A stretch of 64,000 nucleotides of DNA, taken from contig NZ_AP026709.1 of the NCBI RefSeq assembly GCF_027923765.1, positions 491,501-555,500 on the forward strand. The letters run 5' to 3'. Origin of the DNA: Pseudodesulfovibrio nedwellii (GTDB taxonomy: Bacteria > Desulfobacterota > Desulfovibrionia > Desulfovibrionales > Desulfovibrionaceae). Position numbers and translations under genes: made by a program. Under the pieces are notes generated by a model. It was not told the origin of the DNA. It was given only the letters and a program-made list of their open reading frames with translations, and did not search any database. The first letter of the stretch is position 1. The number at the start of each line of letters is the position of its first letter. Positions 1 to 64,000 of this stretch are shown here, piece after piece.

Positions 1-765
1 ACTATTGATGAGGAACTGTGCAACGGTTGTGGCGAATGTGTCCCGTCCTGTGAAGAGGGCGCGCTGGCTATCGTTGATGGTAAGGCACGATTGGTTAAGG
101 AAATCTATTGCGACGGATTGGGTGCGTGTTTGGGCGATTGTCCAACCGGTGCGCTCAAAGTTGAAGTGCGTGAGGCTGAAGATTTCAACCCTAAAGCTGT
201 AACGGAACATCTGAAGGCACAAGGGCGAGAAGTGCCGGATCACATGCCTTCCCCGGAAAGTTTGCGTCTGGATAAGCCTGCCGGTTCTCCCAAGCCCATG
301 GGCGGTTGTCCTGGTGCTGCTATGCATACCATGTCTCCCTGTGAACGGGCCAACATTCCCATGGCGTCGCCTGCCGGTGGTTCTGCATTGTCTCATTGGC
401 CAGTACAGTTGCGGCTTGTTCCGCCGAATGCACCGTTTCTCAAAGGCGCAGATCTGCTTTTGACGGCAGATTGTGTCCCTGTAGCCATGCCATCTTATCA
501 TAGTGAATATGTCGCCGGACGTGTTGTGGTTTTGGGTTGCCCCAAGTTTGACAATCAAATGGAATATGTAGAAAAGCTGGCCGATATTTTGACCGAGAAT
601 GATTTGAAATCCATCACAGTTTTGGAAATGGAAGTGCCATGTTGTTCCTCCATGTCAGTGATTTTGCGTGAAGCCGTGAAGCGCGCCGGAAAAAAGGTCG
701 ATACTGTTCGACTGACAGTCGGTAGAAATGGTAACGTTCTGGAAACTGTTCCTTTGGAATTTTAG
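1..765 (+). CDS. 4Fe-4S ferredoxin-domain protein, N-terminus outside the window
   Basis: The reading frame is open from base 1 to the TAG at 763-765, leaving 254 residues of the C-terminal part. It shows two [4Fe-4S] motifs: C7-x2-C10-x2-C13-x3-C17, followed by Glu rather than the usual Pro, and C37-x5-C43-x3-C47-Pro. The rest has no further motif I can name, but holds a CPxF segment and a paired Cys near the end. It is followed after 15 bases by a cupin gene and then by two sirohaem-reductase-like genes, so an electron-transfer role in that group is likely. The exact reaction is unknown. Confidence 0.85.
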   Translation, partial: TIDEELCNGCGECVPSCEEGALAIVDGKARLVKEIYCDGLGACLGDCPTGALKVEVREAEDFNPKAVTEHLKAQGREVPDHMPSPESLRLDKPAGSPKPMGGCPGAAMHTMSPCERANIPMASPAGGSALSHWPVQLRLVPPNAPFLKGADLLLTADCVPVAMPSYHSEYVAGRVVVLGCPKFDNQMEYVEKLADILTENDLKSITVLEMEVPCCSSMSVILREAVKRAGKKVDTVRLTVGRNGNVLETVPLEF

Positions 766-780
766 CAAGGAGTTTATCCC

Positions 781-1098
781 ATGAAGAAGACTGAATTATT
801 CAATGAGCATGGTTTCAAGGACTTGACGTTTTCCAACTTCTTGGTGCACGAATCAGAGTTCATGAAGGTGATCAATTTCAACTTTCGGGCCGGGCAGCAA
901 CTTCCTGTGCATTCCCATGAACTGGAAGGAGAATTGACCCTGACCATTCTTGAAGGTGAAGGTGAATTCCTGGCTGCGGATGGTGCGACCATGCCAGCTC
1001 GTACCGGTGATATATTGGTGTCGGAAATTGCAGAACCTCACGGCGTGAGGGCCACGACTGATATGCGTGTCCTCGTAACCATAGCTCCCCCTATTTAA
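781..1098 (+). CDS. small single-domain cupin protein
   Basis: This 105-residue protein is one cupin barrel. Motif 1 is visible as H44-x-H46 with Glu47/Glu49 and the following glycines, and motif 2 as G76-D with His87, so the usual metal-binding His/Glu set is present. AGGAG at 769-773, 7 bases before the ATG, supports the start. The gene sits between a ferredoxin-like gene and two sirohaem-reductase-like genes with one-base spacing to the next, so it is very probably cotranscribed with them. Small cupins of this type can be sensors or enzymes; the substrate cannot be read from the sequence. Confidence 0.85.
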   Translation: MKKTELFNEHGFKDLTFSNFLVHESEFMKVINFNFRAGQQLPVHSHELEGELTLTILEGEGEFLAADGATMPARTGDILVSEIAEPHGVRATTDMRVLVTIAPPI

Positions 1099-1099
1099 G

Positions 1100-1765
1100 A
1101 TGGAAATTAAAGAATATATAAAAGAACTCCCAATGCGAGCCGTCAAGCCCCGAGGTGACGGCTCGTTTACTGTGGTGCCTCAGATGAGCCAGGGGCAGGT
1201 AGCAGCCAGGCAACTCGCCGCCATTCAGAGCGTTGTGGAAGAATACGGTTTGCCCGGAATTCGTGTCACGGCAGGGCAGCGTGTCATGATCGATGGTGTA
1301 TCCGCTGATATTCTTCGGGAAGTGGTGGAAAAAGTAGGGCCTGTCGGAGATGTTTTTAGACATAAGGTCCAATCCTGCTTGGGAACGACCGGCTGTAGGC
1401 TTGCCATGCAGGATTCCATGGGATTGGCAGCAAGGATGGAGGAATTTTTGAAGGATTACTCTTTGCCTACCAAACTCAAGTCCAGTGTTTCCGGCTGTTC
1501 AATGTGCTGCGCGGAGTCCTTGATTCGCGATATCGGATTGATCGGGCGCAAGACTGGCTGGACTGTTTCTTTTGGTGGAAATGGAGGGAAACGTGTTCGT
1601 CAAGGAGATGTCCTTGCGCAGGATGTCACCGAAATTGAAGCCTTTGAAATAATCGGAAAGGCGCTTGATTTTTATGCGGAAAACGCCAAGGTTAAAGAAC
1701 GCACTGCGCGATTTGCAGAGCGTGTTGGTGTGGACGCTATCAAGAAAGCAATCTTTGGCGAATAA
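1100..1765 (+). CDS. short nitrite/sulfite reductase-like sirohaem [4Fe-4S] protein, copy 1
   Basis: The 221-residue product has the ferredoxin-like half-domain at residues 15-75 and the sirohaem-[4Fe-4S] ligand motif C93-x5-C99 ... C133-x3-C137 of the nitrite/sulfite reductase family. It is about a third of the length of a full assimilatory enzyme and contains a single repeat. Small sirohaem proteins of this size, such as the small assimilatory-type sulfite reductase of Desulfovibrio, are known. The ATG starts one base after the cupin stop with no Shine-Dalgarno, which suggests translational coupling. A second copy follows immediately. Electron supply could come from the ferredoxin at 1-765 (inference). 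Confidence 0.85.
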   Translation: MEIKEYIKELPMRAVKPRGDGSFTVVPQMSQGQVAARQLAAIQSVVEEYGLPGIRVTAGQRVMIDGVSADILREVVEKVGPVGDVFRHKVQSCLGTTGCRLAMQDSMGLAARMEEFLKDYSLPTKLKSSVSGCSMCCAESLIRDIGLIGRKTGWTVSFGGNGGKRVRQGDVLAQDVTEIEAFEIIGKALDFYAENAKVKERTARFAERVGVDAIKKAIFGE

Positions 1766-1792
1766 CTATTCTTATATTTGGAGTTTGTAATC

Positions 1793-2452
1793 ATGGCTCA
1801 GAAAGAGACACCCAAGGGCGCGATACTTCAGCGTGACAAGAAAACTTATGCCATCGTTCCCAGAACGCCTGTAGGGTTGGTCACGCCGGATGTCCTTGAA
1901 GCCCTCGCCCGGGTCGGTCGGAAATTTGAAATTCCGATTATGAAAATTACATCGGGTCAGCGGATTGCTCTTGTCGGTCTCGAAGAAGAGCAAGTGGATG
2001 CCGTTTGGGAAGACCTCAAGATGGACATCGGTCCAGCAGTGGGGTTGTGCGTGCATTATGTGCAGGCGTGCCCCGGCACTGAAGTTTGCAAGCTCGGTAT
2101 TCGTGATTCATTGGGACTTGGCTTGGAACTCGAAGAGATGTTTGTGGGTAAGGAATTGCCTGCAAAACTTAAAGTTGGCGTGTCCGGCTGTCCCATGTGT
2201 TGCGCTGAAAGTTATGTGCGTGATGTAGGCCTTATTGGAAAACCGAAAGGGTGGACTATGGTCGTTGGTGGTAATGCTTCGGGCAGGCCGCGCATTGCGG
2301 ATGTACTGGCAGAAGAACTAACTCGACAGGAAGCAGTCGAGTTGGTGAAACGTTTTCTTGATTATTATCGTGACAATGCCGGGAAACGCAGTCGTTCTGC
2401 GCGTTTGTTGAAAAAAGTCGGTATTGACGAAGTCAAGAAAGCCATATTATAG
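1793..2452 (+). CDS. short nitrite/sulfite reductase-like sirohaem [4Fe-4S] protein, copy 2
   Basis: Paralogue of the preceding gene, 219 residues, with the ligand motif at identical positions (C93-x5-C99, C133-x3-C137) and the same SGCxMCCAES block around the last cysteines. The ATG at 1793 is chosen over an in-frame TTG at 1778 because GGAG at 1780-1783 is correctly spaced for the ATG only. The two paralogues differ throughout outside the cofactor motif, so this is an old duplication. They may form a heteromer or act on different substrates. A hairpin terminator follows at 2476. Confidence 0.85.
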   Translation: MAQKETPKGAILQRDKKTYAIVPRTPVGLVTPDVLEALARVGRKFEIPIMKITSGQRIALVGLEEEQVDAVWEDLKMDIGPAVGLCVHYVQACPGTEVCKLGIRDSLGLGLELEEMFVGKELPAKLKVGVSGCPMCCAESYVRDVGLIGKPKGWTMVVGGNASGRPRIADVLAEELTRQEAVELVKRFLDYYRDNAGKRSRSARLLKKVGIDEVKKAIL

Positions 2453-2475
2453 GCGTGCTGAAAAAAATATGAATG

Positions 2476-2508
2476 CGGCTCTGAGTGATCAGGGCCGTTG
2501 TTGTTTGT
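2476..2508 (+). terminator. terminator after the sirohaem gene pair
   Basis: A 9-bp stem (2476-2484 with 2489-2497, one G-T pair) and a GTGA loop are followed by a T-rich tail (TTGTTGTTT). Confidence 0.6.
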
Positions 2509-2616
2509 AACGATCTAATATTATTGATTCGTACAGTTTTTCATGATGTTGCACTGGATGGGAAACACGCGTAGAAGGGATGGGGTTTTTACTCTCATCC
2601 ACACAGGAGTTGTCTT

Positions 2617-3984
2617 TTGAGGGTTATCATCATTGGAGCCGGCGAGGTCGGATTTCACCTCTCTCAGCGGTTGGCGGTAGAAAACAAAGAAGTCGTCGTT
2701 ATTGATACGAGCGACGAAGCTTTGAGGAAAATCGCTGAAACTTCGGATGTGCAGACTATTAAAGGGTCGGGCAGCAGTCCGAAGGTTCTCGAAGAAGCCG
2801 GTGTCGACAAGGCTGATATTTTTTTAGCTGTGACCGATTCTGATGAGATCAATCTTCTTGCTTGTTCTTTTGCCAATCTGTTAAATCCAAATGTCACCAA
2901 ACTTGCCCGTGTCCGTAGTGAGATGTATACTGATTACAAGAGTTTACTTACTGAACACGGAGCAAAGATCACCAAGATAATCAACCCGGACGAAGAGGTT
3001 GTGAATTCGGTTTTACGCCTTATGAGTGTGCCGGGGGCTGTGGAAATCAATGAATTTGCCAATGGCAAAATTCGTTTGATTGGTGTCAATTTACCTGAAG
3101 ATAGCCATTTAATCGGAAGCAAATTGTATAATTTGCGAGAGAAGATTGGTGATGATCTTGGTATCGTTATCGCTGCTTTGGTCAGGGATGGCGAGTTGAT
3201 TATTCCTAGCGGTTTGGATGTCATTAAAAAGGACGATCTCGTGTATTTCGTCTGTGATATCCGGGATCAGGATGAAATTCTCCGACAGCTTGGAATTTTT
3301 GCTGAGCCTGTGCGCAAGGTTATGATTATTGGCGGCGGCAACATCGGCTTCCGTTTGGCCAAAGCTCTGGATAATAAATACTATCACACCCGTTTGCTCG
3401 AAAATAGGCAAAAGCGGTGTGAATATCTCTCTGAGCATTTGGATCGTCCTATTGTTCTCATGGGGGATTCAACAGATCAGGAAATTCTTCGGGAAGAGAA
3501 CATTCAAGATATGGATATGGTCATTGCCGTGACTGGTGATGAAGAGACTAATATTTTGTCTTGTCTTCTAGCCAAGAGTCTTGGTGCCAAGAGTACTGTT
3601 ACTCGTGTGAATAATTTTGGGTATATGCCTTTGATCGAGCCGATTGGTATCGATTATGTGGTCTGTCCACGCCAGTCGGCAATCAACACGTTGCTTCATT
3701 TTATTCGACGTGGAAAGATTATTTCCTCTGTCTCTATCAAAGGAGAGGCCGCGGAAGCTCTTGAAGCTGTTGCTCAGGAGGATTCTCCTATTGTGGGCAA
3801 AGAGGTTAAGGATCTTGGATTTCCCAGAGGGTGTCTTGTTTTGTGTTTCCAGCGTGGTGACGACGTTGTTATTCCTCGAGGTGATACTGTGGTGGAACCC
3901 AATGACAGATTGATCATTATTTCCACCAGACAAAATATTCCCAAAGTGGAAAAAGTGCTGACCACGACGGTGGAGTTTTTCTAG
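2617..3984 (+). CDS. trkA: Trk system potassium uptake protein TrkA
   Basis: Cytoplasmic NAD-binding regulatory subunit of the Trk/Ktr potassium transporter. The 455 residues contain two tandem RCK units, each a Rossmann TrkA-N domain plus a TrkA-C domain. The nucleotide motifs are GAGEVG at 7-12 and GGGNIG at 239-244, and acidic residues follow the second strand of each fold. The start is a TTG, supported by AGGAG at 2605-2609. The stop at 3982-3984 directly abuts the trkH start, so the two are cotranscribed. The length and two-unit design match classical TrkA rather than the single-unit KtrA. Confidence 0.95.
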   Translation: MRVIIIGAGEVGFHLSQRLAVENKEVVVIDTSDEALRKIAETSDVQTIKGSGSSPKVLEEAGVDKADIFLAVTDSDEINLLACSFANLLNPNVTKLARVRSEMYTDYKSLLTEHGAKITKIINPDEEVVNSVLRLMSVPGAVEINEFANGKIRLIGVNLPEDSHLIGSKLYNLREKIGDDLGIVIAALVRDGELIIPSGLDVIKKDDLVYFVCDIRDQDEILRQLGIFAEPVRKVMIIGGGNIGFRLAKALDNKYYHTRLLENRQKRCEYLSEHLDRPIVLMGDSTDQEILREENIQDMDMVIAVTGDEETNILSCLLAKSLGAKSTVTRVNNFGYMPLIEPIGIDYVVCPRQSAINTLLHFIRRGKIISSVSIKGEAAEALEAVAQEDSPIVGKEVKDLGFPRGCLVLCFQRGDDVVIPRGDTVVEPNDRLIIISTRQNIPKVEKVLTTTVEFF

Positions 3985-5448
3985 ATGCGTTGGAAATATG
4001 TTCTCCACATCATCGGTGCGCTGGTCGCCTGTATCGGGCTGACCATGGTTTTACCTTTCGGTTGGGGGTTGTATTACGGTGATGGTACCGCTTATCCCAT
4101 AGGTCTATCCATGGGGATCACTGTTATCGCTGGCGGTCTGGCTTTTGCCTTTTTCCGTGACTCAGAAGCTTCGAAAAAATCTTCTGTCATGACCCACCGC
4201 GAGGGCATGGCCATTGTTGCCTTGGGCTGGTTTGCGGCCGGAGTTTTCGGAGGACTGCCGTTCTATCTGGGCGGTACGTTTGAATCCGTGGTGGATTGTG
4301 TTTTTGAATCTTTGTCTGGTTTCAGTACAACTGGATCATCGGTTTTGGTTGATATCGAGAGCGTACCCCGTGGCCTGTTATTCTGGCGGAGTCTTACACA
4401 TTGGCTTGGCGGCATGGGGATTATTGTATTTTCCCTTGCCATTCTGCCGTTTTTGGGGATTGGTGGCATGCAGCTGTACAAGGCTGAGGTGCCGGGACCA
4501 TCTCCTGATAAGCTCAAGCCGCGTATTAAGGATACAGCCATGACCTTATGGAAGGTCTATCTGTTGTTCAGTGCTGTGGAAACAGTGTTGCTTATGTTTG
4601 GCGGCATGGATCTTTTTGACGCCCTATGCCACACCTTCGGCACCATGGCGACAGGGGGATTCTCTACCAGAAATACTTCGGTTGCCGCTTTTGATAGCGC
4701 GTATATTGACTACGTCATTACTGTGTTCATGGTTATTGCCGGTGTTAATTTCTCTTTACATTATCTTTTGTTGAAAGGGCGGTTCAAAGTCCTTATCAAA
4801 GATCCGGAATTTCGGGTTTTTGCCTTTATGATTGCCATTTTTATCGCAATTATAACTGTATTTGTTTATGCGGAAGGAAATTACGATACTGTTTCCGATT
4901 CCATCAGATATACGTCATTTCAAGTTGCTTCTATCTTGACCACAACGGGTTTTGCCACGGCAGACTATGAATTGTGGCCCGGGGTTACTCAGGCCATATT
5001 GTTGTTTTGCATGTTCGTGGGCGGATGTGCCGGTTCGACTGGCGGTGGCATGAAGGTCATGCGCATCATGCTGCTGTTCAAGCAGTCCTACCAGGAATTG
5101 TTTAGACTCATTCATCCTAGGGCTGTTAGTCATGTGAAGATGGGTAGAACTGTGGTTAAGGATGACGTCATCAGCGGTGTATGGGGCTTCTTTATACTTT
5201 GGCTCGGCCTGTTGGTCCTTGCGGCCTTTATTGTTGCTTCCACGGGGGTTGATGTTGTTACTTCGTTTGCCGCCGCTTTGGCTTGCATCGGTAATATTGG
5301 TCCTGGTATTGGAGGGGTCGGCCCAACGGATAATTTTGCGTGGCTTCCCGACATTGCAAAATGGGTTCTGACTTTTTGTATGGTTTTAGGAAGGCTTGAA
5401 ATTTATACTGTTATTATTCTCTTCGTACCGGAGTTTTGGCGAAAATAA
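3985..5448 (+). CDS. trkH: Trk potassium uptake transmembrane protein TrkH
   Basis: Ion-conducting membrane subunit, 487 residues, with many hydrophobic helices. The four selectivity-filter loops of the TrkH/KtrB family can be seen: STTGSS, MATGGF, TTTGFA and CIGNIGPG, each with its key glycine. It starts at the base after the trkA stop. A strong hairpin terminator closes the operon at 5468-5502. Potassium entry is gated by the TrkA ring, which binds NAD(H) in this family. Confidence 0.95.
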   Translation: MRWKYVLHIIGALVACIGLTMVLPFGWGLYYGDGTAYPIGLSMGITVIAGGLAFAFFRDSEASKKSSVMTHREGMAIVALGWFAAGVFGGLPFYLGGTFESVVDCVFESLSGFSTTGSSVLVDIESVPRGLLFWRSLTHWLGGMGIIVFSLAILPFLGIGGMQLYKAEVPGPSPDKLKPRIKDTAMTLWKVYLLFSAVETVLLMFGGMDLFDALCHTFGTMATGGFSTRNTSVAAFDSAYIDYVITVFMVIAGVNFSLHYLLLKGRFKVLIKDPEFRVFAFMIAIFIAIITVFVYAEGNYDTVSDSIRYTSFQVASILTTTGFATADYELWPGVTQAILLFCMFVGGCAGSTGGGMKVMRIMLLFKQSYQELFRLIHPRAVSHVKMGRTVVKDDVISGVWGFFILWLGLLVLAAFIVASTGVDVVTSFAAALACIGNIGPGIGGVGPTDNFAWLPDIAKWVLTFCMVLGRLEIYTVIILFVPEFWRK

Positions 5449-5467
5449 TTGAATTGTTAAGAAATGG

Positions 5468-5502
5468 AAAAGCCCGGCAATACATGTGTTGCCGGGCTTT
5501 TT
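5468..5502 (+). terminator. rho-independent terminator of trkAH
   Basis: A 13-bp stem (5468-5480 with 5489-5501) around a short loop ends in a run of T. Confidence 0.9.
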
Positions 5503-5640
5503 ATGGTTCCCAATATACGTTTTATTTATCTAGAAATATACTATATTTTTTCTAGAGTCGTTGTTGGGCAACGGTTTCTGTCCTGTGATTTAAGAATCCT
5601 TTCAAAAGAGCTGTGTGAATATGTTGTGTTGTGAGATGGT

Positions 5641-5680
5641 AAAAAAAAGGGTGAAATTCATAATTATTATGAATTTCACC
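5641..5680 (-). terminator. rho-independent terminator of the nadC-nadA-nadB operon
   Basis: A 13-bp stem (5650-5662 with 5668-5680) is followed on the minus strand by eight T (A run at 5641-5648). It lies 35 bases past the nadB stop. Confidence 0.9.
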
Positions 5681-5714
5681 TGAACAGTTGGTGTAAGAAG
5701 AAAGCTCGTCAGGT

Positions 5715-7304
5715 TTAGTCAATGCGATAGTGACAGCCTTTTGTCTTTGTGTTTCTTAGGGCAGCAAGAGTGATGATGTATGCGGCCTGTGACCCATGGA
5801 AAAGATCAATGATGTTTTTGCTGACTTCGGTTTCGCGATAGAAATCCTGAAGATTTTTCGTTAATTTGCGCATGTCGGAGAAGGCGCGGCCCAATCTGTT
5901 GCTTGTTCGCGCGATGCCCACGTAATTCCACATGGTGTTACGAATGTTAGACCAGTCCTGAGCGATCAGAGCTGGGTCTTCATTGTGCTCGTGTCCAATG
6001 CTGATCCAGTCTGGGATTGATTCATTGAGTTTACGACTGAGGGCGGCAGAATGGTTCATGCGCGAAATCATATCTTGTCCGGCACTGTAACCCCAGAGCA
6101 TTCCTTCCAGTAGTGACGTGCTTGCTAGTCTGTTGGCACCGTGGACGCCGGTACAGCTGCATTCGCCAGCTGCGTAAAGCTTTTCAAGCGTAGAGCGACC
6201 TCGGTTGTCTACGAGAATACCACCGCAGAAATAGTGCGCGGCAGGGACGACAGGGACCGGATCTTTGCTTATGTCTATGCCCATCTCTCGACATTTTTTG
6301 GAAATGGTAGGGAAGCGTTTGTTGACGTCTTCCTTGATGCCGGAGGTGTCGAGATACACACAGTCGTCGTCGATTTGGAGCATCTCGTCCATGATTGCAC
6401 GGGTAACAATGTCGCGCGGAGCAAGGTCTGCGCGGGTGTCGTACCGTGGCATGAACGGGTCGCCTTTGGAGTTAATGAGTACCGCTCCTTCACCACGTAC
6501 AGCCTCAGACACCAGAAAACGCCGTTCTCCGCGTTTTGAGCCTTCGTAAAGAGCTGTAGGGTGGAACTGTACATATTCACAGTTCATAAGCCTTGCACCG
6601 GCTCTGTGGGCCATTGCAAGGCCGGAGCCTATCGAGCTGGAAGTGTTTGTTGTGTGCAGGTAAATTTGTCCGATGCCGCCTGTAGCCAGCATGGTGAATT
6701 TAGACAAGATGGTTTCCACTTTGCCCAGATTTTCATTGAAGACATAGGCGCCAATGCATTGATTGGAAAGATTGTATTTGAAATCAAGGTGTTTGGCGTG
6801 ATGCTGTGTGGTCAAGAGGTCAATGGCAGTTCGTTTGGTCAGGACACGGATATTTTCATGTGCTTCAACAGCGGCGCTGAGGACTTCCATGATGTTTCGA
6901 CCTGTGTGGTCGTCACAATACAGAATACGAGCTAGACCGTGGCCGCCTTCGCGAGTCAGATACCAATCGCCAGGTTTGCGTTGGTTGAAGGGGATTTTGT
7001 ATTTTTCAAGAAAGGTTTCCTGAAGAACTTCCGGGCCTTTACGAGCCAGAAAACGTACTGCACGCGTGAAGTTGTGTTTCCATCCTGCTGTCAGGATGTC
7101 TTTTTCCAACAATTTAGGATCATCGTTTTCGTTGCGATAAACGATGCCGCCTTGCGCAAGAGAAGTGTTGCCGTTGGTGAGATCTTCTCCGGCTGTGATG
7201 ATAATGACGTCATGCCCTTGGTCGGCCAGGGTGAGAGCTGCCATGGATCCGGCAATACCGGATCCGATAATAAGAGCATCGCTTTGCAATCGGAAATTGT
7301 TCAT
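5715..7304 (-). CDS. nadB: L-aspartate oxidase NadB
   Basis: Flavoprotein that oxidises L-aspartate to iminoaspartate, the first step of de novo NAD synthesis; under anaerobic conditions fumarate can serve as electron acceptor. The 529-residue product has the FAD-binding GSGIAG at 14-19, the QFHPTAL and HGANRLAS blocks of the succinate dehydrogenase/fumarate reductase flavoprotein family, and the usual length. It is the last gene of the nadC-nadA-nadB operon, 26 bases after nadA. Confidence 0.95.
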   Translation of the reverse strand: MNNFRLQSDALIIGSGIAGSMAALTLADQGHDVIIITAGEDLTNGNTSLAQGGIVYRNENDDPKLLEKDILTAGWKHNFTRAVRFLARKGPEVLQETFLEKYKIPFNQRKPGDWYLTREGGHGLARILYCDDHTGRNIMEVLSAAVEAHENIRVLTKRTAIDLLTTQHHAKHLDFKYNLSNQCIGAYVFNENLGKVETILSKFTMLATGGIGQIYLHTTNTSSSIGSGLAMAHRAGARLMNCEYVQFHPTALYEGSKRGERRFLVSEAVRGEGAVLINSKGDPFMPRYDTRADLAPRDIVTRAIMDEMLQIDDDCVYLDTSGIKEDVNKRFPTISKKCREMGIDISKDPVPVVPAAHYFCGGILVDNRGRSTLEKLYAAGECSCTGVHGANRLASTSLLEGMLWGYSAGQDMISRMNHSAALSRKLNESIPDWISIGHEHNEDPALIAQDWSNIRNTMWNYVGIARTSNRLGRAFSDMRKLTKNLQDFYRETEVSKNIIDLFHGSQAAYIITLAALRNTKTKGCHYRID

Positions 7305-7330
7305 GACGGGGCCTTAGCACGTCTGCCAGT

Positions 7331-8371
7331 CTAGGAGCAAACTTTGAGCATGCGCTCAAGAGCCAGTTTTGCTGGTTCCTTGATGGAGTCGCTCACAGTG
7401 ACAGGCGTAGCGGTTTCAAGGTTATCAAGCGTGTGGGCCAGTTTTTCCACGGTTATCTTGGCCATATCGTCGCATTGGCTTGCAATGAGCGGTTTGATGG
7501 TCTTTTCGCCTTTGTACTGGTCTGCCAATCGGTTAACGAGGTTTACCTCGGTACCAATGTAAATGGTTGCTCCTTGAGGAGCCTCGGCAGCATATTTTAT
7601 TAGATAGGTGGTCGAGCCGTTGCCGTCGGAAGCGTGAACCAATGCCGGATCGCATTCGGGGTGAACGACAATACGAGCTTCCGGTTCAGCAGCACGAATC
7701 GCCTCGATGGTGTCGAGTGAAAATTCTTCATGAATTGGGCAGTATCCCGGCCAAATGATGAACTGCTTGTCGTCAGTCATGGATGGCGTGACATACAATT
7801 CAGGATCACCTTCGATGACATCGACCGGCAGAAGAATGCGTTCTTCTTCGGGGATGCCGAGTGCATTGGCACTGTTGCGGGCCAGATGTTTGTCCGGCAG
7901 AAAGAGGACACCGTCACCTTGTTTTATGGCCCAGGAGAGCATGGTTTGAGCGTTGGCAGAGGTGCAGACTGAACCACCATATTCTCCCACCACGGCTTTG
8001 ACGGCTGCTGAGGAGTTCACATAGGTCAGTGGAACAATCTTTCGACCATTTTTTTGGAGGATATCAAGAACCTGTCTGACTCGTTTACCTTCAGCCATGT
8101 CAGCCATGGGGCAGGTTGCGGAGGTATCCGGAATGTGGATTTTTTGGTCCGGTCGGCAAAGAATGGCAGCAGATTCAGCCATGAAAAACACACCACAGAA
8201 CACTATGTGTTTTGCTTTAAGGTCGTTGATTTTGCGGGCCAACTCAAGAGAATCACCACGAACATCGGTGAAGGCAATGACTTCGTCCGACTGGTAATGA
8301 TGGCCGAGAATGGACAGGGATTCGCCCATGGCCTCCTTAATCCTAATGATGGTGTCCTTGGGGTTTTCCAC
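7331..8371 (-). CDS. nadA: quinolinate synthase NadA
   Basis: Condenses iminoaspartate with dihydroxyacetone phosphate to quinolinate, using a [4Fe-4S] cluster. The 346-residue protein shows the three conserved cluster cysteines in the contexts VFCGVFFMAE, SVCTSANA and ASQCDDMA, and the pseudo-threefold repeat of the family. The start is GTG at 8371, with AGAGGAAC upstream on the minus strand as ribosome-binding site. Only 11 bases separate it from nadC. Confidence 0.95.
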   Translation of the reverse strand: MENPKDTIIRIKEAMGESLSILGHHYQSDEVIAFTDVRGDSLELARKINDLKAKHIVFCGVFFMAESAAILCRPDQKIHIPDTSATCPMADMAEGKRVRQVLDILQKNGRKIVPLTYVNSSAAVKAVVGEYGGSVCTSANAQTMLSWAIKQGDGVLFLPDKHLARNSANALGIPEEERILLPVDVIEGDPELYVTPSMTDDKQFIIWPGYCPIHEEFSLDTIEAIRAAEPEARIVVHPECDPALVHASDGNGSTTYLIKYAAEAPQGATIYIGTEVNLVNRLADQYKGEKTIKPLIASQCDDMAKITVEKLAHTLDNLETATPVTVSDSIKEPAKLALERMLKVCS

Positions 8372-8382
8372 AGTGTTCCTCT

Positions 8383-9255
8383 TTATGATAAAGGTATAAA
8401 TTTCATACTGAAATCAGATGATATTGCTGAGTGAGTCAGCTTGCCCACCGAGATGAAATTCGGGCCAAGGTCAGCGATCTCTCGGATGTTGTCCAAAGAT
8501 ATGTTGCCACTAATTTCTGTTTCAATGTTCTTCGGAATGATTCCCAAAGCGGTTTTGGCTGTTTCTGCATCCATGTTGTCGAGCATGATGCGCTTGATGT
8601 CACACTGACTTGCTTCTTCTACTTCTTCAAGAGTGCGGCATTCAACTTCAATGGGCGGGCAGGGTGAGTGTACCGTCTGGAGTTGGTTGACGGCCTGTGA
8701 AATAGATCCGGCCCGATCAATGTGATTGTCCTTGAGCATGAGCATGTCAGACAGTGTGAGGCGGTGATTTTTGCCACCACCGGCGAGTACTGCGTATTTT
8801 TCAGGAAAACGAAGGCCTGGCAGAGTTTTTCGTGTGTCGAGAAGTTGGGTTTTGGTTCCCTTAAGAGCTTCAACGTAGCTCGCTGTCAGGTTGGCAATAC
8901 CGGAGAGATGGCAGAGGAAATTCATAATAACTCTTTCTGCTTTGAGCAGTTGAAGAGCTGGGCCTTGGATGGCGGCCACCATTGTCCCTTCAGAGACGGT
9001 GTCACCTTCATCCACATTGAGGTGGGTCTGGCATTCCTCGCTACCGAATTCAAGGATCATCGGTATGAGAGGTAGGCCGGCAACAACGGTTTTTTGTTTT
9101 GCCACAATCATGGCTTGTGCCATGTCGTTTTCAGTGAACAGGCCCATGCTGGTCAGATCCGAGGCATCTTCGGCAAGGGCGATACGGATGGTCGCCAGCA
9201 GGAACATTTTGGCTTCAGCCTGGAAAAAATCGTCAAAAGCGTTGGTGGGCATCAT
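8383..9255 (-). CDS. nadC: nicotinate-nucleotide pyrophosphorylase (carboxylating) NadC
   Basis: Converts quinolinate and PRPP to nicotinate mononucleotide. The characteristic active-site stretch DTRKTLPGLR ... GGGKNHR ... LKDNHI is intact. The frame is open back to a TTG at 9288 without a ribosome-binding site. The ATG at 9255, or the adjacent one at 9252, preceded by GGA, gives 290 or 289 residues, the normal size, so that start is chosen. First gene of the nadC-nadA-nadB operon, divergent from mgtE. Confidence 0.93.
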   Translation of the reverse strand: MMPTNAFDDFFQAEAKMFLLATIRIALAEDASDLTSMGLFTENDMAQAMIVAKQKTVVAGLPLIPMILEFGSEECQTHLNVDEGDTVSEGTMVAAIQGPALQLLKAERVIMNFLCHLSGIANLTASYVEALKGTKTQLLDTRKTLPGLRFPEKYAVLAGGGKNHRLTLSDMLMLKDNHIDRAGSISQAVNQLQTVHSPCPPIEVECRTLEEVEEASQCDIKRIMLDNMDAETAKTALGIIPKNIETEISGNISLDNIREIADLGPNFISVGKLTHSAISSDFSMKFIPLS

Positions 9256-9411
9256 TTTATCCAATGTAAATAGGGTAGATGAACGCAATTAAGGCACGGA
9301 TGTTGTTTCGTCAAGGGGAACGACTGTTGATGAAATATTTCACAATTATATAACGCATGAAATGGCGTATTTCTTTGACCTTGAGGTTGAATTGGGCTAG
9401 GTCAAGTCCCC

Positions 9412-10749
9412 ATGAGTGTAGAGAAGAAAAATACAACTTTGCAGGATGAAAATTTCGATGGTTTAACCGCTGCCGAAATTGAAGCCCAGCACCCTGCGGA
9501 TGCTGCCGATACCATTGAAGGTCTCGACATTTCCGATCAGGTGAAATTTATTAAGCAGCTTCCTGTCAAGGATGCTGCTGATTCCATTGCGGAGATGGAT
9601 GATCTCGACCAGCAGGCACTCATTGTCAACTTAAATAAAGGGTTGGCAGCTCGCATTCTTGAACACATGGCTCCAGATGACGCTACAGACCTTTTGGAAG
9701 GATTGGAAGAGGAGCAGCGTCGGGCCTTGTTGAATATGGTTACGGCAGAAGACAGGGCCGAGCTCAACACGCTTCTGACTTTTGATCCAGATACGGCCGG
9801 TGGTGTCATGAACACCGAGGTGGTCATTCTTGATCAGGATCTTACTGCCGATGAGGCCATTGCCAAGATTCGTGAAGAAGTCGAAGACAAGGAAATTCCG
9901 TATTACGCATATTTGACGGACAAAAAAGATCGTCTGGAAGGTGTGGTTTCTTTGCGTGATTTGCTGCTTGCCAAGCGGGGAGTGATTCTCAAGGAGCTGG
10001 TCAAGACCCAGAGTCTGATTACTGTTGGATATAATATAGATAAGGAAGAGGTCGCGCACCTCATTGCCCACTATAATTTATTGGCTTTACCTGTCGTTGA
10101 TTTTGGCAATCGTCTTCTTGGCGTTGTTACCGTTGATGATGTCATTGATATTATTCATGAAGAAGCCAGTGAAGATATGCAGACCATGGTTGGTGCCGGT
10201 GCGGATGAAACCACGGATTCTCCTGTTGGATTTTCCGTGAGAAAAAGACTTCCGTGGCTTATCATCAACGTTCTTTTTTCTGCCCTTTCAGCTTGGGTGG
10301 TCCATCTGTTTGAGGGAAATATTTCTGAAATGGCAGTGCTTGCCGTGTTGATGCCCATTGTTGCAAATCAGGCCGGAAATGCCGGACAGCAAGCCTTGGC
10401 CGTTATGATTCGTCAGCTTGCCATGGAGCGCTTTGATCGTAAGCGGGCATGGTTATCGGTTTTCAGGGAATTACGTATTGGCTTACTGAACGCAATGATC
10501 ATTTCCTCTCTTGTTTTTGGAGTTGGTTTTGTTGTTTCCGGAAAGTTGATTCTTTCACTGGTTATGGGGATGGCGTTAGGCGTCGATATGATCCTCGGAG
10601 CAGTTGCAGGAGCTTCAATACCTCTTTTGCTTAAGGAGATGGGGCGTGACCCGGCGCAGGCCTCAAGTATTTTTCTAACGGCGATTACTGATTCCATGGG
10701 GTTTTTCTTTCTGCTTGGTTTGGCCGGTCTGGTCTTGCTGAACGGATGA
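9412..10749 (+). CDS. mgtE: magnesium transporter MgtE
   Basis: Channel-type Mg2+ (Co2+) transporter of 445 residues. In order: acidic MgtE_N superhelical domain (about 15-125), two CBS domains (about 130-255), a connecting helix, and five hydrophobic segments from about 280 to the end. The membrane part contains the family block PIVANQAGNAGQQALA, and Asp-rich stretches match the Mg-sensing cytosolic part. It stands alone between divergent nadC and a bidirectional terminator. No M-box-like leader is apparent upstream. Confidence 0.95.
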   Translation: MSVEKKNTTLQDENFDGLTAAEIEAQHPADAADTIEGLDISDQVKFIKQLPVKDAADSIAEMDDLDQQALIVNLNKGLAARILEHMAPDDATDLLEGLEEEQRRALLNMVTAEDRAELNTLLTFDPDTAGGVMNTEVVILDQDLTADEAIAKIREEVEDKEIPYYAYLTDKKDRLEGVVSLRDLLLAKRGVILKELVKTQSLITVGYNIDKEEVAHLIAHYNLLALPVVDFGNRLLGVVTVDDVIDIIHEEASEDMQTMVGAGADETTDSPVGFSVRKRLPWLIINVLFSALSAWVVHLFEGNISEMAVLAVLMPIVANQAGNAGQQALAVMIRQLAMERFDRKRAWLSVFRELRIGLLNAMIISSLVFGVGFVVSGKLILSLVMGMALGVDMILGAVAGASIPLLLKEMGRDPAQASSIFLTAITDSMGFFFLLGLAGLVLLNG

Positions 10750-10768
10750 TTTGATTTCACAAGATTAC

Positions 10769-10807
10769 AAAAAGGGCCGTCTCAATACTCTTGAGACGGC
10801 CCTTTTT
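10769..10807. terminator. bidirectional terminator between mgtE and cheZ
   Basis: A 17-bp perfect stem (10769-10785 with 10791-10807) and a 5-base loop, with A run on one side and T run on the other. It can serve mgtE on the plus strand and cheZ on the minus strand. Confidence 0.9.
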
Positions 10808-10825
10808 GTATGAATGAACGCTTGA

Positions 10826-11563
10826 TTAGTCGAGGCCGAGTGAAGCGAGCAGATCGTCTACATCGCCTTGATTGGTGCCTGCGGTTGGTCCTTGCAATTT
10901 TGAAGTAGCTTGGGTCTTGGCGGATTCAGATAAGGAATCGATGTCCTGTTGGGGCTCTTTTTCGCGTTGTTGAATCATAAGCCCAGTGGCAAGCATGACT
11001 TCGCGGACGATTTTTTCAATCTGTCTGATGGAATTGATAATTTTTTTGATACGTTGGCCGGTCAAATCCTGAAAGCTCAGAGAGACCATTATGTTGGATA
11101 GGTCCGTGCCAAGGGTTTTGTTGATTTCTTCAAGTTTTTTGCGGTTTGACTTTGTCACGCCACCGGACTCAAAGCCTTTGACGATGGTGGCCACGGAGCC
11201 TTGAAGTTCTTGGAGTTTTTCAACAATGTCGATGATTTCTACTGCGGCTTTTTCCGTAGATTGCATGACGGCATCAAGTTGGTCTGAGGCTTCGGAAAAG
11301 AATTCTTCAGGATTAATATCGGTTTCGATACTTTTGATTTCTTTGCCGCCTCGGGCAACTTTGACTTCCTGATATATTTGTTTGAGGCCTTCTTGAAGGT
11401 CGTCGTTAACTCTTCGGTAGAATTCCCCTTCAAGAAGAGCCTTGGAAAGGCTGGTGGCGATTTCTCGTTCGACAGAAGCTCGGATGGTATCTTTAAGGCT
11501 ATCGACAAGTTGGTCGGTTACCTGTTCCATCATCTTTTTTACCAGAGCGTCATTGCTGGTCAT
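10826..11563 (-). CDS. cheZ: protein phosphatase CheZ (CheY-P phosphatase)
   Basis: Dephosphorylates the chemotaxis regulator CheY. The 245-residue, largely helical protein has the catalytic block SLSFQDLTGQRIKKI with Asp166 and Gln170 in the positions of the E. coli D143/Q147 pair. The C-terminal CheY-binding tail ends in DVDDLLASLGLD, nearly the family consensus. A Gln/Ser-rich linker joins them. AGGAG precedes the ATG. A PilZ-domain gene lies just upstream on the same strand, linking it to motility control. Confidence 0.9.
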   Translation of the reverse strand: MTSNDALVKKMMEQVTDQLVDSLKDTIRASVEREIATSLSKALLEGEFYRRVNDDLQEGLKQIYQEVKVARGGKEIKSIETDINPEEFFSEASDQLDAVMQSTEKAAVEIIDIVEKLQELQGSVATIVKGFESGGVTKSNRKKLEEINKTLGTDLSNIMVSLSFQDLTGQRIKKIINSIRQIEKIVREVMLATGLMIQQREKEPQQDIDSLSESAKTQATSKLQGPTAGTNQGDVDDLLASLGLD

Positions 11564-11582
11564 ATATCAACTCCTGAAGGGG

Positions 11583-12101
11583 CTACATTTTTGAATTTCT
11601 AATTTGTTCACGTTGTTGTTTGAAAACGAATTGAACGATGGTTTCCATATCTGAACCACGCATGTCGACAAATTCAAATCTGTAGAGCCCTGTATCGGAT
11701 TCCTTGTCCAGTATTCGACCTTTGGAACCGGCCATTTGGACAGGCATTTGGCTGAGAACCAATATTATTTCCAATGGATCATCAGGCTTGAATTGTTCGT
11801 TGGAGCGAAATTTGACGCCTGCGCCTGATATTTCCATGATTTCAATATCAATGGAAAAGTCTGAGCGGACACTGTCCTTGCTCAGTATGCCGATGACTTG
11901 ATCGAGCTTTCTGTCCATTTCGGCCAGGAATGTCGTTAATTCTTCCGGGAGTTTGCTGTTTCTGAACAAGGCTTCACGAGAGGCCGACAGATGCCCTAAG
12001 TCTCCAGAGAACAGTTGAGGAGAGTCGATGGACTGCATGGGACGGGCATGTCCCTTCAGTCTGACAGGTATGCGTGAGAAGGATCGTTTTTCTTCGCTCA
12101 T
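11583..12101 (-). CDS. PilZ-domain protein (probable c-di-GMP receptor)
   Basis: The PilZ signature is split over the 172 residues: the RxxxR motif (R5-S-F-S-R9) lies at the extreme N-terminus, and the (D/N)xSxxG-like EISGAG comes near the middle, followed by beta strands. The first position of the second motif is Glu instead of Asp/Asn, so nucleotide binding is likely but not certain. The ATG at 12101 is preferred over upstream in-frame codons because those overlap the preceding gene. It sits between a NIL ferredoxin gene and cheZ, consistent with a role in motility or surface behaviour. Confidence 0.8.
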   Translation of the reverse strand: MSEEKRSFSRIPVRLKGHARPMQSIDSPQLFSGDLGHLSASREALFRNSKLPEELTTFLAEMDRKLDQVIGILSKDSVRSDFSIDIEIMEISGAGVKFRSNEQFKPDDPLEIILVLSQMPVQMAGSKGRILDKESDTGLYRFEFVDMRGSDMETIVQFVFKQQREQIRNSKM

Positions 12102-12118
12102 GAGGCCCCCCGGATCGG

Positions 12119-12562
12119 TTATTGTCTGGTGTTTTCGTCCAGATCTAAAGTCATGGCTTTGACCGGGCAGACCCTGGTACACATGCCGCAAGCTGAACAT
12201 TTCTCAACATCAAAGACGATGGTCTTATCACTTTTTTCCAAGGTCAAAGCATCGGTCGGGCACATGGCTGTGCAGACGCCGCAATGAATGCAGGACTCCT
12301 CGTTGCGGAAAATCTTGTGGGCAACAGGTGTGATGCGGACGCCATTTTCTTTGAGGTAGCCGATGCCTTTATGGAAATCTTCTTCCATTCCAGACAATTC
12401 CAACGTCATTGTGCCTTCGTGTCGAGGGCTGATGTCCGCCTTGAGAATATTGAAACTCAAGTCGAAATTGCGCAGAAGGTTGCAGACTACCGGACGACCG
12501 GAAACAGTCGGCGGGAATGAGAGATAAACGATTTTTCGGAAGCCTTTGATGATTTCTTTCAT
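12119..12562 (-). CDS. NIL-domain 2[4Fe-4S] ferredoxin
   Basis: 147 residues. The N-terminal half (about 7-80) is a NIL domain, the ferredoxin-like substrate-binding fold otherwise found at the end of methionine ABC ATPases. The C-terminal half has two classical clusters, C91-x2-C94-x2-C97-x3-C101-P and C122-x2-C125-x2-C128-x3-C132-P. NIL-ferredoxins occur in anaerobes and some have been linked to sulfur transfer in homocysteine formation; that role is not shown here. It ends 17 bases before the PilZ gene. Confidence 0.9.
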   Translation of the reverse strand: MKEIIKGFRKIVYLSFPPTVSGRPVVCNLLRNFDLSFNILKADISPRHEGTMTLELSGMEEDFHKGIGYLKENGVRITPVAHKIFRNEESCIHCGVCTAMCPTDALTLEKSDKTIVFDVEKCSACGMCTRVCPVKAMTLDLDENTRQ

Positions 12563-12611
12563 TGATTTACCCTGAATGGAGATTCTGGCACACCCCTACG
12601 GATGGCAGCAA

Positions 12612-13538
12612 TTATTTCATTTTATCCAATGAACGTTTAGCCTGCGTGGCTTCAACGGACTTGGGGAACTTCTTGAGAATTTCATCAAAACGCATTTTTG
12701 CGAGCTCCGGCTTGCCAAGATAATTCCAGGAATAACCGGATTTGAGGAGAGCGGACTTGTACTTGGAACTCTTCTTGTACTTTTCGATGACATCTTCGAA
12801 GAGGATGACAGCCCGTGCATAATCTTTAAGTTTGAAATAGCATTGGCCTTGCCAAAAGACAGCACTGGGTGTGTAGGGATGCTTTTTGAAAGTGTCCGTG
12901 AATTCTGCCCAATATGAACGAGCCTTCTCAAATTTATTTTCTTTGTACAGAGCATACGCCTTGTCATAAAGGGCCTTTGCCGGGTCTGTGTCGGCAGGCG
13001 GCGTGACCTGGGCAGGGGGCATGGAGCCCTCCGGAGTTGTTGCTGTTAGTGCGTCAGGGGTATTCGGTGTGGCACCGTCTTCACCTGCTACTACCGGAGC
13101 AAGGGCCGCTGCCCGTTCTTCTCGAACTTTGGGCAAATCCACCTGCAACTGATTTTCCAGTGCAAATTCGATTTCGGCCAATCGCTCAGCCAGGCTATCC
13201 ATGGTTAATGTAGAGTCAGTCGCACCGACCTGTCGGTCCATGCGGATATTAACTTCATCCATTTCACCTCGAAGTTTGGCGAAATCTGCTCGCAAGGATT
13301 GAATTTCAGCCCACATGTCGGCAGAACGTTCTCGGATGGGCGAGTTTGATTTTTCGATTTCATTCTTGAGAAGCTGCTTGGATTCTTCAAGTTCAGATTC
13401 GAGTTGCTTCATACGGTTCAGGTCTTGTTGGCGTTCTCCTTGTAATGTTTCCATATCGGTTTTGCTAGCACAACCGATGAGTGAAAATAGGGATATAACC
13501 AACAGCAGTACAGTGAAATTCTTTGCAATTTTCATCAT
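12612..13538 (-). CDS. YbgF/CpoB-like TPR lipoprotein
   Basis: 308 residues with a lipoprotein signal peptide ending in the lipobox LIGC (Cys23). A Glu/Gln-rich coiled coil follows (about 25-135), then a Pro/Ala/Thr linker (about 140-180), then TPR-like repeats to the end. This order is that of YbgF/CpoB, the periplasmic partner of the Tol-Pal system that coordinates outer-membrane constriction. No tol-pal genes are nearby, so the functional link is inferred from architecture only. The ATG overlaps the stop of the upstream small gene by four bases (ATGA). Confidence 0.8.
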   Translation of the reverse strand: MMKIAKNFTVLLLVISLFSLIGCASKTDMETLQGERQQDLNRMKQLESELEESKQLLKNEIEKSNSPIRERSADMWAEIQSLRADFAKLRGEMDEVNIRMDRQVGATDSTLTMDSLAERLAEIEFALENQLQVDLPKVREERAAALAPVVAGEDGATPNTPDALTATTPEGSMPPAQVTPPADTDPAKALYDKAYALYKENKFEKARSYWAEFTDTFKKHPYTPSAVFWQGQCYFKLKDYARAVILFEDVIEKYKKSSKYKSALLKSGYSWNYLGKPELAKMRFDEILKKFPKSVEATQAKRSLDKMK

Positions 13539-13762
13539 TTCATTAAGCTCCCTCTTTTTCTACCGAGGAAAAGATACGCCAGAGCGCCTAAAATGGGAAT
13601 AAAAATGCATATCTGCATCCAGAGGGTCTTTTCGTTAGAGGATCCGAAATTTCGTTTCCATACATCGAGTATGGTCCAGACACTGAAGGAAAAGCAAATG
13701 AGAATGGAAATAGAGACAATGGCCCATTGAGTTGTTGTCAGGGCTGAAAAGTCCGCGAACAT
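13535..13762 (-). CDS. PLDc_N-domain small membrane protein
   Basis: 75 residues with two hydrophobic helices (about 13-33 and 46-66) separated by a polar loop containing the W-x-I-x-D-V-W-K segment typical of the PLDc_N family (the membrane anchor of cardiolipin synthases, here alone). AAGGAG precedes the ATG at 13762. It is translationally coupled to the YbgF-like gene. Stand-alone PLDc_N proteins have no established function. Confidence 0.75.
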   Translation of the reverse strand: MFADFSALTTTQWAIVSISILICFSFSVWTILDVWKRNFGSSNEKTLWMQICIFIPILGALAYLFLGRKRGSLMK

Positions 13763-13789
13763 AATTATTTCTCCTTTGACGGCAGGGGA

Positions 13790-14275
13790 TTAATCCTGTT
13801 CCGAATTGCGCTGAAGAAGCATTGACAAAATGATGCAACCTGCACCGACAGTCAGGGCACTGTCTGCAATGTTGAAGGCGGGCCAATGATATGTGCCCAC
13901 GTAAACGTCCAGAAAATCAATGACCGAGCCTAGCCAGATGCGATCAATGGCGTTGCCGATGGCGCCACCTGCGATCATGCCCAAACCGGCGATCATCCAT
14001 GTGTCTTTTCCTTTGGTCGACTTGAGCATGTAGCCTATGGCAAATACGGCAACGACCGATATCGCGATGAACATCGGTCGTTGCCAGTCAATATTTTCGT
14101 CATCCAAAAAACCCCAGGCCGCGCCCTTATTCAGAACGTGTACCAAATTGAAAAAGCCCGGAATCACCTTGAAACCGGTCCACGGTTCAATAGTGTTGAG
14201 CACCCACAACTTGGTGATCTGATCAAGTGCGACAGTGGCCGCAGCCCATATGGTTGCCAGAGTATACCGGTTCAT
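13790..14275 (-). CDS. lspA: lipoprotein signal peptidase LspA
   Basis: Aspartic inner-membrane peptidase that cleaves prolipoproteins after lipidation. The 161 residues have four hydrophobic segments and both catalytic aspartates: Asp120 in GNAIDRIWLGSVID and Asp138 in FNIADSALTVG. It follows ileS after seven bases, the common ileS-lspA arrangement. Substrates in this window include the YbgF-like lipoprotein and the ABC-linked HlyD lipoprotein. Confidence 0.95.
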   Translation of the reverse strand: MNRYTLATIWAAATVALDQITKLWVLNTIEPWTGFKVIPGFFNLVHVLNKGAAWGFLDDENIDWQRPMFIAISVVAVFAIGYMLKSTKGKDTWMIAGLGMIAGGAIGNAIDRIWLGSVIDFLDVYVGTYHWPAFNIADSALTVGAGCIILSMLLQRNSEQD

Positions 14276-14282
14276 TCTGGCC

Positions 14283-17099
14283 TTATGCGAAGGTTTTCAG
14301 GACAGCGGTACAACGGGGACATGCGTCCGGGTATGCTTCATCTGTTCCCAAGTCTTCGCTGATGCGCCAGCACCGTTCACACTTTTCGCCAGTTGCGGCT
14401 TCAACAGAGACCTTGAGGTCATCCATGTCTTCGCCTTGATAGGCGTCAGCGGGCGCATTTTCAGCGTCATCCAACACCAGCTTGGATACGATAAAGAATT
14501 CGCGCGGGTCGATGTCATTGGATTCCACAAGCGCGCGGATTTCTTTGGTCGCGAAAAGCGTGACTTGTGCGTCAAGGGATTTGCCAATGACGCGGTCTTT
14601 GCGTTTGGGTTCGATGGCCTTGTTTACTTCGGCGCGAACCTGAACCAGTTTTTCCCAACGGGCGCGTTCCGCGTCATCCATGCCAGTGGCATCGGGTGCA
14701 AAGCGGAGTGCGAAAACCGTTTTGTCCTGCGGCAGAGCCTTTTTAATGGCTTCCGGCAGGTTTTGGAACGCTTCTTCTGCTGTGAAGGAAAGGACCGGAG
14801 CCATATCTTCTAACAACATGAGTAAGGTTTGCCACAGTACGGTTTGAGCCGAGCGGCGTTTCAGGCCGTTTTCTTCTTCTACATACAGACGGTCCTTGAT
14901 GATATCCAGATAGAAAGCGGACAGATCGACCACACACAGGTTGTGCAGGGTGTGATAGACCTTATGGAATTCAAAGTTTCTGTATGCTTCCTGAATGGTC
15001 TCGTGATGACGGGACACCATGTCCAGTGCGTAGCGGTCAAGCGGCTGCATGTCGGCTGCTGCGACTTTGTTCGCAGGGTCGAAGTCATTTAGGTTGGACA
15101 GCAGGTAGCGGCAGGTATTGCGGATACGACGGTACGCGTCCACGAGCCTGTTTAGAGTTTCATCCGAGATGCGAATGTCTTCCTGATAATTGGAAGCCGA
15201 AACCCACATACGCAAAATTTCAGCACCAAATTTGTCGATGATTTCCTGCGGGGCAATGACGTTGCCGATGGACTTGGACATTTTACGGCCTTCGGCATCG
15301 ACCACGTAGCCGTGAGTCAGGACGGTCTTGTAAGGCGGTACTTCGCGTGTGCCGATGGAAGCGAGCAGAGAGCTGTGGAACCAGCCTCGGTGCTGGTCAG
15401 AACCTTCAAGGTACAGATCAGCGGGGAAGCGGGTTTCATTGCGTTGTTCAACCACGGCGGCATAGCTGGTGCCGGAGTCGAACCAGACATCCAAAATGTC
15501 GGTTTCACGTTTCCAGTGGGTTCCACCGCATTTGGCGCATTTCAGGCCTTTGGGAACGATTTCTTCAAGCGGAGCTTCGAACCAGTAGTCACAGCCTGTT
15601 TCGTGCTGTGCATATTTGTCACAGATGTCGTAGACCCACTGAGCGTCGAACCATGTCTCGTCGCAGTCTTCGCAGATCAACGCGGAGATGGGAACTCCCC
15701 AGTTGCGTTGACGGGAAATACACCAGTCAGGCCTATTCTCAACCATGTTGTAAATTCGTTCTTTACCCCAAGACGGGACCCATTGGACATCGTTACGGAT
15801 TGCGTCCAGTGCTCGGGTGCGCAGATCGTTCTCATCCATGCCGACAAACCACTGGGTGGTTGCACGGAAGATGACTGGCTTCTTGCAGCGCCAACAATGG
15901 GGATAGGAGTGGGTGATGTCTTCGGAAGCCATAAGATTGCCGATTTCAGTCAGTTTTTCAATAACCTTGGGATTGGCGTCCCAGACATTCAGGCCGGCAA
16001 AGTGCTCGACTTCCTGAAGGAATTCGCCACGGTCATTCATGGGAGAATAGACTTCCAGACCATTTTTGAGGCCGGTTTCAAAGTCTTCTCGACCATGGCC
16101 GGGGGCGGTGTGAACACAGCCTGTGCCGGTTTCGAGAGTGACATAATCAGCCAGAACAACCGGAGAGGGGCGATCATAAATGGGGTGCTTTGCCTGAAGG
16201 CCTTCCAGTTCTGCGCCGCGAACGGTTGTCAGGATTTTTGGAGTTTCCCATCCAAATTTTGCGGTGCATTCTTCAAGCAGTCCTTCGGCCAGGACGTAGT
16301 AGTCTCCACCAACTTCAACCAACACGTAGTCGAAGTCGGGGTGCACGGCCACGGCCATGTTGTCAGGAATGGTCCACGGCGTCGTGGTCCAGATAAGGAT
16401 GAACAGCTTGTTGATGTCGACATCAGCGATCTTTTTGAACTTTTCGTCAGCCATGGGGAAACGAACGTAGATGGACGGGGAGGTGTGGTCCTCGTATTCT
16501 ACTTCGGCTTCGGCCAGAGCTGTGCGGCAATCGCAGCACCAATAAATGGGCTTTTTGCCACGCACAACGCCATCACGTTCCATGAATCGGCCCAGTTCGC
16601 GGGCAGTGGCTGCCTCGTATTCAGGCTTCATGGTCATGTACGGGTCGTCCCAGACGCCGAGTACGCCCAGACGTTTGAATTCCTTGCGCTGGGTGTCCAA
16701 CCACTTGGCGGCGTAAGATCGACAAATTTTGCGGATGGTCAGCGTGTCGAGTTCTTTATTCTTTTTCTTGAGTTCCTGTTCAACTTTGTGCTCAATGGGC
16801 AGACCATGACAATCCCAGCCGGGAACGTATTGAGCTTTCTGTCCCTGCATGTTTCGGGATTTGACGACGATGTCCTTGAGAACCTTGTTCAGAGCGGTCC
16901 CCATGTGAATGTGGCCGTTGGCATAGGGAGGACCATCATGCAGAACATACTCATTGTCTGCGTCACCGGCAGCAACCATAGCGTCGTAAGATTTGTTTTG
17001 TTCCCAGAACTTGAGCATCTCAGGCTCGCGTTGCTTGAGGTTGGCCTTCATGGGAAATTTGGTCTTAGGCAGGAGCAGGGTTTTCTTATAGTCGCTCAT
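14283..17099 (-). CDS. ileS: isoleucyl-tRNA synthetase
   Basis: Class I synthetase of 938 residues, the normal bacterial length. The HIGH-type motif reads HMGT (65-68), in [11 protein letters not shown], and the KMSKS motif is intact in [10 protein letters not shown]. The editing domain lies between them. The C-terminal zinc-binding CxxC pairs (CERCW ... CPRC) are present. The preceding 200 bases are non-coding and hold its promoter region. lspA follows at once. Confidence 0.96.
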
Positions 17100-17309
17100 G
17101 GGTTTCGTTTCCTCCAGGAACCGTATATTTCTATAGATGAAAGTCTGTGTTTAAATGAGTCGGCGTAGATTGGTATAAGCCGGACCGTAAGTCAAGTGTT
17201 GCGCCTTTTTTGCGATCAATTGCACAATGTTTACATGGCAACAGAAACATGTTTTGTGCTAAATGGACTAGAGCGGTCTGGAATGATACTTTTAGAATTT
17301 GGAGAATAT

Positions 17310-17933
17310 ATGGGCGTTCATAAGAAAAATCGTGAAATGGAAGATTTGAAAGCGAATTACATGAAGAAATCATCAGCTATATTTTTGGCGGTTGTCGCTT
17401 TGCTTGTAGGGGTTTTCATTGGTAACACGGTTACCTCATTATATATGGGGCAACAACAGGCCCGGTCAGGCGGGACGGTGCCGCAGCAGCAGAACAGCGA
17501 TGAGCCGCATCAGGCCAACCCGGTTGCCTTGGTGAATTTGGAAAAAGCAGCGGCAGATGATCCAACCAATGCGGATAAGTGGATTGAACTTGGCAATTTC
17601 TGTTTTGATCATGATCTGTCTGCACAGGCGGTAACCGCATATGAACGCGCTTTAGAGTTGGTGCCAATGAAGGTCAATGTCTGGTCGGATTTAGGCGTCA
17701 TGTATAGGCGTACGAAACAGTATGAGAAAGCTGTAGAAGCGTTTGGTAATGCTGCGTCATTAGATCCCAAACATTTGACTTCACGCTTTAATATGGGAAT
17801 AGTATACCTGTATGACCTTAAGGACCAAGCCTCTGCTATTAAAGAATGGAAGGGTATACTGGCTGTTGATCCGAATGCGAAAACACCTTCAGGCGAAAGT
17901 TTGGCAGCCATGGTGAAAGACCTGGAAAAATAA
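17310..17933 (+). CDS. membrane-anchored TPR protein
   Basis: 208 residues: a short cytoplasmic N-terminus, one transmembrane helix (about 26-46), a Gln/Pro linker, and three tetratricopeptide-like repeats (about 75-175). The repeats include the WIELGNFCFDHDLSAQAVTAYERAL block. The ATG at 17310 is chosen because GGAG stands at 17301-17304; the frame is open further upstream without a good site. This layout resembles the cytochrome c biogenesis protein CcmH/NrfG C-terminal part, but no ccm genes are near, so I call only a TPR scaffold. Confidence 0.8.
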   Translation: MGVHKKNREMEDLKANYMKKSSAIFLAVVALLVGVFIGNTVTSLYMGQQQARSGGTVPQQQNSDEPHQANPVALVNLEKAAADDPTNADKWIELGNFCFDHDLSAQAVTAYERALELVPMKVNVWSDLGVMYRRTKQYEKAVEAFGNAASLDPKHLTSRFNMGIVYLYDLKDQASAIKEWKGILAVDPNAKTPSGESLAAMVKDLEK

Positions 17934-17945
17934 TCTGATAGCGAT

Positions 17946-17985
17946 AAAAAAAGGGAAGGATGATATACCATCCTTCCCTTTTTTG
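17946..17985. terminator. bidirectional terminator between the TPR gene and cysE
   Basis: A 17-bp stem (17946-17962 with 17969-17985) flanked by A and T runs, able to serve both converging genes. Confidence 0.9.
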
Positions 17986-18004
17986 CGTTTATATTCTCGA
18001 CAGA

Positions 18005-18925
18005 TTAGATGCCGCCGCCATTTTCAAAGGATTGTTGCGTCGCTCGGGACTGGACAATCTGTGCGCCAGACGGAACATCACGTGTGATCCAGACGTTACC
18101 GCCAATGACCGCGCCTTTGCCGATGGTGACACGGCCAAGAATGGTTGACCCCGCATAGACGATGACATCGTCTTCAACGATTGGATGTCTTGGCAGTCCC
18201 TTGATCAAACGTTCATCATCCCCTTTGGGGAAGCTTTTGGCACCAAGAGTGACACCCTGATAAATACGGACATTATCGCCAATGATGGTTGTCTCTCCGA
18301 TAACCGTGCCTGTTCCATGATCAATGAAAAAACTTTTTCCGATGTTCGCCCCCGGATGGATATCGATACCCGTGTTCGAGTGGGCCATTTCTCCAATGAT
18401 CCGTGGGATAATATCCACACCTAATAGGTATAGTTCGTGGGCAATACGATGATTGGTCAAAGCCCTGATAGACGGGTAGCAAAAAATGGTTTCGCCGTGT
18501 GTTTTTGCGGCAGGGTCGCCATCGTAGGCTGCTTCTACATCGGCTAAAAGCAGTTCTCTGATTTTTGGCAGTTTTGTTATGAATTCTTGAGCAATACGTT
18601 TTGCCCGAGCTTCGCAATCACTGCATTTGTCTTTTTCTATCGAATCGCAAACAAAACAATACCCTCGATTGATCTGGTCTGCCAGTGTCCGCACCAACTG
18701 ATCCAGTGTGGAACCGATATAATAGGGCATGGTGTCCGGTGTTATTTCGGACGGCCCGTAATACCCGGGGAATAAAACAGATCTGAGGTCCTCGACAATT
18801 TTGGAGAGGATTTCAACGGATGGCATGGGGGCTTCTTCCGTATACCTATGTGAAGCCGGTCCGCTGCTGCCGGATTCGACCAGCAGCGCGACAACGTCGG
18901 CAAGGGAATATGTCGTGTTACTCAT
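18005..18925 (-). CDS. cysE: serine O-acetyltransferase (EpsC/CysE type)
   Basis: Makes O-acetylserine, the acceptor for sulfide in cysteine synthesis. The 306 residues have an N-terminal helical domain and a C-terminal left-handed beta helix of hexapeptide repeats from about residue 195, with the GIDIHPGANIG and FIDHGTGTVIGET blocks that hold the catalytic His. A Cys cluster near residues 110-120 (C-x-x-C type) is extra compared with E. coli CysE. It is the last gene of the nifU-nifS-cysK-cysE run, 9 bases after cysK. Confidence 0.93.
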   Translation of the reverse strand: MSNTTYSLADVVALLVESGSSGPASHRYTEEAPMPSVEILSKIVEDLRSVLFPGYYGPSEITPDTMPYYIGSTLDQLVRTLADQINRGYCFVCDSIEKDKCSDCEARAKRIAQEFITKLPKIRELLLADVEAAYDGDPAAKTHGETIFCYPSIRALTNHRIAHELYLLGVDIIPRIIGEMAHSNTGIDIHPGANIGKSFFIDHGTGTVIGETTIIGDNVRIYQGVTLGAKSFPKGDDERLIKGLPRHPIVEDDVIVYAGSTILGRVTIGKGAVIGGNVWITRDVPSGAQIVQSRATQQSFENGGGI

Positions 18926-18934
18926 GGGCTTCCT

Positions 18935-19855
18935 TTATTCGAAAAGCGAGGTGCTTAGATACCGTTCGCCAGTGTCACAGACAATAAACACAATGAGTTT
19001 ACCGGCGTTCTCCGGTCTTTTGGCCAGTTCTATGGCTGCCGCGCAGTTAGCTCCAGAGGATATGCCGCACAGAATGCCTTCTGTCATGATCATTTGTTTG
19101 GCTGTTTCCAAAGCGGTATCGTTATCAATTTGAATAATTTCATTAATGATATCTGTATTCAGGATTCCAGGAACAAAGCCTGCTCCGATGCCTTGAATCA
19201 TATGTGGGCCGGGCTTTCCGCCGGAAAGTACCGGGGATGCTTGCGGTTCCACGGCAATGGCCTGAAGTTCCGGTTTCTTTTTCTTGAGGGCTTCGCCGAC
19301 GCCGGTAATTGAGCCACCTGTGCCGACTCCGGCTACGAAGATGTCTACTTTGCCGTCTGTATCATTCCAGATTTCACGGGCGGTTGTTTTGCGATGCATT
19401 GCAGGGTTGTCGGCATTTTCGAATTGTTGGAGCATGAAAGCGTTGTCAGTTTCCCGGACAATTTCTTCAGCGCGATCAATAGCTCCCTGCATGCCTTTGG
19501 TTGCTGAGGTAAGGACCAGTTCAGCACCGAATCCCCTGAGCAATTTGCGTCGTTCGATACTCATGCTTTCAGGCATGGTCAGAATAAGTCTTAACCCTTT
19601 GACCGCACAGACAAAGGCCAAGCCAATGCCGGTGTTACCGCTGGTTGGTTCTACCAAAGTGGTTTCCGGTGTGATCGTGCCTTTTCCCAAAGCGGCCTCG
19701 ATCATATTCTTGGCGATACGGTCTTTGACCGAGGCGCATGGATTGTTGAACTCAAGCTTGGCAACTAAGGTTGCATCCAGTCCTTCCGAGAGTTTGTTCA
19801 AGCGAACCATCGGTGTGTTGCCGACGAGTTCTGTCATGTCTTGCGCTATTTTCAT
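18935..19855 (-). CDS. cysK: cysteine synthase A
   Basis: PLP enzyme (306 residues) that joins O-acetylserine and sulfide to cysteine. The PLP lysine is Lys44 in NPCASVKDR, and the TSGNTG phosphate/substrate loop and the GTGGS(I)TG cofactor-binding loop are intact. In this operon it supplies the cysteine used by the desulfurase encoded just upstream. AGGAG-like spacing precedes the ATG. Confidence 0.95.
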
Positions 19856-19876
19856 CGGAAACTCCTTTGGGTGTCT

Positions 19877-21055
19877 TTATAGACCAAGCCCTTGTTTCTC
19901 AGGAGAAAACGGTGAGAGTTTTCTCAAGTTTTCTATGATAGGGGGCAGAGTTTTCAGTACGAAATCAATTTCTTCTTCCGTGTTGAAGCGACTCAGGCTG
20001 AATCTGATCGAACCATGCGCAAAAGTGAATGGAACATCCATTGCCCGGAGGACATGAGACGGTTCTAGGCTGCCGGATGTACAGGCTGAACCGGAACTGG
20101 CTGCAATGCCTACCTGATCGATCATTAAGAGGATGGCCTCGCCTTCGACATAGCCGAAAGAGATGTTCGACGTATTGGGCAGGCGGTTGTTTTTGTCGCC
20201 GTTGAGAATCGAATTAGGGATAGCGGCAAGCAGGCCGTTTTCCAATTTATCTCGCAAGGCACGAACTTTGGTGTTTTCTGTGTCCATATTTTTATGGGCC
20301 AGTTCACACGCTTTACCCAGAGCGATAATGCCTGTGGTATTTTCAGTGCCTGCACGACGGCTGCCTTCCTGATGACCGCCAATGAGAAATGGACGGAAGG
20401 GCGATCTTTTGCGGACAAATAGGGCCCCAACGCCTTTGGGAGCGTGTAGCTTGTGCCCGGATAAGGATAGCATGTCCACCGGGACGTTCTTGAGGTCGAT
20501 AGGAACTTTGCCAACCGCCTGAACTGCGTCAGTGTGGAAAAGTACGTCGTTGTCCTTGGCAATTTTAGCCATTTCTTCAATCGGATAAATATTGCCGGTT
20601 TCGTTATTGGCCCACATGATGGAAATGATGGCTGTATCAGGACGGATAGCCGCTTTGTATTCATCCATATCAAGACGGCCGTGTTCATCCGTACCCAGAT
20701 ATGTAACTTCGTAGTCATCCTTTTTTTCGAGGAATTTACAAAAACTTAGAACAGCAGGATGTTCCACTGCGGTGGTGATGATGTGCCGTTTTTTCGGTTG
20801 GGCGGTCAGAGCTGATCTGATAGCGGTGTTGTCAGATTCCGAACCACAGGAAGTGAAGAGAATTTCTTCGGGCAGGCAATTGAGGGTCTTGGCGACCGAT
20901 GCACGTGCCTTTTTTATTTCTACGCCAACCTGACCACCGAAGCGGTGCATGGACGAGGGATTTCCGTAGAGTTCAGAAAAGTACGGCTTGATGGCTTCGA
21001 AGACAGCCGGATCAACCTGAGTTGTCGCGTTGTTGTCGAGATAGATAGTCTTCAT
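19877..21055 (-). CDS. nifS: cysteine desulfurase NifS
   Basis: Takes sulfur from cysteine for Fe-S cluster assembly. The 392 residues show the PLP lysine Lys202 in SGHKLHAPKG and the mobile catalytic Cys325 in SSGSACTSGS, as in class I NifS/IscS enzymes. It starts two bases after nifU. In the absence of nif structural genes in the window, the pair probably serves general Fe-S assembly, as seen in other anaerobes with NIF-type systems (established for e.g. epsilonproteobacteria; inference here). Confidence 0.95.
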   Translation of the reverse strand: MKTIYLDNNATTQVDPAVFEAIKPYFSELYGNPSSMHRFGGQVGVEIKKARASVAKTLNCLPEEILFTSCGSESDNTAIRSALTAQPKKRHIITTAVEHPAVLSFCKFLEKKDDYEVTYLGTDEHGRLDMDEYKAAIRPDTAIISIMWANNETGNIYPIEEMAKIAKDNDVLFHTDAVQAVGKVPIDLKNVPVDMLSLSGHKLHAPKGVGALFVRKRSPFRPFLIGGHQEGSRRAGTENTTGIIALGKACELAHKNMDTENTKVRALRDKLENGLLAAIPNSILNGDKNNRLPNTSNISFGYVEGEAILLMIDQVGIAASSGSACTSGSLEPSHVLRAMDVPFTFAHGSIRFSLSRFNTEEEIDFVLKTLPPIIENLRKLSPFSPEKQGLGL

Positions 21056-21057
21056 TA

Positions 21058-21912
21058 TTATGCCTCCCGTACCGTGAGGTCTGGGTCGACCTTTTCTCGG
21101 AGTTTGCCTTCCACCAGATTGTGCAGGGTGGCTTGGCTAGAAGGGCAACCGGAACACATGCCCATGAATTGAACCACGACCATACCGCCGTCAATGTCCA
21201 CCAGCCTGATATCTCCACCGTCGGCTTGTAATGCCGGGCGGATGTCATCATCAATGACTGATTCGATGAGGTGCATGCGCTGGATGTTGGTCATGCCCTG
21301 TGCCGGGAAAGCCGGTTTGGAGGAGGGCGTTTCACAAACGGATTCACCATGGGCCTGAGCCAGAAGTTTTTCCAGATCACCAATGCATTTCCCACATCCG
21401 CCACCGGCTTTGGTGAAGTTAGTGACATCTTCTACTGTCTGAAGATCATTTTCCTTGATGGCGTGAAGAATTTCTTCATCAAAAATACCAAAACATTCAC
21501 AGATGAGTTCACCCTCATGGGAGTGCTCTGCCTGAGGCGGAGCTTCGCCGCGCATGTTTTTCAGTGCTTGCTCAAGAGCTTCCTGTCCCATGACTGAACA
21601 GTGCATTTTCTCTCTGGGCAGTCCCCCCAGATATTCAGCGATATCCTTATTGGTCAGCTTCTCAGCTTCTTCAACAGGCTTGCCGATGAGCAGTTCCGTG
21701 AGGGCAGAGCTGGACGCGATTGCGCTGGCACAGCCGAAAGTTTGAAATTTTGCATCTGTGATGATGCCGTTGTCGTCCACTTGAATGTAGAGCGTCAAGG
21801 CATCTCCGCAGGCCAGAGATCCGACTTCTCCCACTCCGTCCGCGTTATCAATGGTTCCAACATTCCGAGGATTGAGGAAATGGTCTTTTACCTTATCTGT
21901 ATATTCCCACAT
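21058..21912 (-). CDS. nifU: Fe-S cluster scaffold NifU (three-domain)
   Basis: The 284 residues form the complete modular NifU. The IscU-type domain has Cys35, Cys61 and Cys105; the central [2Fe-2S] BFD-like domain has Cys138, Cys140, Cys173 and Cys176; the C-terminal Nfu domain has Cys253-x2-Cys256. The frame is open further upstream, but the ATG at 21912 has GGAG at the right distance and begins with the conserved MWEYTDKVKDHF. It is cotranscribed with nifS. Confidence 0.95.
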   Translation of the reverse strand: MWEYTDKVKDHFLNPRNVGTIDNADGVGEVGSLACGDALTLYIQVDDNGIITDAKFQTFGCASAIASSSALTELLIGKPVEEAEKLTNKDIAEYLGGLPREKMHCSVMGQEALEQALKNMRGEAPPQAEHSHEGELICECFGIFDEEILHAIKENDLQTVEDVTNFTKAGGGCGKCIGDLEKLLAQAHGESVCETPSSKPAFPAQGMTNIQRMHLIESVIDDDIRPALQADGGDIRLVDIDGGMVVVQFMGMCSGCPSSQATLHNLVEGKLREKVDPDLTVREA

Positions 21913-21979
21913 GATTGTCTCCAATAGTGCTGATATTTTTATCGTCAGACAGTGATAATCATTAATCACCAAAGGTCAA

Positions 21980-22240
21980 TTACAGAGACATAAGTCCTGG
22001 AACCTGAGCTGCCTTTTCATAGATTTCCATAACATGATCCGAGGAGTACATGGTTGAAATCATGGTGATGCTCGTATATTTCCCTGTCTTTGATTGACGG
22101 AGCTTCAGTTCTTCTTTCGGAAACAATTCTTTGAATTGATCGAGATTACCTGCAGGTACTATAAATTTATATACATATGGACAAGGCCATTGATGGTGTC
22201 CATCCAACGCTTGCTTGAATTGTTCTCGCTTGTCTGTCAT
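21980..22240 (-). CDS. DUF493 (YbeD-like) family protein
   Basis: 86-residue ferredoxin-like-fold protein matching the DUF493/YbeD family in its WPCPYVYKFIVP start and the central strand of the pattern TSITMISTMYSSDHVMEIYEK. AGGAG precedes the ATG at 22240. It lies 67 bases upstream of nifU on the same strand and may be the first gene of that operon. YbeD in E. coli is a small ACT-like protein of unclear role. Confidence 0.75.
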   Translation of the reverse strand: MTDKREQFKQALDGHHQWPCPYVYKFIVPAGNLDQFKELFPKEELKLRQSKTGKYTSITMISTMYSSDHVMEIYEKAAQVPGLMSL

Positions 22241-22450
22241 ATAATTCTCCTATCTATACTAGATGGTAGCGGTCTATATTAAATTTATTCAATCTGTCAA
22301 AAGTTGAAAGATTGCCTTCAAAGATATAAATATTTGAGTTAAATGCAATGAGACTAAAGTAAAATTATAACATCATTTTCTAACGGGTTTTAATATGCTG
22401 TTTTTATCATCGGATTTCAAAATGGAAATACGCGATAATAATGAGGAAAA

Positions 22451-24589
22451 ATGAGCGATACTGTTGATGTTCTCGTCGTGGATGACGAACGAATCAATCT
22501 CAAATTGGTCGAAGGCATACTCAAAGGGTATGACTTTAATCTTGTAACAGCGTTGTCCGGGGCTCAGGCCTTAGAGTGTCTGTCCAATCATGATTTTGCA
22601 GTAGCTCTACTGGATGTCATGATGCCCGGTATGGATGGCTTCGAACTTGCCGAACGGATTCGTAGCTCCGAGTCCACTCGTGATATACCAATAATTTTCA
22701 TTACGGCCATAAGCAAGGACCAGCGACATGTTTTTCGTGGATACGAACTTGGAGCGGTTGATTATTTATTCAAGCCTGTCGAGCCAGAGGTGCTTCGGAG
22801 CAAGATGAATATCTTTGCCGATTTGCATCGTAAAAAGCGGCATCTGGAAGAAACGACATATCGCCTTGAGGCCACGGTGAAGCAATTGGAGGCATCCAAG
22901 GCTGCATTGGAAAAGTCCGAGCAGCGATATCGGCTGGTTGCTGATTATAATTATGATTGGGAGTGCTGGATAGGTCCAGAGGGAGATATTCGGTATATTT
23001 CGCCATCGTGCGAACGTATCAGTGGATATTCTCCTGATGCCTATGTGCAGGACCCAGATCTTTTTGGGAAAATAGTTCATCCCGATGATCGGCCGGGATG
23101 GTTCAGTTTCATGAATGATGAAGCTGTTGGAGGCGACGAGAATCTTGATTTTAGAATTTATGACTCCAACGTCAAGGTCCGGTGGTTGAGTCTTATCAAG
23201 CATGCAATTAGGACCGAAGAAGGGACCAATCTTGGCATCAGAATAAGCATGCGTGATATTACCAATCGAAAACGCATGGAAGAGCAACTCAAACATAGTG
23301 CCCTCCACGACACACTCACAGGGCTGCCGAATCGAGTTTTATTTTTGGACAGATTGAGCCAAGCCGTTGATAGATCTGTTGAGGATAGTGATTACTACGC
23401 TGCCTTGTTTATCAATCTGGATAGATTTCAAGCTGTCAATGATCACTATGGACATGCTGTTGGGGATACGTTGATGATGCGTATCAGCGAGAATTTGAAG
23501 GGGATCGTTCGGCCATTGGATACGGTTGCCCGTTTTGGCGGAGATGAATTCGGAATATTGATTCATGAGATGGACAATGTGTTGGATGTACAGGCGCTAA
23601 TTAAAGAAATTCATAATTCATTTAGTAAATCTGTTGAAGTTGAAGGTATTAAGTTCAACGTATCTGCCAGCATCGGATATGATATTGCCTCTGGTACACA
23701 GGTGGAGTCGGAGGAGCTTGTTCACAACGCACAGGTTGCCATGAATGAAGCCAAAGATAGCGGTAAAAATCGTTATGTAGCTTATCATAAGAGCATGCGT
23801 GAAGGCGTGATCAACATTTTAGCTGTTGAAAATGATCTCAAGAGAGCTTTGAAGGCTCGAGAGTTTGAAGCTTATTATCAACCTATTGTGAATTTGGCGG
23901 ATGGTAGGCTTTATGGATTTGAGGCACTTGCTCGTTGGAATCATCCAGAGCGGGGGATGGTCAATCCCGGTGAGTTTATTCCGGTAGCCGAAGAGACTGG
24001 GTTGATTGTTGAGCTTGGTATGCAGATACTTGAGCAGGCATGCGGTGTCATGAATACTTGGCGTAAGAAACATCCGATTGCTTCGGAATTGACTATTGCC
24101 GTCAATATCTCAGCCAAGCAGTTTGGGGAATCCTCACTGGCTGCGGATGTGGCAAGTCTCTTGGAACGCTCCGGATTGCCTTCATACTGTCTTAAATTGG
24201 AGATTACGGAAACTGTTGTCATGTTGGATGCCATGAAATCAACCAATCAGCTGAATCTTTTGAAAGACCTCGGAATTTTGTTGTCTATCGACGATTTTGG
24301 AACCGGTTATTCCTCCATGAGTTATTTGCAAAAGTTCCCCACGGATCAACTAAAGATTGATTTGAGCTTTGTGCAGCGGATGGAATCGGCTCCTGAAAAT
24401 ATAGAAATTATAAGAGCCATTGTGAATATGGCGCATAGTTTACGCCTTCGTGTTGTGGCGGAGGGCATCGAAACCGAGAGGCAAAGGGACTTGCTTTATT
24501 CATTGCAATGCGATTACGGTCAGGGATATTTATATTCGAAGCCGCTGTGTGAAGCGGATGCCGAAGATTTTGTTAAGAATTCTGAATAA
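22451..24589 (+). CDS. response regulator with PAS, GGDEF and EAL domains
   Basis: 712 residues. Domains in order: receiver (1-125, phosphoacceptor Asp55), coiled linker (about 128-160), PAS (about 165-275), GGDEF (about 285-440) and EAL (about 455-700). The GGDEF motif is intact at 363-367, with a complete RxxD inhibitory site (RPLD, 354-357). The EAL motif is intact at 491-493, followed by the ETVVMLD, DDFGTGYSS and AEGIET catalytic blocks. Both c-di-GMP synthesis and hydrolysis are therefore possible, switched by phosphorylation or a PAS ligand. No partner kinase is adjacent. Confidence 0.93.
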   Translation: MSDTVDVLVVDDERINLKLVEGILKGYDFNLVTALSGAQALECLSNHDFAVALLDVMMPGMDGFELAERIRSSESTRDIPIIFITAISKDQRHVFRGYELGAVDYLFKPVEPEVLRSKMNIFADLHRKKRHLEETTYRLEATVKQLEASKAALEKSEQRYRLVADYNYDWECWIGPEGDIRYISPSCERISGYSPDAYVQDPDLFGKIVHPDDRPGWFSFMNDEAVGGDENLDFRIYDSNVKVRWLSLIKHAIRTEEGTNLGIRISMRDITNRKRMEEQLKHSALHDTLTGLPNRVLFLDRLSQAVDRSVEDSDYYAALFINLDRFQAVNDHYGHAVGDTLMMRISENLKGIVRPLDTVARFGGDEFGILIHEMDNVLDVQALIKEIHNSFSKSVEVEGIKFNVSASIGYDIASGTQVESEELVHNAQVAMNEAKDSGKNRYVAYHKSMREGVINILAVENDLKRALKAREFEAYYQPIVNLADGRLYGFEALARWNHPERGMVNPGEFIPVAEETGLIVELGMQILEQACGVMNTWRKKHPIASELTIAVNISAKQFGESSLAADVASLLERSGLPSYCLKLEITETVVMLDAMKSTNQLNLLKDLGILLSIDDFGTGYSSMSYLQKFPTDQLKIDLSFVQRMESAPENIEIIRAIVNMAHSLRLRVVAEGIETERQRDLLYSLQCDYGQGYLYSKPLCEADAEDFVKNSE

Positions 24590-24623
24590 ATCGCAAGACT
24601 AGAAAGCAATTGGAGCTGTGTCC

Positions 24624-24806
24624 ATGAACCTCAGTGCCCCGCAGTTGATCACCTGGATCATCGGAGTCCTCATCGGCCTTCTCGGTATACTTATTCAAAT
24701 CGATGTTATGTCTGTTCCCGCTTTGGAAAATGTGATTCAGCCGTTTTGGCTGGTCTCAACCGGATTCATCGTTCTGGCAGTATCCAACGTGTTCCGCAGT
24801 TTGTAG
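24624..24806 (+). CDS. small membrane protein, two helices
   Basis: 60 residues with two hydrophobic helices (about 8-28 and 38-56). The ATG at 24624 is correctly spaced from GGAG at 24612-24615; a GTG at 24618 is too close. No family is recognised. It follows the GGDEF/EAL gene by 34 bases and is followed by a second small membrane protein. Confidence 0.65.
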   Translation: MNLSAPQLITWIIGVLIGLLGILIQIDVMSVPALENVIQPFWLVSTGFIVLAVSNVFRSL

Positions 24807-24859
24807 GCGGTTTTTCCCTTGAAAAAGATCAATCGACCGGAAGGTCCCGGAGTCTTTGC

Positions 24860-25027
24860 ATGAATTTGTTGCGGCTGAATATTTGGCGAAAGATGATCCT
24901 GGCAGGTTTTGTGGTGGCTGTTGTTGCCATGTTTGCCATTGATTGGGGGTATCATTTCCATATAGGTCACGTCGTTCGTCTTTTCGTGGGCGCAGCAGCT
25001 TTCTGGTTGGCTGTAGACCGACTGTAA
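24860..25027 (+). CDS. second small membrane protein
   Basis: 55 residues with two hydrophobic stretches (about 10-26 and 36-53), preceded by GGAG at 24849-24852. The open frame extends upstream into the previous gene, but the ribosome-binding site supports this ATG. No family recognised; it is probably cotranscribed with the preceding small gene. Confidence 0.55.
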   Translation: MNLLRLNIWRKMILAGFVVAVVAMFAIDWGYHFHIGHVVRLFVGAAAFWLAVDRL

Positions 25028-25252
25028 AGTTAGACCGATCAGTCCATGATCTCGTATGGCTACCATAGATAGACAGGCGGTAAACTATAAAGAGCTGGTT
25101 AAGAATGACGAGTTCGCAATATGTTTTTTTTCTTTGATGTTTTGATTAAGTAAACACTGAAAATGAAAAAGCTGGAATGAATTACGAAACAGCTTGACCT
25201 TTCCAAGGGACAGGACTAGTTGTCTTTTTTAGAAACGAAAAGGATTTTCCCA

Positions 25253-25363
25253 ATGCAGCGTGATTTGAACACCATTTCCAACATCCCCGCCAGCCTAGTA
25301 GTGGTCAGCGTATGCGTCGTAGTAGACGTAGTAGTATGCGGTGTCAAAACGGACGCGCCATAA
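25253..25363 (+). CDS. valine-rich leader peptide of the ilvBN attenuator
   Basis: A 36-codon frame starts at the ATG at 25253, with AAGGA at 25240-25244. Eleven of its 36 residues are Val, concentrated in the run SLVVVSVCVVVDVVVCGV, together with two Ile and two Leu. It stops 24 bases before a strong terminator hairpin and about 105 bases before ilvB. This is the organisation of the ilv/ivb leader peptides, where stalling at branched-chain codons controls termination. The Val emphasis resembles E. coli ivbL. It is too short for routine gene calling. Confidence 0.85.
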   Translation: MQRDLNTISNIPASLVVVSVCVVVDVVVCGVKTDAP

Positions 25364-25387
25364 CGGGATCATTTTTAACGAATTTTC

Positions 25388-25423
25388 AACCCCCGTCGGT
25401 GCATCCGGCGGGGGTTTTTCTTT
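25388..25423 (+). terminator. ilvBN transcription attenuator
   Basis: A 12-bp GC-rich stem (25388-25399 with 25405-25416, one G-T pair) and a TGCAT loop are followed by a T-rich tail. ACGGG at 25363-25367, just at the leader stop, can pair with CCCGT at 25392-25396 in the first arm. That is a possible but short antiterminator. Confidence 0.85.
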
Positions 25424-25467
25424 TGAATCCCGCCAAACGCTCCGGGGCACACATGAGGAGATGAGTA

Positions 25468-27144
25468 ATGAAATTGAGTGGTGCGGAAATTATTATCAAA
25501 TTGTTGGAACGGCAGGGAATAGATACTATCGCAGGTATCCCTGGTGGTGCCAATCTGCCCATGTATGATGCGTTGGGGCAGAGTGACTCCATTCGGCATA
25601 TTCTGACCCGCCATGAGCAGGGAGCCGGCTTTATTGCTCAGGGCATGGCTCGCGTTACGGGCAAGCCGGCGGTGTTTTTCGCTACCTCCGGGCCGGGAGC
25701 GACCAATACCTTGACGGCTATTGCCGATGCCAAGCTTGATTCCATCCCTATTATCTGTATTACCGGGCAGGTGCCGCTTTCCATGATCGGTACTGACGCT
25801 TTTCAGGAAGTCGACACATATGGCCTGAGCGTTCCCATTACGAAGCATAATTTTCTTGTTCGTTCCGTAAAAGATTTGCTTGACGTCATACCTGCTGCGT
25901 TTCGTATAGCGTCAAGTGGTCGGCCCGGGCCTGTGGTTGTTGATGTTCCCAAAGATGTGCAGATGGCCATGTGTGAATTTGATGCGTGGTCGGAAATTGG
26001 CGAACGTGAACCGACTGAGGAGTTGATCCCGGCCGAAATCAGACGGGCTGCTGATATGATTAACAAGGCGGAAAGGCCTGTTTTGTATCTTGGCGGTGGC
26101 GTTATTCAATCCGATTCGGCTGCCGAGGCCCTTGCTTTGGCGGAAAAGGCGGGTATCCCGTCCGCAATGACCCTTATGGGGTTGGGGGTTATTCCGACGG
26201 ATAATCCGCTCTGTTTGGGAATGCTGGGTATGCATGCGGCCCGTTATACCAATATGGCCTTGGAAGAATGTGATTTGCTTGTTGCCGTGGGTGTGCGTTT
26301 TGATGACCGTGCAACCGGCAAGGTTCCGGAATTTTGTCCCAATGCTAAAGTGATTCATATGGATATCGATCCGAGTGAATTGGATAAAATTAAAACATCC
26401 ACAGCATCTGTCACTGGCGACGTCCTTGATATTTTTCAAGCCTTGATTCCACAGGTTGAGGAAAAGGTACGCGAAGTATGGAATGCGCAGGTTCAGGCGT
26501 TGAAGAATGATCATCCAATGTTGATACCGCATGCCGAGGACCCGACATCAGCGTATGGAGTCGTGTTGAAAGCGGCTGAACTGGCCGGAGAAACTGCGAT
26601 TGTATGTACTGATGTCGGGCAGCATCAGATGCGGACCGCTCAAGTATATCCTTTCAAACATCCGCGCCAATGGCTGACATCTGGTGGTCTTGGCACCATG
26701 GGATTTGGTATGCCCGCATCAATTGGTGCCGCTTTGGCAGCCCCGGATCGTTCAGTGATTTGTTTCAGCGGTGACGGTTCGATTATGATGAATATTCAGG
26801 ACTTGGCTACAGCCATGGAATACGACATCCCGATCAAGATCATTTTGACCAACAACAATGCGCTTGGTTTGGTTCGTCAGCAACAGGATCTGTTTTACGG
26901 CAAACGGTATTTTGCTTCCGATTATTCAAAAAGCGTCGATTTTATCAAAATTGCGGATGGGTTTGGTATCAATACTCATGATTTGGGCACAAGTAGCAAT
27001 CCCGCCAAGACGTTGGAAGAAGCGTTGGCGGAGTCTGGTCCGTCCTTGATCCATGTGCCCCTTAGTCCCGATGACCCTGTCTATCCGATGGTCCCTCCGG
27101 GTGCTGCGAATTCTGAAATGATTGGAGGTGAGAAAAATGTGTAA
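25468..27144 (+). CDS. ilvB: acetolactate synthase large subunit
   Basis: TPP-dependent enzyme of branched-chain amino acid synthesis, 558 residues. It has the N-terminal TPP pyrimidine domain with the catalytic Glu in RHEQGAGF, the central domain, and the C-terminal TPP/Mg site GDGSIMM ... [12 protein letters not shown] stands before the ATG. It overlaps ilvN by eight bases. Expression is predicted to be controlled by the valine-rich leader and attenuator just upstream. Confidence 0.95.
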
Positions 27145-27415
27145 GCAAACGGTTCTCGAGTTGTCGGTGAACAATCATCCCGGTGTGATGTCTCATATTT
27201 GTGGGCTTTTTGCCCGCAGGGCCTACAACGTTGAAGGTATTGCCTGTATGCCGATTAATGGCGGTGGCAAGAGTAAAATATGGTTGCTTGTCAACGCGGA
27301 TCATCGACTGGATCAAATGATTAAACAGGTAGACAAACTGGAAGACGTTTTAGGGGTAGAGCGTCACGACCACGGACATGAGGTTTTTATGAAAATGTCT
27401 GAATTTGTTCAATAA
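27137..27415 (+). CDS. ilvN: acetolactate synthase small (regulatory) subunit
   Basis: 92-residue ACT-domain subunit (the short, IlvN-like type) that confers valine feedback. The ACT fold is visible in [29 protein letters not shown]. The ATG at 27137 has GGAGG at 27124-27128; the earlier in-frame start at 27122 lacks one. A terminator follows at 27440. Confidence 0.93.
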
Positions 27416-27439
27416 AAAAAGAATATGAGCTTCTGTGTG

Positions 27440-27470
27440 AAAGGCCGACAAAATGTCGGCCTTTTTTTTG
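27440..27470 (+). terminator. terminator of ilvBN
   Basis: A 10-bp stem (27440-27449 with 27455-27464) and an AAAAT loop, followed by a run of eight T. Confidence 0.9.
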
Positions 27471-27555
27471 TGTATGAAACATGCCCCCCTAAAGATAGTG
27501 CCGAACTCGTCGATAACACATACGGAAGACTTTAACTGCATCTCCGGGAGAGAGA

Positions 27556-28389
27556 ATGTCGCTGTCCGATATTGAAAAGAATTTTTTGTATACGTATTCC
27601 TCCCAACTGTTGCAGCAGGATATGCTGACAAATCAGCTGTTTGGTGCGTCCAAGATGGGACAAGATCTTCGAAGTCTTGTCCTTGGTGGTCCTGTGCGTG
27701 CAGAAACTTTTACCAATCCTTTTGAAGAGGCCATCAGCGGGCAGTTGCGGTCTGATGCCGGGGCAACTCGACAGGCGTCTCGGAACGTTGGAGAAGCTGC
27801 CTCTATGGTTGGTGTGGCACGGACCGACATGGCGACCATCGCTGATGCTCTGGAAGATATGGAAGATATTATCGACAAGATTAATACCGGAGAACTTGAT
27901 GAAAATAGTGCAGTTGTCAAGGCTGACTACGATGCACTCTTGGACAAAATAACAGGTACGATTTCCAATTCGGATTACAACGGTATTGCCCTGTTGGATG
28001 GTTCTCAGTGGGGAACGGACCAGATTGATGCCACAGGCAATGTGCACATTCAATCCAGCAAAAGTGGTGGCTTTGATGTCACGTTTCATAATGTCGATGG
28101 ATATGATTGGACGGTGTTTGACAGTGCAGACCTCGTGGATGCCGGAGACAGAGCAACTCAATTGGCATCTGTTCAATCCTATTTGTCGGATATGAGTGCT
28201 ATTCAGGATGTTTACGCTGGTAAAGAGGACAGTTTGCAGGCGCAGGAACTTCATTTACAGAGTCAAGCGCAACTTCTCGATCAGGCCGCACAGATGCGCA
28301 AGCCTTCTGACCCGAGTTATTCTATGGAGCAACTCTTGGCGGACCTTATTATTAGAGAAAGTGGAACGTTATTCGATAGCAACGGTTAG
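27556..28389 (+). CDS. flagellin-like protein
   Basis: 277 residues. The stretch at about 85-155 (repeated Ala/Met heptads, then an NSDYNGIALLDGSQW-like block) matches the N-terminal helical domain of flagellins, where the equivalent reads TxFNGxxLLDG. A helical C-terminus rich in Gln follows, but the usual flagellin termini (NTN and LL-R ends) are absent. It is therefore a divergent or partial flagellin relative rather than a filament protein. GGGAGAGAG precedes the ATG. It stands alone between ilvBN and the tRNA cluster; export or assembly function is unproven. Confidence 0.6.
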   Translation: MSLSDIEKNFLYTYSSQLLQQDMLTNQLFGASKMGQDLRSLVLGGPVRAETFTNPFEEAISGQLRSDAGATRQASRNVGEAASMVGVARTDMATIADALEDMEDIIDKINTGELDENSAVVKADYDALLDKITGTISNSDYNGIALLDGSQWGTDQIDATGNVHIQSSKSGGFDVTFHNVDGYDWTVFDSADLVDAGDRATQLASVQSYLSDMSAIQDVYAGKEDSLQAQELHLQSQAQLLDQAAQMRKPSDPSYSMEQLLADLIIRESGTLFDSNG

Positions 28390-28455
28390 TGAACTTTTGG
28401 TAAGGAAAAGTATACAACGGGGCATTAAATTGATGTTTTTTATGATGCAATAAGA

Positions 28456-28486
28456 AAACCGTCATCCCGATGTGGAATGGCGGTTT
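28456..28486 (-). terminator. terminator-like hairpin after tRNA-Thr (copy 1)
   Basis: AAACCGTCAT pairs with ATGGCGGTTT (one G-T pair), with a moderate T tail on the minus strand. It lies just past the 3' end of the tRNA-Thr gene. Confidence 0.6.
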
Positions 28487-28493
28487 CGATATA

Positions 28494-28569
28494 TGGAGCT
28501 GTCGAGCAGGATTGAACTGCCTACCTCGTCCTTACCAAGGACGCGCTCTACCAACTGAGCTACGACAGC
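28494..28569 (-). tRNA. tRNA-Thr (anticodon GGT), copy 1
   Basis: 76-nt cloverleaf on the minus strand with encoded CCA. The acceptor stem is GCTGTCG/CGACAGC and the anticodon loop TTGGTAA reads GGT. It is paired with the tRNA-Pro gene 67 bases upstream on the same strand. Confidence 0.95.
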
Positions 28570-28636
28570 CTTTGGTCAGGCTATGCTACGAAATGATGGG
28601 CCGACCGTGAGCCGGTCCATCGGGGTATTTCGTAAT

Positions 28637-28713
28637 TGGTCGGGATGAGAGGATTTGAACCTCCGGCCCCTTGACCCCCAGTCAAGTGCGCTACCAGACT
28701 GCGCTACATCCCG
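28637..28713 (-). tRNA. tRNA-Pro (anticodon GGG), copy 1
   Basis: 77-nt cloverleaf on the minus strand with encoded CCA. The acceptor stem is CGGGATG/CATCCCG; the anticodon loop CTGGGGG, between CTTGA and TCAAG, gives GGG with a G at position 37 as is usual for proline tRNAs. Its spacer to tRNA-Thr holds a GGACCGGCTC-type hairpin, probably a processing signal. Confidence 0.93.
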
Positions 28714-28893
28714 ACGCGAAGAGAGTAACTATATGTGACAGCGGAGAGTGTCAACCATTGATTGGTGTAATGTGTAAATCTTTTGATCCAAGTGAGTTAA
28801 GGAGGAAGAAGTGTCTGGTTGAGGAAGGAGAACGGGTGGTAAAGCTCAATAAAAACCGAGTTCTTTTATGTCTGAATTTTGGTGTCGAAATGA

Positions 28894-28930
28894 AAAAAAG
28901 AAAACCGCCAATCCGAAGATTAGCGGTTTT
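28894..28930 (-). terminator. terminator after tRNA-Thr (copy 2)
   Basis: AAAACCGC (28901-28908) pairs with GCGGTTTT (28923-28930), with four more pairs inside. On the minus strand it is followed by a C and a run of T. Confidence 0.8.
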
Positions 28931-28936
28931 AATATA

Positions 28937-29012
28937 TGGAGCTGACGAGCAGGATTGAACTGCCTACCTCGTCCTTACCAAGGACGCGCTCTACCGATTG
29001 AGCTACGTCAGC
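28937..29012 (-). tRNA. tRNA-Thr (anticodon GGT), copy 2
   Basis: 76-nt cloverleaf with encoded CCA and the same GGT anticodon. It differs from copy 1 by a compensated base pair in the acceptor stem (GCTGACG/CGTCAGC) and by one small D-loop change. Confidence 0.95.
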
Positions 29013-29076
29013 ATTCCGTCTGTTTTTGATGAAATGCTGGACCGATTTGACTCGGTCCAGCGGGGGATTCCATCAT

Positions 29077-29153
29077 TGGTCGGGATGAAAGGATTTGAAC
29101 CTTCGGCCCCTTGACCCCCAGTCAAGTGCGCTACCAGGCTGCGCTACATCCCG
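29077..29153 (-). tRNA. tRNA-Pro (anticodon GGG), copy 2
   Basis: 77-nt cloverleaf with encoded CCA and GGG anticodon, nearly identical to copy 1 (differences in the T arm and D arm only). The spacer to the following tRNA-Thr again contains a hairpin, GGACCGA...TCGGTCC. Confidence 0.93.
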
Positions 29154-29436
29154 ACGCGAAGTGAGTAACTATCTTTGACCGCTGTGAGTGTCAATCCTTT
29201 TTTTGAGAAAAATGCCAAAGTGGTGGTTTTTTTGAGAATCCCCTTGCTGATTGCGTAGTATATTCTATAAGATCATTCATCTGGTCATATTTATAATGGT
29301 TTTTCCATGTAAATATGTATTATTAACCACATAAGCATTGACTAAATCATGGGGAAGCGGTTTGTTGCCCTAGGCCCGAATGACTTGTTCATGTCGGATA
29401 AAGAGAAAATAAACATAAATTGATCAGGGGGTTGCC

Positions 29437-29988
29437 ATGGCTGATGAAGCTTTGAAAGATATCAATCAGTTTTTGACCTTCACTTTAGGTAAAGAAATTT
29501 TTGCGTTGGATATCGGGACGGTACGGGAAGTTCTGGAATTAACGTCCATTACTAAGATCCCTAGGACACCCGAGTTTATGCGTGGTGTTATCAATCTGCG
29601 TGGTCATGCCGTTCCGGTTGTGGACATGCGCTTGAAGCTGGGCATGTCGCAGGGTGAAGACACCGTCGATACGTGCATTATTATTGTCGAGATTGAATTT
29701 GAGGGAGAATTCACTGTCATGGGTGCTCTTGTCGATTCCGTACGCGAGGTCTTTGAAATGACTCCGGATACTATTGAGCCTGCTCCCAAGATGGGCGCAG
29801 CCATCAATGCCGAGTATATTAAGGGAATGGGACGTCAGAACGGGCAGTTCATTATTATCATTGATATCAATAAGATTTTTTCTGCAGAAGAGCTTGCCAT
29901 TGCCAAGAATCTGGCAGGAGTGGGCGGTGGAGTCGATCAACCACCTGTTGAAGAGGGTGTGGCGGCAACTTCAGCAGCCTCAGCTTAA
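29437..29988 (+). CDS. cheW: chemotaxis coupling protein CheW
   Basis: 183 residues. One CheW domain (about 10-155) has the conserved FALDIGTVREVLE, PRTPEFMRGVINLRG and PVVDMR blocks that dock CheA and the receptors. A disordered Ala/Val/Pro tail follows. It is a single gene with its own terminator, distant from cheZ in this window. GGGGG at about 29427 acts as ribosome-binding site. Confidence 0.93.
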   Translation: MADEALKDINQFLTFTLGKEIFALDIGTVREVLELTSITKIPRTPEFMRGVINLRGHAVPVVDMRLKLGMSQGEDTVDTCIIIVEIEFEGEFTVMGALVDSVREVFEMTPDTIEPAPKMGAAINAEYIKGMGRQNGQFIIIIDINKIFSAEELAIAKNLAGVGGGVDQPPVEEGVAATSAASA

Positions 29989-29995
29989 CAAAAAT

Positions 29996-30027
29996 AAAAA
30001 CCCTCGTTCGAAAGAGCGAGGGTTTTT
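29996..30027 (+). terminator. terminator of cheW
   Basis: AAAAACCCTCG pairs with CGAGGGTTTTT around a short loop. It converges with the Smr gene on the other strand and may serve both. Confidence 0.85.
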
Positions 30028-30047
30028 ATTTTATTTAACAGGTCTTG

Positions 30048-30770
30048 TTATTCATTGTCGTCCCAATTGACCGTAGTATCCCACTTTATCTTGCCCTGAG
30101 TCTTCTTCTGTTTGCGGAGGAGTACGTATAAAGCTCCTGCACCACCATCTTTGGGTTGTGCGGTGCAAAAAGCTAAAACAACATGTCTGAGTGGCTCTTT
30201 GGTCAACCATGTTTCGGTTCCTGTTCGCAGAATCGATTGTCCACCGGGGGAGTTTTTCCCACGGCCAGTGACGACCAAGACACATCGATGTCCCTGAAGA
30301 TAGCTTTCTCGGATGAAGAAGAGCAGATTCTCTTGAGCCTGATCCGCTGTCATACCATGAAGATCGAGGTGAGTGGCAACGCTAAGCGAGCCGGATTTGA
30401 GTTGTTGAAATATTTTGATATCTAGGCCGCGAACATAACCGTACATGAATTCATCAGTGTATTCGAGTTCGAATTCGATGTCGCCTCGCATAAATCGTTG
30501 AGGGTCTTGGGTTTCATCTTCAACGGAAACGACTTGAGACGGGGCTGTTTCAGCTTGGGGAGCCACCTGTCTGCCGCTTGCGCCATCCATTTTTTCCACC
30601 CCGCGCATGGCGGCCATGAATACTTCTTCGTCTGCTGGTTCATTTTGTGGGTTGACATTTTCTTTTTGAGGCACATTTTTGTCGTACGGAAGAGAATAGA
30701 CATCGTCTTTTTTCTTCTCGAATTTGATCTGCTTGAGATCGCCAAGGTTGTTTATACGCTTCTTTTTCAT
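30048..30770 (-). CDS. Smr-domain protein
   Basis: 240 residues: a low-complexity acidic/Gln N-terminal half and a C-terminal Smr domain (about 145-235) with the LDLHGMT and TGRGKNS motifs and a C-terminal GALYVLLR strand. Smr domains are nucleases found at the end of MutS2 and as stand-alone proteins linked to ribosome rescue or recombination. This is a stand-alone form; its substrate is not evident. Confidence 0.88.
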   Translation of the reverse strand: MKKKRINNLGDLKQIKFEKKKDDVYSLPYDKNVPQKENVNPQNEPADEEVFMAAMRGVEKMDGASGRQVAPQAETAPSQVVSVEDETQDPQRFMRGDIEFELEYTDEFMYGYVRGLDIKIFQQLKSGSLSVATHLDLHGMTADQAQENLLFFIRESYLQGHRCVLVVTGRGKNSPGGQSILRTGTETWLTKEPLRHVVLAFCTAQPKDGGAGALYVLLRKQKKTQGKIKWDTTVNWDDNE

Positions 30771-30926
30771 TGCTTATCCTTCCTTTGGTCGAAACGAGTA
30801 TATCCAAATGCTTGCATGGAGCAAGCTAAAGAGTTGTGTCCCGCGGCGTTCGTACGATTCGCTGGACTTCCAAGGCTGCGTTAAGTAATGAGCCTGTTTG
30901 CACAAAGACTTAAAGCGAGGGAACAG

Positions 30927-31685
30927 ATGCTGACCATAGAAGACTTGCATGTCAACATCGGCGATAAAGAGGTCCTCAAGGGGATCAATCTTCAGATAAA
31001 CGAAGGGGAAACATTTATTTTGTTCGGACCGAATGGTTCGGGCAAGACGTCCCTTCTTATGTCTCTGATGGGCTTTTCCGGATATAATGTCACCAAGGGA
31101 AAGATATACTTTAAAGGACAGGACATCACGGAAGTCCCCATGTATGAACGGGCACGCCTTGGTGTTGGTATGTCCTTCCAGCGACCCCCGACCATTCATG
31201 GCTTGCGGACCCGCCATCTTGTCCAGAGGTGTTCTCGAAAAGGTGAAGTGAATCCTGAAATGTTGGCTGAAACCGTCAACATGACCGAATTTTTAGATCG
31301 TGATATTAACGCCGGTTTTTCCGGTGGGGAAATCAAACGATCTGAATTACTTCAGCTTATGGCACAGCAGCCTGACCTCGTACTTTTTGACGAGCCGGAA
31401 TCAGGCGTTGATATGGAGAACATGCAGTTGGTGGGCAAGGTCGCCCGCGACGTGCTGGATGGTAATTTTAATATTACTCCTGATTTGAGCCTGCGTGAGC
31501 GCAAGGAACAAACCAGAACAGCCGGACTGATTATCACCCATACCGGTTACATCCTTGACTATGTCAACGCTGACCGCGGACAGGTTCTGTATCAGGGCCA
31601 CCTGTGTTGTGAAGGCCGTCCCAGAGATATTTTGGACCACATCCGGGAGCATGGCTACCAGGAATGTGTTCGCTGCATGAACTAG
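30927..31685 (+). CDS. sufC: SUF-type Fe-S assembly ATPase SufC
   Basis: 252 residues, an ABC ATPase of the SufC type: Walker A GPNGSGKTS, signature FSGGEIKRSE, Walker B LVLFDEPESGVD, and the His switch in IITH. Two in-frame ATGs exist; the one at 30927 has GAGG at 30917-30920 and starts with the family-typical MLTIEDLHV, so it is chosen over 30888. The next gene is a SufB/D protein 24 bases on. It energises transfer of Fe-S clusters from the SufB-type scaffold. Confidence 0.9.
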   Translation: MLTIEDLHVNIGDKEVLKGINLQINEGETFILFGPNGSGKTSLLMSLMGFSGYNVTKGKIYFKGQDITEVPMYERARLGVGMSFQRPPTIHGLRTRHLVQRCSRKGEVNPEMLAETVNMTEFLDRDINAGFSGGEIKRSELLQLMAQQPDLVLFDEPESGVDMENMQLVGKVARDVLDGNFNITPDLSLRERKEQTRTAGLIITHTGYILDYVNADRGQVLYQGHLCCEGRPRDILDHIREHGYQECVRCMN

Positions 31686-31709
31686 CAACTCCTTGTGAAG
31701 GAGATAGAT

Positions 31710-32870
31710 ATGAATAAAGTCGATCTTACCAATTTCAAGTTTGACGGGCTTCAGCAGGAAGCCATTGATGATTTGTCTGTTTTGTCCGAAGAGGACAAGG
31801 ACCAACTCCTCATGGCTGGCGTTGTTTCTGACCTGAGCACGCGTTCCGCTTCTTATTTGCAGATGGATCAGTCTGCCGTGCATTGTCAGTCCATGGATGA
31901 TGGTGTTGAGATTATGGACATCAAGGATGCTCTCAAGAAGTATGATGGCCTTAAGGAATACTACTGGACGTTGGTAGACAAAGATAAGGATGAGTTTACC
32001 AAATCTGCCTATGACAATTTGCATGGTGGATATTTCATTCGCGTCAAGGCTGGCGCTAAAATCAAGGACCCCATTCAGTCCTGCTTGATGCTTAAGTCCG
32101 AGAATGTTGGCCAGAATGTGCACAATCTCGTCATCATCGAAGAGGGGGCAGAGGCGCACATTATTACCGGTTGTTCCGTGGCTCATGGCACAAAGGCTGG
32201 GGCGCATTTGGGTATTTCCGAATTTTTTGTTAAAAAGAACGCATCACTGACTTTTACCATGGTACACAACTGGAGCGAGGACGTTGCTGTCCGCCCCCGG
32301 TCTGCAGGTGTGGTTGAAGAGGGCGGCAAGTTCCTGTCCAATTATGTTCTGCTCAAGCCGGTCAAGGACTTACAGATGTACCCGTCCATCGAAATGAATG
32401 GTCCGCACTCCGTGGCACGTTTCAATTCCGTTGTGATGGCTCCTGAAGGTTCTCATCTGGATATGGGTAACCGGGTAATCATGAACGCACCGCACACACG
32501 GTGTGAGATCATTGCTCGGACCATTTCTACCGGCGGCACGATCATTAATCGTGGTCACATCGGTGCACATCATGTGCCGAGTAAGGGGCACCTCGAATGT
32601 CAGGGCCTTATTCTTGGTGGTGGTCGTATCTGGGCTATCCCCGAATTGGACGGTACCGTGGAGGGTGTAGAGCTCTCTCATGAAGCGTCTGTGGGTAAAA
32701 TTGCACAAGAAGAGATTGAATATCTCATGGCTCGTGGCATGGATGAAGACGAGGCAACCTCGACCATCGTCCGCGGTTTTCTGAATACCGATATTATGGG
32801 GCTGCCCGCTCGGTTACAGAGGGAAATTGATAAGCAGATTGAGGAATTGCAAGCCTCTGACGCCATGTAG
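31710..32870 (+). CDS. sufB: SufB/SufD-family Fe-S scaffold protein
   Basis: 386 residues of the SufBD beta-helix family, identified by the central repeats (EMNGPHSVARFNSV, SHLDMGNRV) and the C-terminal SHEASVGKIAQEEIEYLMARG block. AAGGAG before the ATG at 31710 decides the start. With sufC it makes a minimal two-gene SUF unit, the arrangement common in archaea and anaerobic bacteria. Whether this is the SufB or SufD branch cannot be settled here. Note that the NIF system at 19877-21912 provides a second Fe-S pathway. Confidence 0.88.
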   Translation: MNKVDLTNFKFDGLQQEAIDDLSVLSEEDKDQLLMAGVVSDLSTRSASYLQMDQSAVHCQSMDDGVEIMDIKDALKKYDGLKEYYWTLVDKDKDEFTKSAYDNLHGGYFIRVKAGAKIKDPIQSCLMLKSENVGQNVHNLVIIEEGAEAHIITGCSVAHGTKAGAHLGISEFFVKKNASLTFTMVHNWSEDVAVRPRSAGVVEEGGKFLSNYVLLKPVKDLQMYPSIEMNGPHSVARFNSVVMAPEGSHLDMGNRVIMNAPHTRCEIIARTISTGGTIINRGHIGAHHVPSKGHLECQGLILGGGRIWAIPELDGTVEGVELSHEASVGKIAQEEIEYLMARGMDEDEATSTIVRGFLNTDIMGLPARLQREIDKQIEELQASDAM

Positions 32871-32892
32871 TTTTTATCGAGAATCAAAAAAT

Positions 32893-32923
32893 AAGGCGGT
32901 GGCTTTGGCCATCGCCTTTTTTG
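32893..32923 (+). terminator. terminator of sufCB
   Basis: An 11-bp stem (32893-32903 with 32908-32918, one G-T pair) and a TTTG loop, followed by a T run. Confidence 0.9.
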
Positions 32924-33017
32924 TGTGCTTTGTGGGAAATACCGCTTGTACAAACGGTTCGGGCGTACTAAACAATGGCAAGAAATTACACATCTGCCGA
33001 GTTTTTGGAGGGAAAAA

Positions 33018-33605
33018 GTGTCAATAGGAAAGAAAGAAAAGATTCTGAGAGCCGCCCAGGAAATATTCGCTCGATGTGGATATGCCGGAACGACCATGAA
33101 AATGGTCGCTGAACAGGCTGGAGTGGCATCGGGATTGGTCTTTCATTATTTTGAATCCAAAGAAAATCTCTTCATGGTTGCCGGGAGTGAATTGATCGAC
33201 ACAATGATCACTGAACTGCGTGCAAAAACAGATAATTGCAAGTCCGGTTGTGACGCTCTGGGGGCATTTATTGGAGCATATCTGGATTTTACTGTAGAGA
33301 ATGAGAAAACATTTCCAACCATTATCCGGTGTTCACCTTTCAGCGATGATAATCCTGATTTGGATCGGGATAAAATTGGTGCTAAGTTTAGAGAACTTAT
33401 TGATATGATTGAGGAGTTCTTGCGCCGAGGCGTTGAGGACGGATCTCTCAAAAATTTGCCGGTCACTCAGACTGCCTTCATGGTTTATGGAAGTATTGTT
33501 GGTGCCGTTCGTACCCGTTTTTTGACGCCGTACAAGGTTGCCGAGTTATATGAAGAGGCTCGTCTGTTTATTTTGCGGAGTGTGTGTACGCCGGAGGCTC
33601 TTTAA
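33018..33605 (+). CDS. TetR-family transcriptional regulator
   Basis: 195 residues. The N-terminal TetR helix-turn-helix (about 8-55) has the typical FARCGYAGTTMKMVAEQAGVA and VFHYFESKENLF blocks; the C-terminal part is helical. The start is a GTG at 33018 with GGAGGG at 33007-33012, preferred over upstream in-frame codons. The regulated gene may be its downstream neighbour, the hydrolase-like membrane protein, but no operator is clear. Confidence 0.88.
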   Translation: MSIGKKEKILRAAQEIFARCGYAGTTMKMVAEQAGVASGLVFHYFESKENLFMVAGSELIDTMITELRAKTDNCKSGCDALGAFIGAYLDFTVENEKTFPTIIRCSPFSDDNPDLDRDKIGAKFRELIDMIEEFLRRGVEDGSLKNLPVTQTAFMVYGSIVGAVRTRFLTPYKVAELYEEARLFILRSVCTPEAL

Positions 33606-33640
33606 TTTAGTGATTTTTCATTTCTATCATATGGTGATGT

Positions 33641-34096
33641 ATGCCTGATTACCGAGGACATCTTGCTGGTGGCCTTTTTTTTGGCGTCATGGGATTGGTT
33701 GGCGCAATACTGCTGGGATGGTTGGTCTTTGACCCACTTCAAGCTATTGGATTGATAGGCTTTTGCCTACTGGGTGCGTTGTTTCCAGATGTTGATACCA
33801 ACTCCAAAGGGCAGAATCTTTATTATGCCGTTTTTACCGTGGTGGATTTGGTGTTGATACTCAGGGGGTTATATGTCTGGGCCGCTTGGTTTGGACTCTT
33901 TTCCATGCTTCCGGCTGTCGGGTCGCATCGAGGATGGACGCATACATGGTGGGCAATGCTTTTGGTGCCTGTTCCTATTTTGGCCGTTCCGTTTTTTATG
34001 CAGATGCCAGATGCCGTTCGGGAGTTCATTCCGTTCTATGCGGCTTTTGTTGCGGGCTATTTTTCTCATTTGATTTTGGATGGAAAATTTAAATGA
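33641..34096 (+). CDS. YdjM/DUF457-type membrane-bound metal-dependent hydrolase
   Basis: 151 residues with four hydrophobic segments. The metal-binding residues of the family are recognisable in GALFPDVDT, HRGWTHT and the C-terminal FSHLILD. It lies 35 bases after the TetR gene and converges with the glycosyltransferase gene. Substrate unknown. Confidence 0.75.
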   Translation: MPDYRGHLAGGLFFGVMGLVGAILLGWLVFDPLQAIGLIGFCLLGALFPDVDTNSKGQNLYYAVFTVVDLVLILRGLYVWAAWFGLFSMLPAVGSHRGWTHTWWAMLLVPVPILAVPFFMQMPDAVREFIPFYAAFVAGYFSHLILDGKFK

Positions 34097-34126
34097 TATC
34101 AGTGATCAATTTGTGATCATAAGATC

Positions 34127-35194
34127 CTAGGATGTTGCGCCCGTCAGCCGTTGATAGAGAGCCACGTATTTTTGAGCCATGGTTTTGTCTGTGTAATTGG
34201 TCACTGATTCAGAACCATTATTGATCAATTTGTCAGCTAATGTTTGGTCCGTGACCACTCTAACGATGTTCGTGGCTAATTCTTTGGCATTTCGATTGCG
34301 GAAGACCAAACCATCATGTTCATGTGTGACCAATTCCAGATTGGAGGGGAGGTCAGACGTAATAACGGGCGTTTTTGTGGCCCATCCTTCCTTGATGACA
34401 GCATTGGAGCCTTCTCCGTCAACTGACGGAATAATCAGTACGTCGATTTCCGGAAGTACTATACGGCTGTCTTGATACCCGAGAAACAGGATTGAACGTG
34501 CCAGATCCAGTTTCTCAGCCTGTTGTTTTAATTCTCGAAGCAGGGGGCCTTCTCCAGCTATCATACATTGCCAGTCTGGCATTGTTGGCGATTCTTTCAG
34601 ATGGGCCAAAGATTCTATGAGAACCTCAAATCCTTTCTGCGTACTGAGGGCACCCACTGCACCAAGTGTCAAGACGGGGTGCTGTCGTTGTTCCAATTCA
34701 TACATTTCGGCATCAATTCCGCTATGGATTGTGCTTGTTTTTTCTTTTGGGATTTCACAGGAAACTAACACTTCCTGAATTTCACGGCTGACTGCGACCA
34801 ATGCGTCACCAGCAAGATATTTGCTGCGACTCCACCCCGGTTTAAGCTTGTAGGAAACCCTTCGACTGTGAACTAGTTTGAAGCTGTCATTGAATTTTTT
34901 GACCAAGGCAGCAAGTGAAGCTCCCTTGGCGTCATTTGTATGGACAACATCCGGTTTGAAAGAACTAATCAAGCGTGTCAGACGAAAAATGTTGAATGGG
35001 TTGTAGTCGTTGGATGAGGGGAGATCCGCACAAGGGATCTTTGCTTCTTCCAACAAGGGTTTCAAGGGGGAATTGTTGGGGACTGCAACCAACGGTTCAA
35101 ATCCGGGGGTTTGAGCTAGGTAACGGGCAAGGTAAAAGACTTGGCGTTGTCCGCCACGTATTATTTTTCCTAAATCAAGGAGCAAAACTTTCAA
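34127..35194 (-). CDS. GT4-family glycosyltransferase
   Basis: 355 residues in two Rossmann-like halves (GT-B fold). The N-terminal acceptor half carries the GGQRQVFYLARYL start. The C-terminal donor half has the PSVDGEGSNAVIKEGWATKTPVITSDL block; the Glu-x7-Glu motif appears in part (EG...EGW). It may act in lipopolysaccharide or surface glycan synthesis, but no other glycan genes are near. It starts 12 bases after the sucCD stop on the same strand. Confidence 0.88.
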   Translation of the reverse strand: MKVLLLDLGKIIRGGQRQVFYLARYLAQTPGFEPLVAVPNNSPLKPLLEEAKIPCADLPSSNDYNPFNIFRLTRLISSFKPDVVHTNDAKGASLAALVKKFNDSFKLVHSRRVSYKLKPGWSRSKYLAGDALVAVSREIQEVLVSCEIPKEKTSTIHSGIDAEMYELEQRQHPVLTLGAVGALSTQKGFEVLIESLAHLKESPTMPDWQCMIAGEGPLLRELKQQAEKLDLARSILFLGYQDSRIVLPEIDVLIIPSVDGEGSNAVIKEGWATKTPVITSDLPSNLELVTHEHDGLVFRNRNAKELATNIVRVVTDQTLADKLINNGSESVTNYTDKTMAQKYVALYQRLTGATS

Positions 35195-35206
35195 AATAAA
35201 CCTCTG

Positions 35207-37285
35207 TTACTTCAGTGCCTTGGCAGTCATTTTTGCAACGGCCTCAAGGCTCGGGCAGATAGCGAATCCAGCTTTACTCATGGTTTCGAGTTTGCTCTTG
35301 ATACCACCGCCTTTTTCAAGAATGGCGCCGGCGTGGCCCAATCGTTTGCCGGGAGGGGCTGTCTGTCCTGCGATAAAAGATATGACGGGTTTGTCAAATC
35401 CGGATTTTATGACGTATTCTGCCAGATTTTCTTCGGCCTGACCGCCGATTTCTCCAAGAACAACTACAGCCTTTGTCTTATCATGATTGCGAATCATTTC
35501 AAACATATCAACGAAATTGACACCAATAAATGGGTCGCCACCAATACCGACACAAAGAGATTGCCCAATGCCAGCTGAAGTCAGACGATCCGCGACTTCA
35601 TAGGTCAGGGTGCCACTGCGGGAGAGTACGGCTACAGGACCGGGAATGAAAGGCGTCGTGGGCAGAATGCCGATTTTGGTTTTGCCGGGAACAATTATGC
35701 CCGGTGTATTCGGCCCGACAACTCGAGTTCGGGAGTCTTTAATTTGTTCGAATGTGGAAAGCATGTCGTGTTGTACAATGCCTTCAGTGATGCAGATGGC
35801 CCAAGGAATGTCATTGGACGCTGCTTCGTAAACGGCGTCTGCGGCCATTTTGGGGGGGACAAAGATGATGCTTGCGCCGATCTCATGTGAACGTTTTGCC
35901 TCGGCGATGGAGTTGTACACCGGTACGCCGAGTACTTCCTGTCCACCTTTGAATGGGGTGACACCAGCTACCACATTTGCTCCATATTCCTGCATGAGGC
36001 GTGTATGAAGTTGGCCTTCGCGACCAGTAATACCCTGAACCAGAATGGGGGTGTCTTTGTCGATACCGAATACGGCGTCATTGGTATAACTGACTGGTTT
36101 CGGTGTTTGGCCCGCTGGACAATCCATAGGGGCCGGAAAATCAATAACTTGTACATCCGCAGGCTTGAGTGTGGTTAGAATATCGATAGCCTCTTTCATA
36201 TCTCCGGCCATGTGCAGGCCGTCCACATTAAGGCTTTTGAGAATTTCCAAACCAGACTTGGCGTCCTTGCCAGACATTCGAGCCACGATGGGCTTTTTCG
36301 GGGCGTTCCCCTTGAGGGCACCTTTCATGGCGAGGGCAACTTTTTCACAGGAGAGTATTCCTCCGAAAAGGTTGATAAAAATAGCTTTGACCTGATTGTC
36401 GCCAAAAAGTAGTTCCAGTGCCGTTTTCATGCGCTTTTGATCAGCAGCTCCACCTAGGTCCAAGAAGTTGCTGGCAGGTAGTTTGGAAAAGTTCAGCAAA
36501 TCCATGGTTGCCATGGCCAGTCCTGCACCGTTGACCATTAGGCCGACCCAGCCAGGAAGTTTGACGAAAGAGAGGCCTGCGTCGCGGGCTTCATTTTCTT
36601 CCGGCGTGGCGTGTTCGCGTTGGTAGTAAGCTTCCATTTCAGGATCAATGTCAGCATGGTTGTCGTCGATTTCAACCTTGCCGTCCAATGCGATGAACTG
36701 ATTCTCAGGGGTAATGATCAGGGGGTTGATCTCGGCCATAAGCAGTCCGTTGTTGAGCATTCCCGTGAAAAGGCTTGTCAGTAATGCTGCGAAATCTTTG
36801 AGCTGTTCTTTTTTAAGCCCCAGATGAAAGAAAGCGGCCCTGATTTGATGAGGAGCTAGTCCGCCGGGGAGTTTGATTTTTTGAACGAGCAGATTGTCTG
36901 CGCCGAGATTTTCGATTTCCACGCCACCTTCACGTCCCACGGTGAGCAGAATGCATTTGTGTTCACGGGATACTGTCAATGAGATGTAGAATTCACGAGC
37001 GATTTCCGCGCCGGGTTCGACACGGATAAACGGTACGGAATGGCCCTTTATGTTTAGGGCGAAAAGAGTGCGTGCGGTTGCGGGGAAGTCCTCGGCGGAG
37101 TCAATGCGCAGAATACCGCCAGCTTTACCTCGTCCTCCGGTAAGTACTTGTGATTTCAGGAACCACGGTAGGGGAAAGTCTGGCTTGAAGTTGTCTTCTT
37201 CGCCTGGGAGGACAGCAATACCCTCGGGAGTGGGGACTCCGGCTTTCTTGAAAAGAATTTTGCTCTTGTGTTCATTAAGCAGCAT
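35207..37285 (-). CDS. fused succinyl-CoA ligase (SucC-SucD in one chain)
   Basis: 692 residues joining both subunits of an ADP-forming succinate/acyl-CoA ligase. Residues about 1-390 are the beta part (ATP-grasp, then flavodoxin-like ligase domain); about 395-692 are the alpha part, with the CoA-binding [17 protein letters not shown] and the phosphorylated His651 in RLGHAGAI. The order is beta then alpha, as in sucCD operons. Substrate could be succinate or another acyl group; acetate-CoA ligases have the opposite domain order. A DHH phosphoesterase gene precedes it by 230 bases. Confidence 0.85.
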
Positions 37286-37424
37286 GTCGAGCTCCTGATT
37301 ACATTACATATACGGAGGCACCTTATAGTGGGTTTGGGCATACGAATCAACGTAAATGTGCCGCCGCTGTGAGGTTATGGGATAAAAAGTATGTGAATTG
37401 TGATTTTGAATGTGTTGAAAATGG

Positions 37425-37460
37425 AGCAACGCGGCAAAAAAAGTTATATGCCGCGTTGCT
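37425..37460 (-). terminator. terminator-like hairpin between the DHH gene and sucCD
   Basis: A perfect 12-bp stem (37425-37436 with 37449-37460) with an AT-rich 12-base loop lies past the end of the DHH gene. The T tail on the minus strand is weak. Confidence 0.55.
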
Positions 37461-37516
37461 GATTTATTGTTTAAGTCTGTTGCCGATAGTGTTTAATGTC
37501 GAAAGAGGATCAATGG

Positions 37517-38428
37517 CTATCCATCGGCATTAATTCGTTTGAGTAGTTTTTTAAGCGTTTCCGAAGTCGCACCTTCAGGGACTTGACAAGTACCGACGGC
37601 ACGATGTCCACCGCCACCGAACGAGAGCGTCAGTGAGCCAACGTCCGTGTTGCTCGTGCGGTTGAGAATTGAGTGCCCCACGGTGAATACTACGTTTTGT
37701 TTTTTGAAACCCCATATGACACGAATGCTGACGTTACACTGGTCGAACAAGGTGTAGATCATGAAGCGATTACCACAATAAATTGGTTCTTGGTCCCTGA
37801 GATCCAGCACAACTGCATTGTCGTGGATGCTTGAGTTATTCTTGAGCATTTGAACGAATTTGGGCTCATCAGCGAAGTATTTGTCGATACGTTCTTTGAC
37901 GTCAGGTTGTTTCATTATTTCTTCGGCGGTCATGGATCGACAATATTCGATCATATCCAGCATAAGCTGGTAGTTGCTGATTCGATAGTCCCTATATCGC
38001 CCCAGTCCTGTTCTTGGGTCCATAACAAAGCCCAAAAGAATCCAGCCGGTAGGCGAAGTGATTTCTTTTGCGGTCAGATTGGCGGAGTCAACTTTGTCTA
38101 CCGCATTCATGAAATCGGTGAATGATTCCGGAAATTTATCCGTACCGTAATAGTCGTAGATAACTCGGGCGCAACTTGGCAGTGGTTTGCTTTCGCCTTC
38201 GAATTCAATGTCACCCAAACGGTCTTTTTCGCTGGTGTGGTGATCAAACCACAATCCACATCCTGCCACATACGGGACGTTGGCGAGTATATCATTAGGG
38301 GTCACTTCAACTTTGCCGTCCTGAAGATCTTTGGGGTGGGCAAAGAGATAATCGTCTATGAGGCCAAGGTGCTTGAGGAGCGTGGCACAGGCCAGGCCGT
38401 CAAAATCGGATCGGGTGACAAGTCTCAT
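37517..38428 (-). CDS. DHH-family phosphoesterase
   Basis: 303 residues with the DHH signature at Asp62-His63-His64 (WFDHHTS), the N-terminal RSDFDGLA metal-binding loop and the C-terminal DHHA1 glycine/His motif GGGGHRAVG. These proteins hydrolyse small phosphodiesters such as nano-RNA, pAp or oligophosphates; the exact substrate is open. GGAG lies upstream of the ATG at 38428. Confidence 0.88.
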   Translation of the reverse strand: MRLVTRSDFDGLACATLLKHLGLIDDYLFAHPKDLQDGKVEVTPNDILANVPYVAGCGLWFDHHTSEKDRLGDIEFEGESKPLPSCARVIYDYYGTDKFPESFTDFMNAVDKVDSANLTAKEITSPTGWILLGFVMDPRTGLGRYRDYRISNYQLMLDMIEYCRSMTAEEIMKQPDVKERIDKYFADEPKFVQMLKNNSSIHDNAVVLDLRDQEPIYCGNRFMIYTLFDQCNVSIRVIWGFKKQNVVFTVGHSILNRTSNTDVGSLTLSFGGGGHRAVGTCQVPEGATSETLKKLLKRINADG

Positions 38429-38538
38429 CGGCGATTCTCCATTTCATTTTATATGTGCTTGGTTTGTGATGTCTATCTTGTACTTTTCAGGACGATACAG
38501 ACGTATCTGTTCCAAAATATTTTGTCAAAAAAGAAGCG

Positions 38539-39651
38539 TTATTTACGAAGTCGTTGGGCTAGGGTTTGTGCTCGAAGGTAGCGAAGCTTTTCACCGGACT
38601 TTGCACCGAGGTTTCTATCTTCCGGCCTTAGCTTTACAGCAAGGATAGTCGTCAGGTTTCTGAGGGCATGGCTTCGGAAGTCTTTGTCCTGGTCGACGCG
38701 CACGAGTTCAAAGAGAGGGGCCAGCACGCCTGAAAGGTGGGCGTCCATGAGAAGGTCAACCTTGGTGCCTGATCGGAGTTCGTCATATCGGGCTGCGATC
38801 ATGTGCCACTGCGCGGCTTTTATTCCAGCGGTTTTGAGACGGTTTGATAACCTGACTCGGCGAGCAAGAGTTTTTGCAAGGGGAATCCCTGCGTGATCAT
38901 GACCATGGTGGCTTGGAAGTTTTTCTTTTGAAGTCAACGTCTTGCCAAGATCATGGCAGAGTCCCATCCAGACGGCTGTTGTGTTTCCGGCCAAAGAGTC
39001 CATGGTCCGGCAAATGTGTTCAAGGACATGGGTGTCATGGTAAGGAGTTGGACCTGCCGGTATGGTTGAAGCATTGTGAAGTTCATCAAACCATGGGGAC
39101 AGGCAATCGGTCTCAGAAAGTAGGCGAAGAAAATTACCCGGAGCCGGTGCTGCAAGCATTTTGTACACTTCCTGACCAATACGATCTGGTGCCAGAGAGG
39201 TGAGTTGGTCTGATTTGGCGACGGCTCGCATAGTCTCTTTCAACTCGTCATGCGGCGTGAATTCAGGAAGCTGTGCCCAGAATCGGGCTGCGCGGAATAC
39301 CCTGAGAGGGTCAGTGTAGAAAGCCTGCTCGGAAGCCGGACGAAGAATTTTATCGTGGAGATCTTTCAGCCCTTTTGGGTGGCAGATCAATTCGCCGTCT
39401 TCATTCAGAAGTTGAGCATTGACAGTTAGGTCACGGGATTTTAACTCTTTAGAGAGCGGGGTTGCTCGCGGGAATGAGAATTCCGTTCTGTCCAATATGA
39501 AGACCGGGAACGCCAAGCCGACTTCATTAGCGGCAGGAAAGGCTTTCATAAATTCATCACGGGTTGCATCCATGACAAGATAATCTCTGTCGTGGATTGT
39601 CCTGCCGAGCAGGAGATCGCGGACAGCGCCGCCAGCCAAGTAAATTCGCAT
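38539..39651 (-). CDS. cca: CCA-adding tRNA nucleotidyltransferase with HD domain
   Basis: 370 residues. The nucleotidyltransferase head has GGAVRDLLLGR and the metal Asp pair in HDRDYLVM (Asp21, Asp23), then the RRA-like arginine block DPLRVFRAARF, and a C-terminal HD domain with HDLGKT. The family adds or repairs the 3' CCA of tRNAs. The frame stays open to 39738, but that would overlap the divergent birA gene; the ATG at 39651 gives the usual MRIYLAGGAVRD beginning. Confidence 0.9.
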   Translation of the reverse strand: MRIYLAGGAVRDLLLGRTIHDRDYLVMDATRDEFMKAFPAANEVGLAFPVFILDRTEFSFPRATPLSKELKSRDLTVNAQLLNEDGELICHPKGLKDLHDKILRPASEQAFYTDPLRVFRAARFWAQLPEFTPHDELKETMRAVAKSDQLTSLAPDRIGQEVYKMLAAPAPGNFLRLLSETDCLSPWFDELHNASTIPAGPTPYHDTHVLEHICRTMDSLAGNTTAVWMGLCHDLGKTLTSKEKLPSHHGHDHAGIPLAKTLARRVRLSNRLKTAGIKAAQWHMIAARYDELRSGTKVDLLMDAHLSGVLAPLFELVRVDQDKDFRSHALRNLTTILAVKLRPEDRNLGAKSGEKLRYLRAQTLAQRLRK

Positions 39652-39678
39652 GACCGACACAATAGCATAAGGTAACTC

Positions 39679-40575
39679 ATGATTCCACAAGGTATTTTTC
39701 TCCCGGAAGGAACGCCGGAAGAGTTGGCCGCAAACCACAAGGTATGGAGCGCGGATGTCGCTTCTTTGGGGCCGTGGCGGCCTTGTGGTGATGACTGTGG
39801 CGAAAACCAGGGGTGGCTCCGTGCTCGTCAGGATTCAGAGTCAACAATTATTGTTACTCAACAGTGCGGGACGACAATGGAGTTGGCCCGTGAGATGGTG
39901 GGAAATGGTCTCTTGGGCGAATGGGGGGCTGTTGTCAGCGTTGTGCAGGATGGCGGCAGAGGGCAGCTTCGTCGGCCATGGGTATCCATGCCTGGCAACA
40001 TGCATGCTTCTATTGTTTTGCCAAAGCCGCCGACAGCAGGGCCATGGGCTGAATCTTTGACAAACTTGTTGCCGTTAGTTGCTGGGGCTTTGTTTGCCAA
40101 TGTTTTGGAGTCTCTGGGAGCCTCAATTCAGCTCAAGTGGCCGAACGATATTCTTCAAAATGGTCGAAAAGTGGGTGGAATGCTCATAGAAGAGCGAAAC
40201 GGAATCATAATTTTGGGACTAGGACTGAACCTCGTAGGATGTCCTGAAGATACGCTAATGCGTGAAGATTGTTCGGCTCCTGCGGGGACTGTCGCAATTC
40301 CATCCTTCTCAGGCGGTCCGTTGACTCTCCTTGAAACCCTTGTAAGTCGTGGGGAAAATGTGTATGCAGTCATGCTCGACGAGATTCCGCCTACTCAGTT
40401 CATTCGTATGATTGAGAACAGGCTGGCTTGGATGGGACAAACCATTCAGGTCCGTGAAGGGAACCTAGATCCATATGAGGCCGTGATAGTGGGCCTTTCC
40501 CCTCAAGGTGGGCTCGTTGTTTTACGTGGTGGAGAAGAAACGGTTTTGTTTTCAGGGTCGATTTCTCCTCTCTAA
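39679..40575 (+). CDS. birA: biotin-protein ligase BirA (no DNA-binding domain)
   Basis: 298 residues. The N-terminal 50 residues are unlike the winged helix of E. coli BirA, so this is a monofunctional ligase. The active site is visible in DGGRGQLRRPW (91-101), SMPGNMHAS, KWPNDIL and KVGGMLIEE, and a short SH3-like C-terminal domain follows. It is immediately followed by pyruvate carboxylase, its probable substrate. Regulation by biotin through this protein is not expected without a DNA-binding part. Confidence 0.9.
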   Translation: MIPQGIFLPEGTPEELAANHKVWSADVASLGPWRPCGDDCGENQGWLRARQDSESTIIVTQQCGTTMELAREMVGNGLLGEWGAVVSVVQDGGRGQLRRPWVSMPGNMHASIVLPKPPTAGPWAESLTNLLPLVAGALFANVLESLGASIQLKWPNDILQNGRKVGGMLIEERNGIIILGLGLNLVGCPEDTLMREDCSAPAGTVAIPSFSGGPLTLLETLVSRGENVYAVMLDEIPPTQFIRMIENRLAWMGQTIQVREGNLDPYEAVIVGLSPQGGLVVLRGGEETVLFSGSISPL

Positions 40576-40634
40576 ATCCCGTTTGTTGCGGGGCGGTGCA
40601 ATGCCGTGTGTAGTTATTTCTTTCTAGGAGACCA

Positions 40635-43600
40635 GTGAGTTCCATGAAGCCGAAGTCCTTTGAAGAGGTTCTTGAAGAGGTCAAAGGGAAGCGTATACTT
40701 GTAGCCAACCGGGGTATCCCGGCTCGGCGCATTTGTCGCTCCATTACCGAAATGTTCAACGCGAAGGCGATTATGACCGCCACAGATGTTGATAAAACCT
40801 CCCCCGCGACGTCGGGAGCCAATGAGCTGCTTATGCTTGGTTCCGACCCTCGTGCTTATCTCGATCTGGACCGAGTCATCCGTGAAGCCAAAGCTAAAGA
40901 TGTTGTTGCCATTCATCCCGGTTGGGGATTTGGTGCGGAGGACGATTCTTTCCCTGCCAAATGCAAGGAAGCTGGGATTATCTTCATCGGCCCAGAGCAG
41001 GAGCCAATGCGCATCCTTGGTAACAAGGTTGCTGTCCGTAAGCTTGCCATTGAGCAAGGGGTACCAGTTGTTCCCGGTTCCGAAGGGGCTGTGTCCATTC
41101 CCGAGGCTCGAGAAATAGCCAAGGAAATCGGATTTCCCGTTATGCTCAAAGCTGAAGGCGGCGGTGGTGGCCGTGGTATTTACGAAGTCTATCAGGATGA
41201 AGATCTTGAAAACGCTTTTTCCAAAGCATCCGCACTGGCGCAAGCCTCGTTTGGCAATCCGCGTCTCTATGTTGAAAAATTGCTGACTTCTGTTCGTCAT
41301 ATTGAGATTCAGGTTATCTCTGATCAGTATGGCAATATTTTTTGTCTGGATGAACGAGATTGTTCAGTCCAGCGTAATCATCAGAAACTTATTGAGATCA
41401 CTCCGTCTCCATGGCCCAAGTACACTGAGGAACTGCGTGCTCAGCTCAAGGAGTATTCAAGACGTCTTGTGTCGGCAGTAGGGTATTATTCTTTGGCCAC
41501 CGTTGAATTCCTGGTGGATACTGATGGTGTTCCGTTCCTTATCGAAGTTAACACCCGTTTGCAGGTGGAACACGGTATTACTGAATGCCGATACGGTATC
41601 GATTTGGTCGAAGAGCAGATTGCCATTGCTTTTGGCTCCAAACTGCGTCTGAATGAAAAAGATACCAAGCCTTACCAGTGGGCCATGCAGTGTCGTATTA
41701 ACTGCGAAGATCCTCAAAAGAATTTTGAACCCAACTCCGGTCGTATTACCCGATATGTTTCTCCGGGTGGTCAGGGTATTCGTATCGACTCCTGTATTGG
41801 TGATGGTTACCGTTTTCCGTCTAATTATGATTCCGCAGCTTCCCTGCTTATATCCTACGGTAACTCATGGAACAAAGTCGTTGCCTTGATGAAGCGTTCC
41901 TTGCGCGAATATATGATTGGTGGGCTGAAAACGACGCTTCCATTCCATCGCAAGATTATTGATCAGAAGAAGTTTGTGGACGCTGATTATGATACTAATT
42001 TCGTGCGTCAGAATTATACTGAGCTTATGGACTATTCAGACCGTGAGCCTGATTTTCTTCGCATGATGAGGCTTGTTGCCGAGATTTCGGCCCTGGGTCA
42101 CAACAAGTATGTTCAGTTGGGCGAATACCGTGGGCGTGAAGATAAACGGGTTGGTCGTTTCGAATTGGTCGAGCCTCCCGAAAGATCTACCGGGTTTGAA
42201 TCCCATTTTTCACGGGAAATGGACCGGGATGCGATTCTCGATACACTGCGTACGGATCGTGAAAGCGGCATCGTTCATATGACGGATACCACCACGCGTG
42301 ATATCACCCAGTCGAACAGTGGTAACCGCTTTCGTTTGGCCGAGGATCGTATTGTCGGCCCTTCGTTGGATAAATGTGGTTTCTTCTCCCTTGAGAACGG
42401 TGGCGGAGCTCATTTCCATGTGGCTATGCTCGCGAACATGACTTACCCATTTGCCGAAGCGGCAGAATGGAATAAATTCGCACCGAATACGCTCAAGCAA
42501 ATTCTCGTTCGCTCTACTAATGTATTGGGTTATAAGCCCCAGCCGAAAAATGTCATGCGACTGACCGGCGAGATGATCAATGAGCACTATGAAATTATTC
42601 GTTGCTTTGATTTCCTGAATCATGTTGAGAATATGCGGCCTTTTGCAGAGGTCGCCATGAATTCCACGCGTAATATCTTTGAACCTGCCATTTCATTGTC
42701 TTGGGCCAAAGGCTTTGGCGTAGATCGGTACCTGCAGGTGACTGATTCCATCATCGCCATGTGCGCCGAGGCCGGTGGTGTCACCAAGAAGCAGGCCGAG
42801 AAGATGATTATTCTTGGTCTTAAGGATATGGCTGGCGTTTGTCCGCCCAGATTCATGCGAGAACTTATCTCCACCATCCGAGCTAAGTACCCGGAATTGG
42901 TTATTCACAGCCATCGTCATTATACAGATGGGCTGTTTGTTCCCACCATGGGAGCAGCCGCTGAGGCTGGAGCACATATTGTGGATGTGGCTATCGGTGC
43001 ATCCGTGCGTTGGTACGGTCAAGGCGAAGTTCTGTCCACCGCCGCATATATTGAAGATGAGATCGGCCTGAAAACGCATCTTGATAAGGAAATGATTCGG
43101 GCGACCAATTTCAAGCTCAAGCAGATCATGCCATATTATGATCGTTATACCGCGCCGTATTTTCAGGGCATTGATCATGATGTTGTTCGCCATGGTATGC
43201 CGGGCGGTGCAACTTCTTCGTCACAGGAAGGCGCTCTCAAGCAAGGGTACATCAAGCTCTTGCCTTATATGCTGAAGTTCCTTGAAGGAACCCGTAAAGT
43301 TGTTCGTTATCACGATGTTACTCCCGGTTCCCAGATTACCTGGAATACTGCCTTTTTGGCTGTAACTGGTGCATACAAGCGGGGCGGAAGTCGTGAAGTA
43401 CGGAGATTGCTGAATGTTTTGGATATCGTGACCCTGTGTAAGGAAGAAGAGCTTACCAGTCATGAGCGCGAAGCCAGACTCGCTCTGTATCGCGACTCCA
43501 ACGATGCTTTCCGTAACCTGTTGCTCGGCAAATTTGGCAAACTGCCTCTCGGTTTCCCGGCAGATTGGGTTTACCAGTCTGCGTTTGGTAAAGGGTGGGA

Positions 43601-44345
43601 GATTGCCATTAAGGAGCGCACTGAGGAATCTCCATTGACCACATTGGTCGATGTTGATTTGGACGCGGAAAGGCAAGCCTTGCAAACCCGTTTGCATCGG
43701 CAGCCTACAGAAGAAGAATTCGTTATGTATCTTAATCATCCCGGTGATGCTATTTCGACTATCGATTTCTGTGAGAAGTTCGGCAACATCAACAATCTGC
43801 CCGTCGATGTTTGGTTTGAAGGGTTGGAAAAGGGTGAAGTTCTGCATTTCCAGGGCAATTGCATGAAGCCTCACCGGATGCGTATTTTGGATATCTCTGA
43901 GCCAGATGAGAACGGCATGGCCGTTGTCAGATATGTTCTCGATTCTGAAATTATGAGTCACCAGGTCAAGGTTGCTGAGCCGGATGTCGGTGGTAAGGAA
44001 GCGACAGAGATGGCTGACCCGACCAATGATTATCATGTCGGTTCGCCGAGTAACGGTGATTTGTGGGTGACGCACGTTAGACCTGGCGACAAAGTTAAGG
44101 CGGGCGAAGAGCTCTTCAATATCTCCATCATGAAACAGGAGAAAGCCGTAACCGCAAAAGTAGACAGTACTGTCAGACGTGTTATCAAGTCCGCTAAATA
44201 CACCGAGGATAAAAAGATGATTCCGGTGGTTGAAGGTGAATTGATTGTTGAACTTGGTCCTGAAGTCGGAGTCTGTCCGACGTGTAAGTTCGATGTCCCT
44301 GGCGAGGAGTGTAACTTCTGTCCGAACTGCGGTCAGAAAATTTAA
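40635..44345 (+). CDS. pyc: pyruvate carboxylase with C-terminal zinc ribbon
   Basis: 1236 residues in one chain: biotin carboxylase (about 10-475, ATP-grasp GGGGRG, VEKLLTSVRHIE), a carboxyltransferase domain (about 560-1010, with SHRHYTDG and metal-binding residues), a linker and a biotinyl domain. The biotin lysine is Lys1167, in the unusual context SIMKQE instead of AMKM. A zinc-ribbon-like tail C1214-x2-C1217 ... C1229-x2-C1232 follows, which ordinary pyruvate carboxylases lack. The start is either GTG 40635 (AGGAG 4 bases upstream) or ATG 40644. The preceding gene is the biotin ligase. Confidence 0.9.
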   Translation: MSSMKPKSFEEVLEEVKGKRILVANRGIPARRICRSITEMFNAKAIMTATDVDKTSPATSGANELLMLGSDPRAYLDLDRVIREAKAKDVVAIHPGWGFGAEDDSFPAKCKEAGIIFIGPEQEPMRILGNKVAVRKLAIEQGVPVVPGSEGAVSIPEAREIAKEIGFPVMLKAEGGGGGRGIYEVYQDEDLENAFSKASALAQASFGNPRLYVEKLLTSVRHIEIQVISDQYGNIFCLDERDCSVQRNHQKLIEITPSPWPKYTEELRAQLKEYSRRLVSAVGYYSLATVEFLVDTDGVPFLIEVNTRLQVEHGITECRYGIDLVEEQIAIAFGSKLRLNEKDTKPYQWAMQCRINCEDPQKNFEPNSGRITRYVSPGGQGIRIDSCIGDGYRFPSNYDSAASLLISYGNSWNKVVALMKRSLREYMIGGLKTTLPFHRKIIDQKKFVDADYDTNFVRQNYTELMDYSDREPDFLRMMRLVAEISALGHNKYVQLGEYRGREDKRVGRFELVEPPERSTGFESHFSREMDRDAILDTLRTDRESGIVHMTDTTTRDITQSNSGNRFRLAEDRIVGPSLDKCGFFSLENGGGAHFHVAMLANMTYPFAEAAEWNKFAPNTLKQILVRSTNVLGYKPQPKNVMRLTGEMINEHYEIIRCFDFLNHVENMRPFAEVAMNSTRNIFEPAISLSWAKGFGVDRYLQVTDSIIAMCAEAGGVTKKQAEKMIILGLKDMAGVCPPRFMRELISTIRAKYPELVIHSHRHYTDGLFVPTMGAAAEAGAHIVDVAIGASVRWYGQGEVLSTAAYIEDEIGLKTHLDKEMIRATNFKLKQIMPYYDRYTAPYFQGIDHDVVRHGMPGGATSSSQEGALKQGYIKLLPYMLKFLEGTRKVVRYHDVTPGSQITWNTAFLAVTGAYKRGGSREVRRLLNVLDIVTLCKEEELTSHEREARLALYRDSNDAFRNLLLGKFGKLPLGFPADWVYQSAFGKGWEIAIKERTEESPLTTLVDVDLDAERQALQTRLHRQPTEEEFVMYLNHPGDAISTIDFCEKFGNINNLPVDVWFEGLEKGEVLHFQGNCMKPHRMRILDISEPDENGMAVVRYVLDSEIMSHQVKVAEPDVGGKEATEMADPTNDYHVGSPSNGDLWVTHVRPGDKVKAGEELFNISIMKQEKAVTAKVDSTVRRVIKSAKYTEDKKMIPVVEGELIVELGPEVGVCPTCKFDVPGEECNFCPNCGQKI

Positions 44346-44703
44346 GAAATTTGTTAAGTATAATAAATTGGTCTAGTTTATAAAATTAAGCTCGACGAAA
44401 TGAGTATTGCGGTAATTTGTAGGCCGACGCGTAGTAACTACGCGTCGGCCTTGTTTTTTGGGGAAATTAGAGATGTTGTTTCCCTGTGCTTTGAGTGTGA
44501 AAAATGATTTGATATGCGATTTTTTGGGCCAGTGGTCCAACCAATAGTTTCATTGACGAATAGGTCTGATACCCTGTAAGCGGGAACTCGAAGCTCAAGT
44601 CTTGATTGTTCTTTTTAGTATTAAATCTAAATAGTAGAAAGTTAGAGACCTCGGAGCGGAGAGAGAATCTTATCCGTTTACCGCAGGGACTTTCCAGGAG
44701 GAA
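44346..44703 (+). other. intergenic stretch pyc-ppsA: terminator and promoter region
   Basis: No gene seen. It contains the terminator at 44421-44457 and a possible ppsA promoter with TTGACG at 44553-44558 and TGTAAG at 44575-44580 (16-base spacing). The promoter is only a weak match at the -10. Confidence 0.5.
44421..44457 (+). terminator. terminator of pyc
   Basis: A 14-bp perfect stem (44421-44434 with 44438-44451) and a TAA loop, followed by TTGTTTTTT. Confidence 0.92.
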
Positions 44704-44706
44704 ATG

Positions 44707-47700
44707 ATGGCCAAGACCCAGAAAAAGCCCGCCGAAAAGGCATCTGCCAGCAAAGTTGGGGCGAAAACTGAGAGTCTCGAACAGAAGTTGGTCCTGAATG
44801 GGGCTGACATCAAGAAGATCGGTGAAGAAGCCGAACTTCTCGTAGGCGGAAAGAACTACAACACCGCCATCATCAGCCAGGTTGCAGGGATCAGGGCTCC
44901 TGAATTCCGGGCGATCTCATCTCATGTCTTTCATCATATCCTCGATGAGACCAAGGTCAACGCCGCTGTTGTCCGCGCCACTGTGGACAAGGAATACAAC
45001 AAGGTTGACTGGACTTCCGACGAAGTTAACGAAGACTCCGAATATTTACAGCAGTTTGTGCGTGATGTTGGCAAGAAGGTTCGTGAGCAGTCTGAAAAGC
45101 AGTCTGGAACCCCCATCAAGCTGCGCACCTTTATTAATAATGTTGTAGAAGGGTTTGCAACTTCTCCTGAAGGCATTGATCAGCTCCGCATGCGTTCGGT
45201 TCTGGTTCAGTCCGCTATTTTGTCCGTTGAAATTCCTGTCAAAATTGGCAAGGAAGTCATGGGCGCATATAATTCTATATGTAAAGAAGCCGGTATGGAT
45301 GATGTTCCTGTTGCCGTGCGTTCTTCCGCTGCCGGTGAAGATAGCCGCAAGAAGGCTTTTGCCGGATTGCAGGATACCTATCTGAATATTGTTGGCGCTG
45401 ATGAGTGCCTTGAAGCATACCATTGGGATTGCGCTTCCGCATACAATCTCCGTTCTATGACCTATCGCCGTGAGGCCATTCTTGATGCCATTACAAAGGC
45501 TGAGGAAACCGGTGATGTTGCCATTGCCGAACTCGCCAAGAAAGAGTGGGCTATTGAGCATACCTCTTTGTCTGTGTGCATCATGCGCATGATCAACCCG
45601 GTTATTTCGGGTACAGCGTTCAGCGCGGATACGGCCACAGGTTGCCGTGGTACTGATCGGAATGATCTAGTGTCCATTGATGCCAGTTACGGTTTAGGTG
45701 AGGCTGTTGTCGGCGGCATGGTTACTCCTGATAAATTTTATGTATTCCAGCGTGATGGTGGACGTGAAGTCGTCATTCGTTACATGGGCTGCAAAGAAAA
45801 GAAGATTATTTACAAGGAAGACGGCAGCGGGACCCAAGTGGTCAAGGTGCCTGAGAATGAAGTTTATCGATGGGCTCTTTCCATTGCGCAAGCTGAGGTG
45901 GTTGCGCAGGGTGTGCGAGCTATTTCCAAGGCGTATGGCGGCATGATCATGGACTCTGAGTTCTGCATCGACAAGTCTGATCGACTCTGGTTTGTTCAGG
46001 CTCGTCCCGAGACTCGTTGGAATGAGGACATCGAACAGCATCCTAATACAATCTTTATGCGTCGCCTTGAAGTTGATAAGAAGGCCATTGCTTCGGCCGA
46101 AGTCATTCTTGAGGGCAACGGTGCTTCCCGTGGAGCAGGACAGGGTACGGTCAAGTATCTTCGTTCCGCTCTTGAATTGAATAAAATCAACAAAGGCGAC
46201 ATCTTGGCCGCCGAGCGCACTGACCCGGACATGGTTCCCGGTATGCGTGTTGCATCCGCTATTCTCGCCGATGTCGGTGGTGACACGAGTCACGCAGCCA
46301 TTACTTCTCGTGAATTGGGTATTCCGGCTATTATTGGTATCCAGCGTCTTGAGTCCTTGCGGTCTCTTGATGGGCAGCAGGTTACGGTCGATGGTTCCCG
46401 AGGTAAGGTTTACCGCGGAGAATTGCCACTGGTCGAAGTAGGCGGTGAAATTAATGTTGCAGAACTGCCTGCCACCAAGACGAAAGTCGGTCTGATTTTG
46501 GCTGATGTCGGTCAGGCGTTGTTCCTGTCTCGTCTTCGTGATGTGCCTGATTTTGAGATCGGGTTGCTTCGTGCCGAGTTCATGCTTGGTAACATTGGTG
46601 TTCATCCTATGGCTCTTGAAGCTTATGACAAGGATGTTCTGAATGATCTGGTGGAAGAGAAAATCCAGCAGATGGATATGCGGCTGACTAAAGTCATGAA
46701 AGAACAGCTTGCGTCTGGTTTGATTACTATGCCGCTCAAACTTCGTGAATACGTTGGTCTTATTACCGGCCTGACTTCTAAGATGGAAGCTTTGGCAGAG
46801 CAGGAAAGTGCACGCAGTACGGACGAAGTTCTGGCCATGCATCGTCGCCTACGCGAGATGGATCACAAGTTGGATGATCACATTGCTTTGGCAACAGAAC
46901 GGCTTGATATCCTTAAGACGTCCATTGACGCTGAAGCTCACGTTGCTGTGGTTCTTGGGTATCATGATATGCTGGAAACCATGCCGGAGATCCGGTCTGA
47001 GGCGTGGACCATACGCCAGCAGCATGAAAAAATTGTGGCTGAATATGTTGAACGGCTGAAAGATGAACCTGAATTTTGTGCTTATCTCGACAAGATTATT
47101 AGTCTGCGAGAGGAAGTAGCCCTCAAGATGGGACTTAAGTCGGAGATGGATGAAGTGGCAACTTTGCCTGATCGCATTCGTCGTCTTCTCGAAACCCGAG
47201 GCTATACCACTGGTAAGGAAAATTACATTCAGACTTTGTCTCAGGGCTTGGCTCTTTTTGCCATGGCCTTTTACGGCAGCAATATCGTTTACCGAACCAC
47301 TGATTTCAAATCTAATGAATACCGGAACCTGCTTGGTGGGTTGTTGTTTGAAGCTCATGAAGACAACCCCATGATCGGATATCGTGGTGTATCACGTAAT
47401 ATTCATGATTGGGAACTGGAAGCCTTCAAACTTGCACGTGGCATTTATGGCAGTAAAAATCTGTCTATCATGTTCCCGTTTGTTCGTACTTTGGAAGAAG
47501 CCCGCTCCATGAAACGGTATCTCAAGCAGGTGCATAATCTGGAATCCGGTAAGGATGATCTTAAAGTTATTCTTATGGCGGAAATTCCGAGTAACGCGAT
47601 ATTGTGCAAGGAATTCCTCAAGGAAGTTGACGGGTTCTCCATCGGGTCAAATGATATGACACAGATGGTGCTGGCCACTGATCGTGACAATGCGAGTTTG

Positions 47701-48288
47701 CAGCATATCTACGACGAGGAAGATCCTGCCGTTGTCTGGGCCATCCTGTCTGCCATTTTTGCTGGACAGAAAGTTGGCAAAAAGGTCGGTTTCTGCGGTC
47801 AGGGTGTATCTAACAGCGTCATCCTGCGCGGATTGGTTGCCATTGCCGGTATTGTTTCCGCTTCGGTGGTTCCTGATACCTATCATCAAACCAAGGTTGA
47901 AATGGCCGCTATCGAGTCTGAAAATATTAAGACTCGTGACTTGGGTGCTTGGCTTAAGATGCAGCATATGAATAATCTTCAGGATTTGCTTGAAGCGAAT
48001 AGCTACGGGCACATCTTGAAGAAGTATAAGTCTCCCGAAGACTTCATGGAATGGTATGAGGGCGAACTTGACCGTTTCGGTGAGCAGCTTCGAGACCACA
48101 TTGAAACCCCCAAGGAAGAATTCTATCGTCAGGAGATGGAGCAATTCCGGGCCGTGTTCCATAAGCCAGTTATCTATGCCAGTTGGGATTGGCATAATAC
48201 TGTCACGGATGCTATGCGTCACGCTGGTTTTGAGTCCTTTGATGAACAAGAGGCTGCTCTTGAAGAGCAGCGTAAAAAGCAGTGGTAA
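44707..48288 (+). CDS. ppsA: phosphoenolpyruvate synthase (long form)
   Basis: Makes PEP from pyruvate and ATP. 1193 residues, about 400 more than E. coli PpsA. In order: Lys/Ala-rich N-terminus, PEP/pyruvate-binding ATP-grasp domain (about 40-440, with ARPETRW near its end), the swivelling phosphohistidine domain with the catalytic His in GGDTSHAAITSRELG, a long helical insert (about 600-800) and a TIM-barrel C-terminal domain with SIGSNDMTQM. Then follow about 130 extra C-terminal residues with no named domain. The barrel motif FCGQG replaces the usual FCGE, so the catalytic Cys is kept but the following Glu is Gln. AGGAGG precedes; the second of two ATGs (44707) has the better spacing. Confidence 0.88.
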   Translation: MAKTQKKPAEKASASKVGAKTESLEQKLVLNGADIKKIGEEAELLVGGKNYNTAIISQVAGIRAPEFRAISSHVFHHILDETKVNAAVVRATVDKEYNKVDWTSDEVNEDSEYLQQFVRDVGKKVREQSEKQSGTPIKLRTFINNVVEGFATSPEGIDQLRMRSVLVQSAILSVEIPVKIGKEVMGAYNSICKEAGMDDVPVAVRSSAAGEDSRKKAFAGLQDTYLNIVGADECLEAYHWDCASAYNLRSMTYRREAILDAITKAEETGDVAIAELAKKEWAIEHTSLSVCIMRMINPVISGTAFSADTATGCRGTDRNDLVSIDASYGLGEAVVGGMVTPDKFYVFQRDGGREVVIRYMGCKEKKIIYKEDGSGTQVVKVPENEVYRWALSIAQAEVVAQGVRAISKAYGGMIMDSEFCIDKSDRLWFVQARPETRWNEDIEQHPNTIFMRRLEVDKKAIASAEVILEGNGASRGAGQGTVKYLRSALELNKINKGDILAAERTDPDMVPGMRVASAILADVGGDTSHAAITSRELGIPAIIGIQRLESLRSLDGQQVTVDGSRGKVYRGELPLVEVGGEINVAELPATKTKVGLILADVGQALFLSRLRDVPDFEIGLLRAEFMLGNIGVHPMALEAYDKDVLNDLVEEKIQQMDMRLTKVMKEQLASGLITMPLKLREYVGLITGLTSKMEALAEQESARSTDEVLAMHRRLREMDHKLDDHIALATERLDILKTSIDAEAHVAVVLGYHDMLETMPEIRSEAWTIRQQHEKIVAEYVERLKDEPEFCAYLDKIISLREEVALKMGLKSEMDEVATLPDRIRRLLETRGYTTGKENYIQTLSQGLALFAMAFYGSNIVYRTTDFKSNEYRNLLGGLLFEAHEDNPMIGYRGVSRNIHDWELEAFKLARGIYGSKNLSIMFPFVRTLEEARSMKRYLKQVHNLESGKDDLKVILMAEIPSNAILCKEFLKEVDGFSIGSNDMTQMVLATDRDNASLQHIYDEEDPAVVWAILSAIFAGQKVGKKVGFCGQGVSNSVILRGLVAIAGIVSASVVPDTYHQTKVEMAAIESENIKTRDLGAWLKMQHMNNLQDLLEANSYGHILKKYKSPEDFMEWYEGELDRFGEQLRDHIETPKEEFYRQEMEQFRAVFHKPVIYASWDWHNTVTDAMRHAGFESFDEQEAALEEQRKKQW

Positions 48289-48311
48289 CAGACTGTATTA
48301 AATAAAAACAG

Positions 48312-48346
48312 AAAAGGCCCCTGTCCGAAGACGGGGGCCTTTTTTT
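48312..48346 (+). terminator. terminator of ppsA
   Basis: GGCCCCTGTC pairs with GACGGGGGCC (one mismatch) around CGAA, with flanking A and T runs. Confidence 0.88.
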
Positions 48347-48367
48347 ATCAAGTAAATTTGGTAATTG

Positions 48368-48661
48368 TCAGGCTATTTTGTCAGTAATGCTTCCGATCCC
48401 CGTATCCAGGGTAGAACTGATGGCTTGTTGAATATCGACATCTGTCCCGGTTGAGCTAAAATCTGTTCCGGCTCCAAAGAATTCTTCCGTTCTGGAGGCG
48501 ACTTCTAATCCGGCGACGGCTTGTTCCATGGAATCCACGCCTCTCGCGTTCATGCCGGAAGCGATTATACTGCTTTCTTCGCCGACGGATTCTGGGCCTG
48601 ATAGCATGTTGTCCATGGCAATGGACTGTACTGTGTCGGTTGAAATACTGATATCGGACAT
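48368..48661 (-). CDS. small Ser/Thr/Asp-rich protein near flaG
   Basis: 97 residues with no hydrophobic segment, rich in Ser, Thr, Asp and Met. No family recognised. GGAGG upstream of the ATG at 48661 makes it a credible gene; the frame extends further upstream without support. It follows flaG on the minus strand after a hairpin, so it may be cotranscribed or separately expressed. Confidence 0.6.
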   Translation of the reverse strand: MSDISISTDTVQSIAMDNMLSGPESVGEESSIIASGMNARGVDSMEQAVAGLEVASRTEEFFGAGTDFSSTGTDVDIQQAISSTLDTGIGSITDKIA

Positions 48662-48750
48662 GGAAGCCTCCGTTGTAATGGAATTCCTTGTCCTGAGTAT
48701 GCCCCAGTCATTTGGGGGTTGCAAGTTCGTTAGAAAAAGAAAACGCCATA

Positions 48751-48780
48751 GGCGCCCCGACCTTTCGGTGGGGCGCGAAA
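48751..48780 (-). terminator. hairpin between flaG and the small Ser/Thr-rich gene
   Basis: GCGCCCCGAC pairs with GGTGGGGCGC (one mismatch), with a short loop. On the minus strand it is followed only later by T residues, so it may be a partial terminator or processing site. Confidence 0.45.
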
Positions 48781-48803
48781 TATTGGCTTCAGCGTTTGAA
48801 AAA

Positions 48804-49196
48804 TTACGACACCGTGTCGAGGAATCCCTGTCCAAAATTCTTGAGCGACTGATTTAATTTAACTAAATCGTCGTCCGGGATTTTACGGATAGTTTTGCCG
48901 TCGGAATCAATGATTTCGACTTGTACAGTGTCATTCTCTTCAAGGATGTTGAATTTCAATTTGACGTCATTCGTTTCGAGATGTTTTTCAGCTTCGGCAA
49001 TGAGTGCTTTGAGTTCATCCCTGGAGTGGGTGTTGGACTGCTTGTCCGCTTCGGAACTGTCGGTTCCATTAACCGCATCAATACGTACTTCAGTTTTTTC
49101 ATCCTGTGCCGGCGGCTTATCCACTGCCTTCGCTGAAGTTGCGTTCTCCGAACGTAACTCCTGCTTCACATCAATACTGATTTCGGGGATATTCAT
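48804..49196 (-). CDS. flaG: FlaG family flagellar protein
   Basis: 130 residues: a disordered, charged N-terminal half and the FlaG domain in the C-terminal half (about 65-130), with the VEIIDSDGKTIRKIPDDD block that defines the family. FlaG influences filament length or is found in flagellar operons. GGGAGGGAG precedes the ATG at 49196. It sits beside fapA and the motAB genes. Confidence 0.85.
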   Translation of the reverse strand: MNIPEISIDVKQELRSENATSAKAVDKPPAQDEKTEVRIDAVNGTDSSEADKQSNTHSRDELKALIAEAEKHLETNDVKLKFNILEENDTVQVEIIDSDGKTIRKIPDDDLVKLNQSLKNFGQGFLDTVS

Positions 49197-49473
49197 GGTC
49201 TCCCTCCCTGGTGTTACACGAATCATCCCAACCTAACTTGCCTCTTACGTATGTTATCGGCAGAAACTGCGTTATCTTTAGAGAGAAAATTTCATGTCGT
49301 CCGTAAAGCGTTGTGTAGCAACAGTAAGGCAATAGCCGTTGACGCTGATACAAATTTTGAATATGGTTCCTATAAATCAAAAACCATGAAATATCAGACG
49401 GTTTGTTTAACAAATTTGTTCGTCGACTTGGTTATTTCATGAGATAACCCAAAAGTGTTACTCCAGAGTATTC

Positions 49474-50589
49474 ATGCCGTTTTTATTGAAACACCATTTT
49501 GATCCAGATTGGGATCCCTCAAAACTTAGACCAGAAGAACAGGCTGACGGAAGCGTGGACCACCATGAATTGAACTTCGTCAACAATGTTTCGAAGGGTG
49601 ATGTCATCGCCGAATGGGTTGACATAGAAGAAGGGGAGGATGTTGATCGTCGGTTTGTTTTTGATGATAAAGAGTTTCCGGCCGGGCGTGGAACCGGCCT
49701 TAGACAGAAATTCCCCGACACGTTGTTTGCAGCTGTTGATGGGTATGTCTGTTATAAAGAAGGGAAAATTCTTGTTAGAGAGACTCTGACGGTTCATTGG
49801 GACATCGATTACCATACCGGGAACGTGGATTTTGTTGGCAACATCTCTGTTGAAGGGTCCGTTCGTTCGGGGTTCACTGTGCGAGGAGTGAAGGTGACCA
49901 TTGCCGGGCAGGTTGAAGGTGCTCGCATTGAGGCGACCCGTAATCTGAATTGTCATGGTGGCGTCAAAGGCGGTAAAATCGCTCATTTGGAAGCCGGACA
50001 TGATTTGAAGCTCGCTTACTGTGAATACGCTACACTCATTGCAAAGAACGATATTCTTATCAAGGGAGCGCTTATGCATAGCAACGTCTATGCTGGAAAG
50101 CGTTTGGCTGTAGGTCACCGGCTTACAGGCGGAAATATCTGTGCATATGACTATATTTATGTTGGTGGGCAGCTCGGAGGCGGATTAGATACGGATACTT
50201 CTCTGGTTATGGGATATAAGCCGTCGCTATTGCATGCAGATGAAGAGTATAACAAGCGTATCAAGAGCCTTCATGATGATATAGCTTCATTTGAAAAGGC
50301 ATTGAACAAAGGAAACGAATTTCGTGCCGAGTTTAAGCCCAAATTGGAGTCCGCCATCAAGGAATTGGATTTGTTGAAGGCGTTGAAGGTTAAGTTGTGG
50401 GACGGTATATACGCTACAGAGCGTCTTGATGAGTGCAAGGTTTTGGTTCCAGGGGTGGTAAAACCTGGTGTTGAGATAAGTATCGGGTCAGCATTTTTGA
50501 AAGTAGATGATTTCTTGGAAGATGTGTATTTTTATTATGATAACGATGAAGTAAAAATCGGTGCTTCCACCGAAAAAGTTAAAAGATAG
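49474..50589 (+). CDS. fapA: flagellar assembly protein A (DUF342/FapA)
   Basis: 371 residues with the DUF342 core: a beta-helical central part (repeated glycines and short strands, about 115-240), preceded by an N-terminal beta domain and followed by a long coiled coil (about 255-310). DUF342/FapA proteins are linked to flagellar and polar assembly in vibrios. It starts the run fapA-motA-motB-motB. The Shine-Dalgarno is weak. Confidence 0.82.
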   Translation: MPFLLKHHFDPDWDPSKLRPEEQADGSVDHHELNFVNNVSKGDVIAEWVDIEEGEDVDRRFVFDDKEFPAGRGTGLRQKFPDTLFAAVDGYVCYKEGKILVRETLTVHWDIDYHTGNVDFVGNISVEGSVRSGFTVRGVKVTIAGQVEGARIEATRNLNCHGGVKGGKIAHLEAGHDLKLAYCEYATLIAKNDILIKGALMHSNVYAGKRLAVGHRLTGGNICAYDYIYVGGQLGGGLDTDTSLVMGYKPSLLHADEEYNKRIKSLHDDIASFEKALNKGNEFRAEFKPKLESAIKELDLLKALKVKLWDGIYATERLDECKVLVPGVVKPGVEISIGSAFLKVDDFLEDVYFYYDNDEVKIGASTEKVKR

Positions 50590-50592
50590 TAT

Positions 50593-51348
50593 ATGGATAT
50601 TGCAACTTTAATAGGCTTGGCTGGTGCGTTTGGACTTGTGGTTACAACCATTTTTATGGGTGGAAACGCAGCTGGATTCATCGATATTCCATCGGTGGTC
50701 GTTGTTCTTGGTGGGACGTTTGCCGTTACTTTTGTCATGTTTCCTCTTGGCGTTGTTATCAATGCCATTAAGGTCGGCATGAAGACGTTACTTTTCAAGT
50801 CGAATGATCCACTTGAAATTATTCGTCTTATTACGGGATTGGCAGATACGGCCCGTAAAGAGAGTATTATCGCTTTGGAGAAAGTCGCCATCGATGATCC
50901 GTTCCTCAAGAAAGGGGTTATGCTCGTCGTGGACGGTTCCAGTGAAGGGCTTGTTCGATCCGTTATGGAGATTGAATTGGAATTCATGAAACAGCGGCAT
51001 AGACAGGGACAGGCTGTTTTCAAAGGTATGGGCACCATGGCTCCAGCGTTTGGCATGATCGGTACGCTGATCGGTTTGGTTAATATGCTTTCCAATCTCT
51101 CAGATCCTTCCTCCATTGGGCCTGCTATGGCCGTCGCACTTCTAACAACCTTTTATGGGGCAGTTATGGCCAACTGCATGTTCCTTCCAATGGCCACCAA
51201 GCTAGAGGAGAGATCCACCGAGGATGTTTTGTTCATGCAGATTATGATTGAAGGTGTTTCTTCCCTGCAACGCGGTGATCATCCTTCTGTGGTTAAGGAA
51301 AAACTCCAGGCCTTCCTGTCTCCCGCACTGCGTGAGGAAAGCGCGTAA
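50593..51348 (+). CDS. motA: flagellar motor stator protein MotA
   Basis: 251 residues with four hydrophobic helices and the large cytoplasmic loop between helices 2 and 3. The ending GTLIGLVNMLSNLSDPSSIGPAMAVALLTTFYG matches the channel-lining end of MotA. It lies 3 bases after fapA. It forms the proton- or sodium-driven stator with MotB. Confidence 0.93.
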   Translation: MDIATLIGLAGAFGLVVTTIFMGGNAAGFIDIPSVVVVLGGTFAVTFVMFPLGVVINAIKVGMKTLLFKSNDPLEIIRLITGLADTARKESIIALEKVAIDDPFLKKGVMLVVDGSSEGLVRSVMEIELEFMKQRHRQGQAVFKGMGTMAPAFGMIGTLIGLVNMLSNLSDPSSIGPAMAVALLTTFYGAVMANCMFLPMATKLEERSTEDVLFMQIMIEGVSSLQRGDHPSVVKEKLQAFLSPALREESA

Positions 51349-51372
51349 TTCTACGTGTGATTCGGAGGTTGT

Positions 51373-52137
51373 GTGGCTAAACAAGTAAAAGAATTCGTCA
51401 AGAGAAGGCCCCCGGATGATCCCCCGGTTGATGAGGGGTTACCTCCGTGGATGGCAACTTTTGCTGACATGATGACACTTCTTTTGTGTTTTTTCGTCTT
51501 GTTACTGTCCTTTGCTGAACAAAGCGAACAGAAGTACCGGGATGCTTTGGGCTCGATCAAGGGAGCCTTTGGTGCCAAAGAGATTCGCGCTGTTTCAGAG
51601 GATATGGCTCAATTCAATACGAGTAAAACAGCCAAGGACATGGCGGCCGATATATCGCATGATGAACGATTGCTTCTTGGTGTTGTCATGCGGATTAAGT
51701 CTCTTCTTGAAGATGACGATATCAAGTTGAAAGAAGGGATGGGGGTGACAGCGGACAGAAATGGTGTTGTGTTTAGTGCCAATTCCGCAGCCCTTTTTGT
51801 CCCTGGTTCTGCTGATTTGGCGGATGGTGCCAAGAAAATTCTCGATAATGTTGTGAAAGTTCTCAAGGATTACAAGTTGAATATTGTTGTGCGTGGACAT
51901 ACCGATGACAAACCGGTTTCTTCGCGGAGATATCCGTCGAATTGGGAATTATCAGCAGCCCGAGCAGCCATGGCTTTGAATTATATTATTGATGAGGGTG
52001 GTATTGGGATCAACAGGGCTAAAGCTGTTGGTTATGCGGATACCCGTCCGGCAGTTTCCAATGATTCTGATGAAAATCGACTGAAAAATCAACGAGTTGA
52101 ATTTTATCTTCATATGCCACAACGGGATGCGTGGTAA
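51373..52137 (+). CDS. motB: flagellar motor protein MotB, first copy
   Basis: 254 residues: N-terminal PPWMATFADMMTLLLCFFVLL transmembrane helix carrying the ion-binding Asp32, a plug region, and an OmpA/MotB peptidoglycan-binding domain (about 125-250) with RGHTDD and the RVEFYLH end. The start is a GTG with GGAGG upstream. A second MotB-type gene follows four bases later. Confidence 0.92.
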   Translation: MAKQVKEFVKRRPPDDPPVDEGLPPWMATFADMMTLLLCFFVLLLSFAEQSEQKYRDALGSIKGAFGAKEIRAVSEDMAQFNTSKTAKDMAADISHDERLLLGVVMRIKSLLEDDDIKLKEGMGVTADRNGVVFSANSAALFVPGSADLADGAKKILDNVVKVLKDYKLNIVVRGHTDDKPVSSRRYPSNWELSAARAAMALNYIIDEGGIGINRAKAVGYADTRPAVSNDSDENRLKNQRVEFYLHMPQRDAW

Positions 52138-52140
52138 GGT

Positions 52141-52890
52141 ATGGCCAAACAGGAAGCAATGGAACAACAGGGTGGTGTAAAAGCTGATCCGCCCAAGCCT
52201 GATGAAGGGATTCCACCGTGGATGGCGACATTTGCCGACATGGTCACTTTGTTGCTGTGTTTTTTCGTGCTTCTTTTATCGTTTACCAATACCGATGTTA
52301 CTAATTTTAAAACAATGATTGGTTCTATTCAGGAAGCCTTGGGGGTGCAGTTCGATGATGCTGGCGCCACAGCGGTTCCCTATGCTGATACGAGTTTTTC
52401 CGAACGTAAAACTGTTCGTGAAAATAGACAGATTGTCGAACTTGGTGCACGGATCAAGAAGAGTATCCGGGCAAAAGATTTGGTGCATATGGCTCGTGTC
52501 AGCAGTGATAAGTCGGGAGTTATGCTTCGTTTAAGTAATCAGGCCATGTTCAACAAAGGCTCTGCGGAACTGACAGATGAGGCCAAGAAGGGGCTCTTCG
52601 TGGTTATTAATGCCATGGAAGGGACGAATTTTAATCTTGTCATCCGAGGTCATACGGATGGAGAACGAGTAGAGTCGAAAATATACAGATCCAACTGGGA
52701 GCTGTCCGCAGCCCGAGCCGCACGATGTCTGCGGTATATTCTCGAACATTCAAAGATTCCAGCAAATCGCATGAAAGCCGTTGGTTATGCCAGCGCCAAA
52801 CCCATTCTCCCGAGTACCTCTGAGGAAAACAGACGCATAAATCGCAGGGTCGAATTTTTTTACATGCCACCCGGGCGATCAAAATGGTAA
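52141..52890 (+). CDS. MotB-type protein, second copy
   Basis: 249 residues with the same layout as the preceding gene: transmembrane helix with Asp33 in PPWMATFADMVTLLL, then an OmpA-like domain (about 120-245). The linker region between them is different in sequence and length from the first copy. It shares the single motA, so either the stator is heteromeric or the two B subunits serve alternative stators. Terminator at 52901. Confidence 0.9.
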   Translation: MAKQEAMEQQGGVKADPPKPDEGIPPWMATFADMVTLLLCFFVLLLSFTNTDVTNFKTMIGSIQEALGVQFDDAGATAVPYADTSFSERKTVRENRQIVELGARIKKSIRAKDLVHMARVSSDKSGVMLRLSNQAMFNKGSAELTDEAKKGLFVVINAMEGTNFNLVIRGHTDGERVESKIYRSNWELSAARAARCLRYILEHSKIPANRMKAVGYASAKPILPSTSEENRRINRRVEFFYMPPGRSKW

Positions 52891-52900
52891 TATTTCCAGC

Positions 52901-52934
52901 AAAAAAGCCCCGCCAATTTGGCGGGGCTTTTTTG
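52901..52934 (+). terminator. terminator of the fapA-motAB-motB operon
   Basis: A 14-bp perfect stem (52901-52914 with 52920-52933 approximately) and an AATTT loop; A and T runs flank it, so it can also act for the tmRNA on the minus strand. Confidence 0.9.
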
Positions 52935-52950
52935 CGTCATACAAAGAAAA

Positions 52951-53335
52951 TGGTGGAGGCGGGGAGAGTCGAACTCCCGTCCGAGAACGATCCGTGAAAG
53001 CTTCTACAGGTTTAGGTCCGGAATAATATTTCGCCTAGAGGATTGCACCGGGCCAAACAGCCCCTAGACTAGTCCTCTTATTATTTCGCGCCATAGCCAA
53101 AGAAACCCAACTATGATGCTAGCCCTATAGTTTGTCGATCCTATCCGCTCATAAGGCGTCGGCGGTAGAATCGTGACACTCTAAGGTGTCATGTAGCAAT
53201 TCTGCAATTAAGCAGCCATTGCGTAGTCGTAATTGTCGTTTGCAATTATCTTGTGGTCGATTTTTACGAGGCCATCGACCAACCTCGACCTGCGGCCTTG
53301 ACTTCAACTATCCCCGTCGAAACCAGTGCGCCCCC
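52951..53335 (-). ncRNA. ssrA: transfer-messenger RNA (tmRNA)
   Basis: 385-nt tmRNA on the minus strand. The 5' GGGGGCG pairs with CGCCTCC before the encoded CCA, and the tRNA-like T arm carries the GAGAGTCGAAC region. The tag reading frame lies at 53208-53243 (minus) and encodes ANDNYDYAMAA followed by TAA. The resume codon is GCA. Pseudoknot regions fit the distance between the parts. Confidence 0.96.
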
Positions 53336-53577
53336 ATGTCAATGAACTAACGGACACAACGTATATAAGTAGTTTGATTGGTTTGGCAACTCAAATCGGG
53401 ACGTGAAAAAAGAAAAAATGATCAACGTGAAGATCTGTATTTTAAAATAGTATTATTTCAGTGGCTTATTAGTTTTTCTAAGCAATCTCTAGAGTGCGGA
53501 ATAATCCTGTGAATGTCATGTAAGGAGTATTTCTTATTGAAGGTAGAAGGATGGAGGCAGAATGAGCCGTTGAATAG

Positions 53578-54711
53578 TTAATCGAGTGTCCGGCGGTATC
53601 TTTTCAAGCCGATGACAACAATTATTATCCAGAAAATGAGGATCGGCCAAACATGATGGATTGATTCTTCAAAGTTATTACCTTTGAGAAGGATTCCTCT
53701 GATAAGGCGAAGGTAGTGTGTTAGGGGAAGAATTGAACCGACAGCCTGTGCCCATTGAGGCATTCCCCTGAAAGGAAACATGAATCCTGAGAGCAAAAGG
53801 GATGGCAGAAAGAAAAATATGGACATTTGAACGGCTTGGAGTTGGTTCTTGACGACGGTCGAGATTGTGACCCCAACAGAAAGATTTGCTCCGATGAAGA
53901 TCAGGGAGAGAGCAAACACTAATGTAACACTTCCGTGCATGGGTACATTAAATAAAAGGCGAGCCGCCAGAATAATTAATGTTATCTGAATATATCCCAC
54001 CAGAATATAGGGAATGATTTTCCCAAGCATGACTTCAAGCGGGCTTACAGGGGTGGCAAGTAGGTGCTCCATGGTTCCACGTTCAGATTCTCTTGTAATA
54101 GCGAGTGACGTAATCATGACGAGCGTGAGTGTTAAAATGACGCCGATTAGCCCTGGGACAATGTTGTACTGGCTTTCCGCTTCAGGATTGTAATCATTAT
54201 GGATACGAATATCGACCGGAGGCAGGCTCTGATTGAGTTTAGCAGCTGGTCCTTTGAGTTCTTTGGCGAGGGCCCGTCGGATAATTTCAGGGAATGAACC
54301 TGCGGCATTGCCGGTTGCCATCGGGTCTGTTGCATCAGCTTCAAGAAGCAGAACAGGCCTATCATTGCGGAGCAGGTCGCGCTCGAATTGTTCGGGTATC
54401 GTAACGACGAATTGGACTAGTCCTTCTCGGATGAGCCTAGTGGCTTCGGCACGAGTTTTTGGATGGTGCGTAATGTCAAAGAAGGTACTTGTTTGCATCC
54501 CGGTTATAATGGCTCGGGAGAATTGTGAATTATCCGCAGAAAGCACTGCCGTGGGCAGGTGGCGCGGATCCGAGTTGATGGCATATCCGAAAAGAACCAA
54601 CTGAATGAGTGGAATACCGATCATCATGGCAAAGGTAAGTCTGTCCCTTCGCATTTGTATGAATTCTTTGCTGACCATTGCAATGAATCGTCTGAGGGAA
54701 AAGAAGGTCAT
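53578..54711 (-). CDS. ABC-2 type export permease
   Basis: 377 residues of the ABC-2 membrane family (YbhS/YhhJ-like): one N-terminal helix, a large extracytoplasmic loop (about 45-170), then a block of helices with the family motif ERERGTMEHLLATPVSPLEVMLGK (here SERGTMEHLLATP). It overlaps its ATPase gene by four bases. Only one permease is present; related systems usually carry two, so it probably acts as homodimer. Confidence 0.9.
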   Translation of the reverse strand: MTFFSLRRFIAMVSKEFIQMRRDRLTFAMMIGIPLIQLVLFGYAINSDPRHLPTAVLSADNSQFSRAIITGMQTSTFFDITHHPKTRAEATRLIREGLVQFVVTIPEQFERDLLRNDRPVLLLEADATDPMATGNAAGSFPEIIRRALAKELKGPAAKLNQSLPPVDIRIHNDYNPEAESQYNIVPGLIGVILTLTLVMITSLAITRESERGTMEHLLATPVSPLEVMLGKIIPYILVGYIQITLIILAARLLFNVPMHGSVTLVFALSLIFIGANLSVGVTISTVVKNQLQAVQMSIFFFLPSLLLSGFMFPFRGMPQWAQAVGSILPLTHYLRLIRGILLKGNNFEESIHHVWPILIFWIIIVVIGLKRYRRTLD

Positions 54712-55643
54712 TCCAGATCCCCTTTGCTTTGCTGCATCAGGTCAATGAAAACTTCTTCAAGGCTGGTATCTATCAGAGTCCAGTCATAAGGGTGTTTTTG
54801 AAATGGTTTGATATCCTTTTCAAGGAGTTCGGCATTTCTGCCACTGACATGAAGTGTGTTTCCAAAGGCAACAACCTGATCAATGTCGGGAAGTGTTTTG
54901 AGTTGTTCAGAAAGGGCGTGAAGCGCTCCCTCGCCATTTGTAAGGCTAACGTTCCATGTCGTCAGTTGTGCGTTCTTGATCATTTCTACAACAGTACCAG
55001 TCGCGAGAAGGGTGCCATACGCAATATATGCGAGTCTGTGGCATCGTTCGGCTTCATCCATGTAATGTGTGCTGATAAGGGCTGTGATGCCTTGAGAAGC
55101 AAGGGTGTGCACTTGGTCCCAGAAATCTCTGCGTGCACCTGGGTCCACGCCAGCAGTTGGCTCATCCAGAAGGAGCAACTTGGGGGAATGGAGTGTGCTG
55201 ACACCGAGGGAAAGTCTTTGTTTCCAGCCTCCAGAGAGATTTCCTGCCAGTTGCTTTTCAAAGGGACCAAGTCCCATTCTTTCAATACATTCGCCTGCTT
55301 TTCGTGTTGGATTGTTTAAGCCAAATACACGAGCCGTGAATTCAATGTTTTCTCTGACAGTCAAGTCTTCGTATAAACTGAATCTTTGCGTCATGTATCC
55401 AACATGTGGTTTGATGCGGGCGGATTCATTGATAACGTCATAACCAAGACAAGTTCCAGAGCCGGAATTCGGCTTGAGGAGTCCACATAGCATGCGGATA
55501 GACGTTGTTTTCCCTGATCCGTTTGGACCGAGAAAACCGTAAATTTCACCCTTGCGGATTTTCATGTCCAGATTGTTGACAACGGTTTTTGGACCAAAGG
55601 ATTTAGTCAACCCCTGCACGTCGATGATTATATCAGAGGACAT
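54708..55643 (-). CDS. ABC exporter ATPase
   Basis: 311 residues. Walker A GPNGSGKTT, signature NLSGGWKQRLSL, Walker B LLLLDEPTAGVD and the switch His in STHYMDEAERC are intact, followed by a 90-residue C-terminal domain typical of drug/lipid exporter ATPases. It is between the HlyD-type gene (17 bases upstream) and the permease gene. Confidence 0.92.
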   Translation of the reverse strand: MSSDIIIDVQGLTKSFGPKTVVNNLDMKIRKGEIYGFLGPNGSGKTTSIRMLCGLLKPNSGSGTCLGYDVINESARIKPHVGYMTQRFSLYEDLTVRENIEFTARVFGLNNPTRKAGECIERMGLGPFEKQLAGNLSGGWKQRLSLGVSTLHSPKLLLLDEPTAGVDPGARRDFWDQVHTLASQGITALISTHYMDEAERCHRLAYIAYGTLLATGTVVEMIKNAQLTTWNVSLTNGEGALHALSEQLKTLPDIDQVVAFGNTLHVSGRNAELLEKDIKPFQKHPYDWTLIDTSLEEVFIDLMQQSKGDLE

Positions 55644-55660
55644 ACGATAAGCCGTTAGTT

Positions 55661-56626
55661 TTATTGAGCAAGTGCGGGGATGGTGATATCGATTGGCTGC
55701 CCTGGGTGGAGTTGAGTGGCGTCTTCTCGTGACGATTTACCCTTGAGCATAAAGACGAGTTTTGCTCGACTTTGACTGGAATAGATTACGGGTGGAGTGA
55801 ATTCGGCCTCAGGCGAAATGTATGAAATTGTTACATCAATTGGCTTTTCGGCTCCGTCATATGTTACGATTGCTTTTTGGCCTTGTTGAATCTTTCCGAC
55901 GATTGTTTGAGGGACATAGAATCGAACTTCAACATTTTCCGGTGGTAACAAGGATACGACCGGCTGTCCGGGAGATATCCATTCGCCGACTCTGAAAAGG
56001 GTATCAAATACGAATGCGGAACTGGGTGCTGAACGTATTTTTTGGTCAAAATTCCATTGAGCCTGATCAAGCATGGCTTGGGCTTGTAGCACTGCCGCCA
56101 TGGCCGCTCTTATTTCATCACTGCGTGCGCCGAGTCGTGCCGTTGTCAAGTCTGCTGTCATCTGTTTGACCTGTTGAATTTTTTGATCATAGTCACTTTT
56201 TGATCTGTCTAGTTCTTCCTGAGAGATCGTTTTTTCGGCGATGAGTTTTACGCGGCGCAAATATTCGATTTTTGCCAAGGCCGCCGAGGCTTTTGCCTGT
56301 CTGAGTTGGGCCTGGATTGATGCGATCTCTGATGGGCGCTGTCCTTTTTCAAGGTTGGCGAGATTGTCTTGTGCGCGATGCAATCCGTGTGTGGCTTCAT
56401 CTACAGCGGCTTTCTCGAAATTTCGCTCTAGAGCAAAAAGAGGGGCGTTTTGGGGGATGGTTTGCCCTCGAGAGACAGAGAGGTCATTGAGAGTCCCTCC
56501 AATTGGAGATGCGACAAGAACATATTCTCCTTCAACATACCCCTGAAAGACGTTGGTCGGTCCCTCCGAGCAAGCAGCGATGAGGAAAATAAAGCCGGTA
56601 AAGATGAAAAATGTCTTTTTTATCAT
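55661..56626 (-). CDS. HlyD-type periplasmic adaptor lipoprotein
   Basis: 321 residues with a lipoprotein signal peptide (lipobox IAAC, Cys19), a lipoyl half-motif, a long coiled-coil hairpin (about 75-190) and a beta-barrel end. This is the YbhG/HlyD type of membrane fusion protein that links an inner-membrane ABC exporter to the outer membrane. It heads a three-gene operon with the ATPase and permease on the minus strand. The exported compound is unknown. Confidence 0.88.
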   Translation of the reverse strand: MIKKTFFIFTGFIFLIAACSEGPTNVFQGYVEGEYVLVASPIGGTLNDLSVSRGQTIPQNAPLFALERNFEKAAVDEATHGLHRAQDNLANLEKGQRPSEIASIQAQLRQAKASAALAKIEYLRRVKLIAEKTISQEELDRSKSDYDQKIQQVKQMTADLTTARLGARSDEIRAAMAAVLQAQAMLDQAQWNFDQKIRSAPSSAFVFDTLFRVGEWISPGQPVVSLLPPENVEVRFYVPQTIVGKIQQGQKAIVTYDGAEKPIDVTISYISPEAEFTPPVIYSSQSRAKLVFMLKGKSSREDATQLHPGQPIDITIPALAQ

Positions 56627-56790
56627 GGTGTATTAGTTTTGTTGAGTGTGCAACAAAGTACGCCTGTTCGAACAAAAAAACAATCTATCAAGAGAAGAAA
56701 CCATATTGGTTTTCAGTTTTGAATGTCTGAAAGGCGTGAGGGTTTGAATTGTTTTTAGTCCAACATGCCTGAGAAGGCTTTTACTCAGCG

Positions 56791-56830
56791 AAAAAAAGAA
56801 TCCCGTAAATCATTATGATTTACGGGATTC
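56791..56830 (-). terminator. terminator of the original tRNA gene at the island edge
   Basis: A perfect 14-bp stem (56798-56811 with 56817-56830) with a 5-base loop, followed on the minus strand by seven T. It stands 10 bases past the CCA end of the tRNA fragment, so it still belongs to the disrupted tRNA gene. Confidence 0.85.
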
Positions 56831-56840
56831 ATTTCAATCG

Positions 56841-56880
56841 TGGTAGCGAGGAGAGGACTTGAACCTCCGACTCTACGATG
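56841..56880 (-). tRNA. 3' fragment of a tRNA gene (att scar at the island's left end)
   Basis: About 40 bases on the minus strand fold as the last part of a tRNA: anticodon-stem end CGTAG, variable loop, a full T arm (GGAGG-TTCAAGT-CCTCT), acceptor strand CCTCGCT, discriminator A and CCA. The 5' half is missing on the right, where island DNA starts. This is the direct-repeat remnant left by integration into a tRNA. Enough of the anticodon loop is lost that the amino acid cannot be named. Confidence 0.8.
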
Positions 56881-57230
56881 ACCGTTGTAACATGTCACCA
56901 ACTATCTAATATTATTGAATTTTCCTATGGTATTTCAAAAAGCCTGACTGTAAAAGAACGAATGAATATGTACCAAATGTGTACCAAAATCAGTTGTGGT
57001 GGTCAAGTCAGTACAGAATTGGAACACTTTTTTGTATCCATCCAAACCGAAGATTCCTAATTCCAGAATCCGAGAAATTCGAAATTTCAATTTCACCAAT
57101 GTGGAAAATGGCTTCTCCTGACCGACGACAACGTGATTTAAGGTTTGTTCCTTAGGATACATATGATGGAGTCTCATTAGGCATAGATAATTTATTCAGA
57201 AATCCCTTCTAAGGCCTTTTTAAGGAGGAT
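56881..57230. other. island left end, no convincing gene
   Basis: No credible gene in 350 bases. Short open frames exist on both strands but lack ribosome-binding sites. Contains a direct repeat of TGTACCAAA at 56969-56977 and 56980-56988, 90-110 bases from the att scar, which could be integrase arm sites. AAGGAGG stands at 57222-57228. Confidence 0.5.
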
Positions 57231-57839
57231 TTGAAGAACTGGTCGAACTTAAATTGTAATCCTTTAGATGGAGAATGGACCTTGTCGGCAACAACAATTC
57301 TTGAAATTTACAATGGTAGGGAAATCACGGTCACGGATGGGATGTTGAATCTCACCAGTCTTTGGAAGGCGTGTGGTGGGGAACAGAGGAATAAGCCTAC
57401 AAAGTGGTTTGCCAATAGCAGCACTTGTAAATTGGTTGAGGCTGTTGGAAAGAAAAAAGGTCAGGATTCTGACCTTACAAAATTTGTTAAGGGTCGTAAC
57501 GGCGGCACCTTCGCCCATCCCATTATTGGCCTTGCCTATGCCAAATATCTCAGCCCGGAGTTCCATATCTGGTGTAACAAAATCACGGTCACAGACGGGA
57601 TGTTGAACCTCACCAGCATGTGGAGAGCGTGTAGGAGAAATCAAAACCGCAAACCCGCTGAGTTTTTACGCTGGGAAGGTTCTCAGCGGCTGATAGACGC
57701 GGTTGATGAAAAGTTGGGCAAAGTTGGGATATCCCAACTTATCAATATCACCAAAGGTCGCTACGGCGGAAATCAGGTCCATTCTATTATTGGCCTTGCC
57801 TACGCCAAATATCTCAGCCCGGAGTTCCATATCTGGTGA
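57231..57839 (+). CDS. double KilA-N domain protein
   Basis: 202 residues: a short leader and two complete tandem KilA-N units (about 31-115 and 118-202). Each unit shows the VTDGMLNLTSLWKACGG start, a KPxxFL/KW segment, a variable stretch, and the end KGRxGG...HxIIGLAYAKYLSPEFHIW. KilA-N is a phage/plasmid DNA-binding domain. The start is uncertain: the only candidate is TTG at 57231, just 2 bases after AAGGAGG. The stop falls directly after the FHIW of unit 2, where other units continue with CN. Further decayed units follow downstream. Confidence 0.7.
   Translation: MKNWSNLNCNPLDGEWTLSATTILEIYNGREITVTDGMLNLTSLWKACGGEQRNKPTKWFANSSTCKLVEAVGKKKGQDSDLTKFVKGRNGGTFAHPIIGLAYAKYLSPEFHIWCNKITVTDGMLNLTSMWRACRRNQNRKPAEFLRWEGSQRLIDAVDEKLGKVGISQLINITKGRYGGNQVHSIIGLAYAKYLSPEFHIW
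57457..57476. repeat. palindrome P1 in KilA-N module 1
   Basis: AAGGTCAG, a 4-base centre GATT, CTGACCTT. Encodes residues KGQDSDL in frame. 8-bp dyad. Confidence 0.85.
57721..57740. repeat. palindrome P2 in KilA-N module 2
   Basis: AAGTTGGGATATCCCAACTT, a perfect 20-base palindrome in the corresponding position of module 2, coding for KVGISQL. Confidence 0.9.
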
Positions 57840-57989
57840 AATGAGATTTTGTTGGTAAAGAAATCATCACCACGGACGGGAAGTTGAATCTCACCAGCGT
57901 GTGGTGAGGATGTCACTCTGAAGCCCGCTGCTTGGCTTCTCCGCATGATGCTCAAAGGATGTTGGTTGCCTTGCCCTTGAGGGAAAAAC

Positions 57990-58014
57990 TAAAGGTAAGA
58001 TTATCTTACCTTTA
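57990..58014. repeat. palindrome P3 in decayed KilA-N module 3
   Basis: Perfect 12-bp arms (first arm TAAAGGTAAGAT) around one central T, 25 bases in all. Frame equivalent encodes KGKIILPL. Confidence 0.9.
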
Positions 58015-58096
58015 ACCAACATCAATCGCCCCCTCGAATGTCTTCGGCTTTCCAAGGTCGGGGAACTGATGAATGCACTATCGTCAAAGAAGAATC

Positions 58097-58121
58097 CAAA
58101 GGCGGGATAATCCCGCCTTTG
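58097..58121. repeat. palindrome P4 in KilA-N module 4
   Basis: Perfect 12-bp arms (first arm CAAAGGCGGGAT) around one central A, 25 bases in all. Encodes KGGIIPPL. Confidence 0.9.
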
Positions 58122-58307
58122 ACCAATATTAAAAAAGGCCGTTACGGCGGCACGTTTGCCCATCCCATTATCGTCACAGTCACGGACGGGATGTTGAATC
58201 TCACCAGTCTTTGGAAAGCGTGTGGTGGGGATAAAAGCAATCAGCCCCATGCTTTTCTCCGCTCTCCAGCAACTGAAAAGATAATGATTGCTTTAGTTAA
58301 GAAGTCT

Positions 58308-58330
58308 AAAGCCGTAAATATTACGGCTTT
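58308..58330. repeat. palindrome P5 in KilA-N module 5
   Basis: 10-bp arms (AAAGCCGTAA) around ATA. Encodes KAVNITAL. All five palindromes lie just before the LTNI-like start of the end block. Confidence 0.9.
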
Positions 58331-58466
58331 GACCAACATTAAAAAAGGTCGCTACGGTGGAAACTTTGCCCATCCCATTATTGGCCTTGCATATGCTAAA
58401 TATCTCAGCCCGGAGTTCCATATTTGGTGCAATGATGTTTTGGTGACATGTAACACGCTTAAATAA

Positions 58467-58912
58467 TGAAGTTTTTGTGTTATTCAGAAAAAAGTTTAAC
58501 TTTCTTCTGAAATCTACTGAAAAATATCTATTCGATGTGACTAATAACATTATCGGAAGCACGAAACGTCAGCAATATTTTAACCGCCTTCCCCGGCATC
58601 GGAGAGACATGACCCCATCCTAAGTGAAAAAAGAGGCTAATAGCAATGTGTCATCGGCATAGACCTACATTGTTTTCGTTTTGCTTAAAAAATTAGACCA
58701 TCCGCATTTTGATCGGACTTTAGTAGTCTCTGAAGTTCAAACAAACCGACATTTGAAGAAAAAAAATTGCAAGAAGGGGAAAGCATCTTGTTGTAACGGG
58801 TCTTTTTTTGCGCAAAAAAAAATGAAAAACGTCATAAGCGTCTCTGAATTGGTCAGGGACGGAAACATCAAAAAATATTAAATAAATGAGTAATGCTCAT
58901 ATGGAGAATTCA
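58467..58912. other. 446-base AT-rich stretch without a supported gene
   Basis: Short open frames only. A frame at 58681-58881 is open but starts at TTG without a ribosome-binding site and is Lys/Cys-rich. I see no strong hairpin or repeat. Confidence 0.4.
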
Positions 58913-59131
58913 ATGATAAAGAATATGGATTTAACGAGAAAAAATTTATGGAATTTGAAGCCATTCCCGTTGCAGCCCAGTGTATGGAAAAGAAAAAAAC
59001 AGATGCGAGAATTGATTATTGAAACTAAAATTGACCTTCGCATTATTCGCCATCGGATTGAGAATCTATTGGATTATGATCCGATGGCAACGGCTCTTTG
59101 CTATGGTGGACAGACTGGGAGGGCTGCATAA
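58913..59131 (+). CDS. small basic protein of unknown function
   Basis: 72 residues, basic, helical, no family recognised. The ATG at 58913 has GGAG 6 bases upstream; an ATG at 58886 is also in frame. Its stop overlaps the next gene's ATG by one base, an operon-like junction. Confidence 0.5.
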   Translation: MIKNMDLTRKNLWNLKPFPLQPSVWKRKKQMRELIIETKIDLRIIRHRIENLLDYDPMATALCYGGQTGRAA

Positions 59132-59448
59132 TGATAAATTATGAATTTTGCGAAATGATGAATGTGGCAGAGGCGCGGAATGATATACTGTATGGAATGC
59201 CTATAAGACATGCTGAGAATGTTTATGGAAAGCACTTGCAACAAGGTTTCTACGCCAAAGACATTGTAGCGATTGAATACGATGGGAATGAAGATGGTTG
59301 GATATTTGTTTTTACAAATGAAAATATTGAAGATTGTTGGGCTCTAAAAGTGATTGGAAGTGGGCCTGATGATTTTGTTGAGATTACCAATATCCCTGAC
59401 GAAATCTTGAGCATTCTCAGTTATAATTATAATAATTCTGGTTCCTAA
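59131..59448 (+). CDS. hypothetical acidic protein
   Basis: 105 residues, acidic. GGAGGG at 59118-59123 and the one-base overlap with the preceding stop fix the start at 59131. The aromatic/acidic pattern (DGNEDGWIFVFTNENIEDCWAL) suggests a small beta-rich fold, but no family is recognised. Confidence 0.6.
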   Translation: MINYEFCEMMNVAEARNDILYGMPIRHAENVYGKHLQQGFYAKDIVAIEYDGNEDGWIFVFTNENIEDCWALKVIGSGPDDFVEITNIPDEILSILSYNYNNSGS

Positions 59449-59474
59449 TATCTAGGCTTGATGGAAAAAAGAAT

Positions 59475-59741
59475 ATGAATTTTATTTTGGCCTTTATAGA
59501 TGTTGCAGAAAGAGTCCAACGAATGACTATTGCTGTTGAGTATGCCTTGTCAGAAAATAGTTCCATGGTTAGGGCAGACTCTCTCGAATACATTAATAAA
59601 ATAACTGATATTATAGATATGGCTCAGCCGATAGTGGGTTGGATGGAGAGGGCGTTTGCAGAAATTGATGCGGTCAAAATTCGAATGAAAACGCTTCTGG
59701 AAAAACACTATTCTCCTAATTCGTTTTATGAAGCCGCTTAA
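59475..59741 (+). CDS. hypothetical small helical protein
   Basis: 88 residues, all-helical by composition. No family recognised. It follows the previous gene by 26 bases, same strand. Confidence 0.5.
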   Translation: MNFILAFIDVAERVQRMTIAVEYALSENSSMVRADSLEYINKITDIIDMAQPIVGWMERAFAEIDAVKIRMKTLLEKHYSPNSFYEAA

Positions 59742-60120
59742 TATTAAAATATAAATTCAACTTATAACTTCTATTGGTAAAAACTACCCAGATATCCTCG
59801 TGAAGGCGATTGAGAGTTAAAGATTAATGGGGCAGCGTATTCGTTGTTTTTACGTTGCCTCATTTTTAATTTAGCAGTTCAAAATAGCCCAAAACGGAAA
59901 AAGTCAACACTTCGAAATCGTATAATACTATGAAGAGAGTAAATATCTGGTTAAACAAATCCAGAAAAAGTTTTCTTCAATAACCCAAAAAAGAATAATT
60001 CAACACTCCTGTTTCGTATAAGAGAGTAGGAAGACTATTTGTTGAACAACTCCCAAAAGAATAAATTCCAGCGAAGTTCGAACTAATGCGAGGCGCGTAG
60101 CAGCCGAGTGAGAGTTCGAC

Positions 60121-60156
60121 TCGTAGGTGGGCGAAGGCGCAGCCGCCCAGCTACGA
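60121..60156. other. strong hairpin H1 in the island non-coding region
   Basis: TCGTAGGTGGGCG (60121-60133) pairs with CGCCCAGCTACGA (60144-60156), 12 of 13 pairs, with a 10-base loop. No T tail, so not a terminator. Confidence 0.85.
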
Positions 60157-60236
60157 AACATCTTCAATATTAATCAAAACACTTCAAGATTGAGGCTCTC
60201 CGCTTCGCTCCGATCCTTTCGCCCTCCCGGCGGGGA

Positions 60237-60279
60237 ACGAATTCTTCACGTCCAGAGCTTCGCTCTGGCCTGAATTCGT
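60237..60279. other. nested hairpin H2 in the island non-coding region
   Basis: The outer stem ACGAATTC (60237-60244) pairs with GAATTCGT (60272-60279). Inside it CCAGAGC (60252-60258) pairs with GCTCTGG (60262-60268) around TTC. Confidence 0.85.
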
Positions 60280-60334
60280 CGTGAGCTTCGCCTTACTGGG
60301 GTGTTCAGATTTAAAACTTTTAAGAAAGGAACAT

Positions 60335-61174
60335 ATGGATAAAATTGATCAAATGTTAAAGGACTTAGAATCCAAAATCTTTTCCGATAATGCCGACAGG
60401 ATATTCGCCAAAAGGCAACACCAGTATTGGAACGGATTCAAAGAGAAAGACCTTTTGAAGATTGTCCAGAAACAAATCAACAGATGCAAAAAGGAACTCA
60501 CTCAGACAGGAATGTTCGCCAAAGATGAAGACCTCAAAGACCTTGTTTGGGCTTGTGTCGGGCGATGTAGTCTAAAGTACGACCCAGCTAAACCGGTCAA
60601 GTTTACAACTTACCTTCATACCGCAGTTGATAACGCCATAAAGGATATGAAGAATGACATCGCCAAAAGAATGAAAGGCGGTTCCTATGGTTCTGAAGAA
60701 AAGGTTTTTGACCATGATTATCAAATTAAAATACCGGTGCCTCACGCAAGATTTATTGACTATCTGGAGAAATACACCGGCCAGTCAAAAGCTGAAATTT
60801 TGAGAAGCATAATGTGCTGGATCATGTTCTATCTACTGGAATCCACACAGAAAGCGGCTGTAGACTTTGAAGAGGAATATTCTCCCGAAATATATTCCGA
60901 AGTCCTGCATGAATTTACAGAGAAATATCAACCAGCAAAGAAGACCAACAAATCCCGTGGATTTCATTTTGATGGAATCTCCATTTTAAACAAATTGCTG
61001 CGTCAATCGAAAATTTCGCCATCGAAATTCATGACAGCGGCAATTGAATTTTATTTGAAAGGAATCCAACACACAGTCGAAAACGAAGGGTTGGAAGCGG
61101 CAAGAGATACCGCTTTAACAATGCCTTTGTTTCGAGAGGCAATGGATATTCATTTTACAAATCAACTCTCCTAA
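60335..61174 (+). CDS. island protein with a sigma-70 region-2-like segment
   Basis: 279 residues from the ATG at 60335, which has AAAGGA upstream; the frame is open from 60281 without support. Residues about 65-115 (LVWACVGRCSLKYDPAKPVKFTTYLHTAVDNAIKDM, cited by position) follow the sigma-70 region 2 pattern: hydrophobic helix, Asp-Pro, then KFxTYLxxAxxNAIxD. The rest is helical, lacks an evident region 4, and holds a Ser/Lys-rich middle. It could be an unusual sigma factor, anti-sigma partner or replication protein. It starts after the structured non-coding region. Confidence 0.55.
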   Translation: MDKIDQMLKDLESKIFSDNADRIFAKRQHQYWNGFKEKDLLKIVQKQINRCKKELTQTGMFAKDEDLKDLVWACVGRCSLKYDPAKPVKFTTYLHTAVDNAIKDMKNDIAKRMKGGSYGSEEKVFDHDYQIKIPVPHARFIDYLEKYTGQSKAEILRSIMCWIMFYLLESTQKAAVDFEEEYSPEIYSEVLHEFTEKYQPAKKTNKSRGFHFDGISILNKLLRQSKISPSKFMTAAIEFYLKGIQHTVENEGLEAARDTALTMPLFREAMDIHFTNQLS

Positions 61175-61282
61175 CTGGTGACCTTCCGGCTCGGCTGGAA
61201 AGTCGAGCAAAACGGCATCGTGAATGCCATCCTCATTACTTCCGGGGGTGGCATTCTCGTTTTGGAGAAAAGGAAATTAAAC

Positions 61283-61498
61283 ATGACAAAAGATAAGAAA
61301 ATTACATTTCGACTAGATGACAATTTACATGAATTTTTGAGTCGCATTTCAGACTTGGATGAGTGCTCACTTTCCAGCGTTGTACGGCATTTTTTGATGC
61401 ACAATGTCAGAGCGATTCAGGAACTCAAAGATTCAACCAACACAGAGGTTACTGGATGGTTCCTACGCAGACAGGCAGCGATGGCGGCAGATGCTTAG
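61283..61498 (+). CDS. ribbon-helix-helix regulator
   Basis: 71 residues with the RHH pattern: a short beta strand KKITFRLDD, helix NLHEFLSRISDL, turn, and helix SLSSVVRHFLMHNVRA. Such proteins bind DNA as dimers and often regulate plasmid or phage genes. AAAGGA lies before the ATG at 61283. A stem-loop (61223-61232 with 61246-61255) separates it from the previous gene. Confidence 0.7.
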   Translation: MTKDKKITFRLDDNLHEFLSRISDLDECSLSSVVRHFLMHNVRAIQELKDSTNTEVTGWFLRRQAAMAADA

Positions 61499-61555
61499 GA
61501 CTGTCAATTTTTCTGCTCGGACCTGCACCCCGCACCCCCATACAAGGATAAAAAC

Positions 61556-61780
61556 ATGGCACGACCAAAACACAAGTCTCTCGACACCCTTGAAGGGCTG
61601 CGAGATGAAATGCTTCGACTTTATTTGAAAGCAAAATCAGGGAAAATTGAACCGAAGGAACTCGGAAAATTGATTTACGCGTTGAACACCGTTTCCCAGC
61701 TTATCCGAGAAATCGAAGTTGTCGACCGACTCGATAAACTGGAAGAGACACAAGAGATGCTGAACGATGTCTCAGCATAA
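61556..61780 (+). CDS. hypothetical protein of the island operon (1)
   Basis: 74 residues, basic N-terminus and a leucine-rich helix-forming second half. No family recognised. It overlaps the next gene by 14 bases, so translation is coupled. Its size and position resemble small phage packaging or replication accessory genes, but nothing proves it. Confidence 0.6.
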   Translation: MARPKHKSLDTLEGLRDEMLRLYLKAKSGKIEPKELGKLIYALNTVSQLIREIEVVDRLDKLEETQEMLNDVSA

Positions 61781-62048
61781 TATTAAACGTCGAATCCGTG
61801 CTCTGGAGAAGGTCCAAGCCACATTGGAGAGCTTCAAAACGGCTCATCTTGGAATAGTCAAATTTATTTGTACGGAAGACGAATTATCGCAACTTGCTCA
61901 TGACATTGATGTCTGGAGCTTAACGGATGCTGGGGGGTGTTTAATCCCGCCTCCGAACGATCCTACGGAACTAGTGTCCGGCCTTTTGACAGGCCGATTT
62001 TTATTATTGAACGGCATTGCCCGTGTAACCTTTAACAGAAGGAATTAA
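61767..62048 (+). CDS. hypothetical protein of the island operon (2)
   Basis: 93 residues: a coiled-coil-like first third and a C-terminal part with a GGxLIPPPND turn. No family recognised. Starts within the end of the previous gene; the next begins 1 base after its stop. Confidence 0.6.
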   Translation: MSQHNIKRRIRALEKVQATLESFKTAHLGIVKFICTEDELSQLAHDIDVWSLTDAGGCLIPPPNDPTELVSGLLTGRFLLLNGIARVTFNRRN

Positions 62049-62049
62049 A

Positions 62050-62904
62050 ATGAGTAAATTTGGCTTTGAATTGATGGATGAACGGACCTTTCGTATTGGT
62101 GGAAAAAAATATGATATCCCAAATGCGGAGATTGAGCTTTCCACGATCTTTAAACCGGAAGAGCAATCGTACAATCAAGTTTTTCCTCAGCACGACACAG
62201 AACCTCTTTGCGCCTATAAAGCTCTTGACCTATATTGCTTGAAGCTCAATTGGCAGTTGTCAAAGATCAAGAGAATCTTCACCGAGAACGCTGACAATCT
62301 CTATAAAATGCAGCGAGATTTGCAGGCCCCAGAAGCGGCAAAATTGCTTTCAAAAGATGTTCAAGAATACTGCCGTCTTGTAGCCGAAGCTCGTCAAATG
62401 GCGGCTGATAAGAATTCTTTTGTGGACATGGTGAAATATCGGGCGACATTGCTTCCAGAGCCTTCGAGTAAAGAAGAGATGATGGTGCGCACCATAGCGC
62501 AGCAAACAATCAGGCAGGAGCTTGCAGCGCGTTATAAGCGGCTTGGACAAAATGACATGGAACGAACATCCAGTGCGTTGCGTTCCATTACAAAGACTGG
62601 TGACCTCGTTCAAGATTTGAACTTGTTGGAAGCCGTTCGAAAAAATACTCTTTTCGAACCCTCGGAGGGAATCTTTAAGATGGCCGAAAAGAAGTTGGTT
62701 GAAGCGTATTATCCGTGGATCAGTGATCTTGAAGAGATTGCAAAAGTTGTTGAAAAGTGGACTGCAAACAGAATGACTTTTCAAGCTATGCCAGCCTTGA
62801 AAGATGCATTGCCTTTCGGCCTTACACCGGAAAGTATTAAGGAAATGACCGAGCCGAAATCGGAACCGGAAAACCTTACAGAGATGATGAAGAAAGCTGC
62901 TTAG
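62050..62904 (+). CDS. hypothetical helical protein of the island operon (3)
   Basis: 284 residues, mostly helical, with a short beta N-terminus (KFGFELMDERTFRIGGKKYDI). No recognised domain. It is the last gene of the tightly packed 61556-62904 group; the intergenic region with inverted repeats and the recombinase follow. Size and architecture would fit a phage structural or accessory protein (inference). Confidence 0.65.
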   Translation: MSKFGFELMDERTFRIGGKKYDIPNAEIELSTIFKPEEQSYNQVFPQHDTEPLCAYKALDLYCLKLNWQLSKIKRIFTENADNLYKMQRDLQAPEAAKLLSKDVQEYCRLVAEARQMAADKNSFVDMVKYRATLLPEPSSKEEMMVRTIAQQTIRQELAARYKRLGQNDMERTSSALRSITKTGDLVQDLNLLEAVRKNTLFEPSEGIFKMAEKKLVEAYYPWISDLEEIAKVVEKWTANRMTFQAMPALKDALPFGLTPESIKEMTEPKSEPENLTEMMKKAA

Positions 62905-62960
62905 ACGCGGTCTAAGAAGGGTGAGCGGGGTGGATGTTGAAACCCCGTTCATTTTTATCA

Positions 62961-63074
62961 AGTGATATAATAAAACGAACGTTTTTTATTCTTGTTTTGA
63001 TATATAAAATGGGTTGACTATTTTATTCCATTGAATGTATAAATAAATCTCGTTGAACGTTTTATTATATCACT
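62961..63074. repeat. perfect 17-bp inverted repeats flanking the recombinase promoter
   Basis: AGTGATATAATAAAACG at 62961-62977 and its exact reverse complement at 63058-63074, 80 bases apart. The promoter of the recombinase lies between them. Next to the left arm the sequence continues as a dyad (AAAACG-AA-CGTTTT), the form expected for a serine recombinase crossover site; the right arm is less symmetric. Confidence 0.9.
63014..63043 (+). promoter_or_regulatory. sigma-70 promoter for the serine recombinase
   Basis: TTGACT at 63014-63019 and TATAAA at 63038-63043 with an 18-base spacer, five of six matches at each box. It lies about 45-70 bases upstream of the recombinase ATG. Confidence 0.75.
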
Positions 63075-63086
63075 GGAGAAGTGATC

Positions 63087-63698
63087 ATGGGAAAGGCAGT
63101 CGCATATGTCCGGGTTAGCACCACGAAGCAGGATGTTGAAAGTCAGGAGAACGCAATTCTGAAATACGCCGATTCCGAAGACATCAAAATTCACCAGTGG
63201 TTCAAACTGGAAGCCAGTAGTCGGAAATCGATTAAGGAACGCCGTATTGATGAACTTCTGAATGTCTTGGGAGATGGAGACACACTGGTTGTCTCGGAAC
63301 TCTCCCGCCTCGGAAGATCATTGTCCCAGATTGTTTTGACGATTGATGAGTTGCTGGGGAAGGGTGTGACCTTTGTTGCTATCAAGCAAGGAATGAAGCT
63401 TAACGGAGCCAAGGATATCACTGCAAAGGTTCAAATTGCCATGTTCGGATTACTGGCTGAAATTGAGCGTGATCTTATCTCAGAGCGCACTAAAATGGGC
63501 TTAGATGCCGCCAGAGCGAAGGGAAAGACACTTGGCCGTCCGAAAGGCAGCAAAGGCAAAAGCAAGCTGGATGGACGTGAAGATGAGATTGTTGACCTGC
63601 TCCAGAAGGGGATCAGCAGACGCGCTTTAGCATTGTATTTGAAGGTTGCTCCCCCGACATTAGTAAACTTCATTAAGAGCCGAAATTTGAGCGTCTAA
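63087..63698 (+). CDS. serine site-specific recombinase (resolvase/invertase family)
   Basis: 203 residues. The catalytic serine is Ser11 in AVAYVRVSTTKQ; the ELSRLGRS block, the long E helix region (TAKVQIAMFGLLAEIERDLISERT, by position about 110-135) and the C-terminal DNA-binding helix-turn-helix (about 165-200) are intact. It is the small resolvase/invertase type, not a large serine integrase. ATG 63087 is favoured over GTG 63081 by GGAG at 63075-63078. The inverted repeats around its promoter suggest that it acts on its own control region. Confidence 0.9.
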   Translation: MGKAVAYVRVSTTKQDVESQENAILKYADSEDIKIHQWFKLEASSRKSIKERRIDELLNVLGDGDTLVVSELSRLGRSLSQIVLTIDELLGKGVTFVAIKQGMKLNGAKDITAKVQIAMFGLLAEIERDLISERTKMGLDAARAKGKTLGRPKGSKGKSKLDGREDEIVDLLQKGISRRALALYLKVAPPTLVNFIKSRNLSV

Positions 63699-64000
63699 AG
63701 CCCCCCCCTGTCAAAAATGGCGGCTTCGTCGTTGCGGCTTCGGCCTCTCCATATTTTCGCAAAACCCTGACGTTGTCGGAGTTGAAAAAATTCGGACTAA
63801 CCCCGATTACCTCAAATTAAGTGAGTCTTCGTTGGTGTAGGGCGGGATAAATTGGTAAGTGTCATAAGCAGCATACATTTCTGGACAAAGATAACAATAA
63901 TTGTTTAATATATGTCGCTGCGCAACCTTTTGTAAATACAGGTTTTTTCTGTCAGGATGCTGATTGCTTTGCTTTCCAACACGGGGAAACCATTTAAGTG
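63699..64000. other. right edge, no gene seen
   Basis: 302 bases, AT-rich in the right half. No supported gene or clear terminator; the island continues past the window since no intact tRNA or second att copy appears. Confidence 0.5.

Follow-up and report, generated by a model that had tools for sequence, protein, structure and literature searches.

A putative res-like array in front of an orphan small serine recombinase gene in a tRNA-Met-integrated element of Pseudodesulfovibrio nedwellii

The res site of Tn3 is described as a stretch of 114 bp with three dimer sites, in which catalysis takes place at site I only while sites II and III are architectural, and in which the spacer of site II is 9 bp longer than that of site III (PMC9943657). 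According to a second account, subsite III is the one nearest to tnpR, res contains promoters, and the binding of the resolvase has an autoregulatory effect (PMC7157771). Inversion of 13 regions in Bacteroides fragilis has been reported for the master DNA invertase Mpi (PMC4747536). Here we compare these systems with a locus of Pseudodesulfovibrio nedwellii that lies within the window, i.e. the whole stretch of 64,000 nucleotides of DNA that was analysed. The features of the locus and of the element that carries it are collected in Table 1.

Table 1. Features at the recombinase locus and in the surrounding element; positions are those of the window unless a record is named
Feature	Position	Strand	Remark
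Terminator-like G+C-rich stem and T run, 3' of the upstream gene	62923..62960	+	found by eye; absent from the + strand scan list
Left arm of the 17-bp inverted repeat, AGTGATATAATAAAACG	62961..62977	+	left half-site of site I formed by the inner 12 bp (62966-62977)
Site I, putative crossover site	62966..62991	.	half-sites 62966-62977 and 62980-62991; central AA 62978-62979; core ACG-AA-CGT
Site II, putative accessory site	63001..63027	.	half-sites 63001-63012 and 63016-63027; centre straddled by the -35 hexamer
Promoter-like TTGACT (63014-63019), 18 bp, TATAAA (63038-63043)	63014..63043	+	TTG[AC] at equal offset in 10/17 loci
Site III, putative accessory site	63037..63069	.	half-sites 63037-63048 and 63058-63069, separated by about 9 bp
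Right arm, exact reverse complement of AGTGATATAATAAAACG	63058..63074	-	comprises the outer half-site of site III and 5 further bp
Small serine recombinase of 203 aa, interpreted as a resolvase	63087..63698, ATG at 63087	+	PF00239, 117 bits
Element left end, 42-bp exact direct repeat including the tRNA-Met 3' end	56836..56877	.	empty site, exact repeat, tRNA calls
Element right end, second 42-bp copy	L019:7702-7743		outside the window
Hachiman pair HamA (389 bits) / HamB (1201 bits)	L019:1371-4732		downstream of the recombinase, past the window end

An earlier note on this DNA had named the gene as that of a small serine recombinase, and indeed it is intact and has a match to the resolvase family. 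The protein aligns with the gamma-delta resolvase as well as with a DNA invertase across the catalytic and DNA-binding parts, and the alignment with the gamma-delta resolvase spans residues 6-197 and includes the serine motif, so that both a resolvase catalytic domain and a C-terminal DNA-binding part are present. By sequence it is nearer to the DNA invertase (75 bits) than to the gamma-delta resolvase (53 bits), and the nearest solved structure, again by sequence, is that of a DNA invertase. The best named family is Mpi (NF009949), also an invertase, with a score of 170 bits which lies below the curated cut-off of 272. As the NCBI Mpi label is likewise found on a plasmid homologue adjoining a Tn3 transposase, this label leaves the function unsettled.

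Protein searches retrieved relatives in other genomes at 80% to about 40% identity. Within the class, 14 of 348 genomes carry a relative (E 1e-55), which means that the gene is sporadic. No relative was found in viral contigs with the single protein as query; with an alignment as query 80 loci were kept from 177 relatives, and 32 of these 80 were examined. Some relatives have prophage-like surroundings: the copy of L083 lies near a weak portal match and a transglycosylase domain, and a terminase-like reading frame, recognised by eye, follows the copies of L030, L031 and L034.

Directly upstream of the gene lies the exact inverted repeat that the earlier note had described, with arms 80 bp apart that agree in 17 of 17 bases. 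The window contains no other perfect inverted repeat of at least 14 bp with a loop of 20-400 bp. Among 20,000 sequences simulated by a first-order Markov model of the local AT-rich stretch, a repeat of 17 bp occurred in none and one of 14 bp in a single sequence, while repeats of 12 bp and 10 bp occurred in 44 and 545 sequences, respectively. At two mismatches or fewer the 17-mer is found nowhere else in the 3.76-Mb genome. The exact 17-mer was also seen once each in six viral contigs.

Between the arms the earlier note had placed a promoter. Its letters (TTGACT-18-TATAAA) are present, but the pair is missing from the list of the consensus scan because the scan demands a T at position 6 of the -10 hexamer; it gave two other weak promoter candidates instead, one per strand. 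On the other side of the gene, a run of 7-10 C is found within 100 nt 3' of the recombinase stop codon in four of 18 loci (the window at 63701-63708, L023, L028 and L035), and the run at 63701-63708 is the sole run of at least seven C in the whole window.

The upstream regions of the relatives share the palindrome AAAACG-NN-CGTTTT, and when anchored on the centre of this palindrome they align without gaps. The exact core ACGNNCGT is located at the anchor in 12 of 18 loci, where it starts 105-118 nt before the start codon; the remaining six have no exact core between -160 and -60. For a half-site profile, each offset from 0 to +104 was scored against the 12-nt left arm of the same locus, with shuffles of the region as the null, in 16 loci (the window, 14 relatives in genomes and the plasmid locus L061). 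The top offsets were the other half of the palindrome, as the anchoring leads one to expect, +22 in the same orientation (Z 8.8), +37 in inverse orientation (Z 5.3), +57 to +59 in the same orientation (Z 4.8-5.0) and +79 in inverse orientation (Z 8.2), plus neighbours of these, values which are optimistic, like the permutation values below, because the relatives share ancestry and are not independent.

Judged by these offsets, the region looks like a row of six half-sites that form three inverted pairs and hence three putative dimer sites. The inner gaps of sites I, II and III are about 2, 3-4 and 9 bp, and the site centres lie at 0, about 35.5 and about 74.5. Only site I has the spacing of a crossover site, and it is also the best conserved part of the region. 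Site III covers the -10 hexamer, which lies in its left arm, and the expected transcript start. The 17-bp repeat consists of the first and the last of the six half-sites plus 5 bp each. In the window these outer arms agree in all 17 bases, which is more than the inner half-sites do, an excess that a reading as res alone leaves unexplained.

Compared with the res of Tn3 and gamma-delta, the array of the window has the same length of 114 bp and likewise three putative dimer sites next to the gene. The distal one is the palindromic crossover site and thus far from the gene, site III lies beside the gene and the promoter, a pair not listed by the promoter scan, lies within the array, all of this as judged from the letters. 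In addition, some homologues hold the position of tnpR beside a Tn3 transposase. There are differences as well. The centres of sites I and II lie 53 bp apart in Tn3 whereas they are about 35.5 bp apart here, and the accessory site with the long gap is site III in the window array but site II in Tn3. Due to this difference in spacing the array is filed as res-like and not as a Tn3 res. Unlike in Tn3, no transposase accompanies the gene of the window, and its product is distantly similar to the gamma-delta resolvase. Indeed, no Tn3 transposase (PF01526) was found in the genome of the window, and one is present in one of the 16 recombinase-bearing genomes searched, which makes the natural substrate of the recombinase a guess.

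The hix and gix sites have the layout AAAACC-AA-GGTTTT, and the core of the window, AAAACG-AA-CGTTTT, is laid out in the same manner. In this respect and in the similarity of the enzyme the locus resembles the Hin, Gin and Cin invertases, but in contrast to these systems the window has no second crossover site in inverted orientation.

The array was also followed through the single loci. When a 14-nt arm was used, 13 of 18 loci had the best inverse match to their own site I arm at +77 to +79, and seven of the 18 were individually at p<0.01; the loci that miss this position are L026, L034, L035, L038 and L028, the last of which was mis-anchored. As a check against mere matching of A tracts, the outer 8 nt, which are lineage-specific, were compared with other half-sites of the same locus and with those of the other loci (17 loci). 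The mean agreement with the right half-site of site III was 5.18 of 8 for the own half-site and 3.60 for those of others (0 of 20,000 permutations), with the left half-site of site II 4.41 and 3.51 (p 0.00055), and with the right half-site of site I 4.00 and 2.62 (p 0.00005). At single loci the match to the right half-site of site III ranges from 2 to 8 of 8. Own half-sites are thus matched better than those of others, so that the arms tend to change together, as expected if they are read by one protein.

For these counts the following rules were used. L022 duplicates the locus L023 and was excluded. L027 (39-41% identity) lacks the array and was included in the 18 loci of the core count, but not in the 18 loci of the arm-offset test or the 17 loci scored for orientation. 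L031, a near copy of L030, was omitted from the half-site profile and the own-arm test while it was kept in the arm-offset and orientation counts. L028 has its start codon further upstream, is therefore mis-anchored and was counted as a miss in the arm-offset test; it was left out of the half-site profile and the own-arm test and re-anchored for the orientation and core counts. L039 was kept despite a stop codon inside the matched frame.

Among the 32 viral-contig loci examined (of 80), ACGNNCGT is located 60-160 bp upstream in eight, with 0.38 expected, and among these eight a clear inverse arm near +80 is seen in L094 only (10 of 12). The downstream sites are less clearly kept in the plasmid homologues than in near relatives: an inverse arm at +77 is clear in L061 (12 of 14) but not in the closely related L074 (8 of 14).

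For the plasmid homologues, 17 records were opened from the best 30 of at least 5000 matching records. In six of the 17 an annotated Tn3 transposase, in one case split into two genes, is placed divergently beside the recombinase; one record is unannotated, and ten have no Tn3 transposase in the stretch opened. In several of the transposase-less stretches replication or partition genes are found nearby. The exact core is present within 190 nt upstream in eight of the 17 plasmid homologues, including three of the six beside a Tn3 transposase. In a Moellerella plasmid (L059) the region that separates the Tn3 transposase from the recombinase holds an inverted repeat, with arms of 15 bp (TTAACATTATGTATA and the complementary sequence), which lies about 33-74 bp before the recombinase and differs from the array of the window.

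The locus belongs to an integrated element. A genome of the same species, G314, has no recombinase match at E 1e-55, and alignment with its chromosome revealed an empty site at which the flanks join at a stretch that is found twice in the genome of the window. This empty site and the 42-bp repeats at the tRNA-Met gene delimit an element of about 14.4 kb, which contains a tyrosine integrase (PF00589), KilA-N genes, the recombinase and a complete Hachiman pair. Two KilA-N genes (57231-57839 and 58038-58466) lie near the left end of the element, and segments look repeated between them. G314 itself carries a different insertion of about 11.7 kb (L066:3021-14729) at the 3' end of the tmRNA, a site near that of the window's element at which the genome of the window has no insertion.

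Nine neighbourhoods of relatives were fetched and 20 chosen neighbours were scanned. A tyrosine integrase was found within about 6 kb of the recombinase in five of the nine (L075, L076, L078, L079 and L080). L022/L077 contains ZorD and, by eye, an McrBC-like pair, the first gene of which was matched by a PADLOC restriction model, and L080 a type ISP restriction enzyme. These neighbourhoods suggest that integrating elements, several of which are defence islands, carry the module along. The window's element and L077 each encode a protein of 593 aa; that both are the same integrase was considered and rejected, as the protein of L077 has a MotA/ExbB match and BLASTP gave no similarity between the two.

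From the conserved array we conclude that the repeats very probably serve the adjacent recombinase as sites. The earlier note had offered this, and autorepression as an option, and both gain support from the comparison of sequences, which is not the case for the flipping of the segment that it had proposed along with them. We consider it most likely that the orphan resolvase and its res-like array form a module that would convert dimeric or tandemly repeated copies of the element into monomers and would repress itself. In such a module, dimers of the recombinase would bind to the three sites in a row within the 114-bp stretch 62961-63074. Strand exchange would take place at the core of site I only, between two copies of the whole array that are present as direct repeats on one DNA molecule, for instance where the 14.4-kb element has formed a dimeric circle after excision or is integrated in tandem, and recombination would thus resolve the joined copies into monomers, while sites II and III would have an architectural function. 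Autorepression is likely as the putative sites enclose the promoter of the recombinase: binding at sites II and III would cover the -35 and -10 hexamers, by which the gene would be repressed by its own product. Binding, repression, resolution and the nature of what is resolved are in this sense what we infer from the layout of the locus.

Other readings have to be weighed against such a resolution module. An unlikely one is that the array is an autoregulatory operator while the recombinase carries out a different reaction, for instance one in which it acts with the tyrosine integrase to excise or stabilise the element. The presence of a tyrosine integrase in the element of the window and within about 6 kb of the recombinase in five of nine neighbourhoods would fit with this, as would a genome without a second copy of the array. 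However, site I displays the full geometry of a crossover site in the best conserved part of the region, and the repeats that form the element ends are located at the tRNA-Met gene and do not have the array inside them.

We regard it as very improbable that the recombinase is a master invertase of the Mpi type which acts on distant inverted sites, the upstream array being merely its own operator. Mpi is the best named family, the 13 inverted regions of B. fragilis provide a precedent, and a primer published for the PSA promoter of B. fragilis includes ACGAACGT with the same core letters (PMC10939037), a lead from the primer sequence by which the core ACG-NN-CGT may be shared. On the other hand, the Mpi score lies below the family cut-off, the Mpi label is also found on the gene adjoining a Tn3 transposase, and no inverted pairs of core sites were found in the genome. 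Exact WAAACGNNCGTTTW occurs in the genome at site I only, and sites with one mismatch or fewer are no commoner than those of a control pattern (35 versus 59 per strand); the 17-mer with three mismatches or fewer is no commoner than its control either.

Finally, the earlier note had suggested an invertible promoter. In this reading, the recombinase would cut at each arm and invert the 78-80 bp that they enclose, and would thereby turn itself off. What speaks for this is the exact inverted repeat itself, which flanks a promoter-like sequence beside a recombinase of which Mpi is the best named family and a DNA invertase the nearest solved structure by sequence, together with the closer match of the outer arms to one another than that of the inner half-sites. 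For crossover, a serine recombinase needs a site whose two arms are placed around a centre of 2 bp. A palindrome with such a centre surrounds the left arm only, whereas in the site of the right arm the core is missing and the gap measures about 9 bp, so that the two arms sit in dimer sites of unlike geometry. The bases beside the arms are AA on the left and TT on the right in the inverted alignment (AA and AA in the direct one), and the ends would therefore not match. With TTG[AC] as a marker of orientation, the interior is forward, with the marker at exactly +35, in ten of 17 loci including the window, and flipped in none of the 17; seven are unscorable by this marker. The region of the window has one assembled orientation, and in 13 of 18 diverged loci the offset of the right arm varies by no more than 2 bp. 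Given the geometry of the sites, the forward interior in all scorable loci and the fixed spacing of the arms, we discarded the invertible promoter as highly unlikely.

With resolution by a res-like module as the preferred reading, a wider proposal can be made, albeit a tentative one that we rate as rather doubtful. A clade of resolvases in the tRNA-integrated defence islands and prophages that these bacteria carry may use a res layout of its own, with a short site II over the -35 hexamer, a long site III over the -10 hexamer and a distance of about 35.5 bp between sites I and II, and may thereby keep integrating defence elements monomeric, a role that is usually credited to the multimer-resolution systems of plasmids.

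The reading as phase variation is hence replaced by a resolution module that can be tested. As a rule for similar finds, where a small serine recombinase is preceded by an inverted repeat whose arms are separated by about 80 bp, the repeat can represent the outer half-sites of a res array. If the layout constitutes a separate class, it would provide a further system in which to study how the geometry of accessory sites controls recombination, and it would suggest that integrative defence islands can bring their own multimer resolution.
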